In this document: in pieces, positions 1 through 52,968 of the stretch
How the letters are laid out: every line of letters begins with the position of its first letter
How positions within the stretch are numbered: position 1 is the stretch's first letter
Assembly: GCA_937981555.1 (NCBI GenBank)
Contig: CALJOK010000071.1
Coordinates: 1 to 52,968 of the forward strand
DNA length: 52,968 bases
Reading direction: 5' to 3'
Source: an uncultured Saprospiraceae bacterium
GTDB taxonomy: Bacteria > Bacteroidota > Bacteroidia > Chitinophagales > Saprospiraceae
The notes under the pieces: model-generated
Seen by the model: only the letters and a program-made list of their open reading frames with translations
Database searches by the model: none
What the model was told of the DNA's origin: nothing
Program-made: the position numbers and the translations under genes

Positions 1-1038
1 ACCGAATTTTCTTTGAAATTGATGGGCGATGTGCAGCAGTTTTTTATCGAAAATCAAGTTCGGAATTTTTATTCAGTTTCGATTTCAGGTTATCACATTG
101 CAGAAGCGGGAGCGAATCCAATTTCGCAATTGGCATTTACTTTATCGAATGGATTTACCTTTTTAGAATATTATTTGTCGAGAGGAATGGATGTAAATGA
201 TTTTGCGCCGAACCTTTCTTTCTTCTTTTCGAATGGAGTAGATCCAGAATATGCGGTGATCGGGAGAGTGGCTCGACGAATTTGGTCGAAGGCGTTGAAG
301 ATGAAATATGGCGCAAATGATCGTTCGCAAAAATTGAAATATCATATTCAAACTTCCGGTCGATCATTGCATGCGCAAGAGATTTCGTTCAATGATATTC
401 GAACAACTTTGCAAGCGTTGTATGCGATTTATGATAATTGTAATAGTCTTCATACCAATGCTTATGATGAAGCGATTACGACTCCAACGGAGGAAAGTGT
501 TCGTCGAGCAGTTGCGATTCAGATGATTATTAATCATGAATTGGGTATGGCGAAAAATGAAAATCCATTGCAAGGTTCATTTATTATTGATGACTTGACA
601 GACTTGGTGGAGGAAGCTGTTTTGTTAGAATTTGATCGAATTACGGAAAGGGGAGGAGTGCTTGGCGCGATGGAGACGATGTATCAGCGAAGTAAAATTC
701 AAGATGAAAGTTTGCATTATGAGACGTTGAAACACACGGGGGAATTTCCAATTATTGGTGTGAATACCTTTTTGTCAAAAGATGGTTCACCGACGGTAAT
801 TCCAGAGGAAGTGATTCGAGCAACGGAAGAGGAGAAATTAAATCAAATCAAAACGCTTGAAAATTTACATCAAACTGATGCTGAAAAATCTGTTCAAAAT
901 TTGAAAGATTTGCAAAAGGCATCGATTAATAATGAGAACATTTTTGAGCATCTAATGGAGACGGCAAAGACTTGTTCATTAGGGCAAATAACGAATGCCC
1001 TATACGAAGTAGGCGGACAATATCGTCGAAACATGTAG
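1..1038 (+). CDS. icmF: Fused isobutyryl-CoA mutase IcmF, C-terminal part (5' end outside window)
   Basis: This is the C-terminal 345 residues of an adenosylcobalamin-dependent acyl-CoA mutase, open at the left edge. IcmF fuses a B12-binding domain, a MeaI-type G-protein chaperone and the mutase barrel, and interconverts isobutyryl-CoA and n-butyryl-CoA. Only the second half of the barrel and the C-terminal helices are seen. [10 protein letters not shown] holds the catalytic histidine of the mutase family, followed by [20 protein letters not shown] and ENPLQGS. The ending [10 protein letters not shown] is typical of IcmF rather than of methylmalonyl-CoA mutase, whose large subunit ends in a B12 domain. 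The N-terminal domains cannot be checked here. A hairpin terminator follows at 1078-1113. The family is firm; isobutyryl rather than methylmalonyl specificity is inferred from the ending. Confidence 0.88.
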
Positions 1039-1045
1039 CAGTACA

Positions 1046-1075
1046 TAACACGTGGCTGTCTGCTTTAGCAGACCT
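1046..1075 (+). repeat. REP palindrome, copy 1 (upstream of RAYT)
   Basis: A 30-base element with a GTGG tetranucleotide followed by a 7-bp palindrome (GTCTGCT, two bases, AGCAGAC). It is identical to 1917-1946 and is the exact inverse of 2037-2066. It begins eight bases after the icmF stop codon. Confidence 0.85.
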
Positions 1076-1077
1076 AA

Positions 1078-1113
1078 AAAAAGGTTATCTCTAAAAAAAG
1101 AGGTAACCTTTTT
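1078..1113 (+). terminator. Intrinsic terminator after icmF
   Basis: Arms 1078-1092 and 1099-1113 pair over 15 positions with one G-U, around a six-base A loop, and are followed by a T-rich tract. It lies about 40 bases past the icmF stop and just inside the first REP. Confidence 0.75.
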
Positions 1114-1225
1114 CATTTTTAAGCTACAAGATATTGTTGGCTTAAATATGTAAAAACAATATTTTCATCGAAAGGAAAAATGTATTAAGTTTAAGATGAT
1201 ATACTGATTTACGCCATTTTTTTAC

Positions 1226-1252
1226 GGTCAGCTAAAGCAGACCACCACGTTA
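1226..1252 (-). repeat. REP palindrome, copy 2 (diverged, inverted)
   Basis: Read on the minus strand this is TAACGTGGTGGTCTGC followed by a slightly imperfect palindrome. It is a diverged inverted copy of the element at 1046-1075. Its last base is three bases before the transposase start codon, so copies 1 and 2 form an inverted pair immediately upstream of the gene. Confidence 0.7.
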
Positions 1253-1254
1253 CT

Positions 1255-1911
1255 ATGATGAAAACATTTTACCACGCAAACTTGCCTCATGTTCAACCTG
1301 TTGGCGGAACATTTTTTATTACTTTCAGATTAGAAGGTTCGCTACCAATCCAATATTTAAAAAAGATTAGGATAGAACTAAAAGACAAAATATTTGAGAT
1401 AAAAACATCTCGATATTTAGATCCGAATGTTGCGATTTATAATGAGCGAAAATTATATTTTAAAAAGATGGATTGGGGGTTAGATCAAATATATGATGGG
1501 ACTGATTTTTTGAAAGAAGATAAAATTGCACAGATTGTTTCGAATAAGATTCATCAATATGATGGTGAGTTGTATGATTTATTAGCTTATTGTATCATGC
1601 CTAGTCATGTTCATTTGGTGTTTGACACTTCGGTACAACTCCAAGTAAAAGAAGGTTTGGATTTTAAAAATTATATTCAAGTAAGTGAAATAATGAGAAA
1701 AATAAAAGGAGGAAGTGCCTTCGAAATAAATAAAATTTTAAATAGAAAAGGGAAGTTTTGGCAAAAAGAAAGTTATGATCATTATGTTAGATCAGGTCAA
1801 GAATTGAGGAATATTATTAACTATGTAATTAAAAATCCTGTTGCAGCAAGATTAGTAGAAGAATGGGATGAATATAAATTCACTTATCTAAAAGAGTATA
1901 CTATTATGTAG
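1255..1911 (+). CDS. REP-associated tyrosine transposase (RAYT / TnpA-REP, Y1 HUH family)
   Basis: A 218-residue single-strand endonuclease-like protein of the IS200/IS605 Y1 superfamily. The HUH metal motif is PSHVHLVF (His118, His120) and the probable nucleophile is Tyr174 in the ESYDHYVR segment. The N-terminal GGTFFITFRL strand and the K-I-K-G-G-S segment near 150 are also family features. RAYTs are domesticated, usually single-copy relatives of IS200 transposases that act on REP palindromes; this one is bracketed by inverted REP pairs on both sides, which is the expected context. Two ATG codons lie in tandem at 1255 and 1258, so either may start the protein. No downstream accessory gene is seen. 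The RAYT assignment is supported by both motif and context. Confidence 0.87.
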   Translation: MMKTFYHANLPHVQPVGGTFFITFRLEGSLPIQYLKKIRIELKDKIFEIKTSRYLDPNVAIYNERKLYFKKMDWGLDQIYDGTDFLKEDKIAQIVSNKIHQYDGELYDLLAYCIMPSHVHLVFDTSVQLQVKEGLDFKNYIQVSEIMRKIKGGSAFEINKILNRKGKFWQKESYDHYVRSGQELRNIINYVIKNPVAARLVEEWDEYKFTYLKEYTIM

Positions 1912-1916
1912 CAAAA

Positions 1917-1946
1917 TAACACGTGGCTGTCTGCTTTAGCAGACCT
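1917..1946 (+). repeat. REP palindrome, copy 3 (downstream of RAYT)
   Basis: Thirty bases identical to copy 1 at 1046-1075, starting six bases after the transposase stop codon. It has the same GTGG head and 7-bp palindrome, and forms an inverted pair with 2037-2066. Confidence 0.85.
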
Positions 1947-2036
1947 GAAAAAAAGAGCAAAGCGATTTTTTTCCATTTGATAAAAATGGTGGCTTGTTAG
2001 GAAAATTTAAAAATCACTTTTTGGGGTTCTTTTTTA

Positions 2037-2066
2037 AGGTCTGCTAAAGCAGACAGCCACGTGTTA
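2037..2066 (-). repeat. REP palindrome, copy 4 (inverted, overlaps htrA-like stop)
   Basis: Exact reverse complement of copy 3 over 30 bases, with about 90 bases between them: a REPIN-like doublet. Its final TTA supplies the TAA stop codon of the minus-strand protease gene, so the repeat and the gene end overlap by three bases. Confidence 0.85.
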
Positions 2067-3080
2067 TTTTAGTTCCGCAGGAATCACCTTGATCTTTTCC
2101 TTTTTCCCTCCTCGCAAAACCTCTAACTGTACCGCCTGCCCAATTGATTTCTCATCCAACAACTTATGCAAATCATCAATCGAATTTATTTTTGACATAT
2201 TCAATCCAACAATAATATCACCATTCGTTAATTCAGAATTATAAGCAGCAGACTTTGCTTCTATTTGTTGAACTTGAACGCCTGATTTTACTTCCAATTG
2301 AAAACGTTGAATCACTCTCGGATTAAATCGAACCGTCTGTCCCGCAATTCCAATTACTCCTCTTCGCACTTTTCCATCTATAATTAATTTCCCCACAATG
2401 TATTCCGCTAAGTTTGAAGTTACCGCAAAACAAAGTCCTTGCCCCGAAGCAATAATTGCAGTATTCACCCCAATCACTTCGCCAAAAGAATTCAGCAATG
2501 GACCGCCAGAATTCCCAGGATTAAGCGCAGCATCAGTTTGAATAACATCATCAATTAACCGCTGACTTTCTGTTCTTAAAGTTCTTCCCAATGCACTCAC
2601 TACACCTACTGTAAGCGTATATTGAAAACCAAAAGGATTTCCAATTGCAATCGCAATTTGTCCAACTTGCAAAGCATCGGAATCACCAAATTTTATAAAA
2701 GAAAGATTCTCCGCATTGATTTGCAGAACGGCAATATCGGTAGCAGGATCATCCCCAATCAGTTGCGCAGGAAGTTGTCGACCATCTTGTAAGTTGACTG
2801 TTATTTTTTCAGCGCCTTTGATTACATGACTATTTGTAACGATAAATCCATCGCTCGAAATAATAAAACCCGAACCTGTTCCAAATGGATTTTGTGGTTT
2901 TCGAGTTCGTTGTTTTTGTGCAGTTGGTCTTTTCTTTACTTGAATTTGAACGACTGCATCACTCGTTTTTTTTGCTACACTAATTACTGTTTGCGAATAA
3001 GCATCGAGCAATTGGCCATCATTGTGAGAAGTTCTAAACGGATGCTGGGGAGTGTTTTCGTCTGAAGTGAAATCTACCAT
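2064..3080 (-). CDS. HtrA/DegP-like serine protease (S1C) with one PDZ domain, no signal peptide
   Basis: A 338-residue trypsin-fold protease. The catalytic triad is visible: His85 in TNSHVI, Asp115 in ATDIAVL and Ser191 in GNSGGPL. A single PDZ domain occupies roughly 240-338. Canonical DegP/DegQ proteins start with a signal peptide or membrane anchor and act in the periplasm. This one starts with a hydrophilic segment, and no upstream in-frame hydrophobic stretch is visible, so it may be cytoplasmic. Its stop codon lies within REP copy 4. The next gene upstream on the same strand is about 300 bases away, so it is probably transcribed alone. The protease family is sure; the substrate is unknown. 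Confidence 0.85.
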   Translation of the reverse strand: MVDFTSDENTPQHPFRTSHNDGQLLDAYSQTVISVAKKTSDAVVQIQVKKRPTAQKQRTRKPQNPFGTGSGFIISSDGFIVTNSHVIKGAEKITVNLQDGRQLPAQLIGDDPATDIAVLQINAENLSFIKFGDSDALQVGQIAIAIGNPFGFQYTLTVGVVSALGRTLRTESQRLIDDVIQTDAALNPGNSGGPLLNSFGEVIGVNTAIIASGQGLCFAVTSNLAEYIVGKLIIDGKVRRGVIGIAGQTVRFNPRVIQRFQLEVKSGVQVQQIEAKSAAYNSELTNGDIIVGLNMSKINSIDDLHKLLDEKSIGQAVQLEVLRGGKKEKIKVIPAELK

Positions 3081-3145
3081 GTGTGTATTTTTTTAAACAC
3101 ATTTAAATTCTCTGGGGAGTGAAAAATTAAATATGTTTTTAGTCA

Positions 3146-3410
3146 TCATGCTTGATATAAAGCATTGAGTTGCGAGTTTGCATAAAGTATTCCAATTTCA
3201 AAAACTTCTTTTTTTGGCAGGAAAAATGAAAGTGTTCATAGCATTTTGACAGTAGGAAATAAGAATGTCTGCCATTTTAGGAGAAAGATATTTCGGTTTT
3301 TCTAAAAAAAAGAAAAGATTTAACTCATTGATTTCCAATGAATTAAACCTTTTTTTTATTGAAATTTCTAAATCTGTTTTAATTTCTACTGATGAAAATA
3401 TAAAAATCAT
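3146..3410 (-). pseudogene. Possible frameshifted remnant downstream of the 227-residue protein
   Basis: A minus-strand frame from 3410 runs 70 codons to a stop at 3198, right after a run of seven A. Removing one A from that run lets the frame continue (EVFEIGILYANSQLNAL) to a stop at 3146. The start of this frame overlaps the end of the 227-residue gene in a different frame, so it could be the lost C-terminal part of that gene. Read directly: two open frames joined at a homopolymer. Inferred: that they once formed one coding sequence. It is not recognised as any family. Confidence 0.3.
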
Positions 3411-4062
3411 TCACCAGTAATAAAGTGTTTCCCATAAAATGAACGGGAGGTCGTAATTTCTTTTTTTGCAAAATTACCAACTCTTGATCTTTTTGTAAAA
3501 ACGTATTTAACGTTCGAGCCACTTTAAAAAATCGGGCAATGTCAAATTGAGTTGGCACATTAGTTACGCCAATATTAATCATCGCTTGTTTAAAATAATG
3601 ATACTCAAAAAACGAATATTGTATTGGAAATCGAAAAGATAAATACATTGAAATCATATGGTTCTCCAAATGGAAATGTCGATTTTCAATCGTCAACGGA
3701 AACTTAGATTTGTATTCACTTAACAAACTGTCGCAACAAAATTGAAAACGAGAAATTCGATTTTCTACATCTTTATTTTCATCAAAAAGATCTCGAAACA
3801 TATTCCTCACAAAATCAGAAGACATCTCAATAAATTTCAACATCATTTCTTTTGGAAAAAAATTATCTCCTTTCCAAAGTCTTCGGGTCTCACTATTTTG
3901 AAAACTTGCGTCATACATTTTTCCAAAATCAGCCGCTTCGATATCCCAGTTTTTTTGAAAAATCTGAAGTGATTCCCATTTATAGCCTGCTTCAAAATCG
4001 CGGGTGGATTGAAGATGCTTTTTGTAATCAGCAATGTATTGTTGAATCTTTTGTAAATTCAC
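3379..4062 (-). CDS. Hypothetical protein, resembles the N-terminal region of McrB-like proteins
   Basis: A 227-residue soluble protein without signal peptide or membrane segment, rich in aromatic and charged residues. Stretches such as KWESLQIFQKNWDI, DENKDVENRISRF and ISMYLSFRFPIQY recall the N-terminal region that precedes the AAA+ GTPase in some Bacteroidota McrB-type proteins. No Walker motif is present, so if related it is a stand-alone N-terminal region. It starts 12 bases after the stop of the inactive exonuclease homologue, so the two are probably co-transcribed behind hemC. The C-terminus may be shortened by a frameshift (see 3146-3410). Function is unknown; the similarity is from memory and weak. 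Confidence 0.6.
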   Translation of the reverse strand: MNLQKIQQYIADYKKHLQSTRDFEAGYKWESLQIFQKNWDIEAADFGKMYDASFQNSETRRLWKGDNFFPKEMMLKFIEMSSDFVRNMFRDLFDENKDVENRISRFQFCCDSLLSEYKSKFPLTIENRHFHLENHMISMYLSFRFPIQYSFFEYHYFKQAMINIGVTNVPTQFDIARFFKVARTLNTFLQKDQELVILQKKKLRPPVHFMGNTLLLVNDFYIFISRN

Positions 4063-4074
4063 TTGAGTTGATTT

Positions 4075-4659
4075 TTAGAAAACATCTATTTCTTCTTTTT
4101 TCAACAAATAGAAAAAACAATTCGCTAGAGCTTGCACATAAATAGCAGGGTCATAAGCATCGGCAAAGTTAGAATCGTAACAAGCCATGTGCACATCTTG
4201 TAGCGATGGCCATTTATATTTTGTTCCTCCTCTTGCCGGAATTTTACAAAAATAAGTTGCTTCTTGCATCAATGAATATTCGTCAGATGCCATCAAGCGA
4301 GAAGGGATATTAGTTCGAATAAATTCTGCTTCCACGACATTCCCGGCTAACTTAAAATTGTGAGCAATTAGATATTCTGACTCATCTACAAGTTTAGAAA
4401 ATTCTCTTAAAACTGTTTCCAATTCTACTCCTTCTTCCTCCGCTCGATCAGGCGTGACTTTGGTGAATTTTTCTACTTCAATCGGCACTTCAAATCCTTG
4501 AGGCTTGATGATGTAATCTGCTGAGTTTTGGATTTCGCCTTTGTCATTATATTGTTGCCAAGATATTTGAAATAATCGAGGCCAGAAAAAAGTATCGCTT
4601 GGTGGAGTACTCCATTTTTTAGGTCGTCCTGTTGCGTTGACATGAAAAAACAAAAACAT
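4075..4659 (-). CDS. DnaQ-fold (DEDDh) exonuclease homologue with all catalytic residues lost
   Basis: A 194-residue protein matching Bacteroidota DnaQ/RNase T-like 3'-5' exonucleases along its whole length. Where relatives read FDTETTG it has FHVNATG (Asp6 to His, Glu8 to Asn). Where they read AHN..FD it has AHNFKLA (Asp to Ala105). Where they read AH(4-5)D it has AYDPAIY (His to Tyr169, Asp to Tyr174). All five metal/catalytic residues of the DEDDh set are therefore replaced, yet the frame is intact and surrounding structural residues such as WPRL and AEFIR are kept. That suggests a binding or regulatory role rather than nuclease activity. It sits 35 bases downstream of hemC and 12 bases upstream of the 227-residue protein. 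Confidence 0.8.
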   Translation of the reverse strand: MFLFFHVNATGRPKKWSTPPSDTFFWPRLFQISWQQYNDKGEIQNSADYIIKPQGFEVPIEVEKFTKVTPDRAEEEGVELETVLREFSKLVDESEYLIAHNFKLAGNVVEAEFIRTNIPSRLMASDEYSLMQEATYFCKIPARGGTKYKWPSLQDVHMACYDSNFADAYDPAIYVQALANCFFYLLKKEEIDVF

Positions 4660-4694
4660 AGATTTCTTTATTTTGTATGTTGGTTTTAAAAATT

Positions 4695-5597
4695 TTATTC
4701 GCTCAGTTTTTTTATGGCTGTTTCAGCTAACTCAAAACTAGTACTCGAAGACAATCGAATACGTTTCACTTCACCATCCCAAGCATCAGCTTTCGCTACC
4801 CAAAGATGATAATTTCCATCTGCATCTCTCTCACAATATGCACCCATTGGCAACTGGCAACCACCATCCAAAAGATTCAAAACTTTCCGTTCGATATTGG
4901 TACACTTTGCGACTTCAGAGTGATGAAGTTTTTTCAAAATCCGTCGAGTGTCTTTATCGCCAACACAAGTTTGAAAAGCTAAAACACCTTGCGCAGGAGC
5001 AGGAACAAATTCTCTAACATTGAATTTGAGTACTTCCAAATCTGATACATCCAACTCTAATCTTTGCACTCCAGCCCCAGCCAAAAGAATCGCATCAAAA
5101 TCTCCTTTGCGTAATTTTTCAATTCGAGTCGGCACATTTCCACGAATATCTCTTAGCTCAATATCATCTCGAAAATCTAACATTTGTGCTTTTCGTCGAG
5201 CAGAAGAAGTTCCGACTATTGCATTCTTTTTTAATTTCAAATCCAAATTAGCATCAACAGATTCTTTTCGAATCAATAACCAATCAGATGGATCTTCTCG
5301 ATAAGAAACTGCGGTTATCACTAATCCTTCTGGTGAATTCGTAGGCATATCTTTCATTGAATGAACAGCCATATCAACATCACCCCGCAACAAAGCATCT
5401 TCAATTTCTTTGGTAAAGAAACCTTTGCCTTCCATTTTATCAAAACCGATATCTTGAATTTTATCACCTTTAGTCTTAATAATTAGTAATTCAGATTCGA
5501 CTCCAATTTCAGCGAGTTGACTTTTAAGGAATTCTGCTTGCCATAATGCGAGCCGACTTCCACGAGTACCTATTTTTATTTTTTTTGAAAATTCCAT
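4695..5597 (-). CDS. hemC: Hydroxymethylbilane synthase (porphobilinogen deaminase)
   Basis: A 300-residue cytoplasmic enzyme that joins four porphobilinogens into hydroxymethylbilane, an early step of haem and corrinoid synthesis. Family motifs are complete: KIGTRGSRLALWQ near the start, AVHSMKDMPT with the catalytic aspartate at 83, GTSSARRKAQ and RGNVPTR for substrate carboxylates, PAPAQG near 200, and Cys247 in DGGCQLPMGA, which carries the dipyrromethane cofactor. Length is normal. The usual neighbour hemD is absent. Two unrelated-looking genes follow closely on the same strand. Identification is certain. Confidence 0.97.
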   Translation of the reverse strand: MEFSKKIKIGTRGSRLALWQAEFLKSQLAEIGVESELLIIKTKGDKIQDIGFDKMEGKGFFTKEIEDALLRGDVDMAVHSMKDMPTNSPEGLVITAVSYREDPSDWLLIRKESVDANLDLKLKKNAIVGTSSARRKAQMLDFRDDIELRDIRGNVPTRIEKLRKGDFDAILLAGAGVQRLELDVSDLEVLKFNVREFVPAPAQGVLAFQTCVGDKDTRRILKKLHHSEVAKCTNIERKVLNLLDGGCQLPMGAYCERDADGNYHLWVAKADAWDGEVKRIRLSSSTSFELAETAIKKLSE

Positions 5598-5615
5598 TGG
5601 TATTTTTTTCCAAAA

Positions 5616-5674
5616 GTACAGGCGAATTTATTCGCCTTAATGATATTAAAATAGGCGAATAAATTCGCCTGTAC
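5616..5674. repeat. Nested palindrome (REPIN-like doublet)
   Basis: Perfect 22-bp inverted arms (5616-5637 and 5653-5674) around a 15-base loop. Each arm contains its own 8-bp palindrome with a two-base centre (AGGCGAAT, two bases, ATTCGCCT). This doublet-of-hairpins architecture matches the RAYT-associated REP pairs, but the sequence is unrelated. It lies between the divergent hemC and lpxD genes. Confidence 0.8.
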
Positions 5675-5850
5675 AATTTTTCGAGGCGCAAAGATAATCA
5701 TTGGTCAATAGAATGATAGAAGGATGATTTTTTTTTACAAAAAAAGGAAGAAATGGAAAATGGGTTTCATTTTAATAAAGATCGAGTAAGCTAAATGGAG
5801 GAGAATATCGTTTTATAGGTGGAAATACTCCATTTTATCGAAAAAAAACC

Positions 5851-5877
5851 TTGTGCGATAATTATTTTTTACCTTTG
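5851..5877 (+). promoter_or_regulatory. Candidate Bacteroidota promoter for lpxD
   Basis: TACCTTTG at 5870-5877 fits the -7 consensus TANNTTTG. A TTGTG at 5851 is the nearest -33 candidate, at slightly short spacing. It lies 40 bases before the chosen lpxD start, in a 320-base gene-free stretch that otherwise holds only the nested palindrome. Confidence 0.45.
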
Positions 5878-5917
5878 TGGGAGGAAATTTAACCTATCGC
5901 TAAACCCGTATTTTAAC

Positions 5918-6940
5918 ATGCAAATTTCAGCCAAAGATCTTAGCCATTCGCTAAATGGTACCATCGAAGGTAATCCTGATGTGATGGTTAGCCAGCCCAG
6001 CAAAATTGAAGAAGCTACCGAAGACTCTATTTGTTTTTTTGCCAACCCAAAATATGAACATTACGTTTATACCACGAAGGCTGCGATTATTCTAGTTAGC
6101 AAAGATTTCGTTCCATCCCAACCTATATCTGCGACGTTGATTCGGGTGGAAGATGTTTATAAATCAGTTTCTTTTTTATTAGAAAACTTCGCTCCCAAAG
6201 AGGATAAGAAAGGGGAGATTTCATCTCAATCTGCGATTCATCCTTCTGTTAAAATTGGCAATAATGTAAATATTGGCCCATTTGTAGTAATCGAAGAAGG
6301 AGCTGAAATAGGTGATAATACTTCCTTCCAAGCACAAGTTTTTATAGGGAAGAATGCTAAAATAGGGGATAACTGTACTTTCTTTTCGGGGGTAAAAATA
6401 TATCATGATTGTGAAGTTGGAGGCAACTGTATTTTGCATGCTAACGTAGTGATTGGTGGAGATGGATTTGGTTTTGCACCAGAAGCAGATGGCTCATTTA
6501 AGAAAGTAGCTCAAATTGGAAATGTGATTATCGAAGATGATGTGGAAGTTGGAGCTAATTCTACGATAGATCGGGCAACGATGGGGTCTACCATCATTCG
6601 TCAAGGCGTAAAATTGGATAATCTTATCATGATCGCACATAATGTTGAGATTGGAAAAAATACCGTTATCGCTGCTCAAACTGGAGTGGCTGGCAGTACT
6701 AAAATAGGAGAAAATTGTATGATTGGCGGACAAGTTGGATTTGTTGGACATATCGAAGTGGCGAATGGAGCAAAAATTCAAGCGCAATCAGGAGTAGCAA
6801 GAAGTGTAAAAAAAGAAAATACGTCACTTTATGGTTCTCCAGCGATTGATTATGCGAATTATTTAAGATCATATGCTGTCTTTAAAAATTTACCAGCATT
6901 ATCTAAAGAAGTGAATTTGTTAAAAAAACAAATGACGTAG
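5918..6940 (+). CDS. lpxD: UDP-3-O-acylglucosamine N-acyltransferase
   Basis: A 340-residue enzyme of lipid A synthesis that adds the second hydroxyacyl chain from acyl-ACP to the UDP-glucosamine intermediate. An N-terminal LpxD domain ([12 protein letters not shown] to about 100) is followed by a long left-handed beta helix of hexapeptide repeats (for example [20 protein letters not shown]). The catalytic histidine is likely the one in MIAHNVEIG. The open frame extends upstream to 5819, but the ATG at 5918 gives the conserved N-terminus and lies downstream of a TANNTTTG box, so it is chosen. It heads the lpxD, lpxC-fabZ, lpxA block. Confidence 0.95.
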
Positions 6941-7071
6941 GGGAAGAGGCTTATTATATAGTCTTGTATAAAGGAACTGTTTTATAGTTTATAAAAGCAT
7001 TTAAAGTAATGCTGAATTATCCAGTTTTTTTATAAAAGCAACCTTCTTCTCATTTTTTCTTAACAAACACT

Positions 7072-7079
7072 TATCTTTG
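7072..7079 (+). promoter_or_regulatory. Candidate -7 box upstream of lpxC-fabZ
   Basis: TATCTTTG matches the Bacteroidota -7 consensus and lies 39 bases before the chosen start codon. No clear -33 TTTG is seen at the right spacing; a T-rich tract is there instead. Confidence 0.4.
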
Positions 7080-7118
7080 TGCGAATTTTCAAAAAAATCG
7101 AATTTTCAAAAAGTAAGA

Positions 7119-8507
7119 ATGAAGCAGACTACTATTAAGAAATCAGTAAAAGTAAAAGGAATTGGCTTGCATACAGGTAAAGAAGTTACGATGACTTTTC
7201 ACCCTGCAGCTGTAAATCATGGCTATAAATTCAAACGAGTTGACCTCGAAAATCAACCGATTATTACAGCCGATGTAAATCGAGTAAGTTCTACGAATCG
7301 TAGTACGACAATCTCAGCGGGTGAAGCGTCGGTAACGACTGTGGAGCACGCATTGTCTGCATTACTTGGATTACAGATAGATAATGTGATGATTGATATA
7401 GATGGGACAGAAGCACCAATTATGGATGGAAGTGCGAGAGAATTCGTGGAGAAATTGAGCAAAGCTGGAATCGAAGAGCAGGAAGAAGATCGAGATTATT
7501 TTGTAATAGAAGAACCTATTTCATTTAAAGATGAAGAGTCTGGTGCAGAATTAATGGCATTTCCGAGTGAGGATTTTCAGGTGACGACGATGATTGATTT
7601 CAATTCTCCTGTTTTGGGGCATCAATATGCTTCGTTGAAGTCAATTGATGATTATAAAAAGGAGATTGCACCTTGTCGAACATTTGTTTTTTTACATGAA
7701 TTAGAACAATTGTTGGAACAAAATTTAATCAAAGGGGGCGATTTGGACAATGCAATCGTTATTGTGGATAGAGTGATGAAAAAGAAGGAATTGGATGCCT
7801 TAGCGAAGAAATTAGGAAAGCCAAGTGTGGCGGTTGATAAAGAGGGAATTTTGAACACTATCGAATTAAAATTCAAGAATGAGGCAGCTCGGCATAAGTT
7901 ATTAGATGTGATGGGTGATTTAGCATTAGTGGGGAAACCGATTAAAGGAAGAATCGTTGCAACGAAGCCAGGGCATGCTGCAAATATTGAATTTGCAAAG
8001 TTATTGAAACAAAAACTAGTCGAGCAAAAAAAGCTTAAAAACAAACCGAAATACAATCCTAACGAAGACCCAATTTATGATGTGGTAGAAATAGCCAAAC
8101 GTTTGCCTCATCGATATCCGTTTTTATTAATAGACAAAATCATTGAGCTAGGCGAAAGCCATGTAGTGGGAGTTAAAAATGTCACTTTTAACGAGCAATT
8201 TTTTCAAGGACATTTTCCAGGTAATCCTGTTATGCCAGGTGTTTTACAAATAGAAGCAATGGCGCAAACAGGGGGGATTTTAGCTTTGTCAACTGTTCCA
8301 GATCCAGAAAATTGGGATACTTATTTTTTAAAAATAGATAAAGTAAAATTGAGACAAAAAGTAGTTCCAGGTGATACTTTGATTTTTAAAATGGAATTAT
8401 TGTCTCCGATTAGAAGAGGAATTTGCCATATGCAAGGAACAGCATATGTTGGGAATAAAATAGTATCTGAAGGAGAGTTGACTGCTCAGATAGTAAAGAG
8501 AAATTAA
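7119..8507 (+). CDS. lpxC/fabZ: Bifunctional LpxC deacetylase / FabZ dehydratase
   Basis: A 462-residue fusion typical of Bacteroidota. Residues 1 to about 305 are LpxC, the zinc-dependent UDP-3-O-acyl-N-acetylglucosamine deacetylase that commits to lipid A. Zinc ligands are in TVEHALSAL (His77) and RHKLLDVMGD, and a catalytic His is in PGHAAN. Residues about 317-462 are FabZ, 3-hydroxyacyl-ACP dehydratase, with LPHRYPFLLID and the hot-dog active site GHFPGNPVMPG (His365) and Glu379 in QIEAMAQ. The frame opens at 7077, but ATG 7119 gives the conserved MKQTTIKKSV start. The fusion joins two enzymes that compete for, or produce, hydroxyacyl-ACP. Confidence 0.96.
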   Translation: MKQTTIKKSVKVKGIGLHTGKEVTMTFHPAAVNHGYKFKRVDLENQPIITADVNRVSSTNRSTTISAGEASVTTVEHALSALLGLQIDNVMIDIDGTEAPIMDGSAREFVEKLSKAGIEEQEEDRDYFVIEEPISFKDEESGAELMAFPSEDFQVTTMIDFNSPVLGHQYASLKSIDDYKKEIAPCRTFVFLHELEQLLEQNLIKGGDLDNAIVIVDRVMKKKELDALAKKLGKPSVAVDKEGILNTIELKFKNEAARHKLLDVMGDLALVGKPIKGRIVATKPGHAANIEFAKLLKQKLVEQKKLKNKPKYNPNEDPIYDVVEIAKRLPHRYPFLLIDKIIELGESHVVGVKNVTFNEQFFQGHFPGNPVMPGVLQIEAMAQTGGILALSTVPDPENWDTYFLKIDKVKLRQKVVPGDTLIFKMELLSPIRRGICHMQGTAYVGNKIVSEGELTAQIVKRN

Positions 8508-8709
8508 ATAGATTTTATTCAAAAGATGAATTTTTTATTTACAAAATCACATGGAATAAAATCTAATTCGCACGAATAAGTTGAGCAATTGAACGTTATA
8601 TTTTTACTCACTTATTATTTTTAAAAAACAGTAGTATTTTTTTCGAAAGAAAACCGTTTTAAAATTCTTAAACCTATTTTTTTGAAAAAATATTGAAAGA
8701 AGCTCAATC

Positions 8710-9552
8710 ATGAATCCAATAAGAAATATTCATCCTGAAGCTAAAATCGGGAAAAACGTAAAAATCGGAGCCTTTGTAACGGTTGAAAAAGATGTAGTGA
8801 TTGGGGACAATACAGAGATTTTTCCAAATGCGGTAATTATGAACGGAACTAGATTGGGAGAAAATTGTAAAATTTTCCCCGGTGCAATTGTTGGTTCTAT
8901 TCCGCAAGATTTAAAATATAAAGGGGAACGAACTTTTCTAGAAATAGGAAATAATGTAACCATTCGGGAATATTGTACGATCAATATCGGAACGACAGCT
9001 AACTGGAAAACAGTTATAGAAGATAATTGCTTGATTATGGCTTATTGTCATATTGCACATGATTGCATTATTCATGAGCGATGTGTGCTGGCTAATAATG
9101 TAACGCTTGCTGGACATATCGAGGTTGGACCTAGAACGACACTTGGAGGTTTGACTGCGGTTCATCAATTTGTACGAATTGGTGATAATGTAATGGTCGG
9201 TGGAGGTTCATTAGTACGAAAAGATATTCCGCCATATATCAAAGCAGCAAGGGAACCACTTTCATACGCAGGAGTTAATTCAATTGGGTTGCGTCGAAAA
9301 GGTTTCTCTGACGATCAGATCAACAATATTCAAAATATTTATCGACTGCTTTATCAAAAAGGACACAACACTTCACAAGCTTTGGAAGTGATTCAGTCCA
9401 CATTGACTGAAACACCAGAGAGAGAAAATATTTTGGATTTTATCAAAGATGCAAGCCGAGGAATCATCAGAGGATATCGGCACATGAATGGAGGTAAAGT
9501 TAGTCCACGAATCAGAGTTAACGGAAACGGGAATGGAAGTATCCTTTCGTAA
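8710..9552 (+). CDS. lpxA: Acyl-ACP--UDP-N-acetylglucosamine O-acyltransferase
   Basis: A 280-residue first enzyme of lipid A synthesis, transferring a hydroxyacyl chain to UDP-GlcNAc. Hexapeptide repeats run from IHPEAKIGKNVKIG to about 190 and form a left-handed beta helix; the catalytic histidine is in the CHIAHDCIIH region. The helical C-terminal domain follows to about 255. Compared with the usual length of about 260 there is a 20-25 residue polar tail rich in Gly, Asn and Arg. That tail coincides with the start of the next gene, which overlaps by 20 bases, so the extension may have arisen by loss of an earlier stop. Identification is firm. Confidence 0.95.
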   Translation: MNPIRNIHPEAKIGKNVKIGAFVTVEKDVVIGDNTEIFPNAVIMNGTRLGENCKIFPGAIVGSIPQDLKYKGERTFLEIGNNVTIREYCTINIGTTANWKTVIEDNCLIMAYCHIAHDCIIHERCVLANNVTLAGHIEVGPRTTLGGLTAVHQFVRIGDNVMVGGGSLVRKDIPPYIKAAREPLSYAGVNSIGLRRKGFSDDQINNIQNIYRLLYQKGHNTSQALEVIQSTLTETPERENILDFIKDASRGIIRGYRHMNGGKVSPRIRVNGNGNGSILS

Positions 9553-10174
9553 TATTGGAAAAAGATACCGTTACGAGTGGATTTTTCGAGGAGTTAATTT
9601 CACTTTTGAAGCGGGGAAAAAATATGCAATTTTAGGGCCGAATGGCTCAGGAAAATCTACTTTGCTAAAAGTGTTGTCAGGACATCTGACTCCATCGAAG
9701 GGCAAAGTAGATTTTTTGTTGGGAGATGAAAAACTACCTATCGAAGAAGTCTATCGAAAGATAAGTTATGCTGCTCCTTATATTGATTTGATCGAAGAAT
9801 TTACACTCACCGAAGCGATCAAATTTCATCAAAAATTTAAAAAGTTTTCTAATCAATTATCACCGACTGATTTAATCGAGATTTTAAATTTTGAAAAATC
9901 GAAAGACAAACCTGTTCGATTTTTCTCTTCCGGAATGAAGCAACGCTTAAAATTAGTTTTGGCTATTTGCTCGGATTCACCTTTGTTACTATTGGATGAA
10001 CCCACCACAAATTTGGATACTCAAGGAATGAATTGGTACCGAGATTTAATCAAAGAATATGGTCAAAATCGCTCGATGATTATTGCATCCAATGTAGAAG
10101 CTGATTATGACTTTTGTGATGAAACGCTGAGTATTTTAGATTATAAGAAAAAGAAAACTACCGTAGAAAAGTAG
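9533..10174 (+). CDS. ABC transporter ATP-binding protein
   Basis: A 213-residue stand-alone ATPase subunit. Walker A is GPNGSGKST, Walker B is LLLLDEPTTNLD, and the signature is a relaxed SSGMKQR instead of LSGGQ. An upstream in-frame extension to 9488 exists, but ATG 9533 (MEVSFRNIGKRY) gives the normal ABC start. It overlaps the lpxA stop by 20 bases, implying translational coupling. No permease gene is adjacent, so the transported substrate is unknown. The position after lpxA suggests an envelope role, which is inference. Confidence 0.88.
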   Translation: MEVSFRNIGKRYRYEWIFRGVNFTFEAGKKYAILGPNGSGKSTLLKVLSGHLTPSKGKVDFLLGDEKLPIEEVYRKISYAAPYIDLIEEFTLTEAIKFHQKFKKFSNQLSPTDLIEILNFEKSKDKPVRFFSSGMKQRLKLVLAICSDSPLLLLDEPTTNLDTQGMNWYRDLIKEYGQNRSMIIASNVEADYDFCDETLSILDYKKKKTTVEK

Positions 10175-10282
10175 TTAAAATTAAACCTTCTTATTTAGAA
10201 GGAATCTAAGTCTCAAACTTCCTTTCCAATCCTTTTTTACACCTAATTAAAAAATGCTATTTTTGGGGAAAATTACAAACCA

Positions 10283-11131
10283 ATGGCACTAGATCAAGTC
10301 GATGTAGACAATATGAAAGAAGAGTCAGAAATGTCCTTTTTGGATCATTTAGAGGCTTTGCGATGGCACTTAGTGCGGTCGGTAGTGGCGTTATTGGTAT
10401 TTGCGATTGGATTTTTTATTGCAAAAGATTTTACCACATTTGTTTTATTTTGGCCTCGACTGAAAGAGTTTCCAACGTATGAATTTTTCTGCGGTATGTC
10501 AGAGGTGACTTGTTTCTTTCCACCAGAATTTACCTTGGATATCAAAGCAATGCACGAAGCATTTTTGACTCATATTCGAGTATCTGTTATTTTTGGTTTG
10601 GTGGTAGCGTTCCCTTATTTGTTTTGGGAAATTTGGCGATTTATTAAACCTGCATTGCACAACAATGAATTGAAAGCTGCAAGAGGAATTGTCTTTTCAT
10701 GTTCTACCCTTTTTATGTCGGGAGTTACATTTGGTTATTTTGTATTGACTCCATTTGCAATTACATTTTTATCTAATTATGAATTTGGTGCTGGAGTAGA
10801 TTTTGAGCCGAACTTGTCTGATTATGTTTCTTCTATTATACTTTTTACGTTGCCAGTTGGAATTGTTTTTCAGATGCCAGTTGCTGTCTATTTTTTATCA
10901 AAAATAGGATTGATCACTCCAGAATTTTTGAAAAGTTATCGAAGGCATGCGATTGTGATTATTTTATTGATGTCAGCAATTGTGACTCCGCCAGATGTAG
11001 TGACTCAGTTTTTGATTGGAATACCTTTATTTGGATTATATGAAGTGAGCATTCTAATTTCTCGAAGAGTCATAAAAAATGCAGCAGCTAAAGAAGCGGC
11101 AGAGGAAAAGGCACTAATGAAAAAACCGTAA
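10283..11131 (+). CDS. tatC: Sec-independent protein translocase TatC
   Basis: A 282-residue integral membrane core of the twin-arginine translocase, which recognises RR signal peptides and exports folded proteins. MSFLDHLEALRWHLVRS and FPYLFWEIWRFIKPAL are the diagnostic TatC motifs. About six membrane segments are visible, and the loop with FCGMSEV is longer than in enterobacteria, as in other Bacteroidota. A basic Lys/Ala tail ends the protein. tatA/tatB are not adjacent. A likely client with an RRSFIKK signal is encoded at 19186. Identification is firm. Confidence 0.95.
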   Translation: MALDQVDVDNMKEESEMSFLDHLEALRWHLVRSVVALLVFAIGFFIAKDFTTFVLFWPRLKEFPTYEFFCGMSEVTCFFPPEFTLDIKAMHEAFLTHIRVSVIFGLVVAFPYLFWEIWRFIKPALHNNELKAARGIVFSCSTLFMSGVTFGYFVLTPFAITFLSNYEFGAGVDFEPNLSDYVSSIILFTLPVGIVFQMPVAVYFLSKIGLITPEFLKSYRRHAIVIILLMSAIVTPPDVVTQFLIGIPLFGLYEVSILISRRVIKNAAAKEAAEEKALMKKP

Positions 11132-11206
11132 ACTATAATTTTAAATTATTCAAAATTTAGAATTCAGTCACCTTCCTGCCGACAAGGCTAGGTTCAAAAT
11201 TAATTC

Positions 11207-11650
11207 ATGCAACAAGTTTCGACATCACTTACCTTATTCTTGAAAATATTCGTACCACTCTTTTGGACGGTAATTTTCTTTTCATTTACGATGGCAGTTT
11301 GGTTTTTAGATAGAAGTCACTTTGCGGGACTGCCAATTCAAACTTTTCGATATGGAATTACTGTTTTTTTATTAGTAGGAATAACATTTTTTTATTTTAC
11401 AGTTCTTCAGCTTAAGCGAGTTGAAATGGATCAAGCCCATATTTTTGCAACTAATTATTTCAAAAATTACAAATATCCATGGTCTAATGTTGAAAATATT
11501 AAAGAACGTGATTTTGTGATTTTTAGAACCATTCATATCATATTAAAAGAACCTGGAACTTTTGGGAAAAAAATCACTTTTGTAGCTAGCCGCCGGAAGT
11601 TTAATTCATTTATTAAAGAAAATCCACATCTATTTGAACAGTTTGCATAA
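11207..11650 (+). CDS. Hypothetical membrane protein with two N-terminal membrane segments
   Basis: A 147-residue protein with membrane segments at about 8-34 and 48-68, followed by a soluble domain of about 75 residues (KRVEMDQAHIFATNYFKNYKYPW onward). The layout recalls small bacterial PH-like (bPH2) membrane proteins, but no diagnostic motif is visible. It follows tatC by 75 bases on the same strand and may be co-transcribed. I do not recognise the family. Confidence 0.65.
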   Translation: MQQVSTSLTLFLKIFVPLFWTVIFFSFTMAVWFLDRSHFAGLPIQTFRYGITVFLLVGITFFYFTVLQLKRVEMDQAHIFATNYFKNYKYPWSNVENIKERDFVIFRTIHIILKEPGTFGKKITFVASRRKFNSFIKENPHLFEQFA

Positions 11651-11915
11651 TAATTAGCAAAATCCCTCCCTCCTGACATTTGTATGACAAATGGATTTTT
11701 GCTATTTTTAGCAAAAGTTATAAAGTTAATTTAATTCTACGCCGAAAATCTCTCCTAGAAACATCTGATTTTGATGATTAGATAAAGTGATTGTTTCATT
11801 TCTTTTTTCAATAAGCAGCTATTTTCCATTTAATTGGAACATAATATTATACTTCTATTTTCTTAATTGACTTGTAATTTCATGAACATGAAATTATTCA
11901 ACTAAAACTATCATC

Positions 11916-13343
11916 ATGAAGAAAATTTACCTTTCCTTAATCGCAGTCTTTCTACTTGTAGTATTAACGAGTATGACTCCTCTTGGCAAAAAAATGATCT
12001 CTGCCATTAATTATTCATCAACTACTTTTAGCAATCAGGTTTTAGATTTGCCAGATGTAATGCTGGATTATGAAATAGCGGATTTACCTGATTTTATCAA
12101 AAATGCTCCAACTCCTTGGGGCGGTGGAGGTAGTGGAAATACCTTAGCATTAATAACTAATGAAGGATCGACACTTGGTCGTGTTCTGTTTTATGATAAA
12201 AAATTATCGTTGGACGGAACTGTATCTTGTGCAAGTTGTCATAAGCAAGAATTAAGTTTTGCAGATGACGTAGCCATGAGTGAAGGAATTATGGAAACCA
12301 AAACGACTCGTAACTCTTTACATATTAATGATATTGCATGGCAAAATTCTAATGAATTATTTTGGGATGGTCGGCAGTCTGTTTTAGAAGAAATGGTTAT
12401 TCAACCAATTATCGATCCTAACGAATTAGGATTAGATATCGTTGAATTGATTCAAATCATGGAAGGGACAGATTATTATGCTGATTTATTTACTGAGGCA
12501 TTTGGAACTCCAGCAATAACTGAAGAAAGAATTGGAGATGCATTAGCTCAATTTGTTCGGTCGTATACATCTTTTGAATCTAAGTTTGATCAAGGTTTAC
12601 AGAATGAATTTGCTGATTTTACTTCAAGTGAAATTGAAGGAATGGATTTGTTTGAAGCACAATGTGGATTTTGTCATGCAACACCTCATTTTGGAGCATC
12701 GACTTTCAGTTCTATGATATCTGGAGGAAACTTTACTAACGGTCTAGATTCAGTAGCTTCTGATCCAGGAATGGGTGGATGGACAAATGATCCTTTCTTT
12801 GATGGTGTTTTCAAAACACCAACTTTGAGAAATATTGAAGTGACTGGACCTTATATGCATGATGGTCGATTTGAGACATTAGAAGAAGTGGTTGATTTTT
12901 ATAGTGAAGGATTACAACCGCACCCGAATTCATTCTTTAACTGGATGAGTAATCCAACCGGATTGGATTTCAACGATGAAGAAAAATTGAACTTGGTCAA
13001 CTTTATGAAAACATTGACTGACGATAATTATTTGACGAATGAAAAATGGTCTAATCCATTTATCGAAGAAGGATCAACAGCGGTTCAAGATCCACATTTA
13101 TTTGAGGACATAACTGTTTTCCCAAATCCAGCAGTTGACTTTACATATATCAATATCAATAATTCAGAAAATAAAACTTATGATATTAGACTTTCAACGA
13201 TGAGTGGAAAGCAATTGCAAAGCACTTCTTTCGAAGGAAGCCAGTATGTATTGAATACTTCGAATTTACCTGTAGGAATTTATATGATTCAGATTCGTCA
13301 AGGTGATACTCAAAGAGCTATCAAATTAGCGATTAATAAATAA
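11916..13343 (+). CDS. Di-haem cytochrome c peroxidase (MauG/CcpA family) with T9SS sorting domain
   Basis: A 475-residue exported protein. A signal peptide covers about 1-24. Two c-type haem sites are visible: CASCH at 105-109 and CGFCH at 250-254. The GRVLFYDKKLS, LFWDGRQ and TPTLRNIEVTGPYMHDG motifs are those of bacterial cytochrome c peroxidases, which reduce hydrogen peroxide. From about 400 the chain changes to a type A T9SS C-terminal sorting domain (VFPNPAVDF, then LPVGIYMIQI), so the enzyme is predicted to be exported and anchored at the cell surface or released, rather than periplasmic. It is flanked by a long gene-free 5' region and a strong terminator. The family is firm; T9SS export is established for this domain type. 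Confidence 0.93.
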   Translation: MKKIYLSLIAVFLLVVLTSMTPLGKKMISAINYSSTTFSNQVLDLPDVMLDYEIADLPDFIKNAPTPWGGGGSGNTLALITNEGSTLGRVLFYDKKLSLDGTVSCASCHKQELSFADDVAMSEGIMETKTTRNSLHINDIAWQNSNELFWDGRQSVLEEMVIQPIIDPNELGLDIVELIQIMEGTDYYADLFTEAFGTPAITEERIGDALAQFVRSYTSFESKFDQGLQNEFADFTSSEIEGMDLFEAQCGFCHATPHFGASTFSSMISGGNFTNGLDSVASDPGMGGWTNDPFFDGVFKTPTLRNIEVTGPYMHDGRFETLEEVVDFYSEGLQPHPNSFFNWMSNPTGLDFNDEEKLNLVNFMKTLTDDNYLTNEKWSNPFIEEGSTAVQDPHLFEDITVFPNPAVDFTYININNSENKTYDIRLSTMSGKQLQSTSFEGSQYVLNTSNLPVGIYMIQIRQGDTQRAIKLAINK

Positions 13344-13366
13344 TGGTTAATGCTTAACTGTTAATG

Positions 13367-13408
13367 AAAAAACAGGAACATTCATTTAGTTGAATGTTCC
13401 TGTTTTTT
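13367..13408 (+). terminator. Strong terminator after cytochrome c peroxidase gene
   Basis: Perfect 18-bp stem (13367-13384 with 13391-13408), six-base loop, A tract on one side and T tract on the other, so it can act in both directions. Confidence 0.85.
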
Positions 13409-13431
13409 ATTTTAAAATAGTAACTGCTAAG

Positions 13432-13554
13432 TTTTGCGAAACCAGCGGGAGGGCAAAAGTTGAGTAAGGTTTCGTAAAGCGGTTATGGTAAAATAAAATC
13501 CGCTTTACGAAACCCAATTTTTCACTAAGACCTTCCCGCTGGTTTCGCAAAGCT
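13432..13554. repeat. Large nested palindrome
   Basis: Outer arms (TTTGCGAAACCAGCGGGA and its inverse at about 13533-13553) enclose perfect 15-bp inner arms at 13468-13482 and 13500-13514 (GGTTTCGTAAAGCGG). The outer and inner arms are also partly complementary on each side (GCGAAACC with GGTTTCGT), giving a doublet of hairpins. Confidence 0.7.
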
Positions 13555-13645
13555 AGGTCAACTAAAAAAGGAGCACTCAACTTAATGAATGCTCCTTTCC
13601 TATTTTGAGTTAACCGTTAATCATAAACAGTTAACCATTAAAAAT

Positions 13646-14014
13646 TTATTCTTTATCAAATCGAAGTTCTTGAATAAGTGGTTGACTTCCAGATAGTTTC
13701 ATGTAAACATACACTCTAAAAGTACCACTTCCTGCATTCAAGTTTCCAATAAAGTATTTGGAATCTTCTCCTTTGGAAGTACCTTGATGAATTAGGCTAA
13801 AAGATTTGGGTGGATTCTTCGAAAAGAATTTTTTCACTACATCTTTCGCTTCTGATTTATCATAAAAATCATCATCAATTTCTACGTTTTCATCGAAGTA
13901 AGTAGAAAGAGATTCTACGTCACCTCTACTCAAAGCCTTTGAAATACTATCCATGTTTTGGCTCGTTGCAGCCAAGCAAGGGATAATTAGTAATAATAAC
14001 ATTAGATTTTTCAT
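13646..14014 (-). CDS. DUF4783 family exported protein
   Basis: A 122-residue protein with a signal peptide at 1-18 (MKNLMLLLLIIPCLAATSQ) and a small NTF2/SnoaL-like alpha-beta domain (KALSRGDVESLSTYFDENVEI, then KKFFSKNPPKSFSLIHQG and YKFIG-like strands). This pattern is DUF4783, a Bacteroidota family of unknown function predicted to be periplasmic. It is transcribed alone. The gene-free region upstream shows no obvious regulatory motif. Confidence 0.75.
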   Translation of the reverse strand: MKNLMLLLLIIPCLAATSQNMDSISKALSRGDVESLSTYFDENVEIDDDFYDKSEAKDVVKKFFSKNPPKSFSLIHQGTSKGEDSKYFIGNLNAGSGTFRVYVYMKLSGSQPLIQELRFDKE

Positions 14015-14386
14015 GGATTTACTTTTTATTATAAGTTCCCAACTTTATGCCAGAAACGAATTTCTTAGTTATGTAAAAGTACCTCTTATCAAATGATCTG
14101 TCAAGTTTTTGGAAAAAATAGAGCGAAAAATGACAGTTTTTTAGGTAAAATTTACATTTTTTATATGTATTAAGATCTGATTTTAAGTAGTTTAGATATA
14201 AAACTATGGGTTTTGCTATTAAAATACATAGTTATGTTAACGTTTTTTGTGTTCCTTAAAGTATGTTAAAAAATACGCTAACACGCGACTAAACCACAAA
14301 GTCATCAGTATATATTTTTAACGCAAAAAATGAGTAAAGTCACCCTGTTTTTTGTTAAAAATCCCTTAAGATTCAATCGTTTAATT
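14015..14386. other. Gene-free stretch of about 370 bases
   Basis: AT-rich DNA upstream of the DUF4783 gene and downstream of the lipoprotein gene, both on the minus strand. I see no convincing coding frame, RNA gene or strong hairpin here. Confidence 0.5.
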
Positions 14387-14887
14387 TTATTTCATCCGAA
14401 CAAATTGGAAATCAACTCTCCTTTTTCCCCCTTCAATTCTAGCTCGAAGGGTATTTTGATCAAATTTCGTATAGCTTATTCTTTTTGGAAAATCATTTTC
14501 CTTGTTTTCAAAAATAAAATATTTATCTGAATCTGAGATTATTTTAAAGGGAACTTGATGATCACCCTTGGGGGTTTTGACCGTAGGAATATAAAGAATC
14601 TCATGGTCTCGAATAACCAAATCAATGGTCTCTTGCACAGCGGTATCATTCTGGCCATAAACACGAAAATTTCTTCCAAAATAATATTGATCATTGATCT
14701 TAGTCCAAGTTTCGAAATCGTTCCTTTCATTGATTTGCCAATGACCAAGAATCCAATCTAACTTCGATAAATCTTTCGGAGGAGGAGGTGTACGTTTACA
14801 ATTAGTAAGAATGACACTCAATAAAAAAAACGCCAAGATGGTATAAAACCATCTTGACGTGTGTGTATTGTTATATTTTTTTTGCAT
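14387..14887 (-). CDS. Lipoprotein, DUF6265-like
   Basis: A 166-residue protein with a lipoprotein signal: hydrophobic WFYTILAFFLLSVILTN followed by Cys at about 30. The mature part opens with LDWILGHWQI and continues as a lipocalin-like beta barrel with ISYTKFDQNTLRARIEG, resembling DUF6265 proteins (function unknown). It starts 19 bases after the dipeptidyl peptidase stop. Its signal-peptide codons contain a perfect terminator-like hairpin followed by eight T (14823-14859), so it may be expressed only by read-through or from its own mRNA. The family call is from general pattern. Confidence 0.7.
   Translation of the reverse strand: MQKKYNNTHTSRWFYTILAFFLLSVILTNCKRTPPPPKDLSKLDWILGHWQINERNDFETWTKINDQYYFGRNFRVYGQNDTAVQETIDLVIRDHEILYIPTVKTPKGDHQVPFKIISDSDKYFIFENKENDFPKRISYTKFDQNTLRARIEGGKRRVDFQFVRMK
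14823..14859 (-). terminator. Terminator embedded in the lipoprotein signal-peptide codons
   Basis: On the minus strand CGTCAAGATGGT pairs with ACCATCTTGGCG (12 bp, one G-U; arms 14848-14859 and 14831-14842) and is followed by eight T. It lies 48-84 bases past the dipeptidyl peptidase stop, the expected place for that gene's terminator, but inside the next coding sequence. Confidence 0.75.
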
Positions 14888-14906
14888 TATTTTCTTTTGC
14901 TAAATT

Positions 14907-17090
14907 TTACAAATTTTCATAAATAAAATCTGTCATTTTATTATAAAGGTGTAATCGAGTAGTTCCTCCATAAATACCATGATTTCTATTTGGGTAAAAG
15001 TAAGTATCAAATTGTTTGTTGGAACGAATCAAAGCATTAACCATTTCCGCGGTGTTTTGAAAATGTACATTATCATCCGCAACTCCATGAACTAACAAAT
15101 ATTTTCCTTTCATCAAATCTGTAAAGTTGACTGGTGAATTATCTTTGTAGCCACTCTCATTTTCTTTTTCTGTACGCATATATCGCTCCGTATAAATCGT
15201 ATCGTACCATTTCCAATTCGTCACCGGTGCAACTGCAATTGCAGATTTGAAAACATCTGCTCCTTTGAAAAGACAAAGTGAAGACATGTAACCACCATAA
15301 CTCCAACCAAAAATCCCAATTCGTTCTGCATCAACATAAGCTTGCCCTCCAAGGTATTTTGCAGCGGAAATTTGATCCATTGTTTCGTATTTCCCTAATT
15401 CGAGGTAAGTCATTTTTTTAAATTCTTGACCTCGTGCGCCTGTTCCTCGATTGTCCACACTCACCACGATGTAGCCATTTTGAGCTAACATTTGATACCA
15501 CCAATTATTGAATCCTCCCCATGAATCATTTACCGTTTGACTTCCTGGGCCACCATAGACATACATGAAGACAGGGTACTTTTTATTAGGATCAAAGTCG
15601 GCAGGTTTGAGCATCCAGCCATTTAATTTTTCGCCGCCTTCGATAGGCACATTGAAAAATTCGAAGTTATTCCAACCGTAATTTTGTTGAGTGGTTTTCA
15701 TTCCAGCATTGTCTTCAATGACTCTAACTTCCTTCCCTGAATTTTCGTAAACCGTATAAGTTGCTGGCGAATTCAAAGTAGAATGTGTATTCACATAATA
15801 ATCAAAATTGCTACTCCATTGTGTTCGGTTAGTTCCTTTGGCAGGCGTGATTTTTTTCTTTTTCTTTCCTTTAAAGCTCAAAGAATAAATCTGTCGTTCC
15901 ATCGGAGATTCTTCCGCAGCCTGGTAATAAATCGTTTTTCTTTTTTCATCAACACCATAAAAACTAGTTACGTCAAAATTACCTTTAGTCAATTGTCGTT
16001 TCAATTTTCCATCCAATTCATACATGTAAATATGATTGAATCCATCTCTTTCGCTTGTCCAAATAAAACATTTCCCATCTTCCAAAAAAGTCATATCGTC
16101 GGTAATGTCAATATAATATTTATTCATTTCTTTGAGCATCACAGAAGTTCTCCCTGTAGTTGCATCAGCCAATAATAACTCTAATTCATTTTGGTGACGA
16201 TTCATTTTAAAGACACAAAGTTTATTCGAGTCAAGTGTCCATTTGATGCGTGGGAAATACATGTCAGGCTCATTACCTGTGTCCACTTTAGTTGTTTTCC
16301 CTGATCTAATGTCAAAAACATGAACAGAAACAACGGCATTTTTTTCTCCAACTTTTGGATATTTGAAAGTCTCATATTCAGGATATAAATCTCGGTTGTA
16401 CAAAGTCATGGTAAATTCTTTTACCTCCGATTCATCAAATCTCAAGAAGGCAATTTTGTTACCATCAGGAGACCATTCAAATGCTTTGGCTATTGAAAAC
16501 TCTTCTTCGTAAACCCAGTCTGCTGAACCATTAATGATGGAATTAAATTCCCCATCAGGAGTCATTTGAGTAATTTCTCCATTGATCAAATTTTTATAAT
16601 ACATATTATTTCCTCGAACAAAAGCTACCTTCTTCGCATCATCAGAGAAAGAAGTGTATCGTTGTTTTCCTTCTTTTTCGACAGTTGTAAGAGTATTGTT
16701 ACTTTTATCCCAAACATAAAAATTGGCTCGAGTACTTCTTCTATAAATAGATTCAGTTTCGGTTTTGATCAAAATTTTATTTTCATCTTTGCTGAAAGTG
16801 TAGTCATCCATTTTACCATTAAATTCTGAATTTTCGCTCACACTAGAAGCATCGAAAATATCGTTGGTAAATTGACCTGTCGTCAAATCATATTGCTTGA
16901 TTTTATTTTCTTCCAATCGAGTATAATGCTTTCCATCGTTTTGAAAATTAAAACCAGGAACTGACCTTGGAACAAATTCATATTTTTCCCAAATATCTTC
17001 GACTGAAATTTTCGCATTATTTTGTTGTGCATTTAAACTAATACTTACACTTACAAAAATGAATGTCAGTACGTACAATCTTTTTAACAT
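14907..17090 (-). CDS. Dipeptidyl peptidase IV (S9B prolyl peptidase)
   Basis: A 727-residue exported serine peptidase that removes Xaa-Pro dipeptides. A signal peptide is at 1-21. An eight-bladed beta-propeller (DPPIV_N) spans about 90-450, with the double-Glu substrate motif DWVYEEEF. The alpha/beta hydrolase domain follows, with Ser597 in GWSYGGY, Asp672/673 in HGVADDNVHF and His704 in NRNHGIYGG. Length and motifs are normal, so it should be active. It is transcribed on the minus strand, with the DUF6265-like lipoprotein gene directly downstream. Likely a periplasmic peptide-scavenging enzyme. Confidence 0.95.
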   Translation of the reverse strand: MLKRLYVLTFIFVSVSISLNAQQNNAKISVEDIWEKYEFVPRSVPGFNFQNDGKHYTRLEENKIKQYDLTTGQFTNDIFDASSVSENSEFNGKMDDYTFSKDENKILIKTETESIYRRSTRANFYVWDKSNNTLTTVEKEGKQRYTSFSDDAKKVAFVRGNNMYYKNLINGEITQMTPDGEFNSIINGSADWVYEEEFSIAKAFEWSPDGNKIAFLRFDESEVKEFTMTLYNRDLYPEYETFKYPKVGEKNAVVSVHVFDIRSGKTTKVDTGNEPDMYFPRIKWTLDSNKLCVFKMNRHQNELELLLADATTGRTSVMLKEMNKYYIDITDDMTFLEDGKCFIWTSERDGFNHIYMYELDGKLKRQLTKGNFDVTSFYGVDEKRKTIYYQAAEESPMERQIYSLSFKGKKKKKITPAKGTNRTQWSSNFDYYVNTHSTLNSPATYTVYENSGKEVRVIEDNAGMKTTQQNYGWNNFEFFNVPIEGGEKLNGWMLKPADFDPNKKYPVFMYVYGGPGSQTVNDSWGGFNNWWYQMLAQNGYIVVSVDNRGTGARGQEFKKMTYLELGKYETMDQISAAKYLGGQAYVDAERIGIFGWSYGGYMSSLCLFKGADVFKSAIAVAPVTNWKWYDTIYTERYMRTEKENESGYKDNSPVNFTDLMKGKYLLVHGVADDNVHFQNTAEMVNALIRSNKQFDTYFYPNRNHGIYGGTTRLHLYNKMTDFIYENL

Positions 17091-17222
17091 GCTAGTTGAT
17101 TTTTTTATTGAAAAATTTAAAAAGTAGCTAGGGTAAATTTTTAATAAAATTCGCCGACTACAAAGAAAACAAACTTTTGAAAAAGGGTTACTATGATTTT
17201 TGATTTTATAATTACATTTCCA

Positions 17223-17502
17223 TTAGATTAATGGATGTTTTTCTCTCCAAGACTTAATTTTAGACTTACCATTTTCAAATACGATTGAACCTTTTGCCTC
17301 AAAAGAAGTCAAATTTTTATTCGAACTAATGGACTTTACAAATGGTCTGAGGTTGCAAATAATTTGATTTCACCTAAAACTAAAATATTAGAATAGATTT
17401 TGATCTAAATCTATTCCCATCGCATTCACAAAAAATTTAAGAAATTTTTTAAATGAAATAGGGGATTTTGAAGAACCTATTGTCTTGAGGTTTTAAAACA
17501 TT
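17223..17502 (-). pseudogene. Decayed coding remnant spread over three reading frames
   Basis: In the 430-base gap upstream of the dipeptidyl peptidase gene, the minus strand reads protein-like in three successive frames: ISFKKFLKFFVNAMGIDLD to a stop at 17388, then NILVLGEIKLFATSDHL to a stop at 17336, then NLTSFEAKGSIVFENGKSK to a stop at 17223. No intact start is visible. I read this as one gene broken by frameshifts; the family is not recognised. The rest of the gap holds nothing that I can identify. Confidence 0.4.
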
Positions 17503-17522
17503 TCCTTAAAAACCAGATTCCT

Positions 17523-18404
17523 ATGAGGAATATAATTTACCTAACGATATTGATGGTATTTATTTTTTCTTGTAAAAAAGATACTGTCATTGAAAATATT
17601 ATCATTGAAGATAATACTGCCCCTCCTTATAATGAAGTCACAACTGTCCAAATCCGAAATTATGTCAACAAAATTTACATTGATCTTTTGGGACGTGAAC
17701 CGTTGATGAGTGAGTTAACTTCTTCCACTTCCGATTTGAAATCTAATTCTTTAAGTGATACTTCTCGTGAACAATTACTCAGCGACCTGATGAGTACCGA
17801 TGAATATTACAAACGATTTTATGAAATTTATCAAACCAGTTATTTACCTGGAGTGACGAATGATGAGTTGGATTTTACGATTCTTATTTATGAATCGGAG
17901 AGAGATCAAGCAATTCAAAATGGAAATAATGCTTTGGTTCAATTATATAATTTTGAATTGGATTTGATGTATGCTTTGCGAGATGCTCGAGTGGATTATC
18001 AAAATGGAGGAATCACGATCAATGAGTTTATGACCAGAATGACGCTGAATCAATTTTATGAGGAAATCAATATGGGCGCTGAAAACTATGTCCTCTCTTG
18101 TTTTGAAAATTTTTTAAAAAGAACACCAACCGACGCTCAATTATTCGCTTCCGTGGAAATGGTTTCTGGAAATCCTGCCCAAGTTTTTTTTCAAGATGGA
18201 AATAATCAGAATGACTTCATTAATATAATAATGAACACCGCAGAATTTTATCAAGGCCTTTCCATTGATATTTATAATCAACTTTTAGTTCGACAACCTG
18301 ACTCGCAAGAGATGGTGGATGCGATTTTTATTTTTGACGAAACGCAAGATTATCAATCTGTTCAACGACTAGTGATGAAGTCAGATGAATACGCAGGGTT
18401 TTGA
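17523..18404 (+). CDS. Lipoprotein with repeated DUF1549/DUF4214-like helical motifs
   Basis: A 293-residue lipoprotein (signal ending FIFSC at about 17). Three segments share a pattern of a helix with L..R.P...E: YIDLLGREPLMSEL near 52, FENFLKRTPTDAQL near 195 and YNQLLVRQPDSQEM near 260. The pattern recalls the LDLTGxPPTxxE motif of DUF1549 and of DUF4214. It opens a run of five same-strand genes that all encode exported proteins. In planctomycetes DUF1549 proteins occur with DUF1501 and cytochrome-like proteins, and here a DUF1501-type protein lies two genes downstream. Function is unknown. Confidence 0.7.
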   Translation: MRNIIYLTILMVFIFSCKKDTVIENIIIEDNTAPPYNEVTTVQIRNYVNKIYIDLLGREPLMSELTSSTSDLKSNSLSDTSREQLLSDLMSTDEYYKRFYEIYQTSYLPGVTNDELDFTILIYESERDQAIQNGNNALVQLYNFELDLMYALRDARVDYQNGGITINEFMTRMTLNQFYEEINMGAENYVLSCFENFLKRTPTDAQLFASVEMVSGNPAQVFFQDGNNQNDFINIIMNTAEFYQGLSIDIYNQLLVRQPDSQEMVDAIFIFDETQDYQSVQRLVMKSDEYAGF

Positions 18405-18504
18405 TAATGATTAATTGTTAATAACCCATAGTTTGGTTTTTACATTTTCTGGAAACTTATGACTTAAAGCTCGTCGCAATTTTTTTATGAAAAAATAAAA
18501 TATC

Positions 18505-19005
18505 ATGAATAAAATTTTCCAATTATCAATGATCTTTTTGTTTAGCATGTCTATCCTTTTTGGCTGTAAACAAGAAAAAGAATATCAATATGTTTTTGAG
18601 GTAAATGAAGAAAATATTTATCAAAGTAATGTTGATAAAACTAAGCAAAAAACTCCCGAACAATATATTTCCATTTTATTTTCTAATCTTTTTTCGACGA
18701 CTGTTCCTCAACAAGATTTGAGTCAGTTGGCAGAAGTTCGTGCGTCCATCGGAGACAAACAAATGGCTGATGAAATAATCTTAAATGATTTTGTCAATAG
18801 TGGAAATGCGAGTACTCCAACGGATCAAGAAATGCGTGCGGATGTCGACCAGTTTATCGAAAATACATATATCCGATTTTTTCTCAGAAAACCTTCTCCG
18901 TACGAAGTGTTGGAATTGAAACAAGAAATTGAAGGAGATACTGAATTGACACCTGAGATGATTTATCAAGCTTTTGCACTTTCTAATGAGTATAAATTTT
19001 ATTAA
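18505..19005 (+). CDS. Lipoprotein related to the upstream DUF1549/DUF4214-like protein
   Basis: A 166-residue lipoprotein with signal FSMSILFGC (Cys about 21). It has a conserved opening PEQYISILFSNLFSTTVPQ and a helical motif near the C-terminus, YIRFFLRKPSPYEV, like the L..R.P...E motif of the preceding protein. It therefore looks like a small partner or paralogue of it. It lies 100 bases downstream of that gene and 180 upstream of the DUF1501 protein, on the same strand. Function is unknown. Confidence 0.7.
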   Translation: MNKIFQLSMIFLFSMSILFGCKQEKEYQYVFEVNEENIYQSNVDKTKQKTPEQYISILFSNLFSTTVPQQDLSQLAEVRASIGDKQMADEIILNDFVNSGNASTPTDQEMRADVDQFIENTYIRFFLRKPSPYEVLELKQEIEGDTELTPEMIYQAFALSNEYKFY

Positions 19006-19185
19006 GGAAATTATTTGTAAGAATATTGTTATAAATGTTTTGAAAAAGGGAAAAATTAAAAACCGTTTGATGATTGATTTCGTTGTCATTTGAAAAGTGA
19101 AATTAAAAACGACCGAAGGGTGTGTTAATTTTATTTTTCAGATGACGTAAAAAATGAAATCAATTATCAAACTCAAATATGAATT

Positions 19186-20520
19186 ATGAAACGGAGGAGT
19201 TTTATCAAAAAAGCAGGATTAGCTGCAGCAGGAATAACTGGAGTTCCATATATTTTACCTACGGGAAGATTATTTGCAGCGACAGGAAGTCGGGTGGTTA
19301 ATCATGTGGTGTATGTTTTGTTTGCAGGAGGAATTAGGAATCAAGAATCGGTTGGACAACAATTTTTAATGAATCAAAATGCTTCACTCCCAGAAGGGAA
19401 TGTGATGAATAATATGCTCACCGGAGCACCACCATCAGGTAACTTAATTCATGATCCATGGGCACCAGTTTTGAATACTCCGATGATGGAACACGGAACA
19501 CTTTTCAAAGAAGTGGAATATAAAAATGGACCGACTGGACATTACAATGGTCACACCGTTGCGATGACTGGAAATTATACGGAGACAGGTTTAAACTTAA
19601 ATATCAACCCCGATTTCCCAACCATTTTTGAATACTATCGAAAACATTCTGACCCAAATGAAAGTGCGATGAATGCGTGGTGGATTTCTGAAGGACTTGG
19701 GCCTTACCCTTCTTTGAATTATAGTCAGTCGGCAAATTATGGGGCACAATATGGAGCGAACTATTTACGGCCTCAAAGTATTTTGGGTAATGCAGGGCAA
19801 AGTCAATTAGGCAATGCGGTGAGCTATCAACCTGATGATGTGGATCGAATCAATCGAATCAAAAATATTTTAGATAATAATTTTGCACAAGCAGGGGAGC
19901 AGTTGCCTGGCATTCAAAATACCCCTGAGAATCGAGAGCAAATTAAAAATTTCTTATTACAAAAAATGGAGGATACTGCCAATGGGAATTTAGACTTTGC
20001 AACGCCTGGGAATGATCCAAATTTACTTACCGGTGACTTGATTAATATTTCAGCAGCATGGCAAGTGTTGGATGAATTTACACCTGAGTTGACGGTGATC
20101 AATACGACTAACTTAGATGTGTGTCATGATGATTTTAGTGCATACTTATATTATTTGCATCGAGCAGATTATGGCATTGGTTGGTTGTGGAATAAAATTC
20201 AAAGTCATCCTGTTTTGGCAAATGATACCATTATGGTTTGCATGCCAGAGCATGGTCGAAACTTAGATCGGAACAATATTGTCGATGCAAATGGACTTGG
20301 TGCATATGACCATACCGGTGATAATAATTCGCGAAGAGTCTTTACGATGATCGTTGGTCCAGATGATAAAGTGGTGCAAGGTCAAGTATTGGGAAGTCCA
20401 AGTAATCCAGTTGCTGAATCAATTGATGTGGTGCCAACGATTGCGCACATTTTAGGATTTAAAGATAGTGTGCCGAGTAATTTGATGCCAGGAAGAGTGC
20501 TGGATGAGGCATTGATTTAA
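19186..20520 (+). CDS. Tat-exported DUF1501-type alkaline-phosphatase-like protein
   Basis: A 444-residue protein. The N-terminus KRRSFIKKAG followed by an Ala/Gly-rich hydrophobic stretch is a textbook twin-arginine signal, so the folded protein should be exported by the TatC system encoded at 10283. The mature domain resembles DUF1501, of the alkaline phosphatase/sulfatase superfamily: VYVLFAGGIRNQ near the start, a GHYNGHTVAMTG motif, MVCMPEHGRNL, and a C-terminal ESIDVVPTIAHILGF typical of these folds. It is flanked by lipoproteins on both sides. The substrate is unknown; planctomycete relatives also occur next to DUF1549 and cytochrome-like proteins. Confidence 0.82.
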   Translation: MKRRSFIKKAGLAAAGITGVPYILPTGRLFAATGSRVVNHVVYVLFAGGIRNQESVGQQFLMNQNASLPEGNVMNNMLTGAPPSGNLIHDPWAPVLNTPMMEHGTLFKEVEYKNGPTGHYNGHTVAMTGNYTETGLNLNINPDFPTIFEYYRKHSDPNESAMNAWWISEGLGPYPSLNYSQSANYGAQYGANYLRPQSILGNAGQSQLGNAVSYQPDDVDRINRIKNILDNNFAQAGEQLPGIQNTPENREQIKNFLLQKMEDTANGNLDFATPGNDPNLLTGDLINISAAWQVLDEFTPELTVINTTNLDVCHDDFSAYLYYLHRADYGIGWLWNKIQSHPVLANDTIMVCMPEHGRNLDRNNIVDANGLGAYDHTGDNNSRRVFTMIVGPDDKVVQGQVLGSPSNPVAESIDVVPTIAHILGFKDSVPSNLMPGRVLDEALI

Positions 20521-20595
20521 AAATGTAAATTGATTGTTATAATTTTTCTAGAAAAAAAGTGAGTAGTAATTTCCAAGAATCAACCAATTATAAAG

Positions 20596-21600
20596 ATGAA
20601 AAAAATCATATTTACTTTTGCCATTTTATGTTTGCTGATGTATTCGTGCAAGGATAATAATACGCCTGAACCATCAGATTTACCTTTTAATCCATTTGAT
20701 ACGTTGACTTATCCGTTGCCAGAAATTGAAACGATTCCTGTCGATTCCAATGGTTTCTTAGGATTACATCATTATATTTTTTCTGAAGGTTGTAATCGCC
20801 CAGGCTGTCATGATGGAACTTTTGAACCTGATTTTAGGACGGTAGAGAGTGCATATAATTCTTTAGTTTATCATCCGATTGTGAAAAATTATAGCATGGC
20901 AAATGATGGTCGTGAACCACTTTCTTTTCGAGTGACACCTTTTGAACCAGAGCAATCCATGTTGTATAAAAGAATCACGGAGCATTTTTTACCCAATTTT
21001 GAGCGAATGCCTTCAAGTGGAAATCCGTTGACCGAAGAGCAAATTGGGTTGATCACTAATTGGATTAATGATGGCGCAAAAGATATTTTTGGGAATACGC
21101 CAACCCTCTCGAGTACTCAACCTGCATGTTACGGTTTAGTGGCTTACTTGCCTGACAATAATAATCTCAGAGTAGATACTGCTCGGATTGATGATTTTGC
21201 GTTTAATCCTTTTGTCACTTCTGTGAGTGGAAATATGGAAATGTGGTTGCTGTTTATTGACATGGATGTTGATCAAAATTATGTTTTAGGAAATGCTTTG
21301 ACTTATAATAAAATTCAATTTTCGACAGAACCATTTACTTTTTCTAATCCTGTAGAATTGGATATGCAAGTTGAGCTTTCACCGCTTTTAATCAATAGCG
21401 TTTTTAGTACTTACAACCAAGATCAATTACCCTATTATCAAAAAGTAATTTTTAAACCATCGGACTTAGGATTCGAATCAGGTGATATTGTTTATATGCG
21501 AATGTTTGTAAAAGATGCAGATCATGATGATCCAACAGAATTGCCAAATGCCAATGCTCCAGCATATTTGATTCAATATTTCTCCTTTTATGTTCAGTAA
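20596..21600 (+). CDS. Lipoprotein with CX4CH haem-like motif (planctomycete-cytochrome-like)
   Basis: A 334-residue lipoprotein (signal ending LLMYSC at 18). Residues 66-72 read CNRPGCH, a CX4CH motif in place of the usual CXXCH, followed by a region like the c-type domain of planctomycete cytochromes (DFRTVESAYNSLV, then MPSSGNPLTEEQIGLITNWI, the usual closing helix of such domains). The C-terminal half is a beta-rich domain of unknown type. Whether haem is attached through CX4CH is not certain. It is fourth in the five-gene exported-protein cluster and could pass electrons or bind metal for the DUF1501 protein; that is inference. Confidence 0.72.
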   Translation: MKKIIFTFAILCLLMYSCKDNNTPEPSDLPFNPFDTLTYPLPEIETIPVDSNGFLGLHHYIFSEGCNRPGCHDGTFEPDFRTVESAYNSLVYHPIVKNYSMANDGREPLSFRVTPFEPEQSMLYKRITEHFLPNFERMPSSGNPLTEEQIGLITNWINDGAKDIFGNTPTLSSTQPACYGLVAYLPDNNNLRVDTARIDDFAFNPFVTSVSGNMEMWLLFIDMDVDQNYVLGNALTYNKIQFSTEPFTFSNPVELDMQVELSPLLINSVFSTYNQDQLPYYQKVIFKPSDLGFESGDIVYMRMFVKDADHDDPTELPNANAPAYLIQYFSFYVQ

Positions 21601-21652
21601 ATTTTCTTTTAGGAAAATGTAATTGTATTGTTTTTTTTGAAAATAAAAGATA

Positions 21653-22114
21653 ATGAAGTATCAAAATATAATTTTGCTAACCTTAATTTTTCTTGTAGCA
21701 AGTTGTGGGAAAGATGATCCTGATGAATTATTGACCGAAGTTCCAACTATCGAATTAATCAAAGTGATTCCTGAATCTAATCAAGTTCAACAATATACGG
21801 ACGAGTTAACTTTTACGATTTCCTACTCAGATGGAGATGGAGACTTGGGAACGGAAGATCCAGATATTCCATCAATTGAGTTGGTTGATATGCGTGATCC
21901 AGATGTGTTGAAATTTGATTATCATCTTTCTCCACGAACACCTTCTGGCGCTGAAATAAAAATTACAGGCGAGTTAAATGTCGTTTTAAATCATACGATT
22001 ATTATTGATGAAAATAATAATGCAGAGACGACGACCTTTAAAATTAGAATAAAAGATCGGGCGGGGAATTGGAGTAATGAAGTGGAGACGGGAGTGATTA
22101 CAGTTTCGAAATAA
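21653..22114 (+). CDS. Small lipoprotein with an Ig-like/cadherin-like beta domain
   Basis: A 153-residue lipoprotein (LIFLVASC, Cys about 17). The mature part reads as one beta-sandwich with the Asp/Gly-rich segment YSDGDGDLGTEDPD, a calcium-binding-like loop common in Bacteroidota surface lipoproteins, and a closing KIRIKDRAGNWSNEV strand. It follows the CX4CH protein by 52 bases and is the last gene of the cluster. It is probably a surface or periplasmic structural partner; no enzyme motif is visible. Confidence 0.7.
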   Translation: MKYQNIILLTLIFLVASCGKDDPDELLTEVPTIELIKVIPESNQVQQYTDELTFTISYSDGDGDLGTEDPDIPSIELVDMRDPDVLKFDYHLSPRTPSGAEIKITGELNVVLNHTIIIDENNNAETTTFKIRIKDRAGNWSNEVETGVITVSK

Positions 22115-22194
22115 TTTTTCACCACAGATTAATCAGATTTTATCGGGTTGCTATTCTGGCATCTGCGAAAGTCTGCGTAATCTGTGGTGAAAAA
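22115..22194. repeat. Inverted repeat between convergent genes
   Basis: Perfect 17-bp arms (22115-22131 and 22178-22194; TTTTTCACCACAGATTA) with partial inner repetition of CTGCG and CAGATT. It sits directly after the lipoprotein stop and before the stop of the minus-strand regulator, and is likely a bidirectional terminator-like intergenic repeat. Confidence 0.7.
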
Positions 22195-22208
22195 AACTAC
22201 AGTTAAAT

Positions 22209-23699
22209 TTACTCCCCAATCAACTTCTTAAGCGCATCTTGGACAGCTTTCCTATTCTCTTTTTTCTTTACTTCAATCGCAGGTGCAGCTCTTTCTTCAC
22301 AATCTGCAATTGGACAACGCTCACAAGTTTTATTCACGACCCGAGTTCGAATCGTTGGATCTTCCAAAAATTTAATTTTCTCCTTCACCTCATCATCAAT
22401 CAGAATCCCAATTGTCACACTTGTATTTAAATGCGACTTGGGATGTGAAGGTCGTGACAAAGTGAAAGACAAATATTCATCTTCCGTACCAAAATATTTT
22501 GAACGTTGCACACCAACAAAAGTGTTGACATATTTTCCAACTTGTTGCATTTTATGCATATCATCGAGCAAAGAAATCGATAACCATCTTCGACAATAAT
22601 GTTCTAATAATCCATTTCCATGTGGATGATGTTTATGATTGAGATGCAATTCTTTATCAATTTCAAAATTATTTTTTTCCGTATTATGAATACATCGAAG
22701 GAAAAATAATTTTTGCAAACCAAAAAACTGAGGCAACAAATTCGTCAAACGATGATATAAAATCTCAGGCGATGCATTGTATTTTCTGTTGATTTGAATC
22801 AACGCTTCCGCATCCCATTTTTCTTTTTGGAAAAAAGAAGTAAGGTCTTCCAAAAGTGCTTCTCGCGGAATAATCACCGCTGCCGCAAAATAGGAAGCTT
22901 GAAATTGATTTAAGACCATATCGAAAGAATCAATTTTCAAAAGGGAAGAAGTGTGCCCTCGTTGTTTTATTTTTAATCGATTAAATCCTAATTCTTTGGC
23001 GAGTTGAAATAACTTTTCAGTAGAAGATAAGTTTTCATTGAGTAATAATTTTTTTCCTTTTGGAATAAAAACTGCTCGAATATCTTTTAACTCAGGATAA
23101 CCTTCCAAACCATTTTCGATGACTTGATACTTATATTTTTTTTGTAAAATAAATTTTAATGTATCTGCCGTTGTTCCTCCATTGATGGGCAATTTATCTT
23201 TTTTCAAAAAATCGTCTACTGCTTTTTCAATTTCTTCAAAATAATTATAACGCATCTCTTGATACGCTCTCATGGCACCTGTAAAAAAGTGGGCGTCCAA
23301 CAAAGAGTAACTTCTCGAGATCTCCACCAAGGTAGAAATAAATGCACCTACTCGAATTGGAGCATTGGCAATAATTTCCGTCACTTTTGATAACTCAATT
23401 CCAAATAAATCCAAGGGTAATTCATTCAGGAAATTGGATTGTAACAATACTCCCACGGGAGCTAGTTGTTTTGTCAATTCAGTTGAAGTAAGCGACTCCA
23501 CATCAATTTGCAAGGCTTTAGCCAATAAATCAATTTTATCAGCTCTTGGATACTTTTTCCCTTTTTCAATTTCATTAAGATATGAAACTGAAAGTCCCGA
23601 TTGCTCTGCGAGTTGGGCAAATGACAATTTTAGACCTGTTCGTAATTGTTTTACTTTCAGTCCAAAAATGATTCTATGATTTTGTGTCTTGGTACTCAA
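22209..23699 (-). CDS. XRE-family regulator with degenerate ImmA/IrrE domain and Cys-rich C-terminus (RamB/ScfR-like)
   Basis: A 496-residue transcriptional regulator. An XRE helix-turn-helix fills about 10-70 (LKLSFAQLAEQSGLSVSYLNEIEKG). A central domain aligns with ImmA/IrrE, but the zinc motif HELGH is replaced by KELGF (in QLAKELGFNRL), so no peptidase activity is expected. The C-terminus has the CERCPIADCEERAAP motif of short-chain-acyl-CoA-responsive regulators such as RamB and actinobacterial PrpR. The only start giving the whole HTH is TTG at 23699; no in-frame ATG precedes the domain. It is divergent from the MutS-like gene. It may control acetate/propionate or branched-chain acyl-CoA metabolism, which is family-based inference. 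Confidence 0.85.
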   Translation of the reverse strand: MSTKTQNHRIIFGLKVKQLRTGLKLSFAQLAEQSGLSVSYLNEIEKGKKYPRADKIDLLAKALQIDVESLTSTELTKQLAPVGVLLQSNFLNELPLDLFGIELSKVTEIIANAPIRVGAFISTLVEISRSYSLLDAHFFTGAMRAYQEMRYNYFEEIEKAVDDFLKKDKLPINGGTTADTLKFILQKKYKYQVIENGLEGYPELKDIRAVFIPKGKKLLLNENLSSTEKLFQLAKELGFNRLKIKQRGHTSSLLKIDSFDMVLNQFQASYFAAAVIIPREALLEDLTSFFQKEKWDAEALIQINRKYNASPEILYHRLTNLLPQFFGLQKLFFLRCIHNTEKNNFEIDKELHLNHKHHPHGNGLLEHYCRRWLSISLLDDMHKMQQVGKYVNTFVGVQRSKYFGTEDEYLSFTLSRPSHPKSHLNTSVTIGILIDDEVKEKIKFLEDPTIRTRVVNKTCERCPIADCEERAAPAIEVKKKENRKAVQDALKKLIGE

Positions 23700-23778
23700 A
23701 TATTTATTTTTTACAATGAAACTTCATTGGTAAAAATAGTAAATTTGTGCGCTTTCTTAGAATTTGAAAAATATATCA

Positions 23779-25554
23779 ATGCAAGAACTTTACAAAAAAC
23801 GACAAAATGATTTTGCAGCCAAAGCTGTGGAACTAAAACAAAAATATATTCGCTTCTCGATAATTCGATTAGTGATCTTTTTTATTGGAGCTGCAGTATT
23901 TGTTTTTTTATGGTCGTATGGTTGGTTGGCAGCGCTTTTCTTTTTTGTATTTATCACCGCTTTTGCTCGATTTGTCTATTGGCATCAAGCAATTCAGCGT
24001 GATCAAATTCATCATGAAAATTTATCGAAAGTCAACCAAAACGAAATTGACTACCTGAATTATAACTTTAACCAATTCGATTCAGGTGAGCAATTTATGG
24101 ATACTCAACATCCAAATTCAGTCGATATGGATCTTTTTGGAGCGTATTCTTTTTTCCAATATTGCAATCGAAGCAATACTTCTATTGGAAAAAAATGCTT
24201 AGCAAATTGGTTAAGTCATCCTGCCTCAATTGAGGAAATTACATTACGTCAAGAGTCTGTTCAAGAATTACAACAGGAATTAGATTGGCGACAAAATTTT
24301 CAAGCACTCGGCATGTCGACCGAAGATTCCGAAGACCATTTAAAGGCATTGAAAGAATGGTTGCAAATGCCTCCTTTTGTGAGTAATTCTTCTTGGTTAA
24401 AAATGGCGATGTACATTGCTCCAATTTTAGGGATTGCTGGAGTCGTACTTTGGTTGTTTTATATTCCTTGGCAATTGGCGATTTTATTTTATATACCAGC
24501 CGCGATTACTTTAAAAATAACCTTGGATAAAGTTAATGCGACTCATGTGCAAACGGACAAAGCAGAAAAAATATTAGCACATTATGCACGACTGATTCAG
24601 CATATTGAGGAAGAGAAATTTTCATCGAAAAAATTACATGAATTACAATCTGAATTTTTTGTAGGAAAAGAAAATGCTTCGAAAAATGTCAAAAAATTAT
24701 CCTACATCATTCAGCAATTAAATGTTCGAAATAATCCTTTTGCAGTTTTACTAAATGTGTTTACGCTTTGGGATTTGCATTGGGTGAATAGTTTGGAAAA
24801 ATGGCAGGCTGTGCAAAAAGATCATTTACCAAAATGGTTTGATGCGTTGCAAGAGATTGAAGCCGTTTTAAGTTTTGCGACACTGTATTATAATAACCCA
24901 GATTGGATTTTTCCAAAAGTAGAAAACAAAAATGAGTTGGTTGCCAACCAAATGGGACATCCGTTGATCAATGGAAAGGAAAGAGTTTGCAATGACTTGA
25001 GCATACCGACAGAAGCACATATCAAGTTGATCACCGGTTCGAATATGGCAGGAAAAAGTACCTTCTTACGAACGGCTGGATTGAATATTATTTTAGCGAT
25101 GAGTGGGAGTGTGGTTTGTGCGAAAGAATTTTCATTACCTCCTTTGCAAGTTTACACGAGTATGCGGACGGTTGATGCATTGCACGAAAGTACCTCGTCT
25201 TTTTATGCCGAACTCAAGCGACTAAAAATAATTATCGAAGCAGTTGACGCAGAGCAAAATATCTTTTTTATCCTAGATGAAATTTTAAAAGGAACTAATT
25301 CTAGGGATCGACATACTGGCTCGAAAGCATTGATTCAACAATTTATCAATAGCAAAGGATCAGGATTAATTGCGACGCACGATTTAGAATTGGGAAGTAT
25401 GGAGGCGAATGCAGCAGGTGCGATTGAGAATCTTTGTATGGAAGTAGAAGTACAAGATGGAAAATTGAAATTTGATTACACGATCAAAAAAGGAGTGAGT
25501 CAAAGTTTTAATGCCACGCTGTTGATGAAGCAGATGGGGATTCGGATTCAGTAA
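23779..25554 (+). CDS. Membrane-anchored MutS-like ATPase
   Basis: A 591-residue protein. Two hydrophobic hairpins lie at about 28-70 and 207-250. The C-terminal MutS ATPase domain has Walker A GSNMAGKST, the DALHESTSSFYAE segment and Walker B FFILDEILKGTNS. The DNA mismatch-recognition and connector domains of true MutS are absent. This architecture is a Bacteroidota family annotated as MutS-related, of unknown role; the ATPase would face the cytoplasm from the membrane. The frame opens with TTG at 23764; ATG 23779 (MQELYKKRQ) is chosen. A TAAATTTG box at 23740-23747 upstream is a candidate promoter. Confidence 0.87.
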   Translation: MQELYKKRQNDFAAKAVELKQKYIRFSIIRLVIFFIGAAVFVFLWSYGWLAALFFFVFITAFARFVYWHQAIQRDQIHHENLSKVNQNEIDYLNYNFNQFDSGEQFMDTQHPNSVDMDLFGAYSFFQYCNRSNTSIGKKCLANWLSHPASIEEITLRQESVQELQQELDWRQNFQALGMSTEDSEDHLKALKEWLQMPPFVSNSSWLKMAMYIAPILGIAGVVLWLFYIPWQLAILFYIPAAITLKITLDKVNATHVQTDKAEKILAHYARLIQHIEEEKFSSKKLHELQSEFFVGKENASKNVKKLSYIIQQLNVRNNPFAVLLNVFTLWDLHWVNSLEKWQAVQKDHLPKWFDALQEIEAVLSFATLYYNNPDWIFPKVENKNELVANQMGHPLINGKERVCNDLSIPTEAHIKLITGSNMAGKSTFLRTAGLNIILAMSGSVVCAKEFSLPPLQVYTSMRTVDALHESTSSFYAELKRLKIIIEAVDAEQNIFFILDEILKGTNSRDRHTGSKALIQQFINSKGSGLIATHDLELGSMEANAAGAIENLCMEVEVQDGKLKFDYTIKKGVSQSFNATLLMKQMGIRIQ

Positions 25555-25561
25555 GTTTAAC

Positions 25562-25641
25562 GAACCACGGACGCTTCGCTTGACGAACCACGGATACTAA
25601 CTGTGGGAACCGTGGTTCGTCAAGCGAAGCGTCCGTGGTTC
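25562..25641. repeat. REPIN-like doublet with GTRG heads, copy A
   Basis: Perfect 32-bp inverted arms (25562-25593 and 25610-25641) around a 16-base loop. Each arm carries a GTGG tetranucleotide next to a TTCG-loop-CGAA hairpin and repeats the 9-mer GAACCACGG at both ends. The core is shared with 42211-42288. It lies between the convergent MutS-like and SH3 genes. Confidence 0.85.
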
Positions 25642-25647
25642 AATCTG

Positions 25648-26202
25648 TTAATTCCCCGAGAAAGCCCCTTCTCTTTTCTTTTTATAAAAATTAACTCCTG
25701 CGCCATAAACCCAACCAGCTTTTCCTCGATGTTGAATTTTGAACCAAGGCTCATCGGCCATCTCGTAGCCTAAATTAATTTGGTAAGTCGAGTCAGTAAA
25801 TTCATTTAAGAAATCAACTTGTTCAAATAATTTCATTTGAGAAATTACGGCACTATCTAATGATGGGCCAGTTCGCATTTTTAATCCATCAATGGTGATG
25901 TATAATTTTGAATATCTAGGTTGTTGGCTGACCGTTGGTTGACTAACTGTTGGAGTATTTGTTGAAAGTTGCGGAGCCTCCCCACTTGGGAAAGGATCGA
26001 TAGACTCAGGAGTTGAAGCATCCAAAGAATCAATTGTTGGAGTATCATCTGCAGTCGAAGCCGTTTCTTCCACAGTATCATCCTGAAATGATTTTTGGGT
26101 AGCATCACATTTACTAATTGCCCAAGCCATAAAACTGGCAAAGAAAACTAGAATAATAAGGACTTCAACTTTTGGCAAAAAACTTGTTTTTTTCTTAGTC
26201 AT
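25648..26202 (-). CDS. Membrane-anchored SH3b-domain protein
   Basis: A 184-residue protein. A short basic N-terminus is followed by one membrane segment (about 11-29), then a low-complexity Thr/Ser/Pro linker (about 35-95). The C-terminal bacterial SH3 domain (LYITIDGLKMRTGPSLDSAV, then WFKIQHRGKAGWVYG) fills about 97-170. Such domains usually bind peptidoglycan or peptides in the periplasm. It ends six bases past the REPIN. No partner gene is evident. Confidence 0.8.
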   Translation of the reverse strand: MTKKKTSFLPKVEVLIILVFFASFMAWAISKCDATQKSFQDDTVEETASTADDTPTIDSLDASTPESIDPFPSGEAPQLSTNTPTVSQPTVSQQPRYSKLYITIDGLKMRTGPSLDSAVISQMKLFEQVDFLNEFTDSTYQINLGYEMADEPWFKIQHRGKAGWVYGAGVNFYKKKREGAFSGN

Positions 26203-26430
26203 AATGTTTCACATTCGTTTACAAAAAAAATAAAGAGTACAATAAATTATCGAGGTATCCCTCCTGTAAATAATATTGAAAAATAAATATTCGTAATAGT
26301 CTTTTTTTTCGAAAAAAATAAAAGCTAAATTGTGCTGATTTTCAACATACTATTAAGCAAAAGAATTGGGGGCGAATATAAGCCAAAATTTAATTATTTA
26401 TTAATTCCCAATTTCGAGAAAACCAAGATA

Positions 26431-27528
26431 ATGAATAACGATCTCCTATACAAAATTGCTATTACCAAAGTTCCAAAAGTTGGGTCGATTACTGTTAAGA
26501 ACTTAGTGAGTTATTGTGGAGGAGCAAAAGCCGTTTTTGATGCAACTCAAAAAGAGTTGATGAGCATTCCTGGAATTGGACGAACTTTAGCTGAAAATAT
26601 TAGACATCATAATGTACTAGAAGAAGCTGAAAAAGAAGTTGAATTTATTGAAAATAATAATATCCAATGTCTTTTTTATACGGATGAAAAATTTCCACAG
26701 CGACTCAAACATTACAATGATAGCCCAGCGATATTATACTTCAAAGGCAATGCCGAATTGAATCACCATCGTATTGTTTCAATAATTGGGACTCGCACAC
26801 CAACTCCTCATGGAAAAGTCATTTGTGAAGAAATTGTGGCAGAATTGCAAAAATATAATGTTTTGATTATCAGCGGCTTAGCTTATGGCATAGATGTGAC
26901 GGCTCATCGAAAATCCGTCTCATTAAATATACCTACGGTGGGAGTTTTAGGACATGGATTGAGTATGATCTATCCACATGAGCATAAAAGTGTTTCTGAG
27001 AAAATGATGGAAAATGGAGGTGTTTTGACTGAATTCACTCATCGAAAAGGCCCAGACAGAGAACATTTTCCAATGAGAAATAGGATTGTAGCTGGGATGT
27101 GTGATGCGCTGATTGTAGTAGAAACAAAGGAAAAAGGAGGTTCGATGATTACAGCAGAATTAGCAAATGGATATAATAAAGATGTATTTGCGATTCCTGG
27201 TAGAGCGCGAGATAAGAAATTTGGAGGAGGGAATCTGTTGATAAAAAATCATAAAGCGCAATTAATTGAAAATGCAGAAGATGTGATTGGAATTATGCGT
27301 TGGGAACAATTTGAGAAAAATAGAAATATTCAAAAGCAGTTATTCGTTGAGTTATCGGAAAAGGAAAGAGTGGTGGTTGATATTTTGAGAAATGAAAATG
27401 AAGTGGCGATTGATAAGTTGAGTTATGTGGCAAAATTACAACCAAGTGAAGTTTCTTCATTGCTGTTGGAACTAGAATTTAAAGGTATGATTAAGACACT
27501 CCCCGGAAAACGATATATGTTAGTGTAA
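26431..27528 (+). CDS. dprA: DNA-processing protein DprA
   Basis: A 365-residue single-stranded-DNA-binding protein that loads RecA during natural transformation. An N-terminal helix-hairpin-helix region (about 1-65; IPGIGRTLAENI) is followed by the Rossmann-like core with SIIGTRTPTPHG, ISGLAYGIDVTAH and HFPMRNRIVAG, and by a C-terminal winged-helix domain from about 300. The frame opens 33 codons earlier, but ATG 26431 (MNNDLLYKIA) gives the usual start and is preferred. It is followed by the alkaline phosphatase gene. Confidence 0.95.
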   Translation: MNNDLLYKIAITKVPKVGSITVKNLVSYCGGAKAVFDATQKELMSIPGIGRTLAENIRHHNVLEEAEKEVEFIENNNIQCLFYTDEKFPQRLKHYNDSPAILYFKGNAELNHHRIVSIIGTRTPTPHGKVICEEIVAELQKYNVLIISGLAYGIDVTAHRKSVSLNIPTVGVLGHGLSMIYPHEHKSVSEKMMENGGVLTEFTHRKGPDREHFPMRNRIVAGMCDALIVVETKEKGGSMITAELANGYNKDVFAIPGRARDKKFGGGNLLIKNHKAQLIENAEDVIGIMRWEQFEKNRNIQKQLFVELSEKERVVVDILRNENEVAIDKLSYVAKLQPSEVSSLLLELEFKGMIKTLPGKRYMLV

Positions 27529-27588
27529 AAACTTTTTGTAAAAATCGTTCATTGACTATAAAATTTGTCAAAGAACTAAAATAAGTAT

Positions 27589-28722
27589 ATGAGAAAGATC
27601 TTTGTAATATTTTCCTTGTTGTTCATTTTTGGATGTCATCCACAAAGTGAGAGCTCGACTCCAATTGTAAAGTTGGCAACGACTTCAGCTACGCCAAATC
27701 CTGTTCGACATGGGAAAGCGAAAAATGTCATCTTGATGATTGGCGATGGTATGGGAGTTTCGCAAATTACAGCGGGGATGATTAAAAATAATAATCGACT
27801 TAATTTGGAAAGATTTCCAATTGTAGGTTTACACAAATCTTATTCTAGTGATAATCTAATTACAGATTCTGCCGCAGGAGCAACTGCATTTTCAGCTGGA
27901 GTGAAAACGTATAATGGAGCTATCGGAGTGAATCCTAAAAAGAAACCGGTAAAAACTATTTTGGAAGAATGCGAAGAAAAAGGAATGGCGACAGGAATGG
28001 TTTCGACTTCGACTATCGTTCATGCAACGCCAGCAAGTTTTATCGCACATCAACCAAGTCGAAAAATGTATGAGGAGATTGCTGCTGATTTTTTGAAAAC
28101 AGAAATTGATCTTTTCATTGGAGGAGGGAAAAAATATTTTGATCGAAGAGAAACGGATGAGCGTGATTTGTATAAAGAATTACAGGACAAAGATTATTAT
28201 GTGAGTGATTATTTTAAGGAAAACATGAGTGACATCAAATTTGATCCAAATAAAAACTTTGCTTATTTCACAGCAGATGATGATCCACTTCCTGTGGCGA
28301 GTGGACGTGATTATTTGTATGGAGCGACGCGAGTTTCAACTGGTTTTTTGAAAGCGCATAGCAAAGGCAAAGGATATTTCTTAATGATTGAAGGTGCTCA
28401 AATTGATTGGGGAGGACATGCCAATGATGCTAATTATATTATTTCTGAGATGTTGGATTTTGATAAAAGTGTGGGAGCAGTTTTGGACTGGGCAGAGAAA
28501 GATGGGGAGACTTTGGTTATTGTAACTGCTGATCATGAGACAGGTGGTTTTTCAATAAACTTAGGAACGACTCAAGATACGATGGTGACAGAATTTACGA
28601 CAGATTATCATACTGCTGAAATGATTCCTGTTTTTGCATATGGACCAGGCTCTGAAAAATTTAGCGGAATTTATGAGAATACTGCGATTTACGATAAGAT
28701 TAAAAAAGCTTTGGGATTATAG
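27589..28722 (+). CDS. Alkaline phosphatase (PhoA superfamily), lipoprotein
   Basis: A 377-residue exported metal-dependent phosphomonoesterase. A lipoprotein signal ends IFGC at 16. Metal and nucleophile motifs are complete: VILMIGDGMG (Asp ligand), TDSAAGATAFSAG with the nucleophilic serine, EGAQIDWGGHAND and TADHETGG for metal ligands, and YHTAEMIPVFAYG with the last histidine. Length is within the short bacterial PhoA type. It is probably periplasmic or surface-exposed, releasing phosphate from organic esters. It ends in a strong hairpin terminator. Confidence 0.93.
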   Translation: MRKIFVIFSLLFIFGCHPQSESSTPIVKLATTSATPNPVRHGKAKNVILMIGDGMGVSQITAGMIKNNNRLNLERFPIVGLHKSYSSDNLITDSAAGATAFSAGVKTYNGAIGVNPKKKPVKTILEECEEKGMATGMVSTSTIVHATPASFIAHQPSRKMYEEIAADFLKTEIDLFIGGGKKYFDRRETDERDLYKELQDKDYYVSDYFKENMSDIKFDPNKNFAYFTADDDPLPVASGRDYLYGATRVSTGFLKAHSKGKGYFLMIEGAQIDWGGHANDANYIISEMLDFDKSVGAVLDWAEKDGETLVIVTADHETGGFSINLGTTQDTMVTEFTTDYHTAEMIPVFAYGPGSEKFSGIYENTAIYDKIKKALGL

Positions 28723-28742
28723 TTTTTGATTTTGTTCAAAAC

Positions 28743-28783
28743 AAAAAAGGAGGTTGATAAAGAAATATCAACCTCCTTTTTTT
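28743..28783 (+). terminator. Terminator after alkaline phosphatase gene
   Basis: GGAGGTTGATA pairs with TATCAACCTCC (11 bp core, extended by A/T tracts) around a six- to seven-base loop, followed by seven T. It falls just before the next start codon, so that gene needs its own promoter or read-through. Confidence 0.85.
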
Positions 28784-28803
28784 ATTTTTATAAAATTGAA
28801 AAA

Positions 28804-29520
28804 ATGAACTTTCACGTCTCGTATTATATTATTCCTATGGAAGAATTTGACGAATTCTTACCATTGACTAGAATTAGAGGTAGTGCTAAAATTCGAGAAT
28901 ACGAATATGAAAAAAAAGGAGTGATTGATCAACTTCATTTTGATTATTCTCCTTTTCCTGTTGACCCTGATTTGATTGATTCTCTTGGTTCTGTTTTAAG
29001 AAAAGTAATTGATTCTCAAAAAGAAATTTTCCCAGAGTATAAAGTTATACCGAAAGTCTTGCGGATAAAAAATCAAATTTCGCTTTTTCCAAATTATAAA
29101 TCCATTGAGAAAAAAGTAAATCCAAAAGGAATCTTACCATCTTTAGCAATTGATGGACAAGATGTTTATTTGTATAATTATGGAATTAATTATATTGATT
29201 CAAATAATGTGATAAGAGTTAATGAATTTTTTAAACGAACGAATTTAGAGGATAGAAATGCATTTATTTCAATCTTAGATAAAGCTAATTCGAAATATGC
29301 TTTTACAGAAAAAACGAAATCAATTGAAGAGAAATTAAAACAGGGAAAAACCATCGAAGATGAAATATGGAATTTAAATGACCAAGAATGGTTTCGATTT
29401 TCTAGTTTTCAGGCGGTCATCAATTATTACCATGGTGAATTACTTCGAGTAATCAATTTTTATAAAAAATGCCAAGAACATCAAGGTGCTTGGATTTTAA
29501 AATGGGTAAGTGAAAAATAA
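28804..29520 (+). CDS. Hypothetical soluble protein
   Basis: A 238-residue acidic-basic mixed protein without signal peptide or membrane segment. The frame opens at 28726 with TTG, but that part overlaps the upstream terminator, so ATG 28804 (MNFHVSYYIIPMEEF) is chosen. It looks well folded by composition, with a C-terminal helix pair rich in aromatic residues. I do not recognise the family. It is convergent with the T9SS cargo genes that follow. Confidence 0.6.
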   Translation: MNFHVSYYIIPMEEFDEFLPLTRIRGSAKIREYEYEKKGVIDQLHFDYSPFPVDPDLIDSLGSVLRKVIDSQKEIFPEYKVIPKVLRIKNQISLFPNYKSIEKKVNPKGILPSLAIDGQDVYLYNYGINYIDSNNVIRVNEFFKRTNLEDRNAFISILDKANSKYAFTEKTKSIEEKLKQGKTIEDEIWNLNDQEWFRFSSFQAVINYYHGELLRVINFYKKCQEHQGAWILKWVSEK

Positions 29521-29529
29521 ATAAATATT

Positions 29530-32067
29530 TTATTTCACAACATTAAATTTCCAAACCCTTTCTTCCTCTTCCATTTTTATTTTGAGAAAATAAATGCCAC
29601 TCGACCAATCATTTACATCAATTGAGAATTCCGTTTTTCCATTTTTTAAAAAAGAAATTTCGCTCATCGGTTGACCCAAGATATTCAAAACTAAAATTTC
29701 TAAATACTCATTTTGCCAGTCTGGAATTTTTACAAAAAGAAAATCATTCGTAGGATTTGGGAAGAGCTTTATTTTTTCTAAAACCGAAATTTCTTCAATA
29801 GAAGTTACATCTCCTACATTGGCTTGAACAATTTCTTCGCAACCATTATTATCCGTAATTGTAATGTTATAAATTCCATTTTCCAAACCTTCCACCAGCG
29901 GGTTAGTCACTATTCCAAATGTTTCCCAATCGAAAGTGTAAGGTGAATTTCCGCCTGAAGGTTGTAGTAAAACACTCCCTTCTAATGTTCCAGTATTTGG
30001 ATTGTCTGCATTAGTAACAATATTTACGACTAATTCATCAGGTTCTGAAAGTGTAAAATCTTCTATAGCAGTACATCCAAAATCATCCGTAACGGTAATT
30101 GAATAGTTGCCTGCCGTAAGATGATTGTTAGTATAAAGTGTATCTCCATCATTCCATAAATAGGAGAATGGTGGTTGCCCTCCACCTAGAAAAACCAATG
30201 CTACACCACTAGAGTCATTGAAGCATTTTAGATTAGCTTGAGACGGGTTTAATAAGACTGTACCTTCTATGTATACTACCTCGTCGACGTCTGAACAACC
30301 ATTTGGATTAGTCACCGTCACAGCATAAGTATCACCAAAAAAAGCGGTGATAGAAGCTGTAGTAGACCCAGTAGACCAAAGATAAGATGCACCTAAATTG
30401 GTTGCATCCAAGTTAACTGGGGTGTCATCGCAAATTGCTCCATTTCCTCCCAGGTCAGCATTAGGTGCAGAAATATGATTAACTGTAATTTCATCTATTA
30501 AGGTTGGACAATTGCCCACACTAACTGTTACGGAATAAGTTCCAGGGGTGGTAATTCCAATTGATGAAGTTGTAAAACCATTCGACCATTCATAAGTTGC
30601 ATTTGGTGTGTAAGCATCTGTAGTTAAAACTAGATTACTGCAAAGGGTAGAATCATTTCCAATATCTATGCTTGTTGGAGCAATATGAATGAGTTGTTTT
30701 TTGGTAAAAGTTTGGTTATTGGAAGTGATGGTTAATGTAACATAATAATTTCCAGATGATGAATAGCTATGAGAAGGATTGATAATTGTCGAAGTGTTAT
30801 TTGCGCCAGAAGCTGGATCTCCAAAATCCCAAATAACAGAATTAACTGTAGCATCGAATCCGTCGATCAAAAAAGTAGTTGTATTTCCCAAGCAAATTCC
30901 ATCGGTACTAAAGTAAGGGGTGTCAAAATATTTATGGAGAAATGATGGGAAACCTAAGAAAGGATTTCCTGAAATTCCGCTTTGACCTTGTTGTTCAAAA
31001 TCGCAAGTAAATCCATTATTGTCAGGCTGATGAATAATGCCTAAACTCGTGTCACTAATATTTATAGAATAAATTTTACCATTAGAGGCAAGCTGAAGTG
31101 CACCTGCAGATCCATTAAAGGTGGGATTACCAATAGAGAGTTTGGAATTGTTGATGGCAGTTTGATTACCTGCCCAAAGATCAAATTGAAGGATTCTTGA
31201 GTCTGTTTGGAATCCTTCATGACTGATGTAGAGGTATTGTCCAGAGGGAGAAAATTCTAAACCTCGTGGACTGATAAATTGGTTGAGTGTAATAGTGTTA
31301 GAAAGAATACCAGTCATTTGATCAAAATCAAATATCTCTGCGTTATTATCTCCTCGATTGACAACTGCAATTTTTTTTCCATCAGGCGAAACTTTGATTT
31401 GCCCATTTGCACTATCTGGAATGACTAATGTAATAATTGGAATGCCAATATTACTAATGACTGGCGTTGAATTAATTCCTGAAGCCGTTACCAACCAAGC
31501 ATAATATGCATCAGAATCCTCCTGATGACTAATGATCCAAAAATCTATTAAGTTATCATGTGAAGCAACGGTTATTTTACCTGTAGGGTTGTCTAATAAT
31601 TCCCCTCCAATAATTTCATTATTAGGATTAACCTTTACATCACCTAATCCATTGTTTAAAGACATATCAACTTCTAGCCATTTTAAGGTATTAGGTTCGC
31701 CAGGGATATTGGTGAATTTTTTATAAATTAAATAATAAGAATGTTCGGAATTAGGCTTTAGGAGGACAGCAACAGGATGAGTGTTCGTTACCAAAGTATT
31801 AAATTCTCCATTTGGCATGATCTGGTGATTACGATCAAAAACTTTTCTTGCATTGGAATAAAAAAGTAAGTTACCTTCTTTGTCTGAGACAGAAACGGTT
31901 CCTCTAGTTGCATTGATATTAACATCAAAATTATCATGAACGGTTACTGGGTCAGTATTAAAATCTAACCAGTTATTAAGTCCAAATACCCAGTTGTTAG
32001 TTTCTTTTTGAGAAAAAAGAAGCGTTGCAAAAATTAGAAATAAAATAGTTGTGTAAATCCTTTTCAT
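29530..32067 (-). CDS. T9SS-exported modular protein: beta-propeller-like, PKD, SprB-like repeats, sorting domain
   Basis: An 845-residue protein. A signal peptide is at about 1-20 (ILFLIFATLLFSQ). A beta-propeller-like region with strands such as DGKKIAVVNRGDN covers about 25-380. A PKD domain (SVIWDFGDPASG) spans about 395-465. Ig-like modules follow with NPNGCSDVD loops, then SprB-like repeats (FNDSSGVALVF, SYLWNDGDTLYTNN, SITVTDDFGC). The last 85 residues are a type A T9SS sorting domain (KLFPNPTNDFLF, ending VWKFNVVK). It is probably attached to, or released from, the outer surface. It lies 23 bases downstream of a close paralogue in the same orientation, so the two are presumably co-transcribed. 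Confidence 0.88.
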   Translation of the reverse strand: MKRIYTTILFLIFATLLFSQKETNNWVFGLNNWLDFNTDPVTVHDNFDVNINATRGTVSVSDKEGNLLFYSNARKVFDRNHQIMPNGEFNTLVTNTHPVAVLLKPNSEHSYYLIYKKFTNIPGEPNTLKWLEVDMSLNNGLGDVKVNPNNEIIGGELLDNPTGKITVASHDNLIDFWIISHQEDSDAYYAWLVTASGINSTPVISNIGIPIITLVIPDSANGQIKVSPDGKKIAVVNRGDNNAEIFDFDQMTGILSNTITLNQFISPRGLEFSPSGQYLYISHEGFQTDSRILQFDLWAGNQTAINNSKLSIGNPTFNGSAGALQLASNGKIYSINISDTSLGIIHQPDNNGFTCDFEQQGQSGISGNPFLGFPSFLHKYFDTPYFSTDGICLGNTTTFLIDGFDATVNSVIWDFGDPASGANNTSTIINPSHSYSSSGNYYVTLTITSNNQTFTKKQLIHIAPTSIDIGNDSTLCSNLVLTTDAYTPNATYEWSNGFTTSSIGITTPGTYSVTVSVGNCPTLIDEITVNHISAPNADLGGNGAICDDTPVNLDATNLGASYLWSTGSTTASITAFFGDTYAVTVTNPNGCSDVDEVVYIEGTVLLNPSQANLKCFNDSSGVALVFLGGGQPPFSYLWNDGDTLYTNNHLTAGNYSITVTDDFGCTAIEDFTLSEPDELVVNIVTNADNPNTGTLEGSVLLQPSGGNSPYTFDWETFGIVTNPLVEGLENGIYNITITDNNGCEEIVQANVGDVTSIEEISVLEKIKLFPNPTNDFLFVKIPDWQNEYLEILVLNILGQPMSEISFLKNGKTEFSIDVNDWSSGIYFLKIKMEEEERVWKFNVVK

Positions 32068-32090
32068 AGTTTTTCGTTTTCAAAAACGAG

Positions 32091-34610
32091 TTATTTTATG
32101 ACATTGAATTTCCAAATTTTTTCTTCATTAGTTGTTTTTATTTTTAAGAAATAAATTCCAGTTGGCCAATCGTTGACATCAATTGTGAATTCCTTCTTTT
32201 CTTTTTCTAAAAATAAAACATCACCAATGGGTTGACCTAAAAGATTTGAAATGGAAATTTCTAAATCAATATTTTTTGTTGTTGGTTTTTTTCCAAAAAT
32301 AAAATCACTTGTAGGGTTTGGAAAAATATTAATATTTCCTAAGATAGAAAATTCTTCGATGGAAGTTACATCCCCCACATTAATTTCAATTATTTTTTCG
32401 CAGTCATTATCATCCGTAATTGTAATGTTATAAATTCCATTCTCCAATCCCATTTGTAATGGATCAGTTGTTTCTCCGAATATTTCCCAATCAAAAATAT
32501 AGGGTGGATTTCCACCTGAAGGTTGTAAAAGAATAGCTCCATCAGGATCATTGGTGTTTGGATTGTCTGGATTGATAACAGCATCTACTTCAACTTCTGA
32601 GGGTTCAGTCAAAGTGAAACCTTGACTTGTTGTACATCCAAAAGCATCAGTTATCGTTACGGTATAATCTCCTGCGGGAAGTTGATTGTTGGTATATAAA
32701 GTATCTCCATCATTCCACTCATATGAAAAAGGTAATTGTCCTTGCGCAGGAAAAACTAAGGCAACACCATTGGAATCACCATGACAAGCTAAGTTGGCTT
32801 GGGAAGGTGTAACACTAACTAGGTCAAAGAAATAATTAACTTGATCTGTATCTGTACAACCATTCGGATTGGTTACCGTCACATAATAAGTTCCACCAAA
32901 AAATATGGTGATTTGTGAAGTAGTGGAACCAGTACTCCATTGATAAGTTGCATTCGTTCCATTTAGATTAGTAGCGTCAAGCACAACTGCATCGCCATTA
33001 CAAAGTCCACCATTCCCACCAAGGTTGGCGTCAGGTGCCGGAATATAATTGATGACAACTGTGTCAGTCAAAACTGTACAATCGCCAATTGAAACTTCTA
33101 CCCAATAAGTTCCAGGAGATTCGATGGATAAAGAAGATTGGCTCGAACTATCCGACCAAACATAAGTCGCGTTTGGAGTAAATGCATTGAGCGAAAATTC
33201 TTCATTGCTGCAAAAAATTTGGTCGCCTCCTAAATCAATTGAAAGCGGAGCGATGTTTACAATGCCATTATTGATTAGAGTTTGCCCCGCGGAATAAATG
33301 GTCAAAGTTACTTCGTAAGCACCACTTGTTGCGAAACTATGAGTAGGATCTAATAATGTAGAAGTATTGTTATTTCCAGAATTAAGATCACCAAAATTCC
33401 ATAGAACAGAATCAATTGGCGTATCAAATGATTCAATTTCGAAGCTTGTAATTCCACCAGGGCAAAAGCCATCATAACTGAAATTAGGTGTTTGGAAATA
33501 TTTATGAAAGAAGCTTGGCAGTCCAAATAAGATTTCACCTGAATTTAGAAAAATACCAAAGGGATCAAAATCAGCATCTAGACCTTGAGTTTCAGGCTCA
33601 TTAATAGTACCTAAAGTGAAGTCAAAAGGATTGGCTAAATAAATTTTTCCATCAGGGGCAAGTTGTAATGCTCCCGCTCCTCCAAAACTAAATGGATTTC
33701 CTATGACTTGAGCAGAGTTGATAATATCAATTATGCTACTAAAAAAAAGATCGAACTGAATCAGTTCTTGTTGGAAATCCACACCATCTTGAGAGACATA
33801 AAGATATCTGCTAGTTGGGGAAAGCTCAATACCATATGGTCCAAAAAAATTAGTTAATATAATAGGATTGTAAAGTGTTCCTGAACCTCGGTCGAAATTG
33901 AAAATCTCAACGGTATTAATTCCTTGATTGGCAGCTATGATTAGATTACCATTATGCGAAGTTTTGATTTGTCCATTTCCACTATTAAAATTTGATGTCA
34001 AAATATCACTACCAACAGGACTGATGATGGGAGTGGTTGAGATTCCATTTTCAGTAGCCAACCAAGCATGATAATTATTGTTATTTAATTCATGACTAAC
34101 TACCCAAATATCATTTAGATTGGAGTGCAGAACTGCAGTAATTTTTCCAGTAGGATTATCTAAAAGTACCTCACCCACGTTGGACACAACATCACCTAAT
34201 CCTCCATTGAGCGCTAAATCAATTTCTATCCAAGACAAAAATGAACCTGCGAATCCATTAGAACTAATTATCATGTAGTATGAATGATCAGAACCTGGTT
34301 TTGGAATAACAAAAATTGGATGAGTAGTGGATACATTTGCTTGAATGGCTCCATTTGGCATCAGGTCATGGTTTTTGTCAAAAATCGAAAAACCATCAGA
34401 ATAGAAAAGTAAATTTCCTTCTTCGTCAGACATACTTACCGTATTCCTTTCTGCAAAAAAACCAAAGAGAGGAGGAGAACCAATTGTGACCGGATCAGTA
34501 TTAAAATCCATCCAATTACCAAATCCAAAGATCCAATTATTAGCTTCTTTTTGAGAAAAAACAAAAGTTGAAAGAGAAAGACATAGGAGTAGGAGGTAGA
34601 TTTTTTTCAT
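32091..34610 (-). CDS. T9SS-exported modular protein, paralogue of the downstream gene
   Basis: An 839-residue protein with the same order of parts as the 845-residue neighbour: signal peptide (LSLSTFVFSQ), N-terminal propeller-like region starting ANNWIFGFGNWMDFN, PKD domain (SVLWNFGDLNSG), Ig-like modules, SprB-like repeats and a type A T9SS sorting domain (INIFPNPTSDFIF, ending KFNVIK). The paralogues match closely at both ends and in the SprB region, and less in the propeller, as expected for a tandem duplication followed by diversification. It is the first gene of the pair. Confidence 0.88.
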   Translation of the reverse strand: MKKIYLLLLCLSLSTFVFSQKEANNWIFGFGNWMDFNTDPVTIGSPPLFGFFAERNTVSMSDEEGNLLFYSDGFSIFDKNHDLMPNGAIQANVSTTHPIFVIPKPGSDHSYYMIISSNGFAGSFLSWIEIDLALNGGLGDVVSNVGEVLLDNPTGKITAVLHSNLNDIWVVSHELNNNNYHAWLATENGISTTPIISPVGSDILTSNFNSGNGQIKTSHNGNLIIAANQGINTVEIFNFDRGSGTLYNPIILTNFFGPYGIELSPTSRYLYVSQDGVDFQQELIQFDLFFSSIIDIINSAQVIGNPFSFGGAGALQLAPDGKIYLANPFDFTLGTINEPETQGLDADFDPFGIFLNSGEILFGLPSFFHKYFQTPNFSYDGFCPGGITSFEIESFDTPIDSVLWNFGDLNSGNNNTSTLLDPTHSFATSGAYEVTLTIYSAGQTLINNGIVNIAPLSIDLGGDQIFCSNEEFSLNAFTPNATYVWSDSSSQSSLSIESPGTYWVEVSIGDCTVLTDTVVINYIPAPDANLGGNGGLCNGDAVVLDATNLNGTNATYQWSTGSTTSQITIFFGGTYYVTVTNPNGCTDTDQVNYFFDLVSVTPSQANLACHGDSNGVALVFPAQGQLPFSYEWNDGDTLYTNNQLPAGDYTVTITDAFGCTTSQGFTLTEPSEVEVDAVINPDNPNTNDPDGAILLQPSGGNPPYIFDWEIFGETTDPLQMGLENGIYNITITDDNDCEKIIEINVGDVTSIEEFSILGNINIFPNPTSDFIFGKKPTTKNIDLEISISNLLGQPIGDVLFLEKEKKEFTIDVNDWPTGIYFLKIKTTNEEKIWKFNVIK

Positions 34611-34729
34611 AGTTCTTTTATTTAAGTTTTAAAACAAAATACAGAACACATATAGAGGTGCTATAAATATAAAAAAATGCTGCCTGTTGAAAAAAGTTAA
34701 AAGTACTTTTGTCAAATGTTTTCAAAAAA

Positions 34730-34765
34730 AAATCCCGAAACAGTTGAGTAACTATTTCAGGATTT
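34730..34765 (-). terminator. Terminator of the acyl-CoA oxidase-like gene
   Basis: Minus strand: AAATCCTGAAATAGTT pairs with AACTGTTTCGGGATTT (16 bp with two G-U) and is followed by a run of T. It starts about 20 bases past the stop of the 34784-37102 gene. Confidence 0.7.
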
Positions 34766-34783
34766 AATTTATTTCAGAAAAAT

Positions 34784-37102
34784 CTAAGCGATCTTAGCTC
34801 CGAGACATTGATCTGGAATCGCAAAAGCTTCTACCAAAAAGAGTGCTTCGCTTCGTAAATTTTTAGATAGTTTTTCTACCATTTGACGAATAGCTTTAGT
34901 TTTTACGCCTTCCATATAATCTTTTTCTAAGAACCAACCTTTGTGTTGATCCATAGTCGAAAGTGCATAAAGGTCACACATTGTTTTGAGTTGTTTTTTC
35001 AAATCAGGATCTTCTACATTCTTGACAACTTCAATAAAGTTTTCCAAAACAATTCTTTCAACATAAGCTTCTGCTAAAACCAACATATGATTTTGGCAAC
35101 GTAAATATGCATCATAAGGATTAATTCTTTTTTTGATAAAACCTTGCATTCGTTGGCCAACTGAAATCTGATTAGCTCGTTCTCGATATTGAAAAGCAGC
35201 TAATTGAAATTCTGGATCTAACAGATGCTCTTGATCAGATTTTCTAACTTGGATCGGATTGCGTTCTGCTACAAGAGTCAAAAATTGACCACTTAAAAAC
35301 CGGACAATCGGCATGTATCCTCCACCATGAAATTCTTGTTTGAATTCTGATAAAAGTCCTTTCGCAACTAACTGCATGAGCACAGTATTGTCTCCTTCGA
35401 AGGTGGTGAAAATATCAGTATCTGCTTTCAAATCTGCGAATCTATTTTCAGCTAAATATCCTTTTCCTCCACAAGCTTCTCTGCATTCTTGCAAGGTATC
35501 GGAGGTAAACCAAGTGGCGTAAGATTTCAAACCTGCCGCTAAAGTTTCAATTTCTCGAATATCTTCTTCTGTGCTAGCTGCGTATCTTTTCGCTAAATGT
35601 GAAAGCGCAAAATCCAAAGCATAAGTCTTGGCAAGACGTGGCATCAATCTTCTTTGATGACTTGGGTAATCTAACAAAAGCGTTTCTGGTTCGTGACTAT
35701 TTGGTCCAAATTGTCGACGCTTTAAAGCATATTTAATTGCTATGGTTAAACCTGATTTTGTTGCACTTAGGCCTGCTCGAGGAACACTCACTCGACCTCC
35801 AACCAAAGTACCAAGCATGGTGAAGAATCGCTTGGAAGGATTTTCGATTTCGCTGAAATATTTTCCGTTTTTATCAATATCACCAAATCGGTTGAGCAAG
35901 TTTTCACGTGGGACTCGAACTTGATTAAACCAAATTCGACCATTGTCTACTCCATTCAATCCTAATTTATAACCACAATCTTCTACTCGAACACCGGGCA
36001 TCAAGTCTCCATTGTCATCTTTTAAAGGAACTAAAATAGTATGCACTCCATGTTGCTCTCCATCTACAATTAATTGAGCAAACACACTCGCCATTTGACC
36101 ATGCAAAGCATTACCAATATATTCTTTTCCATCATTTTCGGTTGGAGTATGAATAATAATTTCGTCGGTAGATTTATCGTAGGTTGCTGTAGTTTGAAGT
36201 TCTCGAACATTGGAACCATGACCAGTTTCTGTCATGGCAAAACAACCAGCTAGTTTTAAAGTACCGATGTCGTTCAAGTATTTTTTGTGGTGTTTGTCAG
36301 TTCCTAAGTTAGCAACACTTCCGCCAAATAACCCAAACTGTACACCATATTTAATTGCCAAACTTAAATCATGGTAACCCAACATTTCAAAGATTGCGAT
36401 GTAGGCTCCCATGTCTCCACCACCGCCATATTTTTTTGGGAAAGCCATTGCACCAAATCCTTGATCTGCCAACATTTTACACCAGTCCATTACTTGATCT
36501 CTGTAGGCATCTTTATCTCTTAATGTGTTGTATTTAAAAATTGGATCTTTTAATAGAGTCCGCATTCGATTTCGAATTTCAGCATAATCATCGTCAAGCA
36601 ATTCCGTCATTTTCCCCACATCAAAACTAGGTTGATTTAAAATTTCTGAAACCTCCTTATCTCTTTGTTCTTTTGAAAAAATATTTCTAAAAGTTTCTAG
36701 GCTTTCACAGCCAAGTGCTTTTTCTAATTCTTCCAAAGCAGTTTTGGTTTCTTCCGAGTTCCATTGCAAGATGTCCGTTCCTGATGCAGTTTTTTTTGCC
36801 ATTTCGATTCCCAGATTAGTGAGAGATTGTCGTTGTTCACAAGGAAGTTGTGCGGCAGTTTTTTTGAGCAAACTCACCCAATGTTTAAATTCTTCTTCAG
36901 AGGGTGGATGGGCTGGATTATTCCATTTCTTAATGGTTGCTTTATCTTCAGGTGTTAAAAAATGAAGTTCGTTGATTTTATTTTTAATCAATTTTATCTC
37001 ACTTGGACTCAAAACAGAATCTGCCCAACCGACATAAAACAATGGCAAGACGCTCATAACTCCAGGTGAGTAAGATGGCAAAAAAGGAGGTTGTTGACTC
37101 AT
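34784..37102 (-). CDS. Acyl-CoA dehydrogenase/oxidase family protein with N-terminal TerB-like domain
   Basis: A 772-residue flavoenzyme. Residues about 10-110 (VLPLFYVGWADSVLSPSEI) resemble a TerB-type helical domain fused in front. The acyl-CoA dehydrogenase/oxidase core follows from about 170, with FAMTETGHGSNVRELQTTATY as the FAD/substrate segment. QTTA-type motifs, GGRVSVPRAGLS, and FEGDNTVLMQLVAKGLL near 590 (carrying the likely catalytic glutamate) place it nearer the acyl-CoA oxidases than the short dehydrogenases. Relatives oxidise fatty acyl-CoA at the alpha-beta bond. It has its own terminator, and no other beta-oxidation gene is adjacent. Confidence 0.87.
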   Translation of the reverse strand: MSQQPPFLPSYSPGVMSVLPLFYVGWADSVLSPSEIKLIKNKINELHFLTPEDKATIKKWNNPAHPPSEEEFKHWVSLLKKTAAQLPCEQRQSLTNLGIEMAKKTASGTDILQWNSEETKTALEELEKALGCESLETFRNIFSKEQRDKEVSEILNQPSFDVGKMTELLDDDYAEIRNRMRTLLKDPIFKYNTLRDKDAYRDQVMDWCKMLADQGFGAMAFPKKYGGGGDMGAYIAIFEMLGYHDLSLAIKYGVQFGLFGGSVANLGTDKHHKKYLNDIGTLKLAGCFAMTETGHGSNVRELQTTATYDKSTDEIIIHTPTENDGKEYIGNALHGQMASVFAQLIVDGEQHGVHTILVPLKDDNGDLMPGVRVEDCGYKLGLNGVDNGRIWFNQVRVPRENLLNRFGDIDKNGKYFSEIENPSKRFFTMLGTLVGGRVSVPRAGLSATKSGLTIAIKYALKRRQFGPNSHEPETLLLDYPSHQRRLMPRLAKTYALDFALSHLAKRYAASTEEDIREIETLAAGLKSYATWFTSDTLQECREACGGKGYLAENRFADLKADTDIFTTFEGDNTVLMQLVAKGLLSEFKQEFHGGGYMPIVRFLSGQFLTLVAERNPIQVRKSDQEHLLDPEFQLAAFQYRERANQISVGQRMQGFIKKRINPYDAYLRCQNHMLVLAEAYVERIVLENFIEVVKNVEDPDLKKQLKTMCDLYALSTMDQHKGWFLEKDYMEGVKTKAIRQMVEKLSKNLRSEALFLVEAFAIPDQCLGAKIA

Positions 37103-37227
37103 GATATTATTTTTAAAAAGGATTAAGATGTTATTTTTAATACAACAAATGAAAACTAGTGGAGGTTCTCGATGTCTAAATATAAATTATTTTTTTCAAA
37201 TCCATAATTTTGATTTTGGACAAAAAA

Positions 37228-37263
37228 ATAGGTGACTAAATTCTTCAGAATTTAGCCACCTAT
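37228..37263 (-). terminator. Minus-strand terminator 3
   Basis: ATAGGTGGCTAAATTCT pairs with AGAATTTAGTCACCTAT (17 bp, one mismatch) and is followed on the minus strand by seven T. No gene lies within 500 bases upstream on that strand. Confidence 0.7.
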
Positions 37264-37406
37264 GACAATTTAAAGTGTATTTGATATAGTGTTTTATAGT
37301 TGTCAATAGTGTGAGGGGTAAGACAACAGTATATTAAATGCAAAAAAAGTGCCAAATATGATTGTTTTTTTTAATGAGATAAAAAACCTTATATGTACCT
37401 ACAAAA

Positions 37407-37426
37407 AGAATCGCCCGGAGGCGATT
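37407..37426 (-). terminator. Minus-strand terminator 2
   Basis: GAATCGCC, a four-base loop and GGCGATTC form a GC-rich 8-bp stem followed by TTTTTG on the minus strand. Confidence 0.65.
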
Positions 37427-37608
37427 CGTAAATGTGTAATAATTAATAAGGGTGAGTTTTCTCTTTTCTCTTACCATTCTAAATTAAAAAGGCATGTGTT
37501 AATGTAAGAGTTTCTGTATAAAAGAGGATGTATGGTGTTGTTGCTCTTTTGACGAGAGTATTTTGCTAAGTCACATATCTATAAAAAAGAAATATTCATT
37601 TTAATAAA

Positions 37609-37635
37609 AAAGGCTGCCCGACGAAGGCAGCCTTT
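37609..37635 (-). terminator. Minus-strand terminator 1 (end of HTH/glucosaminidase transcript)
   Basis: AAAGGCTGCC pairs with GGCAGCCTTT (10 bp) around a seven-base loop, with a T run following on the minus strand. It lies about 170 bases past the stop of the HTH gene. Confidence 0.75.
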
Positions 37636-37807
37636 GATCTAAAAAACAGACTATGAGAAAACCGCTATGAGAGGTGTTTTTTGGGGGATTACTCCCCCGA
37701 TTTGAAAACTGAAGAAGTAGGGTAGTGGCACGAAATCAATCGACCAACTAGGTTACTTGCTCAAGTAATCAAATCAATATCTTTTACTTAGTTGTAATAA
37801 TTGTGGA

Positions 37808-38128
37808 TTAGAGTCTTGCAATCGAATCGCCATTGATGACAATACCGCAACCTAGTATATCTTGTAATTTATATAGGTCATCTACAGTAGGGATGATTCC
37901 TTGTTTTTCAATAGAAACAATTTCTTCTAAAGAAACTCCAGACATGCGAGCTAAATAATTTTGAGAAAATCCTTTTTTGATTCGAGCTAATTGAATTTGT
38001 TGACCGATAGTCAATTGATATTTTGAAGTAGGTGTAACAGTAGCTTTTGATTGAGGCAATGGCGCTCTATGATCAATCATACTAATTAGAGTTGCGATTA
38101 GAATTCCTGATAAAATAATTTTTTCCAT
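37808..38128 (-). CDS. Small XRE helix-turn-helix protein with an N-terminal hydrophobic segment
   Basis: A 106-residue protein. Residues 3-19 (KIILSGILIATLISMI) are a membrane or signal segment; residues about 40-95 are an XRE-type HTH (GQQIQLARIKKGFSQNYLARMSGVSLEEIVSIEKQ is split across its helices). An HTH behind a membrane segment is unusual: either the DNA-binding domain is tethered to the inner membrane, or the true start is a later codon such as the Met at 17. It lies 86 bases downstream of the glucosaminidase gene on the same strand, so they are probably co-transcribed. The role is unknown. Confidence 0.68.
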   Translation of the reverse strand: MEKIILSGILIATLISMIDHRAPLPQSKATVTPTSKYQLTIGQQIQLARIKKGFSQNYLARMSGVSLEEIVSIEKQGIIPTVDDLYKLQDILGCGIVINGDSIARL

Positions 38129-38214
38129 AGTGTTTCAATATTTAAAATTCAAATGAGGGAAATAAGATTTTTAAAATTTTGGTATATAGAAGTGTAAGTG
38201 CGTAATTCTATTTT

Positions 38215-39132
38215 TTATAGATTGTCATATTTGTACAATTTGTATTTTTCAATCGTGTTGATTAACTTTTTAGCATATTTTTTGTCGGTGGCGTAACCTT
38301 GTTTTTTTAAACCTACTGCCCATTTTTTATAATCATTTCCATGATCTTTTAAGGCTTTATATCGAGCTCCTGAAAGTAGCGTACTGTGTGCTCTAAAACT
38401 ATCACCTACGCTAGCATATTTTCTGAAGAAATCTTTATGATGGTCATCGGTTGCATTGGAGCAATGTCCTTTTTTGCAATTTTTTGAAAAACATTTCATT
38501 CCAAAAAAGTTATTATTATTTCGAGCTAACCTACTTGTGCCCGCTCGACTTTCGATTAATGCTTGTCCCATTTTGATGCTTACTGGAATTCCATAGAGTT
38601 CCATTTCTTTTTTGGCAACAGGAACATATCTATTGATGAATGCTTTTACTTCATCTTTGGAGAGCGCACCTGCTGAAACTGGGGCATAAGGATTGGCAAC
38701 CGCTTGAGCAAAATTGCTAGTTTGGTATCCATTGTCATCATCATCAGCAACTGCTGAAAAAGGAGCACTCAAGTTAAAATTGAAGCGCATGTCTTTTTTT
38801 AATAAAATATATCCTGCAAAAACAACTAAACCGATCTTCATCCATGGAACATTTTTCAACTCCACCTGAGGTGACATGTTAAAATCCATTTCAGACGTTT
38901 TCTTATGAAATTGATACTTCAAAGAAGTCAATGGCTTTTTCAAACCCGTCAAAATTTTAGTTCCTAAACTCGCAAGAGTAGGAGCGACAGTTTCTTTAAA
39001 AAAAGAACCTTTTATCATGTCGGCAGTCTCAATTTCAATTTCTACTTTTGGCGGATTATTCACGATATCCCACTCAATCTCAGTAGCAGATTCTTTGGTT
39101 GGTATAGTATTGATGTGTGAATGTTTTTTCAT
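38215..39132 (-). CDS. Membrane-anchored glucosaminidase-domain protein (FlgJ/LytD type)
   Basis: A 305-residue protein. An N-terminal cytoplasmic-looking stretch of about 95 residues is followed by one membrane segment (about 97-111, KIGLVVFAGYILL) and a C-terminal mannosyl-glycoprotein endo-beta-N-acetylglucosaminidase-like domain (about 165-300). The active-site glutamate is in GQALIESRAGTS, and NNFFGMKC and the YATDKKYAKKLINTIEKY ending are typical. It would cut peptidoglycan glycan strands from the outer face of the inner membrane. It is divergent from the S24 regulator at 39260 and shares a 127-base intergenic region with it, so it may be controlled by it. Confidence 0.85.
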   Translation of the reverse strand: MKKHSHINTIPTKESATEIEWDIVNNPPKVEIEIETADMIKGSFFKETVAPTLASLGTKILTGLKKPLTSLKYQFHKKTSEMDFNMSPQVELKNVPWMKIGLVVFAGYILLKKDMRFNFNLSAPFSAVADDDDNGYQTSNFAQAVANPYAPVSAGALSKDEVKAFINRYVPVAKKEMELYGIPVSIKMGQALIESRAGTSRLARNNNNFFGMKCFSKNCKKGHCSNATDDHHKDFFRKYASVGDSFRAHSTLLSGARYKALKDHGNDYKKWAVGLKKQGYATDKKYAKKLINTIEKYKLYKYDNL

Positions 39133-39218
39133 TGTAGGATTCTTTTTGTACTTTGTGTTTTCGTTTTAAATGAATTTGTTTCTATTCTCATAAGTACGAC
39201 ACAAATATCAAACAAATA

Positions 39219-39230
39219 GTTTTTAAAAAC
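39219..39230. promoter_or_regulatory. Candidate operator between glucosaminidase and S24 regulator
   Basis: GTTTTTAAAAAC is a perfect 12-base palindrome centred between two TCAAACAA repeats (about 39209 and 39239). It lies just upstream of the S24 regulator start and inside the divergent promoter region, a plausible binding site for that regulator. AT-rich palindromes can arise by chance. Confidence 0.3.
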
Positions 39231-39259
39231 AAATTATTTCAAACAATTTTTTTTAAAAG

Positions 39260-39979
39260 ATGGCAGACTTTTCACAAAATGTAGTAAATCAAAGGTTTCG
39301 ACTCGTTTATAGCGCGTTGGAAAGATTGAATTTAATTAAGGGGAAATCAGATATTGCAACACATTTAGGTACATATAACCACGTTGTGAATAGTATCTTG
39401 AAGGCTCAGAGAAATATTACGGTCGAACAACTTAACAAATTGTTTGAAATATTTCACATCAATGCGAACTACCTTTTTGGGTTAAGCGAGGAGATGTTTA
39501 TGGAAGGATATGGACAATCAGGAGATTTACAAGTTCGCTCGATTAATGAAAAAATGATGTCTGGTCGACGGAATATTGTTTTAGTTCCAGATAAAGCGAT
39601 TGCCGGTTATGCGACGCAGCATCAGGATAAATCATACTTGGAGAATTTGCAAAAATTTTCTATTCCAGGGTTGGATGGCAACTTGGTGGCATTCGAAATA
39701 AGTGGTGATAGTATGATGCCTAATATTACAAATGGTGATTTGGTGGTTTGCGAACCTGTGGAGCGAGGTGATCCTTTGAGAGATAATCACATATATATAG
39801 TAGTGACCGATGTAGTGGTGGCTAAAAGAATTCAACAAATCCGAGAAGGAAATGATGTAACGAGTTTGAATTTGATTTCTGACAATAGTATGGTCTTTAA
39901 ACCATATCAAGTAAATGTGGATGAGGTGCAACAGATTTTGAGGGTGAAGTGTAGATTGACGACTTCTGCAATTGCCTAG
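39260..39979 (+). CDS. S24 (LexA/CI-like) repressor-type regulator
   Basis: A 239-residue protein. An N-terminal HTH (about 12-75; KSDIATHLGTYNHVVNSIL) is joined to a C-terminal S24 serine peptidase fold (about 105-235) with Ser151 in SGDSMMPNITNGD and the general-base Lys189 in VVAKRIQ. An Ala-Gly pair at 115-116 could be a self-cleavage site. Such proteins are LexA- or phage-CI-like repressors that cleave themselves on DNA damage. No prophage genes are nearby, so a chromosomal stress regulator is more likely. It is divergent from the glucosaminidase gene. Confidence 0.85.
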   Translation: MADFSQNVVNQRFRLVYSALERLNLIKGKSDIATHLGTYNHVVNSILKAQRNITVEQLNKLFEIFHINANYLFGLSEEMFMEGYGQSGDLQVRSINEKMMSGRRNIVLVPDKAIAGYATQHQDKSYLENLQKFSIPGLDGNLVAFEISGDSMMPNITNGDLVVCEPVERGDPLRDNHIYIVVTDVVVAKRIQQIREGNDVTSLNLISDNSMVFKPYQVNVDEVQQILRVKCRLTTSAIA

Positions 39980-40180
39980 ACATATTTTCCCAAAAAAAAT
40001 AAAATACTAAGCAGCTTTTTTAGGTTCAATTTACTCTGTCTTTTTGTGTGAGTGTTTTTTTCAAGATAAAATTATATTTTCGTGAAAAGCATTTTTACAA
40101 AACGAAATAGAATGGTACTGATTTTGAAGTAATAAACTCAAATTCCCACCATTAATTTAAAATTATCCAAAATAATTATC

Positions 40181-40381
40181 ATGAAAAGATCACTAATTTT
40201 AACCCTAGCCTTAGTTTTTTGCCTTGGAATGTTGAGTTCTTGTACTCGAAAGTGCAAAGGTGGAGGATGGTATGGAAATCGTAACTTAGGTTATGTACCT
40301 CAAAAAAATAAAACAGATGAAGCTGCAGATTTAGCTTCTACTTATACAACAGAGGAAGAATGTGAGGAAACGGTAGATTAA
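40181..40381 (+). CDS. Small lipoprotein
   Basis: A 66-residue protein. A lipoprotein signal ends LGMLSSC at about 21, and the mature peptide opens TRKCKGGGWYGNRNLGY, a pattern seen in small Bacteroidota lipoproteins of unknown role. The tail is acidic and ends with a Cys near the C-terminus. It is transcribed alone and has a strong hairpin terminator directly after the stop. Confidence 0.7.
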   Translation: MKRSLILTLALVFCLGMLSSCTRKCKGGGWYGNRNLGYVPQKNKTDEAADLASTYTTEEECEETVD

Positions 40382-40399
40382 TTCTTACTCACATTTCTG

Positions 40400-40438
40400 A
40401 AAAAGCCGCTGGAAGCATTTTGCTCCGAGCGGCTTTTT
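40400..40438 (+). terminator. Terminator after the small lipoprotein gene
   Basis: AAAAGCCGCT pairs with AGCGGCTTTT, with an inner GGAAGCA/TGCTCC helix, followed by seven T. A strong intrinsic terminator. Confidence 0.85.
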
Positions 40439-40545
40439 TTATGGGGAAATGTGATGGCTTTTGGTGAGATTCTTTATTTTCGCATTTATTTTAAGTATCG
40501 AATTTAGATTTTTTTTGAATATCCAAAAGAAAAAAACAACCAACA

Positions 40546-41292
40546 ATGAAATTACTACAAGACAAAGTCGCTATCATCACAGGAGGTTCTCGCGGAATCG
40601 GTGAAGCTATTGCTAAAAGATATGCTGAGCAAGGTGCTTCAGTTGCCTTCACTTATCGTTCGTCAGAAGAGCGAGCTAAGAAAATCGAAACGGAACTTCA
40701 AGCGATGGGAGTAAAAGCAAAAGGATACAAATCTGATGCAAGTTCCTATGAGCAGGCTGAAGCATTGGTCAAAGACGTTTTGGAAGAATTTGGACGAGTG
40801 GATATTTTAATTAACAATGCTGGAATCACCCGTGATAATTTGATGCTTCGGATGACTGAAGAGCAATGGGATCAAGTAATTGAAACGAATCTAAAATCGG
40901 TTTTTAATTTGACGAAACAAGTTATAAGACCAATGATGAAAAATCGAAGTGGTTCGATTATAAATATGAGTTCTGTGGTTGGTGTTTTTGGAAATGCAGG
41001 ACAAGCTAACTATGCTGCATCCAAAGCTGGAATGATTGGTTTTTCAAAATCAATCGCAAAGGAAATTGGTTCAAGAGGAATTCGTTGTAATTCGATTGCT
41101 CCAGGTTTTATAGAAACAGATATGACGGATGAATTGGATGATAAAACGAAAGAAGCATTTCTTGCAAGCATTCCAATGAAACGATTAGGTGCTCCAAATG
41201 AAGTGGCAGATGTATGTGTGTTTTTAGGATCAGATATGTCAAAATATGTTTCAGGACAAACGATTAGTGTTTGCGGAGCATTGAATACGTAG
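40546..41292 (+). CDS. fabG: 3-oxoacyl-ACP reductase FabG
   Basis: A 248-residue NADPH-dependent short-chain dehydrogenase that reduces 3-oxoacyl-ACP in fatty acid elongation. GGSRGIGEAIA is the cofactor loop, NNAGITRDNLMLRM is the FabG-specific stretch, and the Ser-Tyr-Lys triad is in SSVVGVFGNAGQANYAASK. The ending GQTISVCGALNT is close to the usual FabG end. Length is typical. It is a single gene, with a small intergenic palindrome after it. Confidence 0.94.
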   Translation: MKLLQDKVAIITGGSRGIGEAIAKRYAEQGASVAFTYRSSEERAKKIETELQAMGVKAKGYKSDASSYEQAEALVKDVLEEFGRVDILINNAGITRDNLMLRMTEEQWDQVIETNLKSVFNLTKQVIRPMMKNRSGSIINMSSVVGVFGNAGQANYAASKAGMIGFSKSIAKEIGSRGIRCNSIAPGFIETDMTDELDDKTKEAFLASIPMKRLGAPNEVADVCVFLGSDMSKYVSGQTISVCGALNT

Positions 41293-41301
41293 TTTCAATA
41301 T

Positions 41302-41338
41302 GCAGTTTTCAGTAGGCATACTGCTTTCTGAAAACTGC
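41302..41338. repeat. Intergenic palindrome with CAGTAGGCA motif, copy 1
   Basis: GCAGTTTTCAG at 41302-41312 pairs with CTGAAAACTGC at 41328-41338. The loop side includes CAGTAGGCA, shared with the element at 49096-49133. Located right after fabG. Confidence 0.65.
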
Positions 41339-41444
41339 GTACTTCATACTGGCAACTGCCAATTTTTTTAAGTAAATTGCTTCTTTTTACCCTCCTACCG
41401 ATTATTGTTTCCAATTTTTTTTGAAAAAAGATAACTCAACACCC

Positions 41445-41696
41445 ATGAAAAAGTTAGTTGAAATACTTTTGGTATTTGCTTTAGTAGGCGTATTGTTTAA
41501 TTCATGCAAAGAAGATGAACATTGCATTGAATGTGTAATTACCATCGCAGGATTGGAAGAGGATAAAGGACAATCTTGTGGTAGTAAAGGTGAAATTGAT
41601 AGACTCGAAGCTGAATATCAAGCAACGGTAGATCGAGAAAATTCTATCGTAGGGCAGTCTGCTTCAAAGAATTGTACGAGGTATATTTTGCCATAG
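41445..41696 (+). CDS. Small Cys-containing lipoprotein
   Basis: An 83-residue lipoprotein, starting at ATG 41445 rather than the upstream TTG. The signal ends VLFNSC (Cys about 19), and the mature part has four more cysteines (HCIECV, QSCG, KNCTR), suggesting disulfides in the periplasm or at the surface. Family not recognised. It lies between fabG and the convergent Nudix gene. Confidence 0.6.
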   Translation: MKKLVEILLVFALVGVLFNSCKEDEHCIECVITIAGLEEDKGQSCGSKGEIDRLEAEYQATVDRENSIVGQSASKNCTRYILP

Positions 41697-41725
41697 TTTA
41701 GTTGATCAGTTGAACTTATTATTAA

Positions 41726-42190
41726 TTACTGTTTATGTATGAAGTGCTTAATATCAGTTGCTAAGAGATCATCAAGAGATTGAACTAGGCAAGTAGGTTT
41801 GATCGATTCAACTTTCATATCTTCAATCGAAATCCATTTAAATAAATAGGTTACTCCAAATTCTTCTATCTCGAAATCATCGGATGGAATCGTTCCATCT
41901 TGTAATTCGATATGATGAATAAATTCTAATTCGTGGTAATCTAGTTGATTATATTCAAAGAAATTTTCCACCACATATTTGAGTGACTTTACTTTAACAA
42001 CGCACTCAAGTTCTTCTTGGAATTCTCGTTGCAAAGTTTCCTTAGAGTCTTCTAAAAACTCAGCTCGCCCACCAGGAAGCATCCATGATTTTCCATCAAT
42101 GAATTTGTGAAAAAGAATTTTCCCTTCTCGATGAAGGATACCTGAGATTCGGTAGTTGAATTTTTTGTTGTCTTTTCGAAAATTAATCAT
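41726..42190 (-). CDS. Nudix hydrolase
   Basis: A 154-residue nucleotide/NDP-X hydrolase. The Nudix box is GRAEFLEDSKETLQREFQEEL, matching GX5EX7REUXEEX up to the final glycine, which is Glu here. GKSWMLPGG precedes the box, as usual. Metal-binding glutamates are retained, so it is probably active. The substrate cannot be predicted. It is separated from the nitroreductase gene by a REPIN-like palindrome. Confidence 0.86.
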   Translation of the reverse strand: MINFRKDNKKFNYRISGILHREGKILFHKFIDGKSWMLPGGRAEFLEDSKETLQREFQEELECVVKVKSLKYVVENFFEYNQLDYHELEFIHHIELQDGTIPSDDFEIEEFGVTYLFKWISIEDMKVESIKPTCLVQSLDDLLATDIKHFIHKQ

Positions 42191-42210
42191 GCAGTACTTT
42201 TTTTTTAATT

Positions 42211-42288
42211 CGAACCAAGGTCGCTTCGCTTAACGAACTACAACACCGTTCAGATCTGTGGTTCGTTAAGCGAAGCGACTTTGGTTCG
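42211..42288. repeat. REPIN-like doublet with GTRG heads, copy B
   Basis: Arms 42211-42238 and 42261-42288 pair over 28 bp with one mismatch. Outward of the core they carry GTAG (left, read on the minus strand) and GTGG (right), each followed by a TTCGTTAAGCGAA hairpin. It belongs to the same family as 25562-25641. Confidence 0.82.
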
Positions 42289-42294
42289 CAAATA

Positions 42295-42960
42295 TCAATA
42301 CCATCGAATAACTTCCTCTGCTCCTTTTCTTTCAAAATCAGGCACTTTCGCATCTTCACTTGGATAGCCAACAGGAAGTACTAAATATGGTCGTTCATTC
42401 TCAGGTCGATCCAATATTTTTTGTAAAAAATTCATTGGACTTGGTGTATGAGTCAATGTAACCAAACCTGCTTGATGAATAGCTGAGATCAAAAAACCAC
42501 ATGCAATCCCAACAGACTCATTGACATAATAATTCTTTTGGCGAGAACCATTTTCATCCAAGTCATAAGCTTTTTTAAAAACGATAATTAACCAAGGAGC
42601 AATTTCCAAAAAAGGTTTTTCCCAATTCGTTCCAATCGGTTTTAGTGCATCTAACCACTCATCCGACATTCGATTATGGTAACTTTCATACTCCTCTTTT
42701 TCCGCAGCTTTTTTGATTTCGCTTTTGATAAAAGGATTGCTCACCGCACAAAAAGTCCAAGGTTGTTTGTGCGCTCCTGAGGGGGCGGAAGCTGCAGTCA
42801 TGATAATTTTTTCAATCACTTCTTTTGGAACATCTTGATTGGAAAAATCTCTGACGGATCTTCGAAGGTTCAAATTTTGATAAAACTCATAACTACGTTG
42901 AGTCATTTTTTCCTCATCAAATTGAAGTCTATTGTAAGGAATAAAAGATGGCTTATCCAT
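42295..42960 (-). CDS. Nitroreductase-family flavoprotein, iodotyrosine-deiodinase-like
   Basis: A 221-residue FMN enzyme. RRSVRDFSNQDVP is the FMN-binding start, and ASAPSGAHKQPWTF is characteristic of the iodotyrosine deiodinase (IYD/DEHAL1) branch. The lid segment YESYHNRMSDEWLDALKP followed by GTNWEKPFLEIAPWLI matches the part of IYD that closes over halotyrosine, including a Glu, a Tyr and a Lys in corresponding places. LPVGYPSEDAKVPD near the end is also IYD-like. It may be a reductive dehalogenase of halotyrosines or a related aromatic compound. Assignment to the branch is by motif; substrate is inference. Confidence 0.85.
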   Translation of the reverse strand: MDKPSFIPYNRLQFDEEKMTQRSYEFYQNLNLRRSVRDFSNQDVPKEVIEKIIMTAASAPSGAHKQPWTFCAVSNPFIKSEIKKAAEKEEYESYHNRMSDEWLDALKPIGTNWEKPFLEIAPWLIIVFKKAYDLDENGSRQKNYYVNESVGIACGFLISAIHQAGLVTLTHTPSPMNFLQKILDRPENERPYLVLPVGYPSEDAKVPDFERKGAEEVIRWY

Positions 42961-42990
42961 AAATTAGTTTGACTAGTTTTTTTCTAAAAA

Positions 42991-43713
42991 TTATAAATCA
43001 CCTAACTGTGGCCGAATAACAATATCTTCCACAACTGCCGATGAACTCATCGTCCAAGCTCCCCAAGTTGCATTGGCAATATCGCTTGCCAACATCAATC
43101 GACTCTTCGGCAAATCAACGCCTGCCCATGAATTGGACCAAGTCGCTCCAGGTAAAATGGAGGTCACTCGAATTCCTTTGTCTTTCATTTCCTCTCGCAA
43201 TACTTTGGAAAAACCAAGCAAAGCAAATTTAGAAATAGAGTAGGAACCACCGTTTGGATAGGCGATTTTACTTGCGATAGAACACATATTAAAGATGTGT
43301 TTTTTGTTTGAAGCATTTTTACTTCTTGATTTTTTTAACATCGTCGGAAGGAGAGCACGTGTCAAATAATAGGCGCTGTATAAATTAGTATTGATTTGAG
43401 ATTCTAAAGTTCCATCTTCTTCATTCGCAATTTCTCCAGGCAAAAAGACACCAGCGTTATTGATTAAAATATCCACCGTTTTCCATTTTGATAAAACGAA
43501 CTTGGCAAAAGATTGGACTTGAGTTTTTTTACTCATGTCTGTTTTTTTGACCAAAACTTCTATGTTGGGAAATTTTTCAGCAAAGGCTTTTTTGAGTGAT
43601 TTTAGGTCGTCGGCGTTTCGAGCGTTAAGGGCAAGATTGAATCCTTCGGCTGCAAATTTTTCAGCAATGGCTAATCCAATTCCTTTGGTTGCGCCGGTGA
43701 TGATTACGTTCAT
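42991..43713 (-). CDS. Short-chain dehydrogenase/reductase (SDR)
   Basis: A 240-residue NAD(P)-dependent oxidoreductase. TGATKGIGLAIA is the cofactor loop, NNAGVFLPGEI is the second SDR motif, and the catalytic Ser-Tyr-Lys is in MCSIASKIAYPNGGSYSISK. The C-terminal part replaces the usual PGxxxT with ILPGATWSN. Substrate unknown. It is 30 bases upstream of the IYD-like gene on the same strand, so the two may work on one compound. Confidence 0.9.
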   Translation of the reverse strand: MNVIITGATKGIGLAIAEKFAAEGFNLALNARNADDLKSLKKAFAEKFPNIEVLVKKTDMSKKTQVQSFAKFVLSKWKTVDILINNAGVFLPGEIANEEDGTLESQINTNLYSAYYLTRALLPTMLKKSRSKNASNKKHIFNMCSIASKIAYPNGGSYSISKFALLGFSKVLREEMKDKGIRVTSILPGATWSNSWAGVDLPKSRLMLASDIANATWGAWTMSSSAVVEDIVIRPQLGDL

Positions 43714-43756
43714 ATTGTATTTTTTTTTGTAAAATGTAAATATATTAGTGGAAGCG

Positions 43757-44476
43757 TTATTCGAATCTAGATTCTGGAATCATCCAAACGGGAATTGAAT
43801 AACCACAAAAGAGACTATTTTTCGCATAAAGGTTGAAAAAAAAGTGCGCATCTATTTTTTCTCCAAAGTAATATTCATTTTCAGTTAAGATTTTTAAATT
43901 TTTAAAATGATAGTGTGAATATCGCAGTCCTTCATAAAGTTCTTCTTTAAATAGAATGTGAAGAGAGCTATTCTTTTTATTAGAAATATGAGTAGAATTA
44001 ATTTGTTTAATTCCATCTCTGATTTTTTCAAATTTGGTAAAATTATTTTTGAAAAAAATTAGAGTTTCTTGAAAAATAGTATCATTAGGAGCATGCTCAA
44101 TTTTAATTAGCCATTTTTCACCATTTATAAAAGTATCAATCGGACCTTGTGAAAATTGAGATTTGTAATAATCAAAATGTGAATTGTCAAATCCTAGGTC
44201 TGAAGTGTTTTCTTTTACATTTAGTGTTAAATAATTTTCTCCCTTTTCATTTAAATCTAAATCATAATTTGACAATTCTTCCGAAAGAAAGCGAATCTCA
44301 TCAAAAGTGTTTTTATTTTCAAAATAAGTTTTAATAGCGATTTTCTCTTCGTTTAAAAATCTTTTTTCAGCCAAATAACCCAAAAAGAAAAGTTCCAAGA
44401 ATACATAAGCAACTATTGCAAATGCTCCCAAAATTCTTCCACGTTTCAACCATTTTTTATCCATTAGAGCAAACAT
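43757..44476 (-). CDS. Hypothetical protein with one N-terminal membrane segment
   Basis: A 239-residue protein. A basic start (KKWLKRGRILG) leads into a membrane segment at about 13-36, and the rest is a soluble, aromatic-rich domain predicted outside the inner membrane. No motif is recognised. It is divergent from mlaE and lies 43 bases from the SDR gene start on the same strand. Confidence 0.6.
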   Translation of the reverse strand: MFALMDKKWLKRGRILGAFAIVAYVFLELFFLGYLAEKRFLNEEKIAIKTYFENKNTFDEIRFLSEELSNYDLDLNEKGENYLTLNVKENTSDLGFDNSHFDYYKSQFSQGPIDTFINGEKWLIKIEHAPNDTIFQETLIFFKNNFTKFEKIRDGIKQINSTHISNKKNSSLHILFKEELYEGLRYSHYHFKNLKILTENEYYFGEKIDAHFFFNLYAKNSLFCGYSIPVWMIPESRFE

Positions 44477-44509
44477 TCGTTTGATAAACTACGTTTAACA
44501 AAAAACTTC

Positions 44510-44517
44510 TATATTTG
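44510..44517 (+). promoter_or_regulatory. Candidate -7 box for mlaE-mlaF
   Basis: TATATTTG fits the Bacteroidota -7 consensus and lies 76 bases upstream of the mlaE start. The nearest TTTG (44480-44483) is farther than the usual spacing, so the -33 part is uncertain. Confidence 0.4.
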
Positions 44518-44592
44518 CGGCAAAATTACAATTATTCCTGCACTATTAACTAGAAGGGAAATCGAGTTTAAATTCCAGAAGATTCTACATTA

Positions 44593-45339
44593 ATGAACGT
44601 TAATTTTTTCTATCATTTTGGTCGGTATGTTATGTTGTTGCGAACTGCTATTTCGCGACCTGAGAAATTTTCAATGTATTGGAAAGAAACGATGCGCCAA
44701 ATGGATGATATCGGAGTTGGTTCAATCATTATCGTCAGTATTATTGCGATATTTATTGGAGCGGTGACTGCGGTGCAATTTGCCTATCAATTGGATGGAA
44801 CTTTGGTGCCTCGTTGGTACATCGGATACATTGTAAGAGATAGTACGATTATCGAATTAGCTCCCACGATTTCATGTTTGGTTTTGGCAGGTAAAGTCGG
44901 ATCTAATATCGCAGCAGAAATAGGAGGAATGCGTCAAAAGGAACATATTGACGCAATGGAAATCATGGGAGTAAATACTGCTTCGTATTTGATTTTACCA
45001 AAAGTAATTGCTGGTTTAGTGATGATTCCGATCTTGGTTTGTATGGCAGCATTTATCAGTATTTTGGGAGGTTATCTTTCAAGTGTGGTAGGTGGATTGA
45101 TTACGCATGAAGAATATTTGAGAGGATTGCGATCTTTCTTTTCGGATCATAATGTGGTAATGATGGTGATAAAATCTTTGGTTTTTGCATTTATATTAAC
45201 CACAGTTTCAGCTTATCAAGGATATTATGTTAAAGGTGGCAGTATAGAATTGGGACAAGCAAGTACCCAAGCTGTGGTGTATTCAGATATTTTAATTTTA
45301 TTGGCAGATTATGTAATTGCATTGTTATTGACTCAATAG
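44593..45339 (+). CDS. mlaE: MlaE-family lipid ABC transporter permease
   Basis: A 248-residue inner-membrane permease of the Mla phospholipid transport system, which moves lipids between inner and outer membranes. IGAVTAVQFAYQL and VLAGKVGSNIAAEIGGMRQKEHIDAMEIMG are the family-defining stretches (the second spans about 98-127). Five to six membrane segments are visible. It is followed by mlaF six bases after the stop, forming a two-gene operon. The substrate-binding MlaD gene is not here. Confidence 0.93.
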   Translation: MNVNFFYHFGRYVMLLRTAISRPEKFSMYWKETMRQMDDIGVGSIIIVSIIAIFIGAVTAVQFAYQLDGTLVPRWYIGYIVRDSTIIELAPTISCLVLAGKVGSNIAAEIGGMRQKEHIDAMEIMGVNTASYLILPKVIAGLVMIPILVCMAAFISILGGYLSSVVGGLITHEEYLRGLRSFFSDHNVVMMVIKSLVFAFILTTVSAYQGYYVKGGSIELGQASTQAVVYSDILILLADYVIALLLTQ

Positions 45340-45345
45340 AAAAAT

Positions 45346-46113
45346 ATGATTAGAGCAGTTGACATACGGAAATCATTTGGTGAGACAGAAGTGTTGAAGG
45401 GCATATCTATGACTTTCGAGAAAGGTAAAACCAATTTGATTATAGGGAGGAGTGGAGCTGGTAAAACTGTTTTACTTAAGTTGCTAGTTGGTTTGATGGA
45501 ACCTACTCAAGGGGAGATATGGTATGGAAATGATAATTTTTCTGAGATGGAAAAAAAGCAACGACGAGCGATACGAATGGAAGTGGGAATGCTTTTTCAA
45601 GGTTCTGCGCTTTTTGATTCGATGACAGTTGAAGAGAATGTAAGATTTCCTTTGGACATGTTTACCAATATGACTCGAAAGGAAAAGCAAAAGCAAGTTG
45701 ATTATTGTTTGGAAAGAGTAGAGTTGGTTGGTGCGAATAAAAAATTCCCTTCAGAGACGAGTGGTGGAATGCAAAAAAGAGTAGGAATTGCTCGCTCAAT
45801 TGTCTTGAATCCAAAATACCTTTTTTGTGATGAACCGAACTCAGGGCTTGATCCTAAAACAGCCCTTCTTATCGATGAGCTCATCAAAAGAATTACTTAC
45901 GAAAATGAAATGACCACGATCATTAATACTCATGATATGAACTCTGTCATGGAAATTGGTGATAATATCGCATTGTTATATCTAGGAGAATTGGCTTGGC
46001 AGGGGAATAAGTCGGAAGTACTCGATAGTGATAATGAACTATTGCAAGATTTTATTTTTGCATCTCCTTTCCTTCAGCGTTTGAGAGACGCTGCTCTTCA
46101 GAATACTAAATAA
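45346..46113 (+). CDS. mlaF: MlaF-family lipid ABC transporter ATPase
   Basis: A 255-residue ATPase partner of MlaE. Walker A is IIGRSGAGKT, the signature is ETSGGMQKRVGIARS, and Walker B is YLFCDEPNSGLDP; the H-loop is THDMNSV. SETSGGM and the PNSGLDP form are typical of MlaF. It couples ATP hydrolysis to lipid transfer through MlaE. It lies six bases downstream of mlaE and ends before a bidirectional terminator. Confidence 0.94.
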   Translation: MIRAVDIRKSFGETEVLKGISMTFEKGKTNLIIGRSGAGKTVLLKLLVGLMEPTQGEIWYGNDNFSEMEKKQRRAIRMEVGMLFQGSALFDSMTVEENVRFPLDMFTNMTRKEKQKQVDYCLERVELVGANKKFPSETSGGMQKRVGIARSIVLNPKYLFCDEPNSGLDPKTALLIDELIKRITYENEMTTIINTHDMNSVMEIGDNIALLYLGELAWQGNKSEVLDSDNELLQDFIFASPFLQRLRDAALQNTK

Positions 46114-46168
46114 TATTTAGACCGCACGATCTGTCCTCTTTTAGCGAAGTGATCTATCACCAAAAAAG

Positions 46169-46200
46169 AATAGCCCACTTCAAAAAAGAAGTAGGCTATT
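46169..46200. terminator. Bidirectional terminator between mlaF and the convergent gene
   Basis: AATAGCCCACTTC at 46169-46181 pairs with GAAGTAGGCTATT at 46188-46200 with one bulge, around an A loop. It lies between two convergent genes. Confidence 0.7.
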
Positions 46201-46227
46201 TCCGTCCTCGGTCTCAAAAAAAGAAAA

Positions 46228-46755
46228 CTACATCTTTTTGCGTTTACCCCTTTTATATTTCAAAGCTTGCGCTTCAGGAGCATGAGGGATGATGACCTCA
46301 TTTACAAATATCTTTAAGCTCTTTGAATTATTGAAATTAGCTAAAATGCAATAAGAGTATTTACCACTCTCTAATTGTTGCATGTAGACACTTCCAAAAC
46401 GTTCAAATAGCGGAAAATTTCTTTTCAACTTTTCATCAGATTGTAACAATTCAATTACATAACCTGAAAAAGAATTGTCTAGGGATTTGTGATGGCGGAA
46501 ATATGAAGGAATTTCTTCTTCTATATCACCTTTAGGCATTAGTTTTACATCCGCAGATTCAGTATAGTATACAGGTATATCTTGGGGGGTGTTGGTGTCT
46601 AATGTTGTCTGATTGGAAATGCTACTAAGGTCAGTTAACATCTCAACTGAGATGGTAAAGAATCCTTCATCTTGAGCGAAAACGGTGGTTGCACTCAAAA
46701 AAAAGAGAAAGGTGCTGGTTTTAATTAGCCTTCTTGTTGACTTATAGCGATCCAT
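46228..46755 (-). CDS. Exported protein with SPOR-like C-terminal segment
   Basis: A 175-residue protein. A signal peptide covers about 10-28 (STFLFFLSATTVFAQ). The C-terminal 55 residues (FERFGSVYMQQLESGKYSYC, then NNSKSLKIFVNEVIIPHAPEAQAL) have the alternating strand/helix pattern of a SPOR-like peptidoglycan-binding domain, although no strong match can be claimed. A strongly basic end (KYKRGKRKKM) follows. It is transcribed alone, convergent with mlaF. Confidence 0.65.
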   Translation of the reverse strand: MDRYKSTRRLIKTSTFLFFLSATTVFAQDEGFFTISVEMLTDLSSISNQTTLDTNTPQDIPVYYTESADVKLMPKGDIEEEIPSYFRHHKSLDNSFSGYVIELLQSDEKLKRNFPLFERFGSVYMQQLESGKYSYCILANFNNSKSLKIFVNEVIIPHAPEAQALKYKRGKRKKM

Positions 46756-46819
46756 AGTGTTTTTTATAGAGTATCCCTTTCGTAAAAGGTATACATCAAG
46801 TTAGTGTTTCGAAAAATAA

Positions 46820-46906
46820 TTATTGATCTTCTACCGATTGGTTAGTAGATGCAAATGATATCACAGCAATTAAAGAAATCGTTACAGAAAAATAAAAAAG
46901 AAGCAT
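46820..46906 (-). CDS. Possible 28-residue hydrophobic small protein
   Basis: An ATG-initiated frame encoding MLLFYFSVTISLIAVISFAS followed by a short polar tail. The hydrophobic core could be a membrane or signal segment, like those of other small genes in the window. There is no conservation evidence, and it is short enough to occur by chance. Confidence 0.2.
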   Translation of the reverse strand: MLLFYFSVTISLIAVISFASTNQSVEDQ

Positions 46907-47473
46907 AGGCTTTTTGTTTTGAATACTTCCTAAACTTTTTAAAATTTAGTTAGCGTTTGATTCTTTTTTGGGGTTAATATATGTTGATTGTGACACAAAT
47001 ATATGTTTTTTTATCATATAAAAAAATACAAATATTGATTTTTATTATGTTTGTTGAAAGATTTGGAAAATTGATGTGACTCAATAATTAAAGGAATTAT
47101 TGAACATAAAGGAAGGAGTACTAAAAAATTGGAAATGAAATAAATGGTAAGAGGAGGACTGAAAACATCAAGCGGTAGGTTTTATTGAGTATTAGGTGTT
47201 AGTTATACATGTATTATTTTTATTTTATATTTGTTTTTTATTTAATCTGTGACAGTACTTATTTTTTACCTTTTTTTAATGTGGAATAAAAAAATAATTT
47301 TTCCGAAACTTTAATCAATATCAATTAATTAGAGATTTTTCTAAAAAAATAATAATCTACTCAACTCGCAGCTTTTTTTTTATCTAAGATTATTCATTTG
47401 TAATTATCCCTCTGACCATATTTTAATTACATCTTTCCAAAATAGATAAATCAATTTTATTGCAAAATATCAT

Positions 47474-47503
47474 TTTGTTTATTGTACGAAAAACATATAT
47501 TTG
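47474..47503 (+). promoter_or_regulatory. Promoter of tRNA-Leu
   Basis: TTTG (47474-47477), 18 bases, then TATATTTG (47496-47503): a good match to the Bacteroidota -33/-7 consensus. The -7 box ends 26 bases before the tRNA. Confidence 0.75.
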
Positions 47504-47529
47504 CACCCCGATATTGATTATTGGAAAAG

Positions 47530-47616
47530 GCCCAGGTGGTGGAATTGGTAGACACGCTAGCTTGAGGGGCTAGTGCTCGCAAGAGCGTGCAGGTTCAACT
47601 CCTGTTCTGGGCACCA
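47530..47616 (+). tRNA. tRNA-Leu (anticodon GAG)
   Basis: The 7-bp acceptor stem GCCCAGG pairs with TCTGGGC. The anticodon stem CTAGC/GCTAG holds loop TTGAGGG with anticodon GAG. A long variable arm, as in all tRNA-Leu, and a TTC-AA T-loop are present. CCA is encoded at 47614-47616. A hairpin terminator follows at 47622-47654. Confidence 0.95.
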
Positions 47617-47621
47617 TATTT

Positions 47622-47654
47622 AAGAGGTTGAATTCATTTTGAGTTCAACCTCTT
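47622..47654 (+). terminator. Terminator after tRNA-Leu
   Basis: AAGAGGTTGAA pairs with TTCAACCTCTT (11 bp) around an 11-base loop, five bases past the tRNA end. Confidence 0.7.
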
Positions 47655-47756
47655 CCTCATTTTGAACCATCCTTATTTTGTTTTTTGAAAGATCTGAGTT
47701 GTTTTATTTTTCAAAAAATCTACTAACTTTACGATTCACCTAAAAAAATATACAGA

Positions 47757-48311
47757 ATGGATATACCTGGATTAATTGGAAAAGTGGAAGATTATAAAAA
47801 AATTAGAAACAACACCAATATATATCGGAAAGCTTGGGATGCTAAAATCAAACCAATGCTTCATGAAAAACTTGGCGAAATAATTAAAGAAACAGGTTTG
47901 GAAGCTATAGTGGTTGAAAAAACCGAAATGGATAATTTGGAAGCCGTTGTTTTAGATTTAGGACAAGAAGAAAGTGGAATCAGCCAAAGAGTAACGGATA
48001 GCTTAAATAAATCATTGATTCGATATAATGGTATGTTGGTTTACCAACAATTGTTTAATGGAAAAATTATTATCATGATTGTTCCTCCTTTTATTGAAGG
48101 ATTGGGACAACCAAAGCCTCCGTATAATCTTGAAATATTGAGGCCAGAAGAATTGAAATCACCATTTTTATTTAGACATATCGAAAAATTGCTAAAAGAA
48201 GTAACCGAGTGGGAAGACTTTGATGATGATTTACCAGAGAAGAAAGCAATTGGATTCCAAACTGGATTTAAAAATAATGCAGTTATCAGAGAAGGAATTG
48301 TAGGGAGTTAG
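47757..48311 (+). CDS. Conserved-looking hypothetical protein
   Basis: A 184-residue soluble protein, MDIPGLIGKVEDYKKIRNNT at the start, without signal or membrane segments. An alpha/beta middle (EAIVVEKTEMDNLEAVVLDLG) and an MLVYQQLFNGKIIIMIVPPFIEGLG core suggest a compact fold. The family is not recognised. It is followed at once by a strong terminator, so it is monocistronic. Confidence 0.65.
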   Translation: MDIPGLIGKVEDYKKIRNNTNIYRKAWDAKIKPMLHEKLGEIIKETGLEAIVVEKTEMDNLEAVVLDLGQEESGISQRVTDSLNKSLIRYNGMLVYQQLFNGKIIIMIVPPFIEGLGQPKPPYNLEILRPEELKSPFLFRHIEKLLKEVTEWEDFDDDLPEKKAIGFQTGFKNNAVIREGIVGS

Positions 48312-48339
48312 TAATAAGACCTCCTCAAATAAAAATTAG

Positions 48340-48376
48340 AAAAGCGGATGTCAAACTCTATTTGACATCCGCTTTT
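48340..48376 (+). terminator. Terminator after the 184-residue protein gene
   Basis: Perfect 16-bp stem (48340-48355 with 48361-48376), five-base loop, A tract before and T tract after. Confidence 0.85.
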
Positions 48377-48475
48377 TTATTAGAATATTGAAAAAGTCTG
48401 CATAAGGCATCTGATATTTTTAAAAAAAAAGTGCAAATTGCAAAAAAAAGAAATCACCTAAAATTTAATCTAATT

Positions 48476-49081
48476 ATGACTCTTTTAAATACATTCAAAT
48501 TATTTATTTATTCATTTTTCTTTTTAGGATTAATGGCCTGTGGGAGCAAAGCTTCTTCGTCCAGCAAAACGGACAGTAAAGTAGCCACCGTGGATACAGC
48601 AACTCCTAAAACAACAACTCCTGCATCTAAACCTGCGACTGCTTCCAAAAAAGTAACTATCTCAGGAAAAGATATGACGGTAAAACCAGGAGAAGAATTT
48701 TGTGTGGATGTACAAGTCTCTAATTTTATCGACGTAATCTCGATGCAGTACAGTACCAACTTCGATAGTAAAGTGTTAGAATTTGTGGGAGTGAAAAATT
48801 CTTCGCTAAAAGATTTGTCTACAAAATTGAATGGATCAAACTTTGCTCGAGCGAAGGGCGAAGTCAACACGTTAAGATTATCATGGTTTGTGCAAGACTT
48901 GAAAGGTATTTCACTTTATGATGGTTCAACGATTTACCAAGTTTGTTTTAAAGCGATTGGTAAAAGTGGAACGGTTACAGAAGTTGATTTCGCAGAAAAA
49001 CCAATGACTGGCGAAATTGGAAATTCAAAATATCAACCAATGCCAGCTGAGTTTGGTGCAGCTAAAATTACGATTGAGTAA
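48476..49081 (+). CDS. Cohesin-like-domain lipoprotein
   Basis: A 201-residue lipoprotein. The frame opens at 48431, but ATG 48476 gives a clean signal (FLGLMAC, Cys about 21). A Ser/Thr/Lys/Pro-rich linker (about 23-55) is followed by a beta domain beginning MTVKPGEEFCVDVQVSNF with MQYSTNFDSKVLEF, the pattern of cohesin-like domains. The domain would sit at the periplasmic or outer-membrane surface. No dockerin is seen in the window, so a partner is unknown. A repeat element follows the stop. Confidence 0.8.
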   Translation: MTLLNTFKLFIYSFFFLGLMACGSKASSSSKTDSKVATVDTATPKTTTPASKPATASKKVTISGKDMTVKPGEEFCVDVQVSNFIDVISMQYSTNFDSKVLEFVGVKNSSLKDLSTKLNGSNFARAKGEVNTLRLSWFVQDLKGISLYDGSTIYQVCFKAIGKSGTVTEVDFAEKPMTGEIGNSKYQPMPAEFGAAKITIE

Positions 49082-49095
49082 ATGACTAAGCAGTA

Positions 49096-49133
49096 GGCAG
49101 TATTCAGTAGGCACTTGTCAACTGAATACTGCC
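49096..49133. repeat. Intergenic palindrome with CAGTAGGCA motif, copy 2
   Basis: GGCAGTATTCAGT at 49096-49108 pairs with ACTGAATACTGCC at 49121-49133. CAGTAGGCA is repeated inside and before it, as in the element at 41302-41338, and a trailing CTGCCTTTTTT suggests it also serves as a terminator. Confidence 0.65.
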
Positions 49134-49174
49134 AATTGGCAAACTGCCTTTTTTCAAAAAAAAGTAAGAAAATC

Positions 49175-49205
49175 ATTGCTTTAATTTTAAATTCTCTTAA
49201 ATTTG
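49175..49205 (+). promoter_or_regulatory. Promoter of tRNA-His
   Basis: ATTG (49175-49178), 19 bases, then TAAATTTG (49198-49205) fits the Bacteroidota -33/-7 pattern. It is about 60 bases upstream of the tRNA and could also serve hisS. Confidence 0.65.
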
Positions 49206-49266
49206 CACTCCATTTTGAAAAACCTAGTAGTTTAGAAAAAATGAATAAGAAATATCATCATATTTT

Positions 49267-49340
49267 CCCCGCGTAGCTCAGTTGGTTAGAGCGCCTGATT
49301 GTGGTTCAGGAAGTCACTAGTTCGAATCTAGTCGTGGGGA
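49267..49340 (+). tRNA. tRNA-His (anticodon GTG) lacking encoded G-1, discriminator A73
   Basis: Acceptor CCCCGCG (49267-49273) pairs with CGTGGGG (49333-49339). The D stem is GCTC/GAGC, the anticodon stem CCTGA/TCAGG with loop TTGTGGT gives anticodon GTG, and the T arm ACTAG/CTAGT has loop TTCGAAT. Base -1 is T (49266) and the discriminator is A (49340), whereas nearly all bacterial tRNA-His have G-1 paired to C73. CCA is not encoded (CAT follows). It lies 126 bases upstream of hisS. Confidence 0.94.
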
Positions 49341-49381
49341 CATTAAGCATCATTCAGAAATTTGGATGGTGCTTTTTTGTT

Positions 49382-49456
49382 TAACGGTTAACTGTAAATG
49401 GTTAATGGTTAACATCAGGTGGGATTAACTATTAACCGTTAAGCATTCACCATTAA
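49382..49456. repeat. TTAACCGTTAA-type inverted repeat
   Basis: TAACGGTTAACTGTAAATGG and GGTTAATGGTTAA on the left face ATTAACCGTTAA and ACCATTAA on the right. Similar motifs flank 13344-13645. The stretch sits between tRNA-His and hisS and has no coding potential. Confidence 0.55.
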
Positions 49457-49466
49457 AATAGTAATT

Positions 49467-51050
49467 ATGGCAAATAAAAAGCAAGTAGAAAATAAGCGTG
49501 GTGTCGTAGCTCGAAAAGTCAAAGGCTTCCGAGATATTGACCCAAGTTTAAATCAATTAAAATGGAAGATCATCAATGCTGCCAGCGATGTCTATAAAAA
49601 ATATGGCTTCGAGCATTGGGATACCCCTGTTTTAGAATATGCGGATTGTTTGGGAAAATATTTGCCAGATGATGATACAGTAGATAAAGGAGTGTACTCT
49701 TTTAAAAATCCAGAAATCGAGCCGGTCTTACGAGCGGATGGTTCTGAGTTGCGAGATGAAGAGGCGCATGTGGTCATGGAAAATCAGCACTTGTCATTGC
49801 GGTATGATTTGACTTCGCCATTGGCTCGAAGATATGCGGAAGGTTTGTTGGAAAAATACCAACGGCACATGTTGACTCAGATGAAACCACCTTTGTTTCG
49901 TCGGTATCAATATGGACCAGTTTATCGATATGAGATCAAATTAAGCCCAGGACGGTTTCGAGAATTTTGGCAATTAGATTTTGATAATGTGGGAACGGAT
50001 GATGTAACGGCCGATGCAGAAGTTTGTATGATTTTGTCAGATGCATTGGAAGCGATTGGTTTGCCTCGAAAAAGTTATATCGTTAAAGTTAATAATCGAA
50101 AAATCTTGACGGGTTATTTGAAAGAGTTAGGTGTTGAAGATGATTTGACGGAACAAAATATTATCCGAGTTATTGATAAGATGGATAAGATTGGTTTGGA
50201 AAAGGTAGCGTTGGAATTAGGTGCAGGTCGAACAGATGATTCTGGTGCGGAAGTAAAAGGATTAGGCTTGGAGGAAAAACTAGTGACAAGTGTGGCTAAT
50301 TTTATCAAAGGTTTTTCCACTCAAAAAACACGAAAGGAAGTGTTAGCAGATTTGGGGAAATTAGATATCCAAAATGAAACAGCGCAGGAAGGAATCCAAG
50401 AAATGGTAAAAATAGACACGATTCTTTCTGCATTGGATTTTGATGAGGAGAGAGTGATTTTTGATCCATCGTTAGTGAGAGGATTAGCGTATTATACTGG
50501 GCCAGTTTATGAAGTAGAATCATTGCAAAGTTATATTGATGCGAAAGGAGTGGAAAGACGTATTGGTTCTATTTGTGGTGGTGGACGATATGATGGTTTG
50601 GTGGAAAATCTATTGGGGATCAAAGTTCCTGCGACGGGTGCTTCGATAGGAGTGGATCGACTAGCGGAATTATTGATGTTGACGAACCAAGCACCGAAGC
50701 GAAAAGATGGGCCAGTTTTTATCGCATACTTTGATGAAGATTTAATGCCGCATTATCAAAGAGTAGCGAGAGACTTGCGAACTGCTGGAATCGAAACAGA
50801 AGTTTACTACGGCATGGACAAAAAGAAAATGAAAAAACAAATGGCTTATGCTGATGATAAAAATTGTCCGTTTGTAGTATTGATTGGAGCGAACGAAGCA
50901 GAGGCAGGCATTGCTACCGTTAAGAATTTGAAATTAGGAAAAGAAATCGCGGATAAGTATACCGATAAAAAAGAATGGATGGAGCAAGTGCAGAAGGAAG
51001 TGCCGATTGCGGAATTGGCGGAATATTTAAAGGAGCAGATGAAGGGATAA
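49467..51050 (+). CDS. hisS: Histidyl-tRNA synthetase, divergent (alphaproteobacterial-like) type
   Basis: A 527-residue class II synthetase that charges tRNA-His. Motif 2 lies in FRRYQYGPVYRYE; the histidine-binding loops are LVRGLAYYTGPVYE and GGGRYDGL; the C-terminal anticodon-binding domain starts near 425. Stretches such as LGKYLPDDD, SLRYDLTSPLARRYAE, PGRFREFWQLDFDNVG, ADAEVCMIL, VKVNNRKILTGYL and GRTDDSGAEVKG resemble the HisRS of alphaproteobacteria whose tRNA-His lacks G-1, more than standard bacterial HisRS. The length exceeds the usual 420-500. It lies next to a tRNA-His with the same non-standard features. The enzyme identity is firm; the subtype is judged by eye. Confidence 0.93.
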   Translation: MANKKQVENKRGVVARKVKGFRDIDPSLNQLKWKIINAASDVYKKYGFEHWDTPVLEYADCLGKYLPDDDTVDKGVYSFKNPEIEPVLRADGSELRDEEAHVVMENQHLSLRYDLTSPLARRYAEGLLEKYQRHMLTQMKPPLFRRYQYGPVYRYEIKLSPGRFREFWQLDFDNVGTDDVTADAEVCMILSDALEAIGLPRKSYIVKVNNRKILTGYLKELGVEDDLTEQNIIRVIDKMDKIGLEKVALELGAGRTDDSGAEVKGLGLEEKLVTSVANFIKGFSTQKTRKEVLADLGKLDIQNETAQEGIQEMVKIDTILSALDFDEERVIFDPSLVRGLAYYTGPVYEVESLQSYIDAKGVERRIGSICGGGRYDGLVENLLGIKVPATGASIGVDRLAELLMLTNQAPKRKDGPVFIAYFDEDLMPHYQRVARDLRTAGIETEVYYGMDKKKMKKQMAYADDKNCPFVVLIGANEAEAGIATVKNLKLGKEIADKYTDKKEWMEQVQKEVPIAELAEYLKEQMKG

Positions 51051-51073
51051 ATTCATTTTAAAGTTCTTTTTCG

Positions 51074-51110
51074 AAAACTGTTTACCTTATTAGTTAAGGT
51101 AAACAGTTTT
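51074..51110 (+). terminator. Terminator after hisS
   Basis: AAAACTGTTTACCTTA pairs perfectly with TAAGGTAAACAGTTTT (16 bp), with a five-base loop and trailing T-rich tract. Confidence 0.85.
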
Positions 51111-51279
51111 TTATTTTAGGGCTATCGGAGCACCTCTTGGCTTATGTGCCATGTTTCAGGAGCTAAAGAAAGAATCTCTCTTTAGCATACAAATCTCGTC
51201 GATTTTTATTAAATTTATTAATAATAAAATATAAGTCGAAATGTGCTGAGCAAGCATAAATTAATTTCTATAATTTAAA

Positions 51280-51314
51280 ATGGATGCTTCAAGGTTAACT
51301 TTTGAAGCATCCAT
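51280..51314. repeat. Hairpin directly upstream of the beta-helix protein gene
   Basis: ATGGATGCTTCAA pairs with TTGAAGCATCCAT (13 bp) around a nine-base loop, followed by TTTCT, ending 16 bases before the start codon. Terminator-like, but placed in the 5' leader; it could end a transcript from the 280-base gene-free stretch after hisS or attenuate the next gene. Confidence 0.55.
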
Positions 51315-51330
51315 TTCTAACATAATCCTC

Positions 51331-52968
51331 ATGAAAATAAAAACATACTTAAAATCCTCGCTAATAGTTTTCTGTCTATTACTACTTTCATTTCCTGTGT
51401 TGAGTAAAATAATCTATGTAGATGCAGATATTCTAAATGGCAACCAAAACGGTACGACATGGCAAGATGCCTATCCTATTTTACAATTTGCAATAACGGA
51501 AGCCGAATATGGCGACACTATCTGGGTAGCAGAAGGTACCTACAAGCCCACCAACAGTTCATTCCGAACCATTTCTTTTTCTTTAAATAATGGCATAAAA
51601 TGGTTCGGTGGATTCCAAGGAAATGAAATAGAATTATCACAAAGAGATTATGAATTATATCCAACTATTTTGAGTGGCGACATTGGAGTACAAGGTGACA
51701 GTACAGATAATAGTTACCATGTAATTTACTCTATGGATGCAGATTCTACTACAGTATTGGATGGTTTTCAAATACGAGAAGGACAAGCAGATAATGGTTT
51801 TTGGAATGACCCATTGAGCTACGGAGGAGGATTGTTGATAGAAGGAGCAGTCAGTATTCAAAGTATTCAAATAAAAAATTGTCATTTCTATAAAAACTAT
51901 GCTTTATTTGGAGGAGCAGTAAATTGTTCAACTCTTAATCCTACATTTGATAATTGTCAATTTACTGAGAATGTAGTAGAAGTTTCTGGTGGAGCTATTT
52001 GGAAAGGAGGAAACTCTAGTGATTCCTTTCAGCCTTTTATATCAAATTGTTTTTTTGAAAAAAATATAGGAAGGGGAGCTGGTGTTTTTTTTAACAATGT
52101 TACAGGAATACATAAAGTGATAGATTCTGATTTTTATGGAAATAAAGTGGTAGAAGGTAATGGGTCAGGAGGTAGTATTGCATTTGAAGGTAATCTAACT
52201 TCCGAAAATAGTGACTTAGAGATTAAAGGATGTCATTTTGAAGGAGGTAGAGCTAAACATGGAGTAGGAATATTTTTTGGTACCATATTCAATAATTCAG
52301 AAACCTCATTCAATTTTAAAATTAATGATTGTGTTTTTATAGCAAATCAAGGGAATGGATGGGTCGTTTCTTCAATGAATTTTGGTAATTGCTCTGTTAA
52401 TTTAACAATTGAGAATTCTGATTTTATTCAAAACGGTCTTGATACTATAGGAGGAGTAGTTTTTTTACAAAATTCTAGTGAAGGAATATATAATGCTATT
52501 ATAGATAAATGTACATTTCTAGAAAATGGTTTTCCAGATTGGCCACTAAATTCGGTAATTTTTAACGAAGCTGATTCTTTAAAGATATCCAATTCTGTTT
52601 TTGGAAAAAATTCTCAAGAGGTTCTTTACTCCAAAGAAGATACGGAAATAATTAATTCTACTTTCTATGGGAATGGAAATAAAATCATAAGGAAGAAATG
52701 GGATAAAGAGATGAATATTGTCAATTCCATTTTTTGGGAAGACTTAGTTCTTGAGCAAATTTTTTCAAATATTTCGGGATCTTTAACTGATACCACAAAA
52801 GCAATGTTAGGCTTTAATATCAAAAATACCTTGTTGAAAAATGATAACTGCCTCTTCAATGGTATCGACTACTGCGGCGACAACATGCTCTATAACCTTT
52901 ACCCCGAATTCCGAGACACCATGAATAACGATCTCTCTCTCCGTTCCTGTTCCCCTGCCGTCAACCAA
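51331..52968 (+). CDS. Exported parallel beta-helix surface protein (3' end outside window)
   Basis: The frame runs open from ATG 51331 to the window edge, 546 codons. A signal peptide covers about 1-26 (LIVFCLLLLSFPVLS). The mature protein opens with IIYVDAD and NGTTWQDAYPILQFAI, the usual start of right-handed beta-helix surface proteins. Many repeats of the type NCHFYKNYALFGGAV, NCQFTENVVEVSGGAI and DCVFIANQGNG follow, as in polymorphic outer-membrane-like and choice-of-anchor proteins. The last part (YPEFRDTMNNDLSLRSCSPAVN) is the typical capping segment, so only a C-terminal anchor or T9SS domain is missing. Codon usage changes along the gene: both ends favour C-ending codons, the middle does not. 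Confidence 0.85.
   Translation, partial: MKIKTYLKSSLIVFCLLLLSFPVLSKIIYVDADILNGNQNGTTWQDAYPILQFAITEAEYGDTIWVAEGTYKPTNSSFRTISFSLNNGIKWFGGFQGNEIELSQRDYELYPTILSGDIGVQGDSTDNSYHVIYSMDADSTTVLDGFQIREGQADNGFWNDPLSYGGGLLIEGAVSIQSIQIKNCHFYKNYALFGGAVNCSTLNPTFDNCQFTENVVEVSGGAIWKGGNSSDSFQPFISNCFFEKNIGRGAGVFFNNVTGIHKVIDSDFYGNKVVEGNGSGGSIAFEGNLTSENSDLEIKGCHFEGGRAKHGVGIFFGTIFNNSETSFNFKINDCVFIANQGNGWVVSSMNFGNCSVNLTIENSDFIQNGLDTIGGVVFLQNSSEGIYNAIIDKCTFLENGFPDWPLNSVIFNEADSLKISNSVFGKNSQEVLYSKEDTEIINSTFYGNGNKIIRKKWDKEMNIVNSIFWEDLVLEQIFSNISGSLTDTTKAMLGFNIKNTLLKNDNCLFNGIDYCGDNMLYNLYPEFRDTMNNDLSLRSCSPAVNQ

Follow-up and report, generated by a model that had tools for sequence, protein, structure and literature searches.

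An A73 tRNA-His gene beside a divergent hisS gene in Saprospiraceae: a probable histidine identity pair outside the Alphaproteobacteria

The G-1 residue of tRNA-His is a near-universal identity element. The original papers on the topic are reportedly those of Ardell and Andersson (2006), Wang (2007), and Yuan (2011). Where bacterial tRNA-His species lacking G-1 are discussed in the accessible text of the later literature, it is the Alphaproteobacteria that are named (PMC9976931, PMC3937112, PMC3875453, PMC5370408, PMC6471195, PMC4284800, PMC8305728). As far as the available parts of these papers go, the motif-2 Gln of histidyl-tRNA synthetase (HisRS) contacts the G-1:C73 pair and is replaced by Gly (Gly123) in the derived Alphaproteobacteria (PMC3937112), and the determinants in Caulobacter are A73, U72, and the anticodon (PMC9976931). 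Transfer from eukaryotes was later described as unsupported in the excerpted text of PMC5370408. In the accessible portion of a paper covering the histidine genes of the Bacteroidota superphylum, HisRS is mentioned only for its likeness to HisZ (PMC8305728). No report of a G-1-less pair for Bacteroidota or Planctomycetota was found among the matches listed from the searchable literature, which leaves out most subscription papers, and priority is not established.

Here I describe a probable pair of this kind in an uncultured Saprospiraceae bacterium. The window, namely the whole stretch of DNA analysed, comprises 52,968 nucleotides of contig CALJOK010000071.1 (assembly GCA_937981555.1) and belongs to a draft genome, G000, of 7.25 Mb in 117 contigs with a completeness of 97%. 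By ARAGORN and by inspection of the sequence, a tRNA-His (GTG) gene was located at 49267..49341 on the plus strand, with a C1:G72 pair, A73, and no encoded G-1. Its acceptor stem is CCCCGCG/CGTGGGG, with a G5:U68 pair inside. Position -1 (49266, plus strand) is T, where an ordinary bacterial tRNA-His has G, and the discriminator base at 49340 (plus strand) is A73, where ordinary family members have C73. A sequence-only reading of this DNA had pointed out T-1 and A73, and both were borne out, as was the statement that tRNA-His and hisS are neighbours. The hisS gene (49467..51050, plus strand, 527 amino acids) follows in the same orientation after 125 nt. Its product was recognised as a HisRS by TIGR00442 (337.9 bits against a curated cut-off of 286.75) and placed with the G-1-independent type by phylogeny, and all three HisRS motifs cited in that reading, one of them YYTGPVYE, are present in the protein. 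The two genes probably form a unit that supplies a complete histidine identity pair by itself, an A73 tRNA-His and the HisRS that reads it. Elsewhere in the window (29530-34610), two adjoining long ORFs of 845 and 839 amino acids with similar starts are apparently tandem paralogues.

The rest of the genome was searched for competing components. The hisS gene of the window is the sole match above the TIGR00442 cut-off in G000. Weaker matches on contigs C28, C25, and C50 were rejected as a second HisRS, since they score best as ThrRS, ProRS, and GlyRS, respectively; a fourth weak match falls in another part of the same C28 reading frame. A loose tRNA-His pattern hit 11 places in G000, of which ARAGORN confirmed two as tRNA-His and called no tRNA at the other nine. 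The second tRNA-His lies on contig C12 (123681-123754) and has T-1, T1:A72, and A73. It is part of a dense array (L249/L250, 122799-126601) in which 25 tRNA genes, diverse in isotype and divergent in body, are packed between ordinary-looking genes; one of them is called SeC(tca) by ARAGORN. The sequence-only reading had named a standard G-1:C73 tRNA-His elsewhere in the genome as evidence against itself; with the loose pattern and ARAGORN none was found in this draft assembly, and the other copy likewise has A73 without G-1. It had also proposed a search for a second hisS and for a Thg1-like enzyme, and neither was found in G000. Thg1 (PF04446) was not detected in 16 of the 17 genomes searched overall. 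The lone Thg1-like gene, above the Pfam cut-off, is that of the planctomycete G296 (contig C8:71011-71373), the genome of locus L096, where it occurs alongside an A73-type HisRS and an A73 tRNA-His.

Is the A73 base tied to the type of HisRS? I surveyed 150 genomes of the family. A HisRS of the window type, with 58-100% identity, was found in seven of them (G000, G224, G236, G209, G207, G273, and G169), including the same-genus genome G224, which has the same pair with a HisRS 93% identical to that of the window. Weaker HisRS matches were found in 134 genomes and none in nine; among the matches listed, these other HisRSs are 32-42% identical to the window HisRS. A strict tRNA-His pattern, which admits A or C alone at position 73, matched 84 of the 150 genomes, six with A73 and 78 with C73, and all six A73 genomes carry the window-type HisRS. 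The tRNA-His of G207, whose different anticodon loop places it outside the strict pattern, also has A73. A second search of 65 unmatched genomes revealed a tRNA-His in at least 18, all with G-1 and C73 among the matches listed. In total, A73 is present in 7/7 genomes with the window-type HisRS and C73 in 96/96 genomes read without it, where four of the 96 (G202, G221, G244, and G255) have no HisRS match and the tRNA-His of 47 of the 150 genomes is unread. Among the matches listed, direct reading of the ordinary tRNA-His genes of the family showed G-1 in 24 of 24. Because A73 tracks the HisRS type in this way, T-1 and A73 as a meaningless chance occurrence was ruled out.

Outside the family, the class survey (395 genomes) gave a HisRS match at E 1e-60 or better in G000 and G594, and the phylum survey (148 genomes) gave three further matches at 42-44% identity (G055, G014, and G039). 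In a search of named loci, the best 80 of at least 582 relatives comprise the Bacteroidales MAG L095 (56%), the Planctomycetota loci L096, L100, and L102, L098 (RA.bin91, an unclassified bacterium), and 75 loci at 37-42% whose titles name proteobacteria, almost all of them Alphaproteobacteria. A73 together with G1:U72 was found in all eight tRNA-His genes read outside the family and the Alphaproteobacteria (G594, G055, G014, G039, L096, L098, L100, and L102) and in all five read from Alphaproteobacteria (that of L097, two of Sinorhizobium, and those of Shinella and Methylobacterium). Position -1 is T in these thirteen genes except for C in L097 and G in L102. In the latter genome, the tRNA-His (L200) has G at -1 yet A73, and a G-1:C73 pair is impossible. 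Three pattern searches of the L095 genome gave no tRNA-His. As for mobile elements, 97 plasmid records have a HisRS match, all alphaproteobacterial among the 15 matches listed. HisRS also occurs at ten loci on viral contigs, four of which (IMG/VR contigs L333, L334, L337, and L340) have an alphaproteobacterial-type GPGR loop and are perhaps bacterial DNA in viral bins; nine of the viral-contig loci were examined for a tRNA-His, and none has one within the flanks retrieved.

A phylogenetic tree of 60 HisRS sequences was inferred, of which 17 are alphaproteobacterial rows (one from a MAG titled Betaproteobacteria) and the human and Nostoc rows are long branches of unsure placement. The A73-type HisRSs form a single clade (96/98), which also holds Planctomycetota, RA.bin91, and genomes from further classes of the phylum to which the window belongs. 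Within this clade, the window family and L095 group together at 100/100, and these two with the alphaproteobacterial rows, Planctomycetota, and L098 at 100/98. The seven family members form one group (84/85) with L095 as sister. The 17 alphaproteobacterial rows make up a branch of their own (100/100), with the window HisRS outside it, and the ordinary Bacteroidia HisRSs form a separate clade (100/99). Thus, the sequence-only reading was right that this HisRS is of the divergent kind known from Alphaproteobacteria, to the extent that the two share one clade, but not in the sense of membership in the alphaproteobacterial branch. A grouping with ordinary Bacteroidota HisRSs, which would have told against it, was not observed. 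The donor need not be an alphaproteobacterium, since the Alphaproteobacteria are one branch within a wider A73-type clade, and the tree does not name a donor.

The motif-2 tRNA-binding loop of the window HisRS was located by alignment at residues 156-163 (EIKLSPGR; 49932..49955, plus strand). In its SPGR segment, the Gln of ordinary HisRS is replaced by Ser160, with Pro at 161. In the alignment, all 25 ordinary bacterial rows have Q-x-G-R and all 33 A73-type rows have x-P-[GD]-R without the Gln, the P-D-R variant being that of L102. The residue at the place of the Gln is Gly in the 17 alphaproteobacterial rows, Planctomycetota, and L098, Asp in G594, G055, G014, G039, L095, and G209, and Ser, Thr, Met, or Ala in the family members other than G209. 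In the seven family members and in L095, the loop carries one additional residue. Thus, by my own alignment of positions, the window has Ser in place of the Gly123 described in the accessible part of PMC3937112. The U72 determinant is also absent from the window tRNA, which has C1:G72. This pair occurs in six of the seven A73-type family members, and G1:U72 is retained in G209. Since G209 branches first among the seven family HisRSs (85/90 for the other six), the swap of U72 for C1:G72 could be one event in the family. The pair 1:72 is not fixed even within G000, because the array gene has T1:A72. Within the family, position 72 would then have ceased to be a fixed U.

In all six informative family genomes, tRNA-His precedes hisS in the same orientation at a distance of 80-199 nt, and a terminator-like stem separates the two, an arrangement shared by different genera of the family; the start codons of the G209 and G207 hisS genes were picked by the analyst. 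In the seventh, G169, the two genes are on different contigs and hisS is cut by a contig end. The tRNA-His gene also adjoins hisS in G594 (no stem) and L098 (stem present), and it lies about 5 and 8 kb from hisS in G055 and G014, members of one family. On the other hand, the linkage is not general to the A73 type, because tRNA-His and hisS are on different contigs in G039 and no tRNA-His was found within flanks of up to 5 kb at 79 of the 80 best named loci, the exception being L098. The 79 are 75 proteobacterial loci by title, three of Planctomycetota, and one of Bacteroidales. Near ordinary hisS genes, no tRNA-His was found at any of 49 loci, for which up to 1.5 kb was inspected on each flank. 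Gene neighbourhoods were compared with G236, G224, and G273, the contigs of G207, G209, and G169 being too short; a single ABC-type match of 29% in G224 is the sole recurrence of another window gene around hisS. This comparison is limited, since just 1.9 kb of the window follows hisS and the G224 contig reaches no further than about 80 nt beyond the tRNA on its upstream side.

A regular-expression scan found a promoter-like element of the Bacteroidota type, TTG-N19-TAAATTTG, at 49176..49205 (plus strand), which stops 61 nt before the tRNA-His. I take TTG-N19-TAnnTTTG to be the housekeeping promoter consensus of Bacteroidota. In the same kind of scan, the TAnnTTTG box lies 55-93 nt 5' of the tRNA-His in all seven A73-type family members, and the full element is present in the five that have 200 nt of upstream sequence. 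As background, the whole window contains 12 of these elements when both strands are counted, or 0.02 per 200 nt of one strand. The scan gave none upstream of the tRNA-His of RA.bin91. Directly 3' of the window tRNA, an intrinsic-terminator-like stem of 13 pairs with a T run occupies 49345..49374 (plus strand; one found against 0.4 expected in shuffles). A comparable stem and T run follow the tRNA-His in all six linked family genomes and in RA.bin91; none follows it in G594. The stem (49345-49374; L038, L040, and L041) opens with a near-identical AAGCATYATTC in four genera, whose HisRSs are 59-69% identical to that of the window. With the promoter-like element upstream and the terminator-like stem after it, the window tRNA-His looks like a transcription unit of its own. 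An operon was considered as the cause of the linkage; since the stem stands between the two genes in the family, simple co-transcription is an unlikely reason for it there.

In the proposed mechanism, RNase P would mature the tRNA-His at position +1, and the window HisRS would charge it through A73 and the anticodon, not through G-1:C73. The pair, arriving from outside the family, would displace the resident HisRS and its G-1:C73 tRNA-His. The gene linkage suggests that the pair moves as a unit. A further-reaching reading, to which I give somewhat less than an even chance, is that the A73 tRNA-His and its HisRS are a mobile, self-contained identity module which spread between phyla and several times within the family, each time displacing the resident pair, and that in this family U72 then gave way to C1:G72, so that recognition would rely mainly on A73 and the anticodon.

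One alternative is old vertical inheritance, with one acquisition in an ancestor within the family, later returns to the ordinary pair, and a tRNA-hisS arrangement kept together by chance or local selection. I regard it as possible but rather unlikely. It is consistent with the single group of family A73-type HisRSs, which are about as similar to the window HisRS as the corresponding LpxC proteins are to the window LpxC. The window LpxC-FabZ is 92% identical to that of G224, 73-75% to those of G195, G214, G247, G240, G220, and G225, and 71%, 66%, and 60% to those of G236, G207, and G169. Thus, against vertical inheritance, the window LpxC is nearer to six genomes with ordinary HisRS than to these last three with A73-type HisRS. 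The LpxC trees disagree. In a quick tree of 110 rows, the A73 genomes are scattered, yet a clade of five A73 genomes was not rejected (AU p 0.588), and the tree held to it scored better, as vertical inheritance would have it. A careful tree, built from 50 rows, requires four changes and rejects a single A73 clade (AU p 0.018; for G000, G224, and G236 together, p 0.048), and among 200 bootstrap trees, in a bootstrap that is incompletely settled, 0% have a branch that sets the A73 genomes apart from the others; on its well-supported branches alone, however, just one change is forced, which again suits the vertical reading. Moreover, no flanking genes are common to the window and G236 or G273, which speaks against it. 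Patchiness in the family is likely but not proven. Repeated transfer within the family is likewise likely, with moderate support and two LpxC tests at odds, and a single gene cannot tell transfer from repeated loss.

Did the tRNA arrive with the enzyme? It may be, though I doubt it, that HisRS alone was acquired and that G-1 and C73 then disappeared from the resident tRNA-His, the course proposed for Alphaproteobacteria, with adjacency arising later. The promoter-like element of the Bacteroidota type would fit this, as would the tRNA body, which is about as near to ordinary family tRNA-His (a minimum of 6-10 differences in 58 positions; 23 genes compared) as to other A73 tRNAs (8-11; seven genes compared). 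The 23 ordinary genes differ from one another by 12.4 of the 58 positions on average, and the distances between bodies fail to distinguish a tRNA brought in from elsewhere from a resident tRNA that adapted. However, the adjacency in G594 and L098 and the proximity in G055 and G014 would then require repeated origin. The sequence-only reading had left the choice between co-transfer and independent co-evolution; the linkage speaks for co-transfer, whereas the body of the tRNA gives no origin.

A more remote alternative is that the mature tRNA keeps U-1 paired with A73 in place of G-1:C73 and so retains an eight-pair acceptor stem. This seems improbable. T-1 is present in 15 of 17 A73-type tRNA-His genes and in four of four further alphaproteobacterial genes, compared with 5 of 13 other family tRNAs and 14 of the 25 tRNAs in the C12 array, its tRNA-His included, by which measure T-1 alone is unremarkable; the T-1 rows are related, so that the excess is not an independent count. 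C-1 (L097) and G-1 (L102) also occur with A73, and U-1 with A73 is common in tRNAs cut at +1 by RNase P. In the portions available of the sources, U-1 opposite A73 is tolerated in yeast (PMC6471195), but reviews describe the alphaproteobacterial tRNA-His without an extra nucleotide (PMC6471195, PMC4284800). Contamination or misassembly can be practically dismissed, for although the assemblies are drafts and G594 is 77% complete with hisS on a 4.8 kb contig, the window contig itself bears a family-type LpxC-FabZ (92% to G224, 75% to G195), G224 of the same genus has the same pair with 93% HisRS identity, and G000 has no other HisRS.

A linked tRNA-synthetase pair in further lineages suggests how an identity rule could change without a lethal intermediate, as both halves would arrive together. 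Such loci add to the candidates for orthogonal HisRS/tRNA-His pairs, and the combination of C1:G72 and A73 lends itself to testing which bases are read by the A73-type HisRS. Within the searchable literature, two things are apparently new: the pair occurs outside the Alphaproteobacteria, with its two genes linked in some of the genomes, and C1:G72 replaces the alphaproteobacterial G1:U72.

In Trypanosoma brucei and Acanthamoeba castellanii, a tRNA-His lacking G-1 is likewise charged by an atypical HisRS, where charging in the window is predicted; these enzymes are eukaryotic and are described, in the accessible part of the source, as without sequence similarity to their bacterial counterparts (PMC4284800). 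Ordinary Bacteroidota HisRSs share with the window enzyme the function, the organism group, and membership of the class II HisRSs, but they are 32-42% identical to it among the matches listed, have a QKGR or QRGR loop, form a separate clade, and, unlike the window gene, have no tRNA-His in the flanks at the 49 loci. The closest system is the alphaproteobacterial pair of Caulobacter, Rhizobiales, and Rhodobacterales, with which the window locus shares the lack of an encoded G-1, A73, no detected Thg1, a HisRS in one wider clade, and the loss of the motif-2 Gln. It differs in that its HisRS lies outside the alphaproteobacterial branch and has Ser instead of Gly in a loop with one extra residue, in that the tRNA has C1:G72 instead of G1:U72, and in that the tRNA gene adjoins hisS. 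Read from the genes, the principle is the same as in Alphaproteobacteria, in another lineage and with another 1:72 pair.
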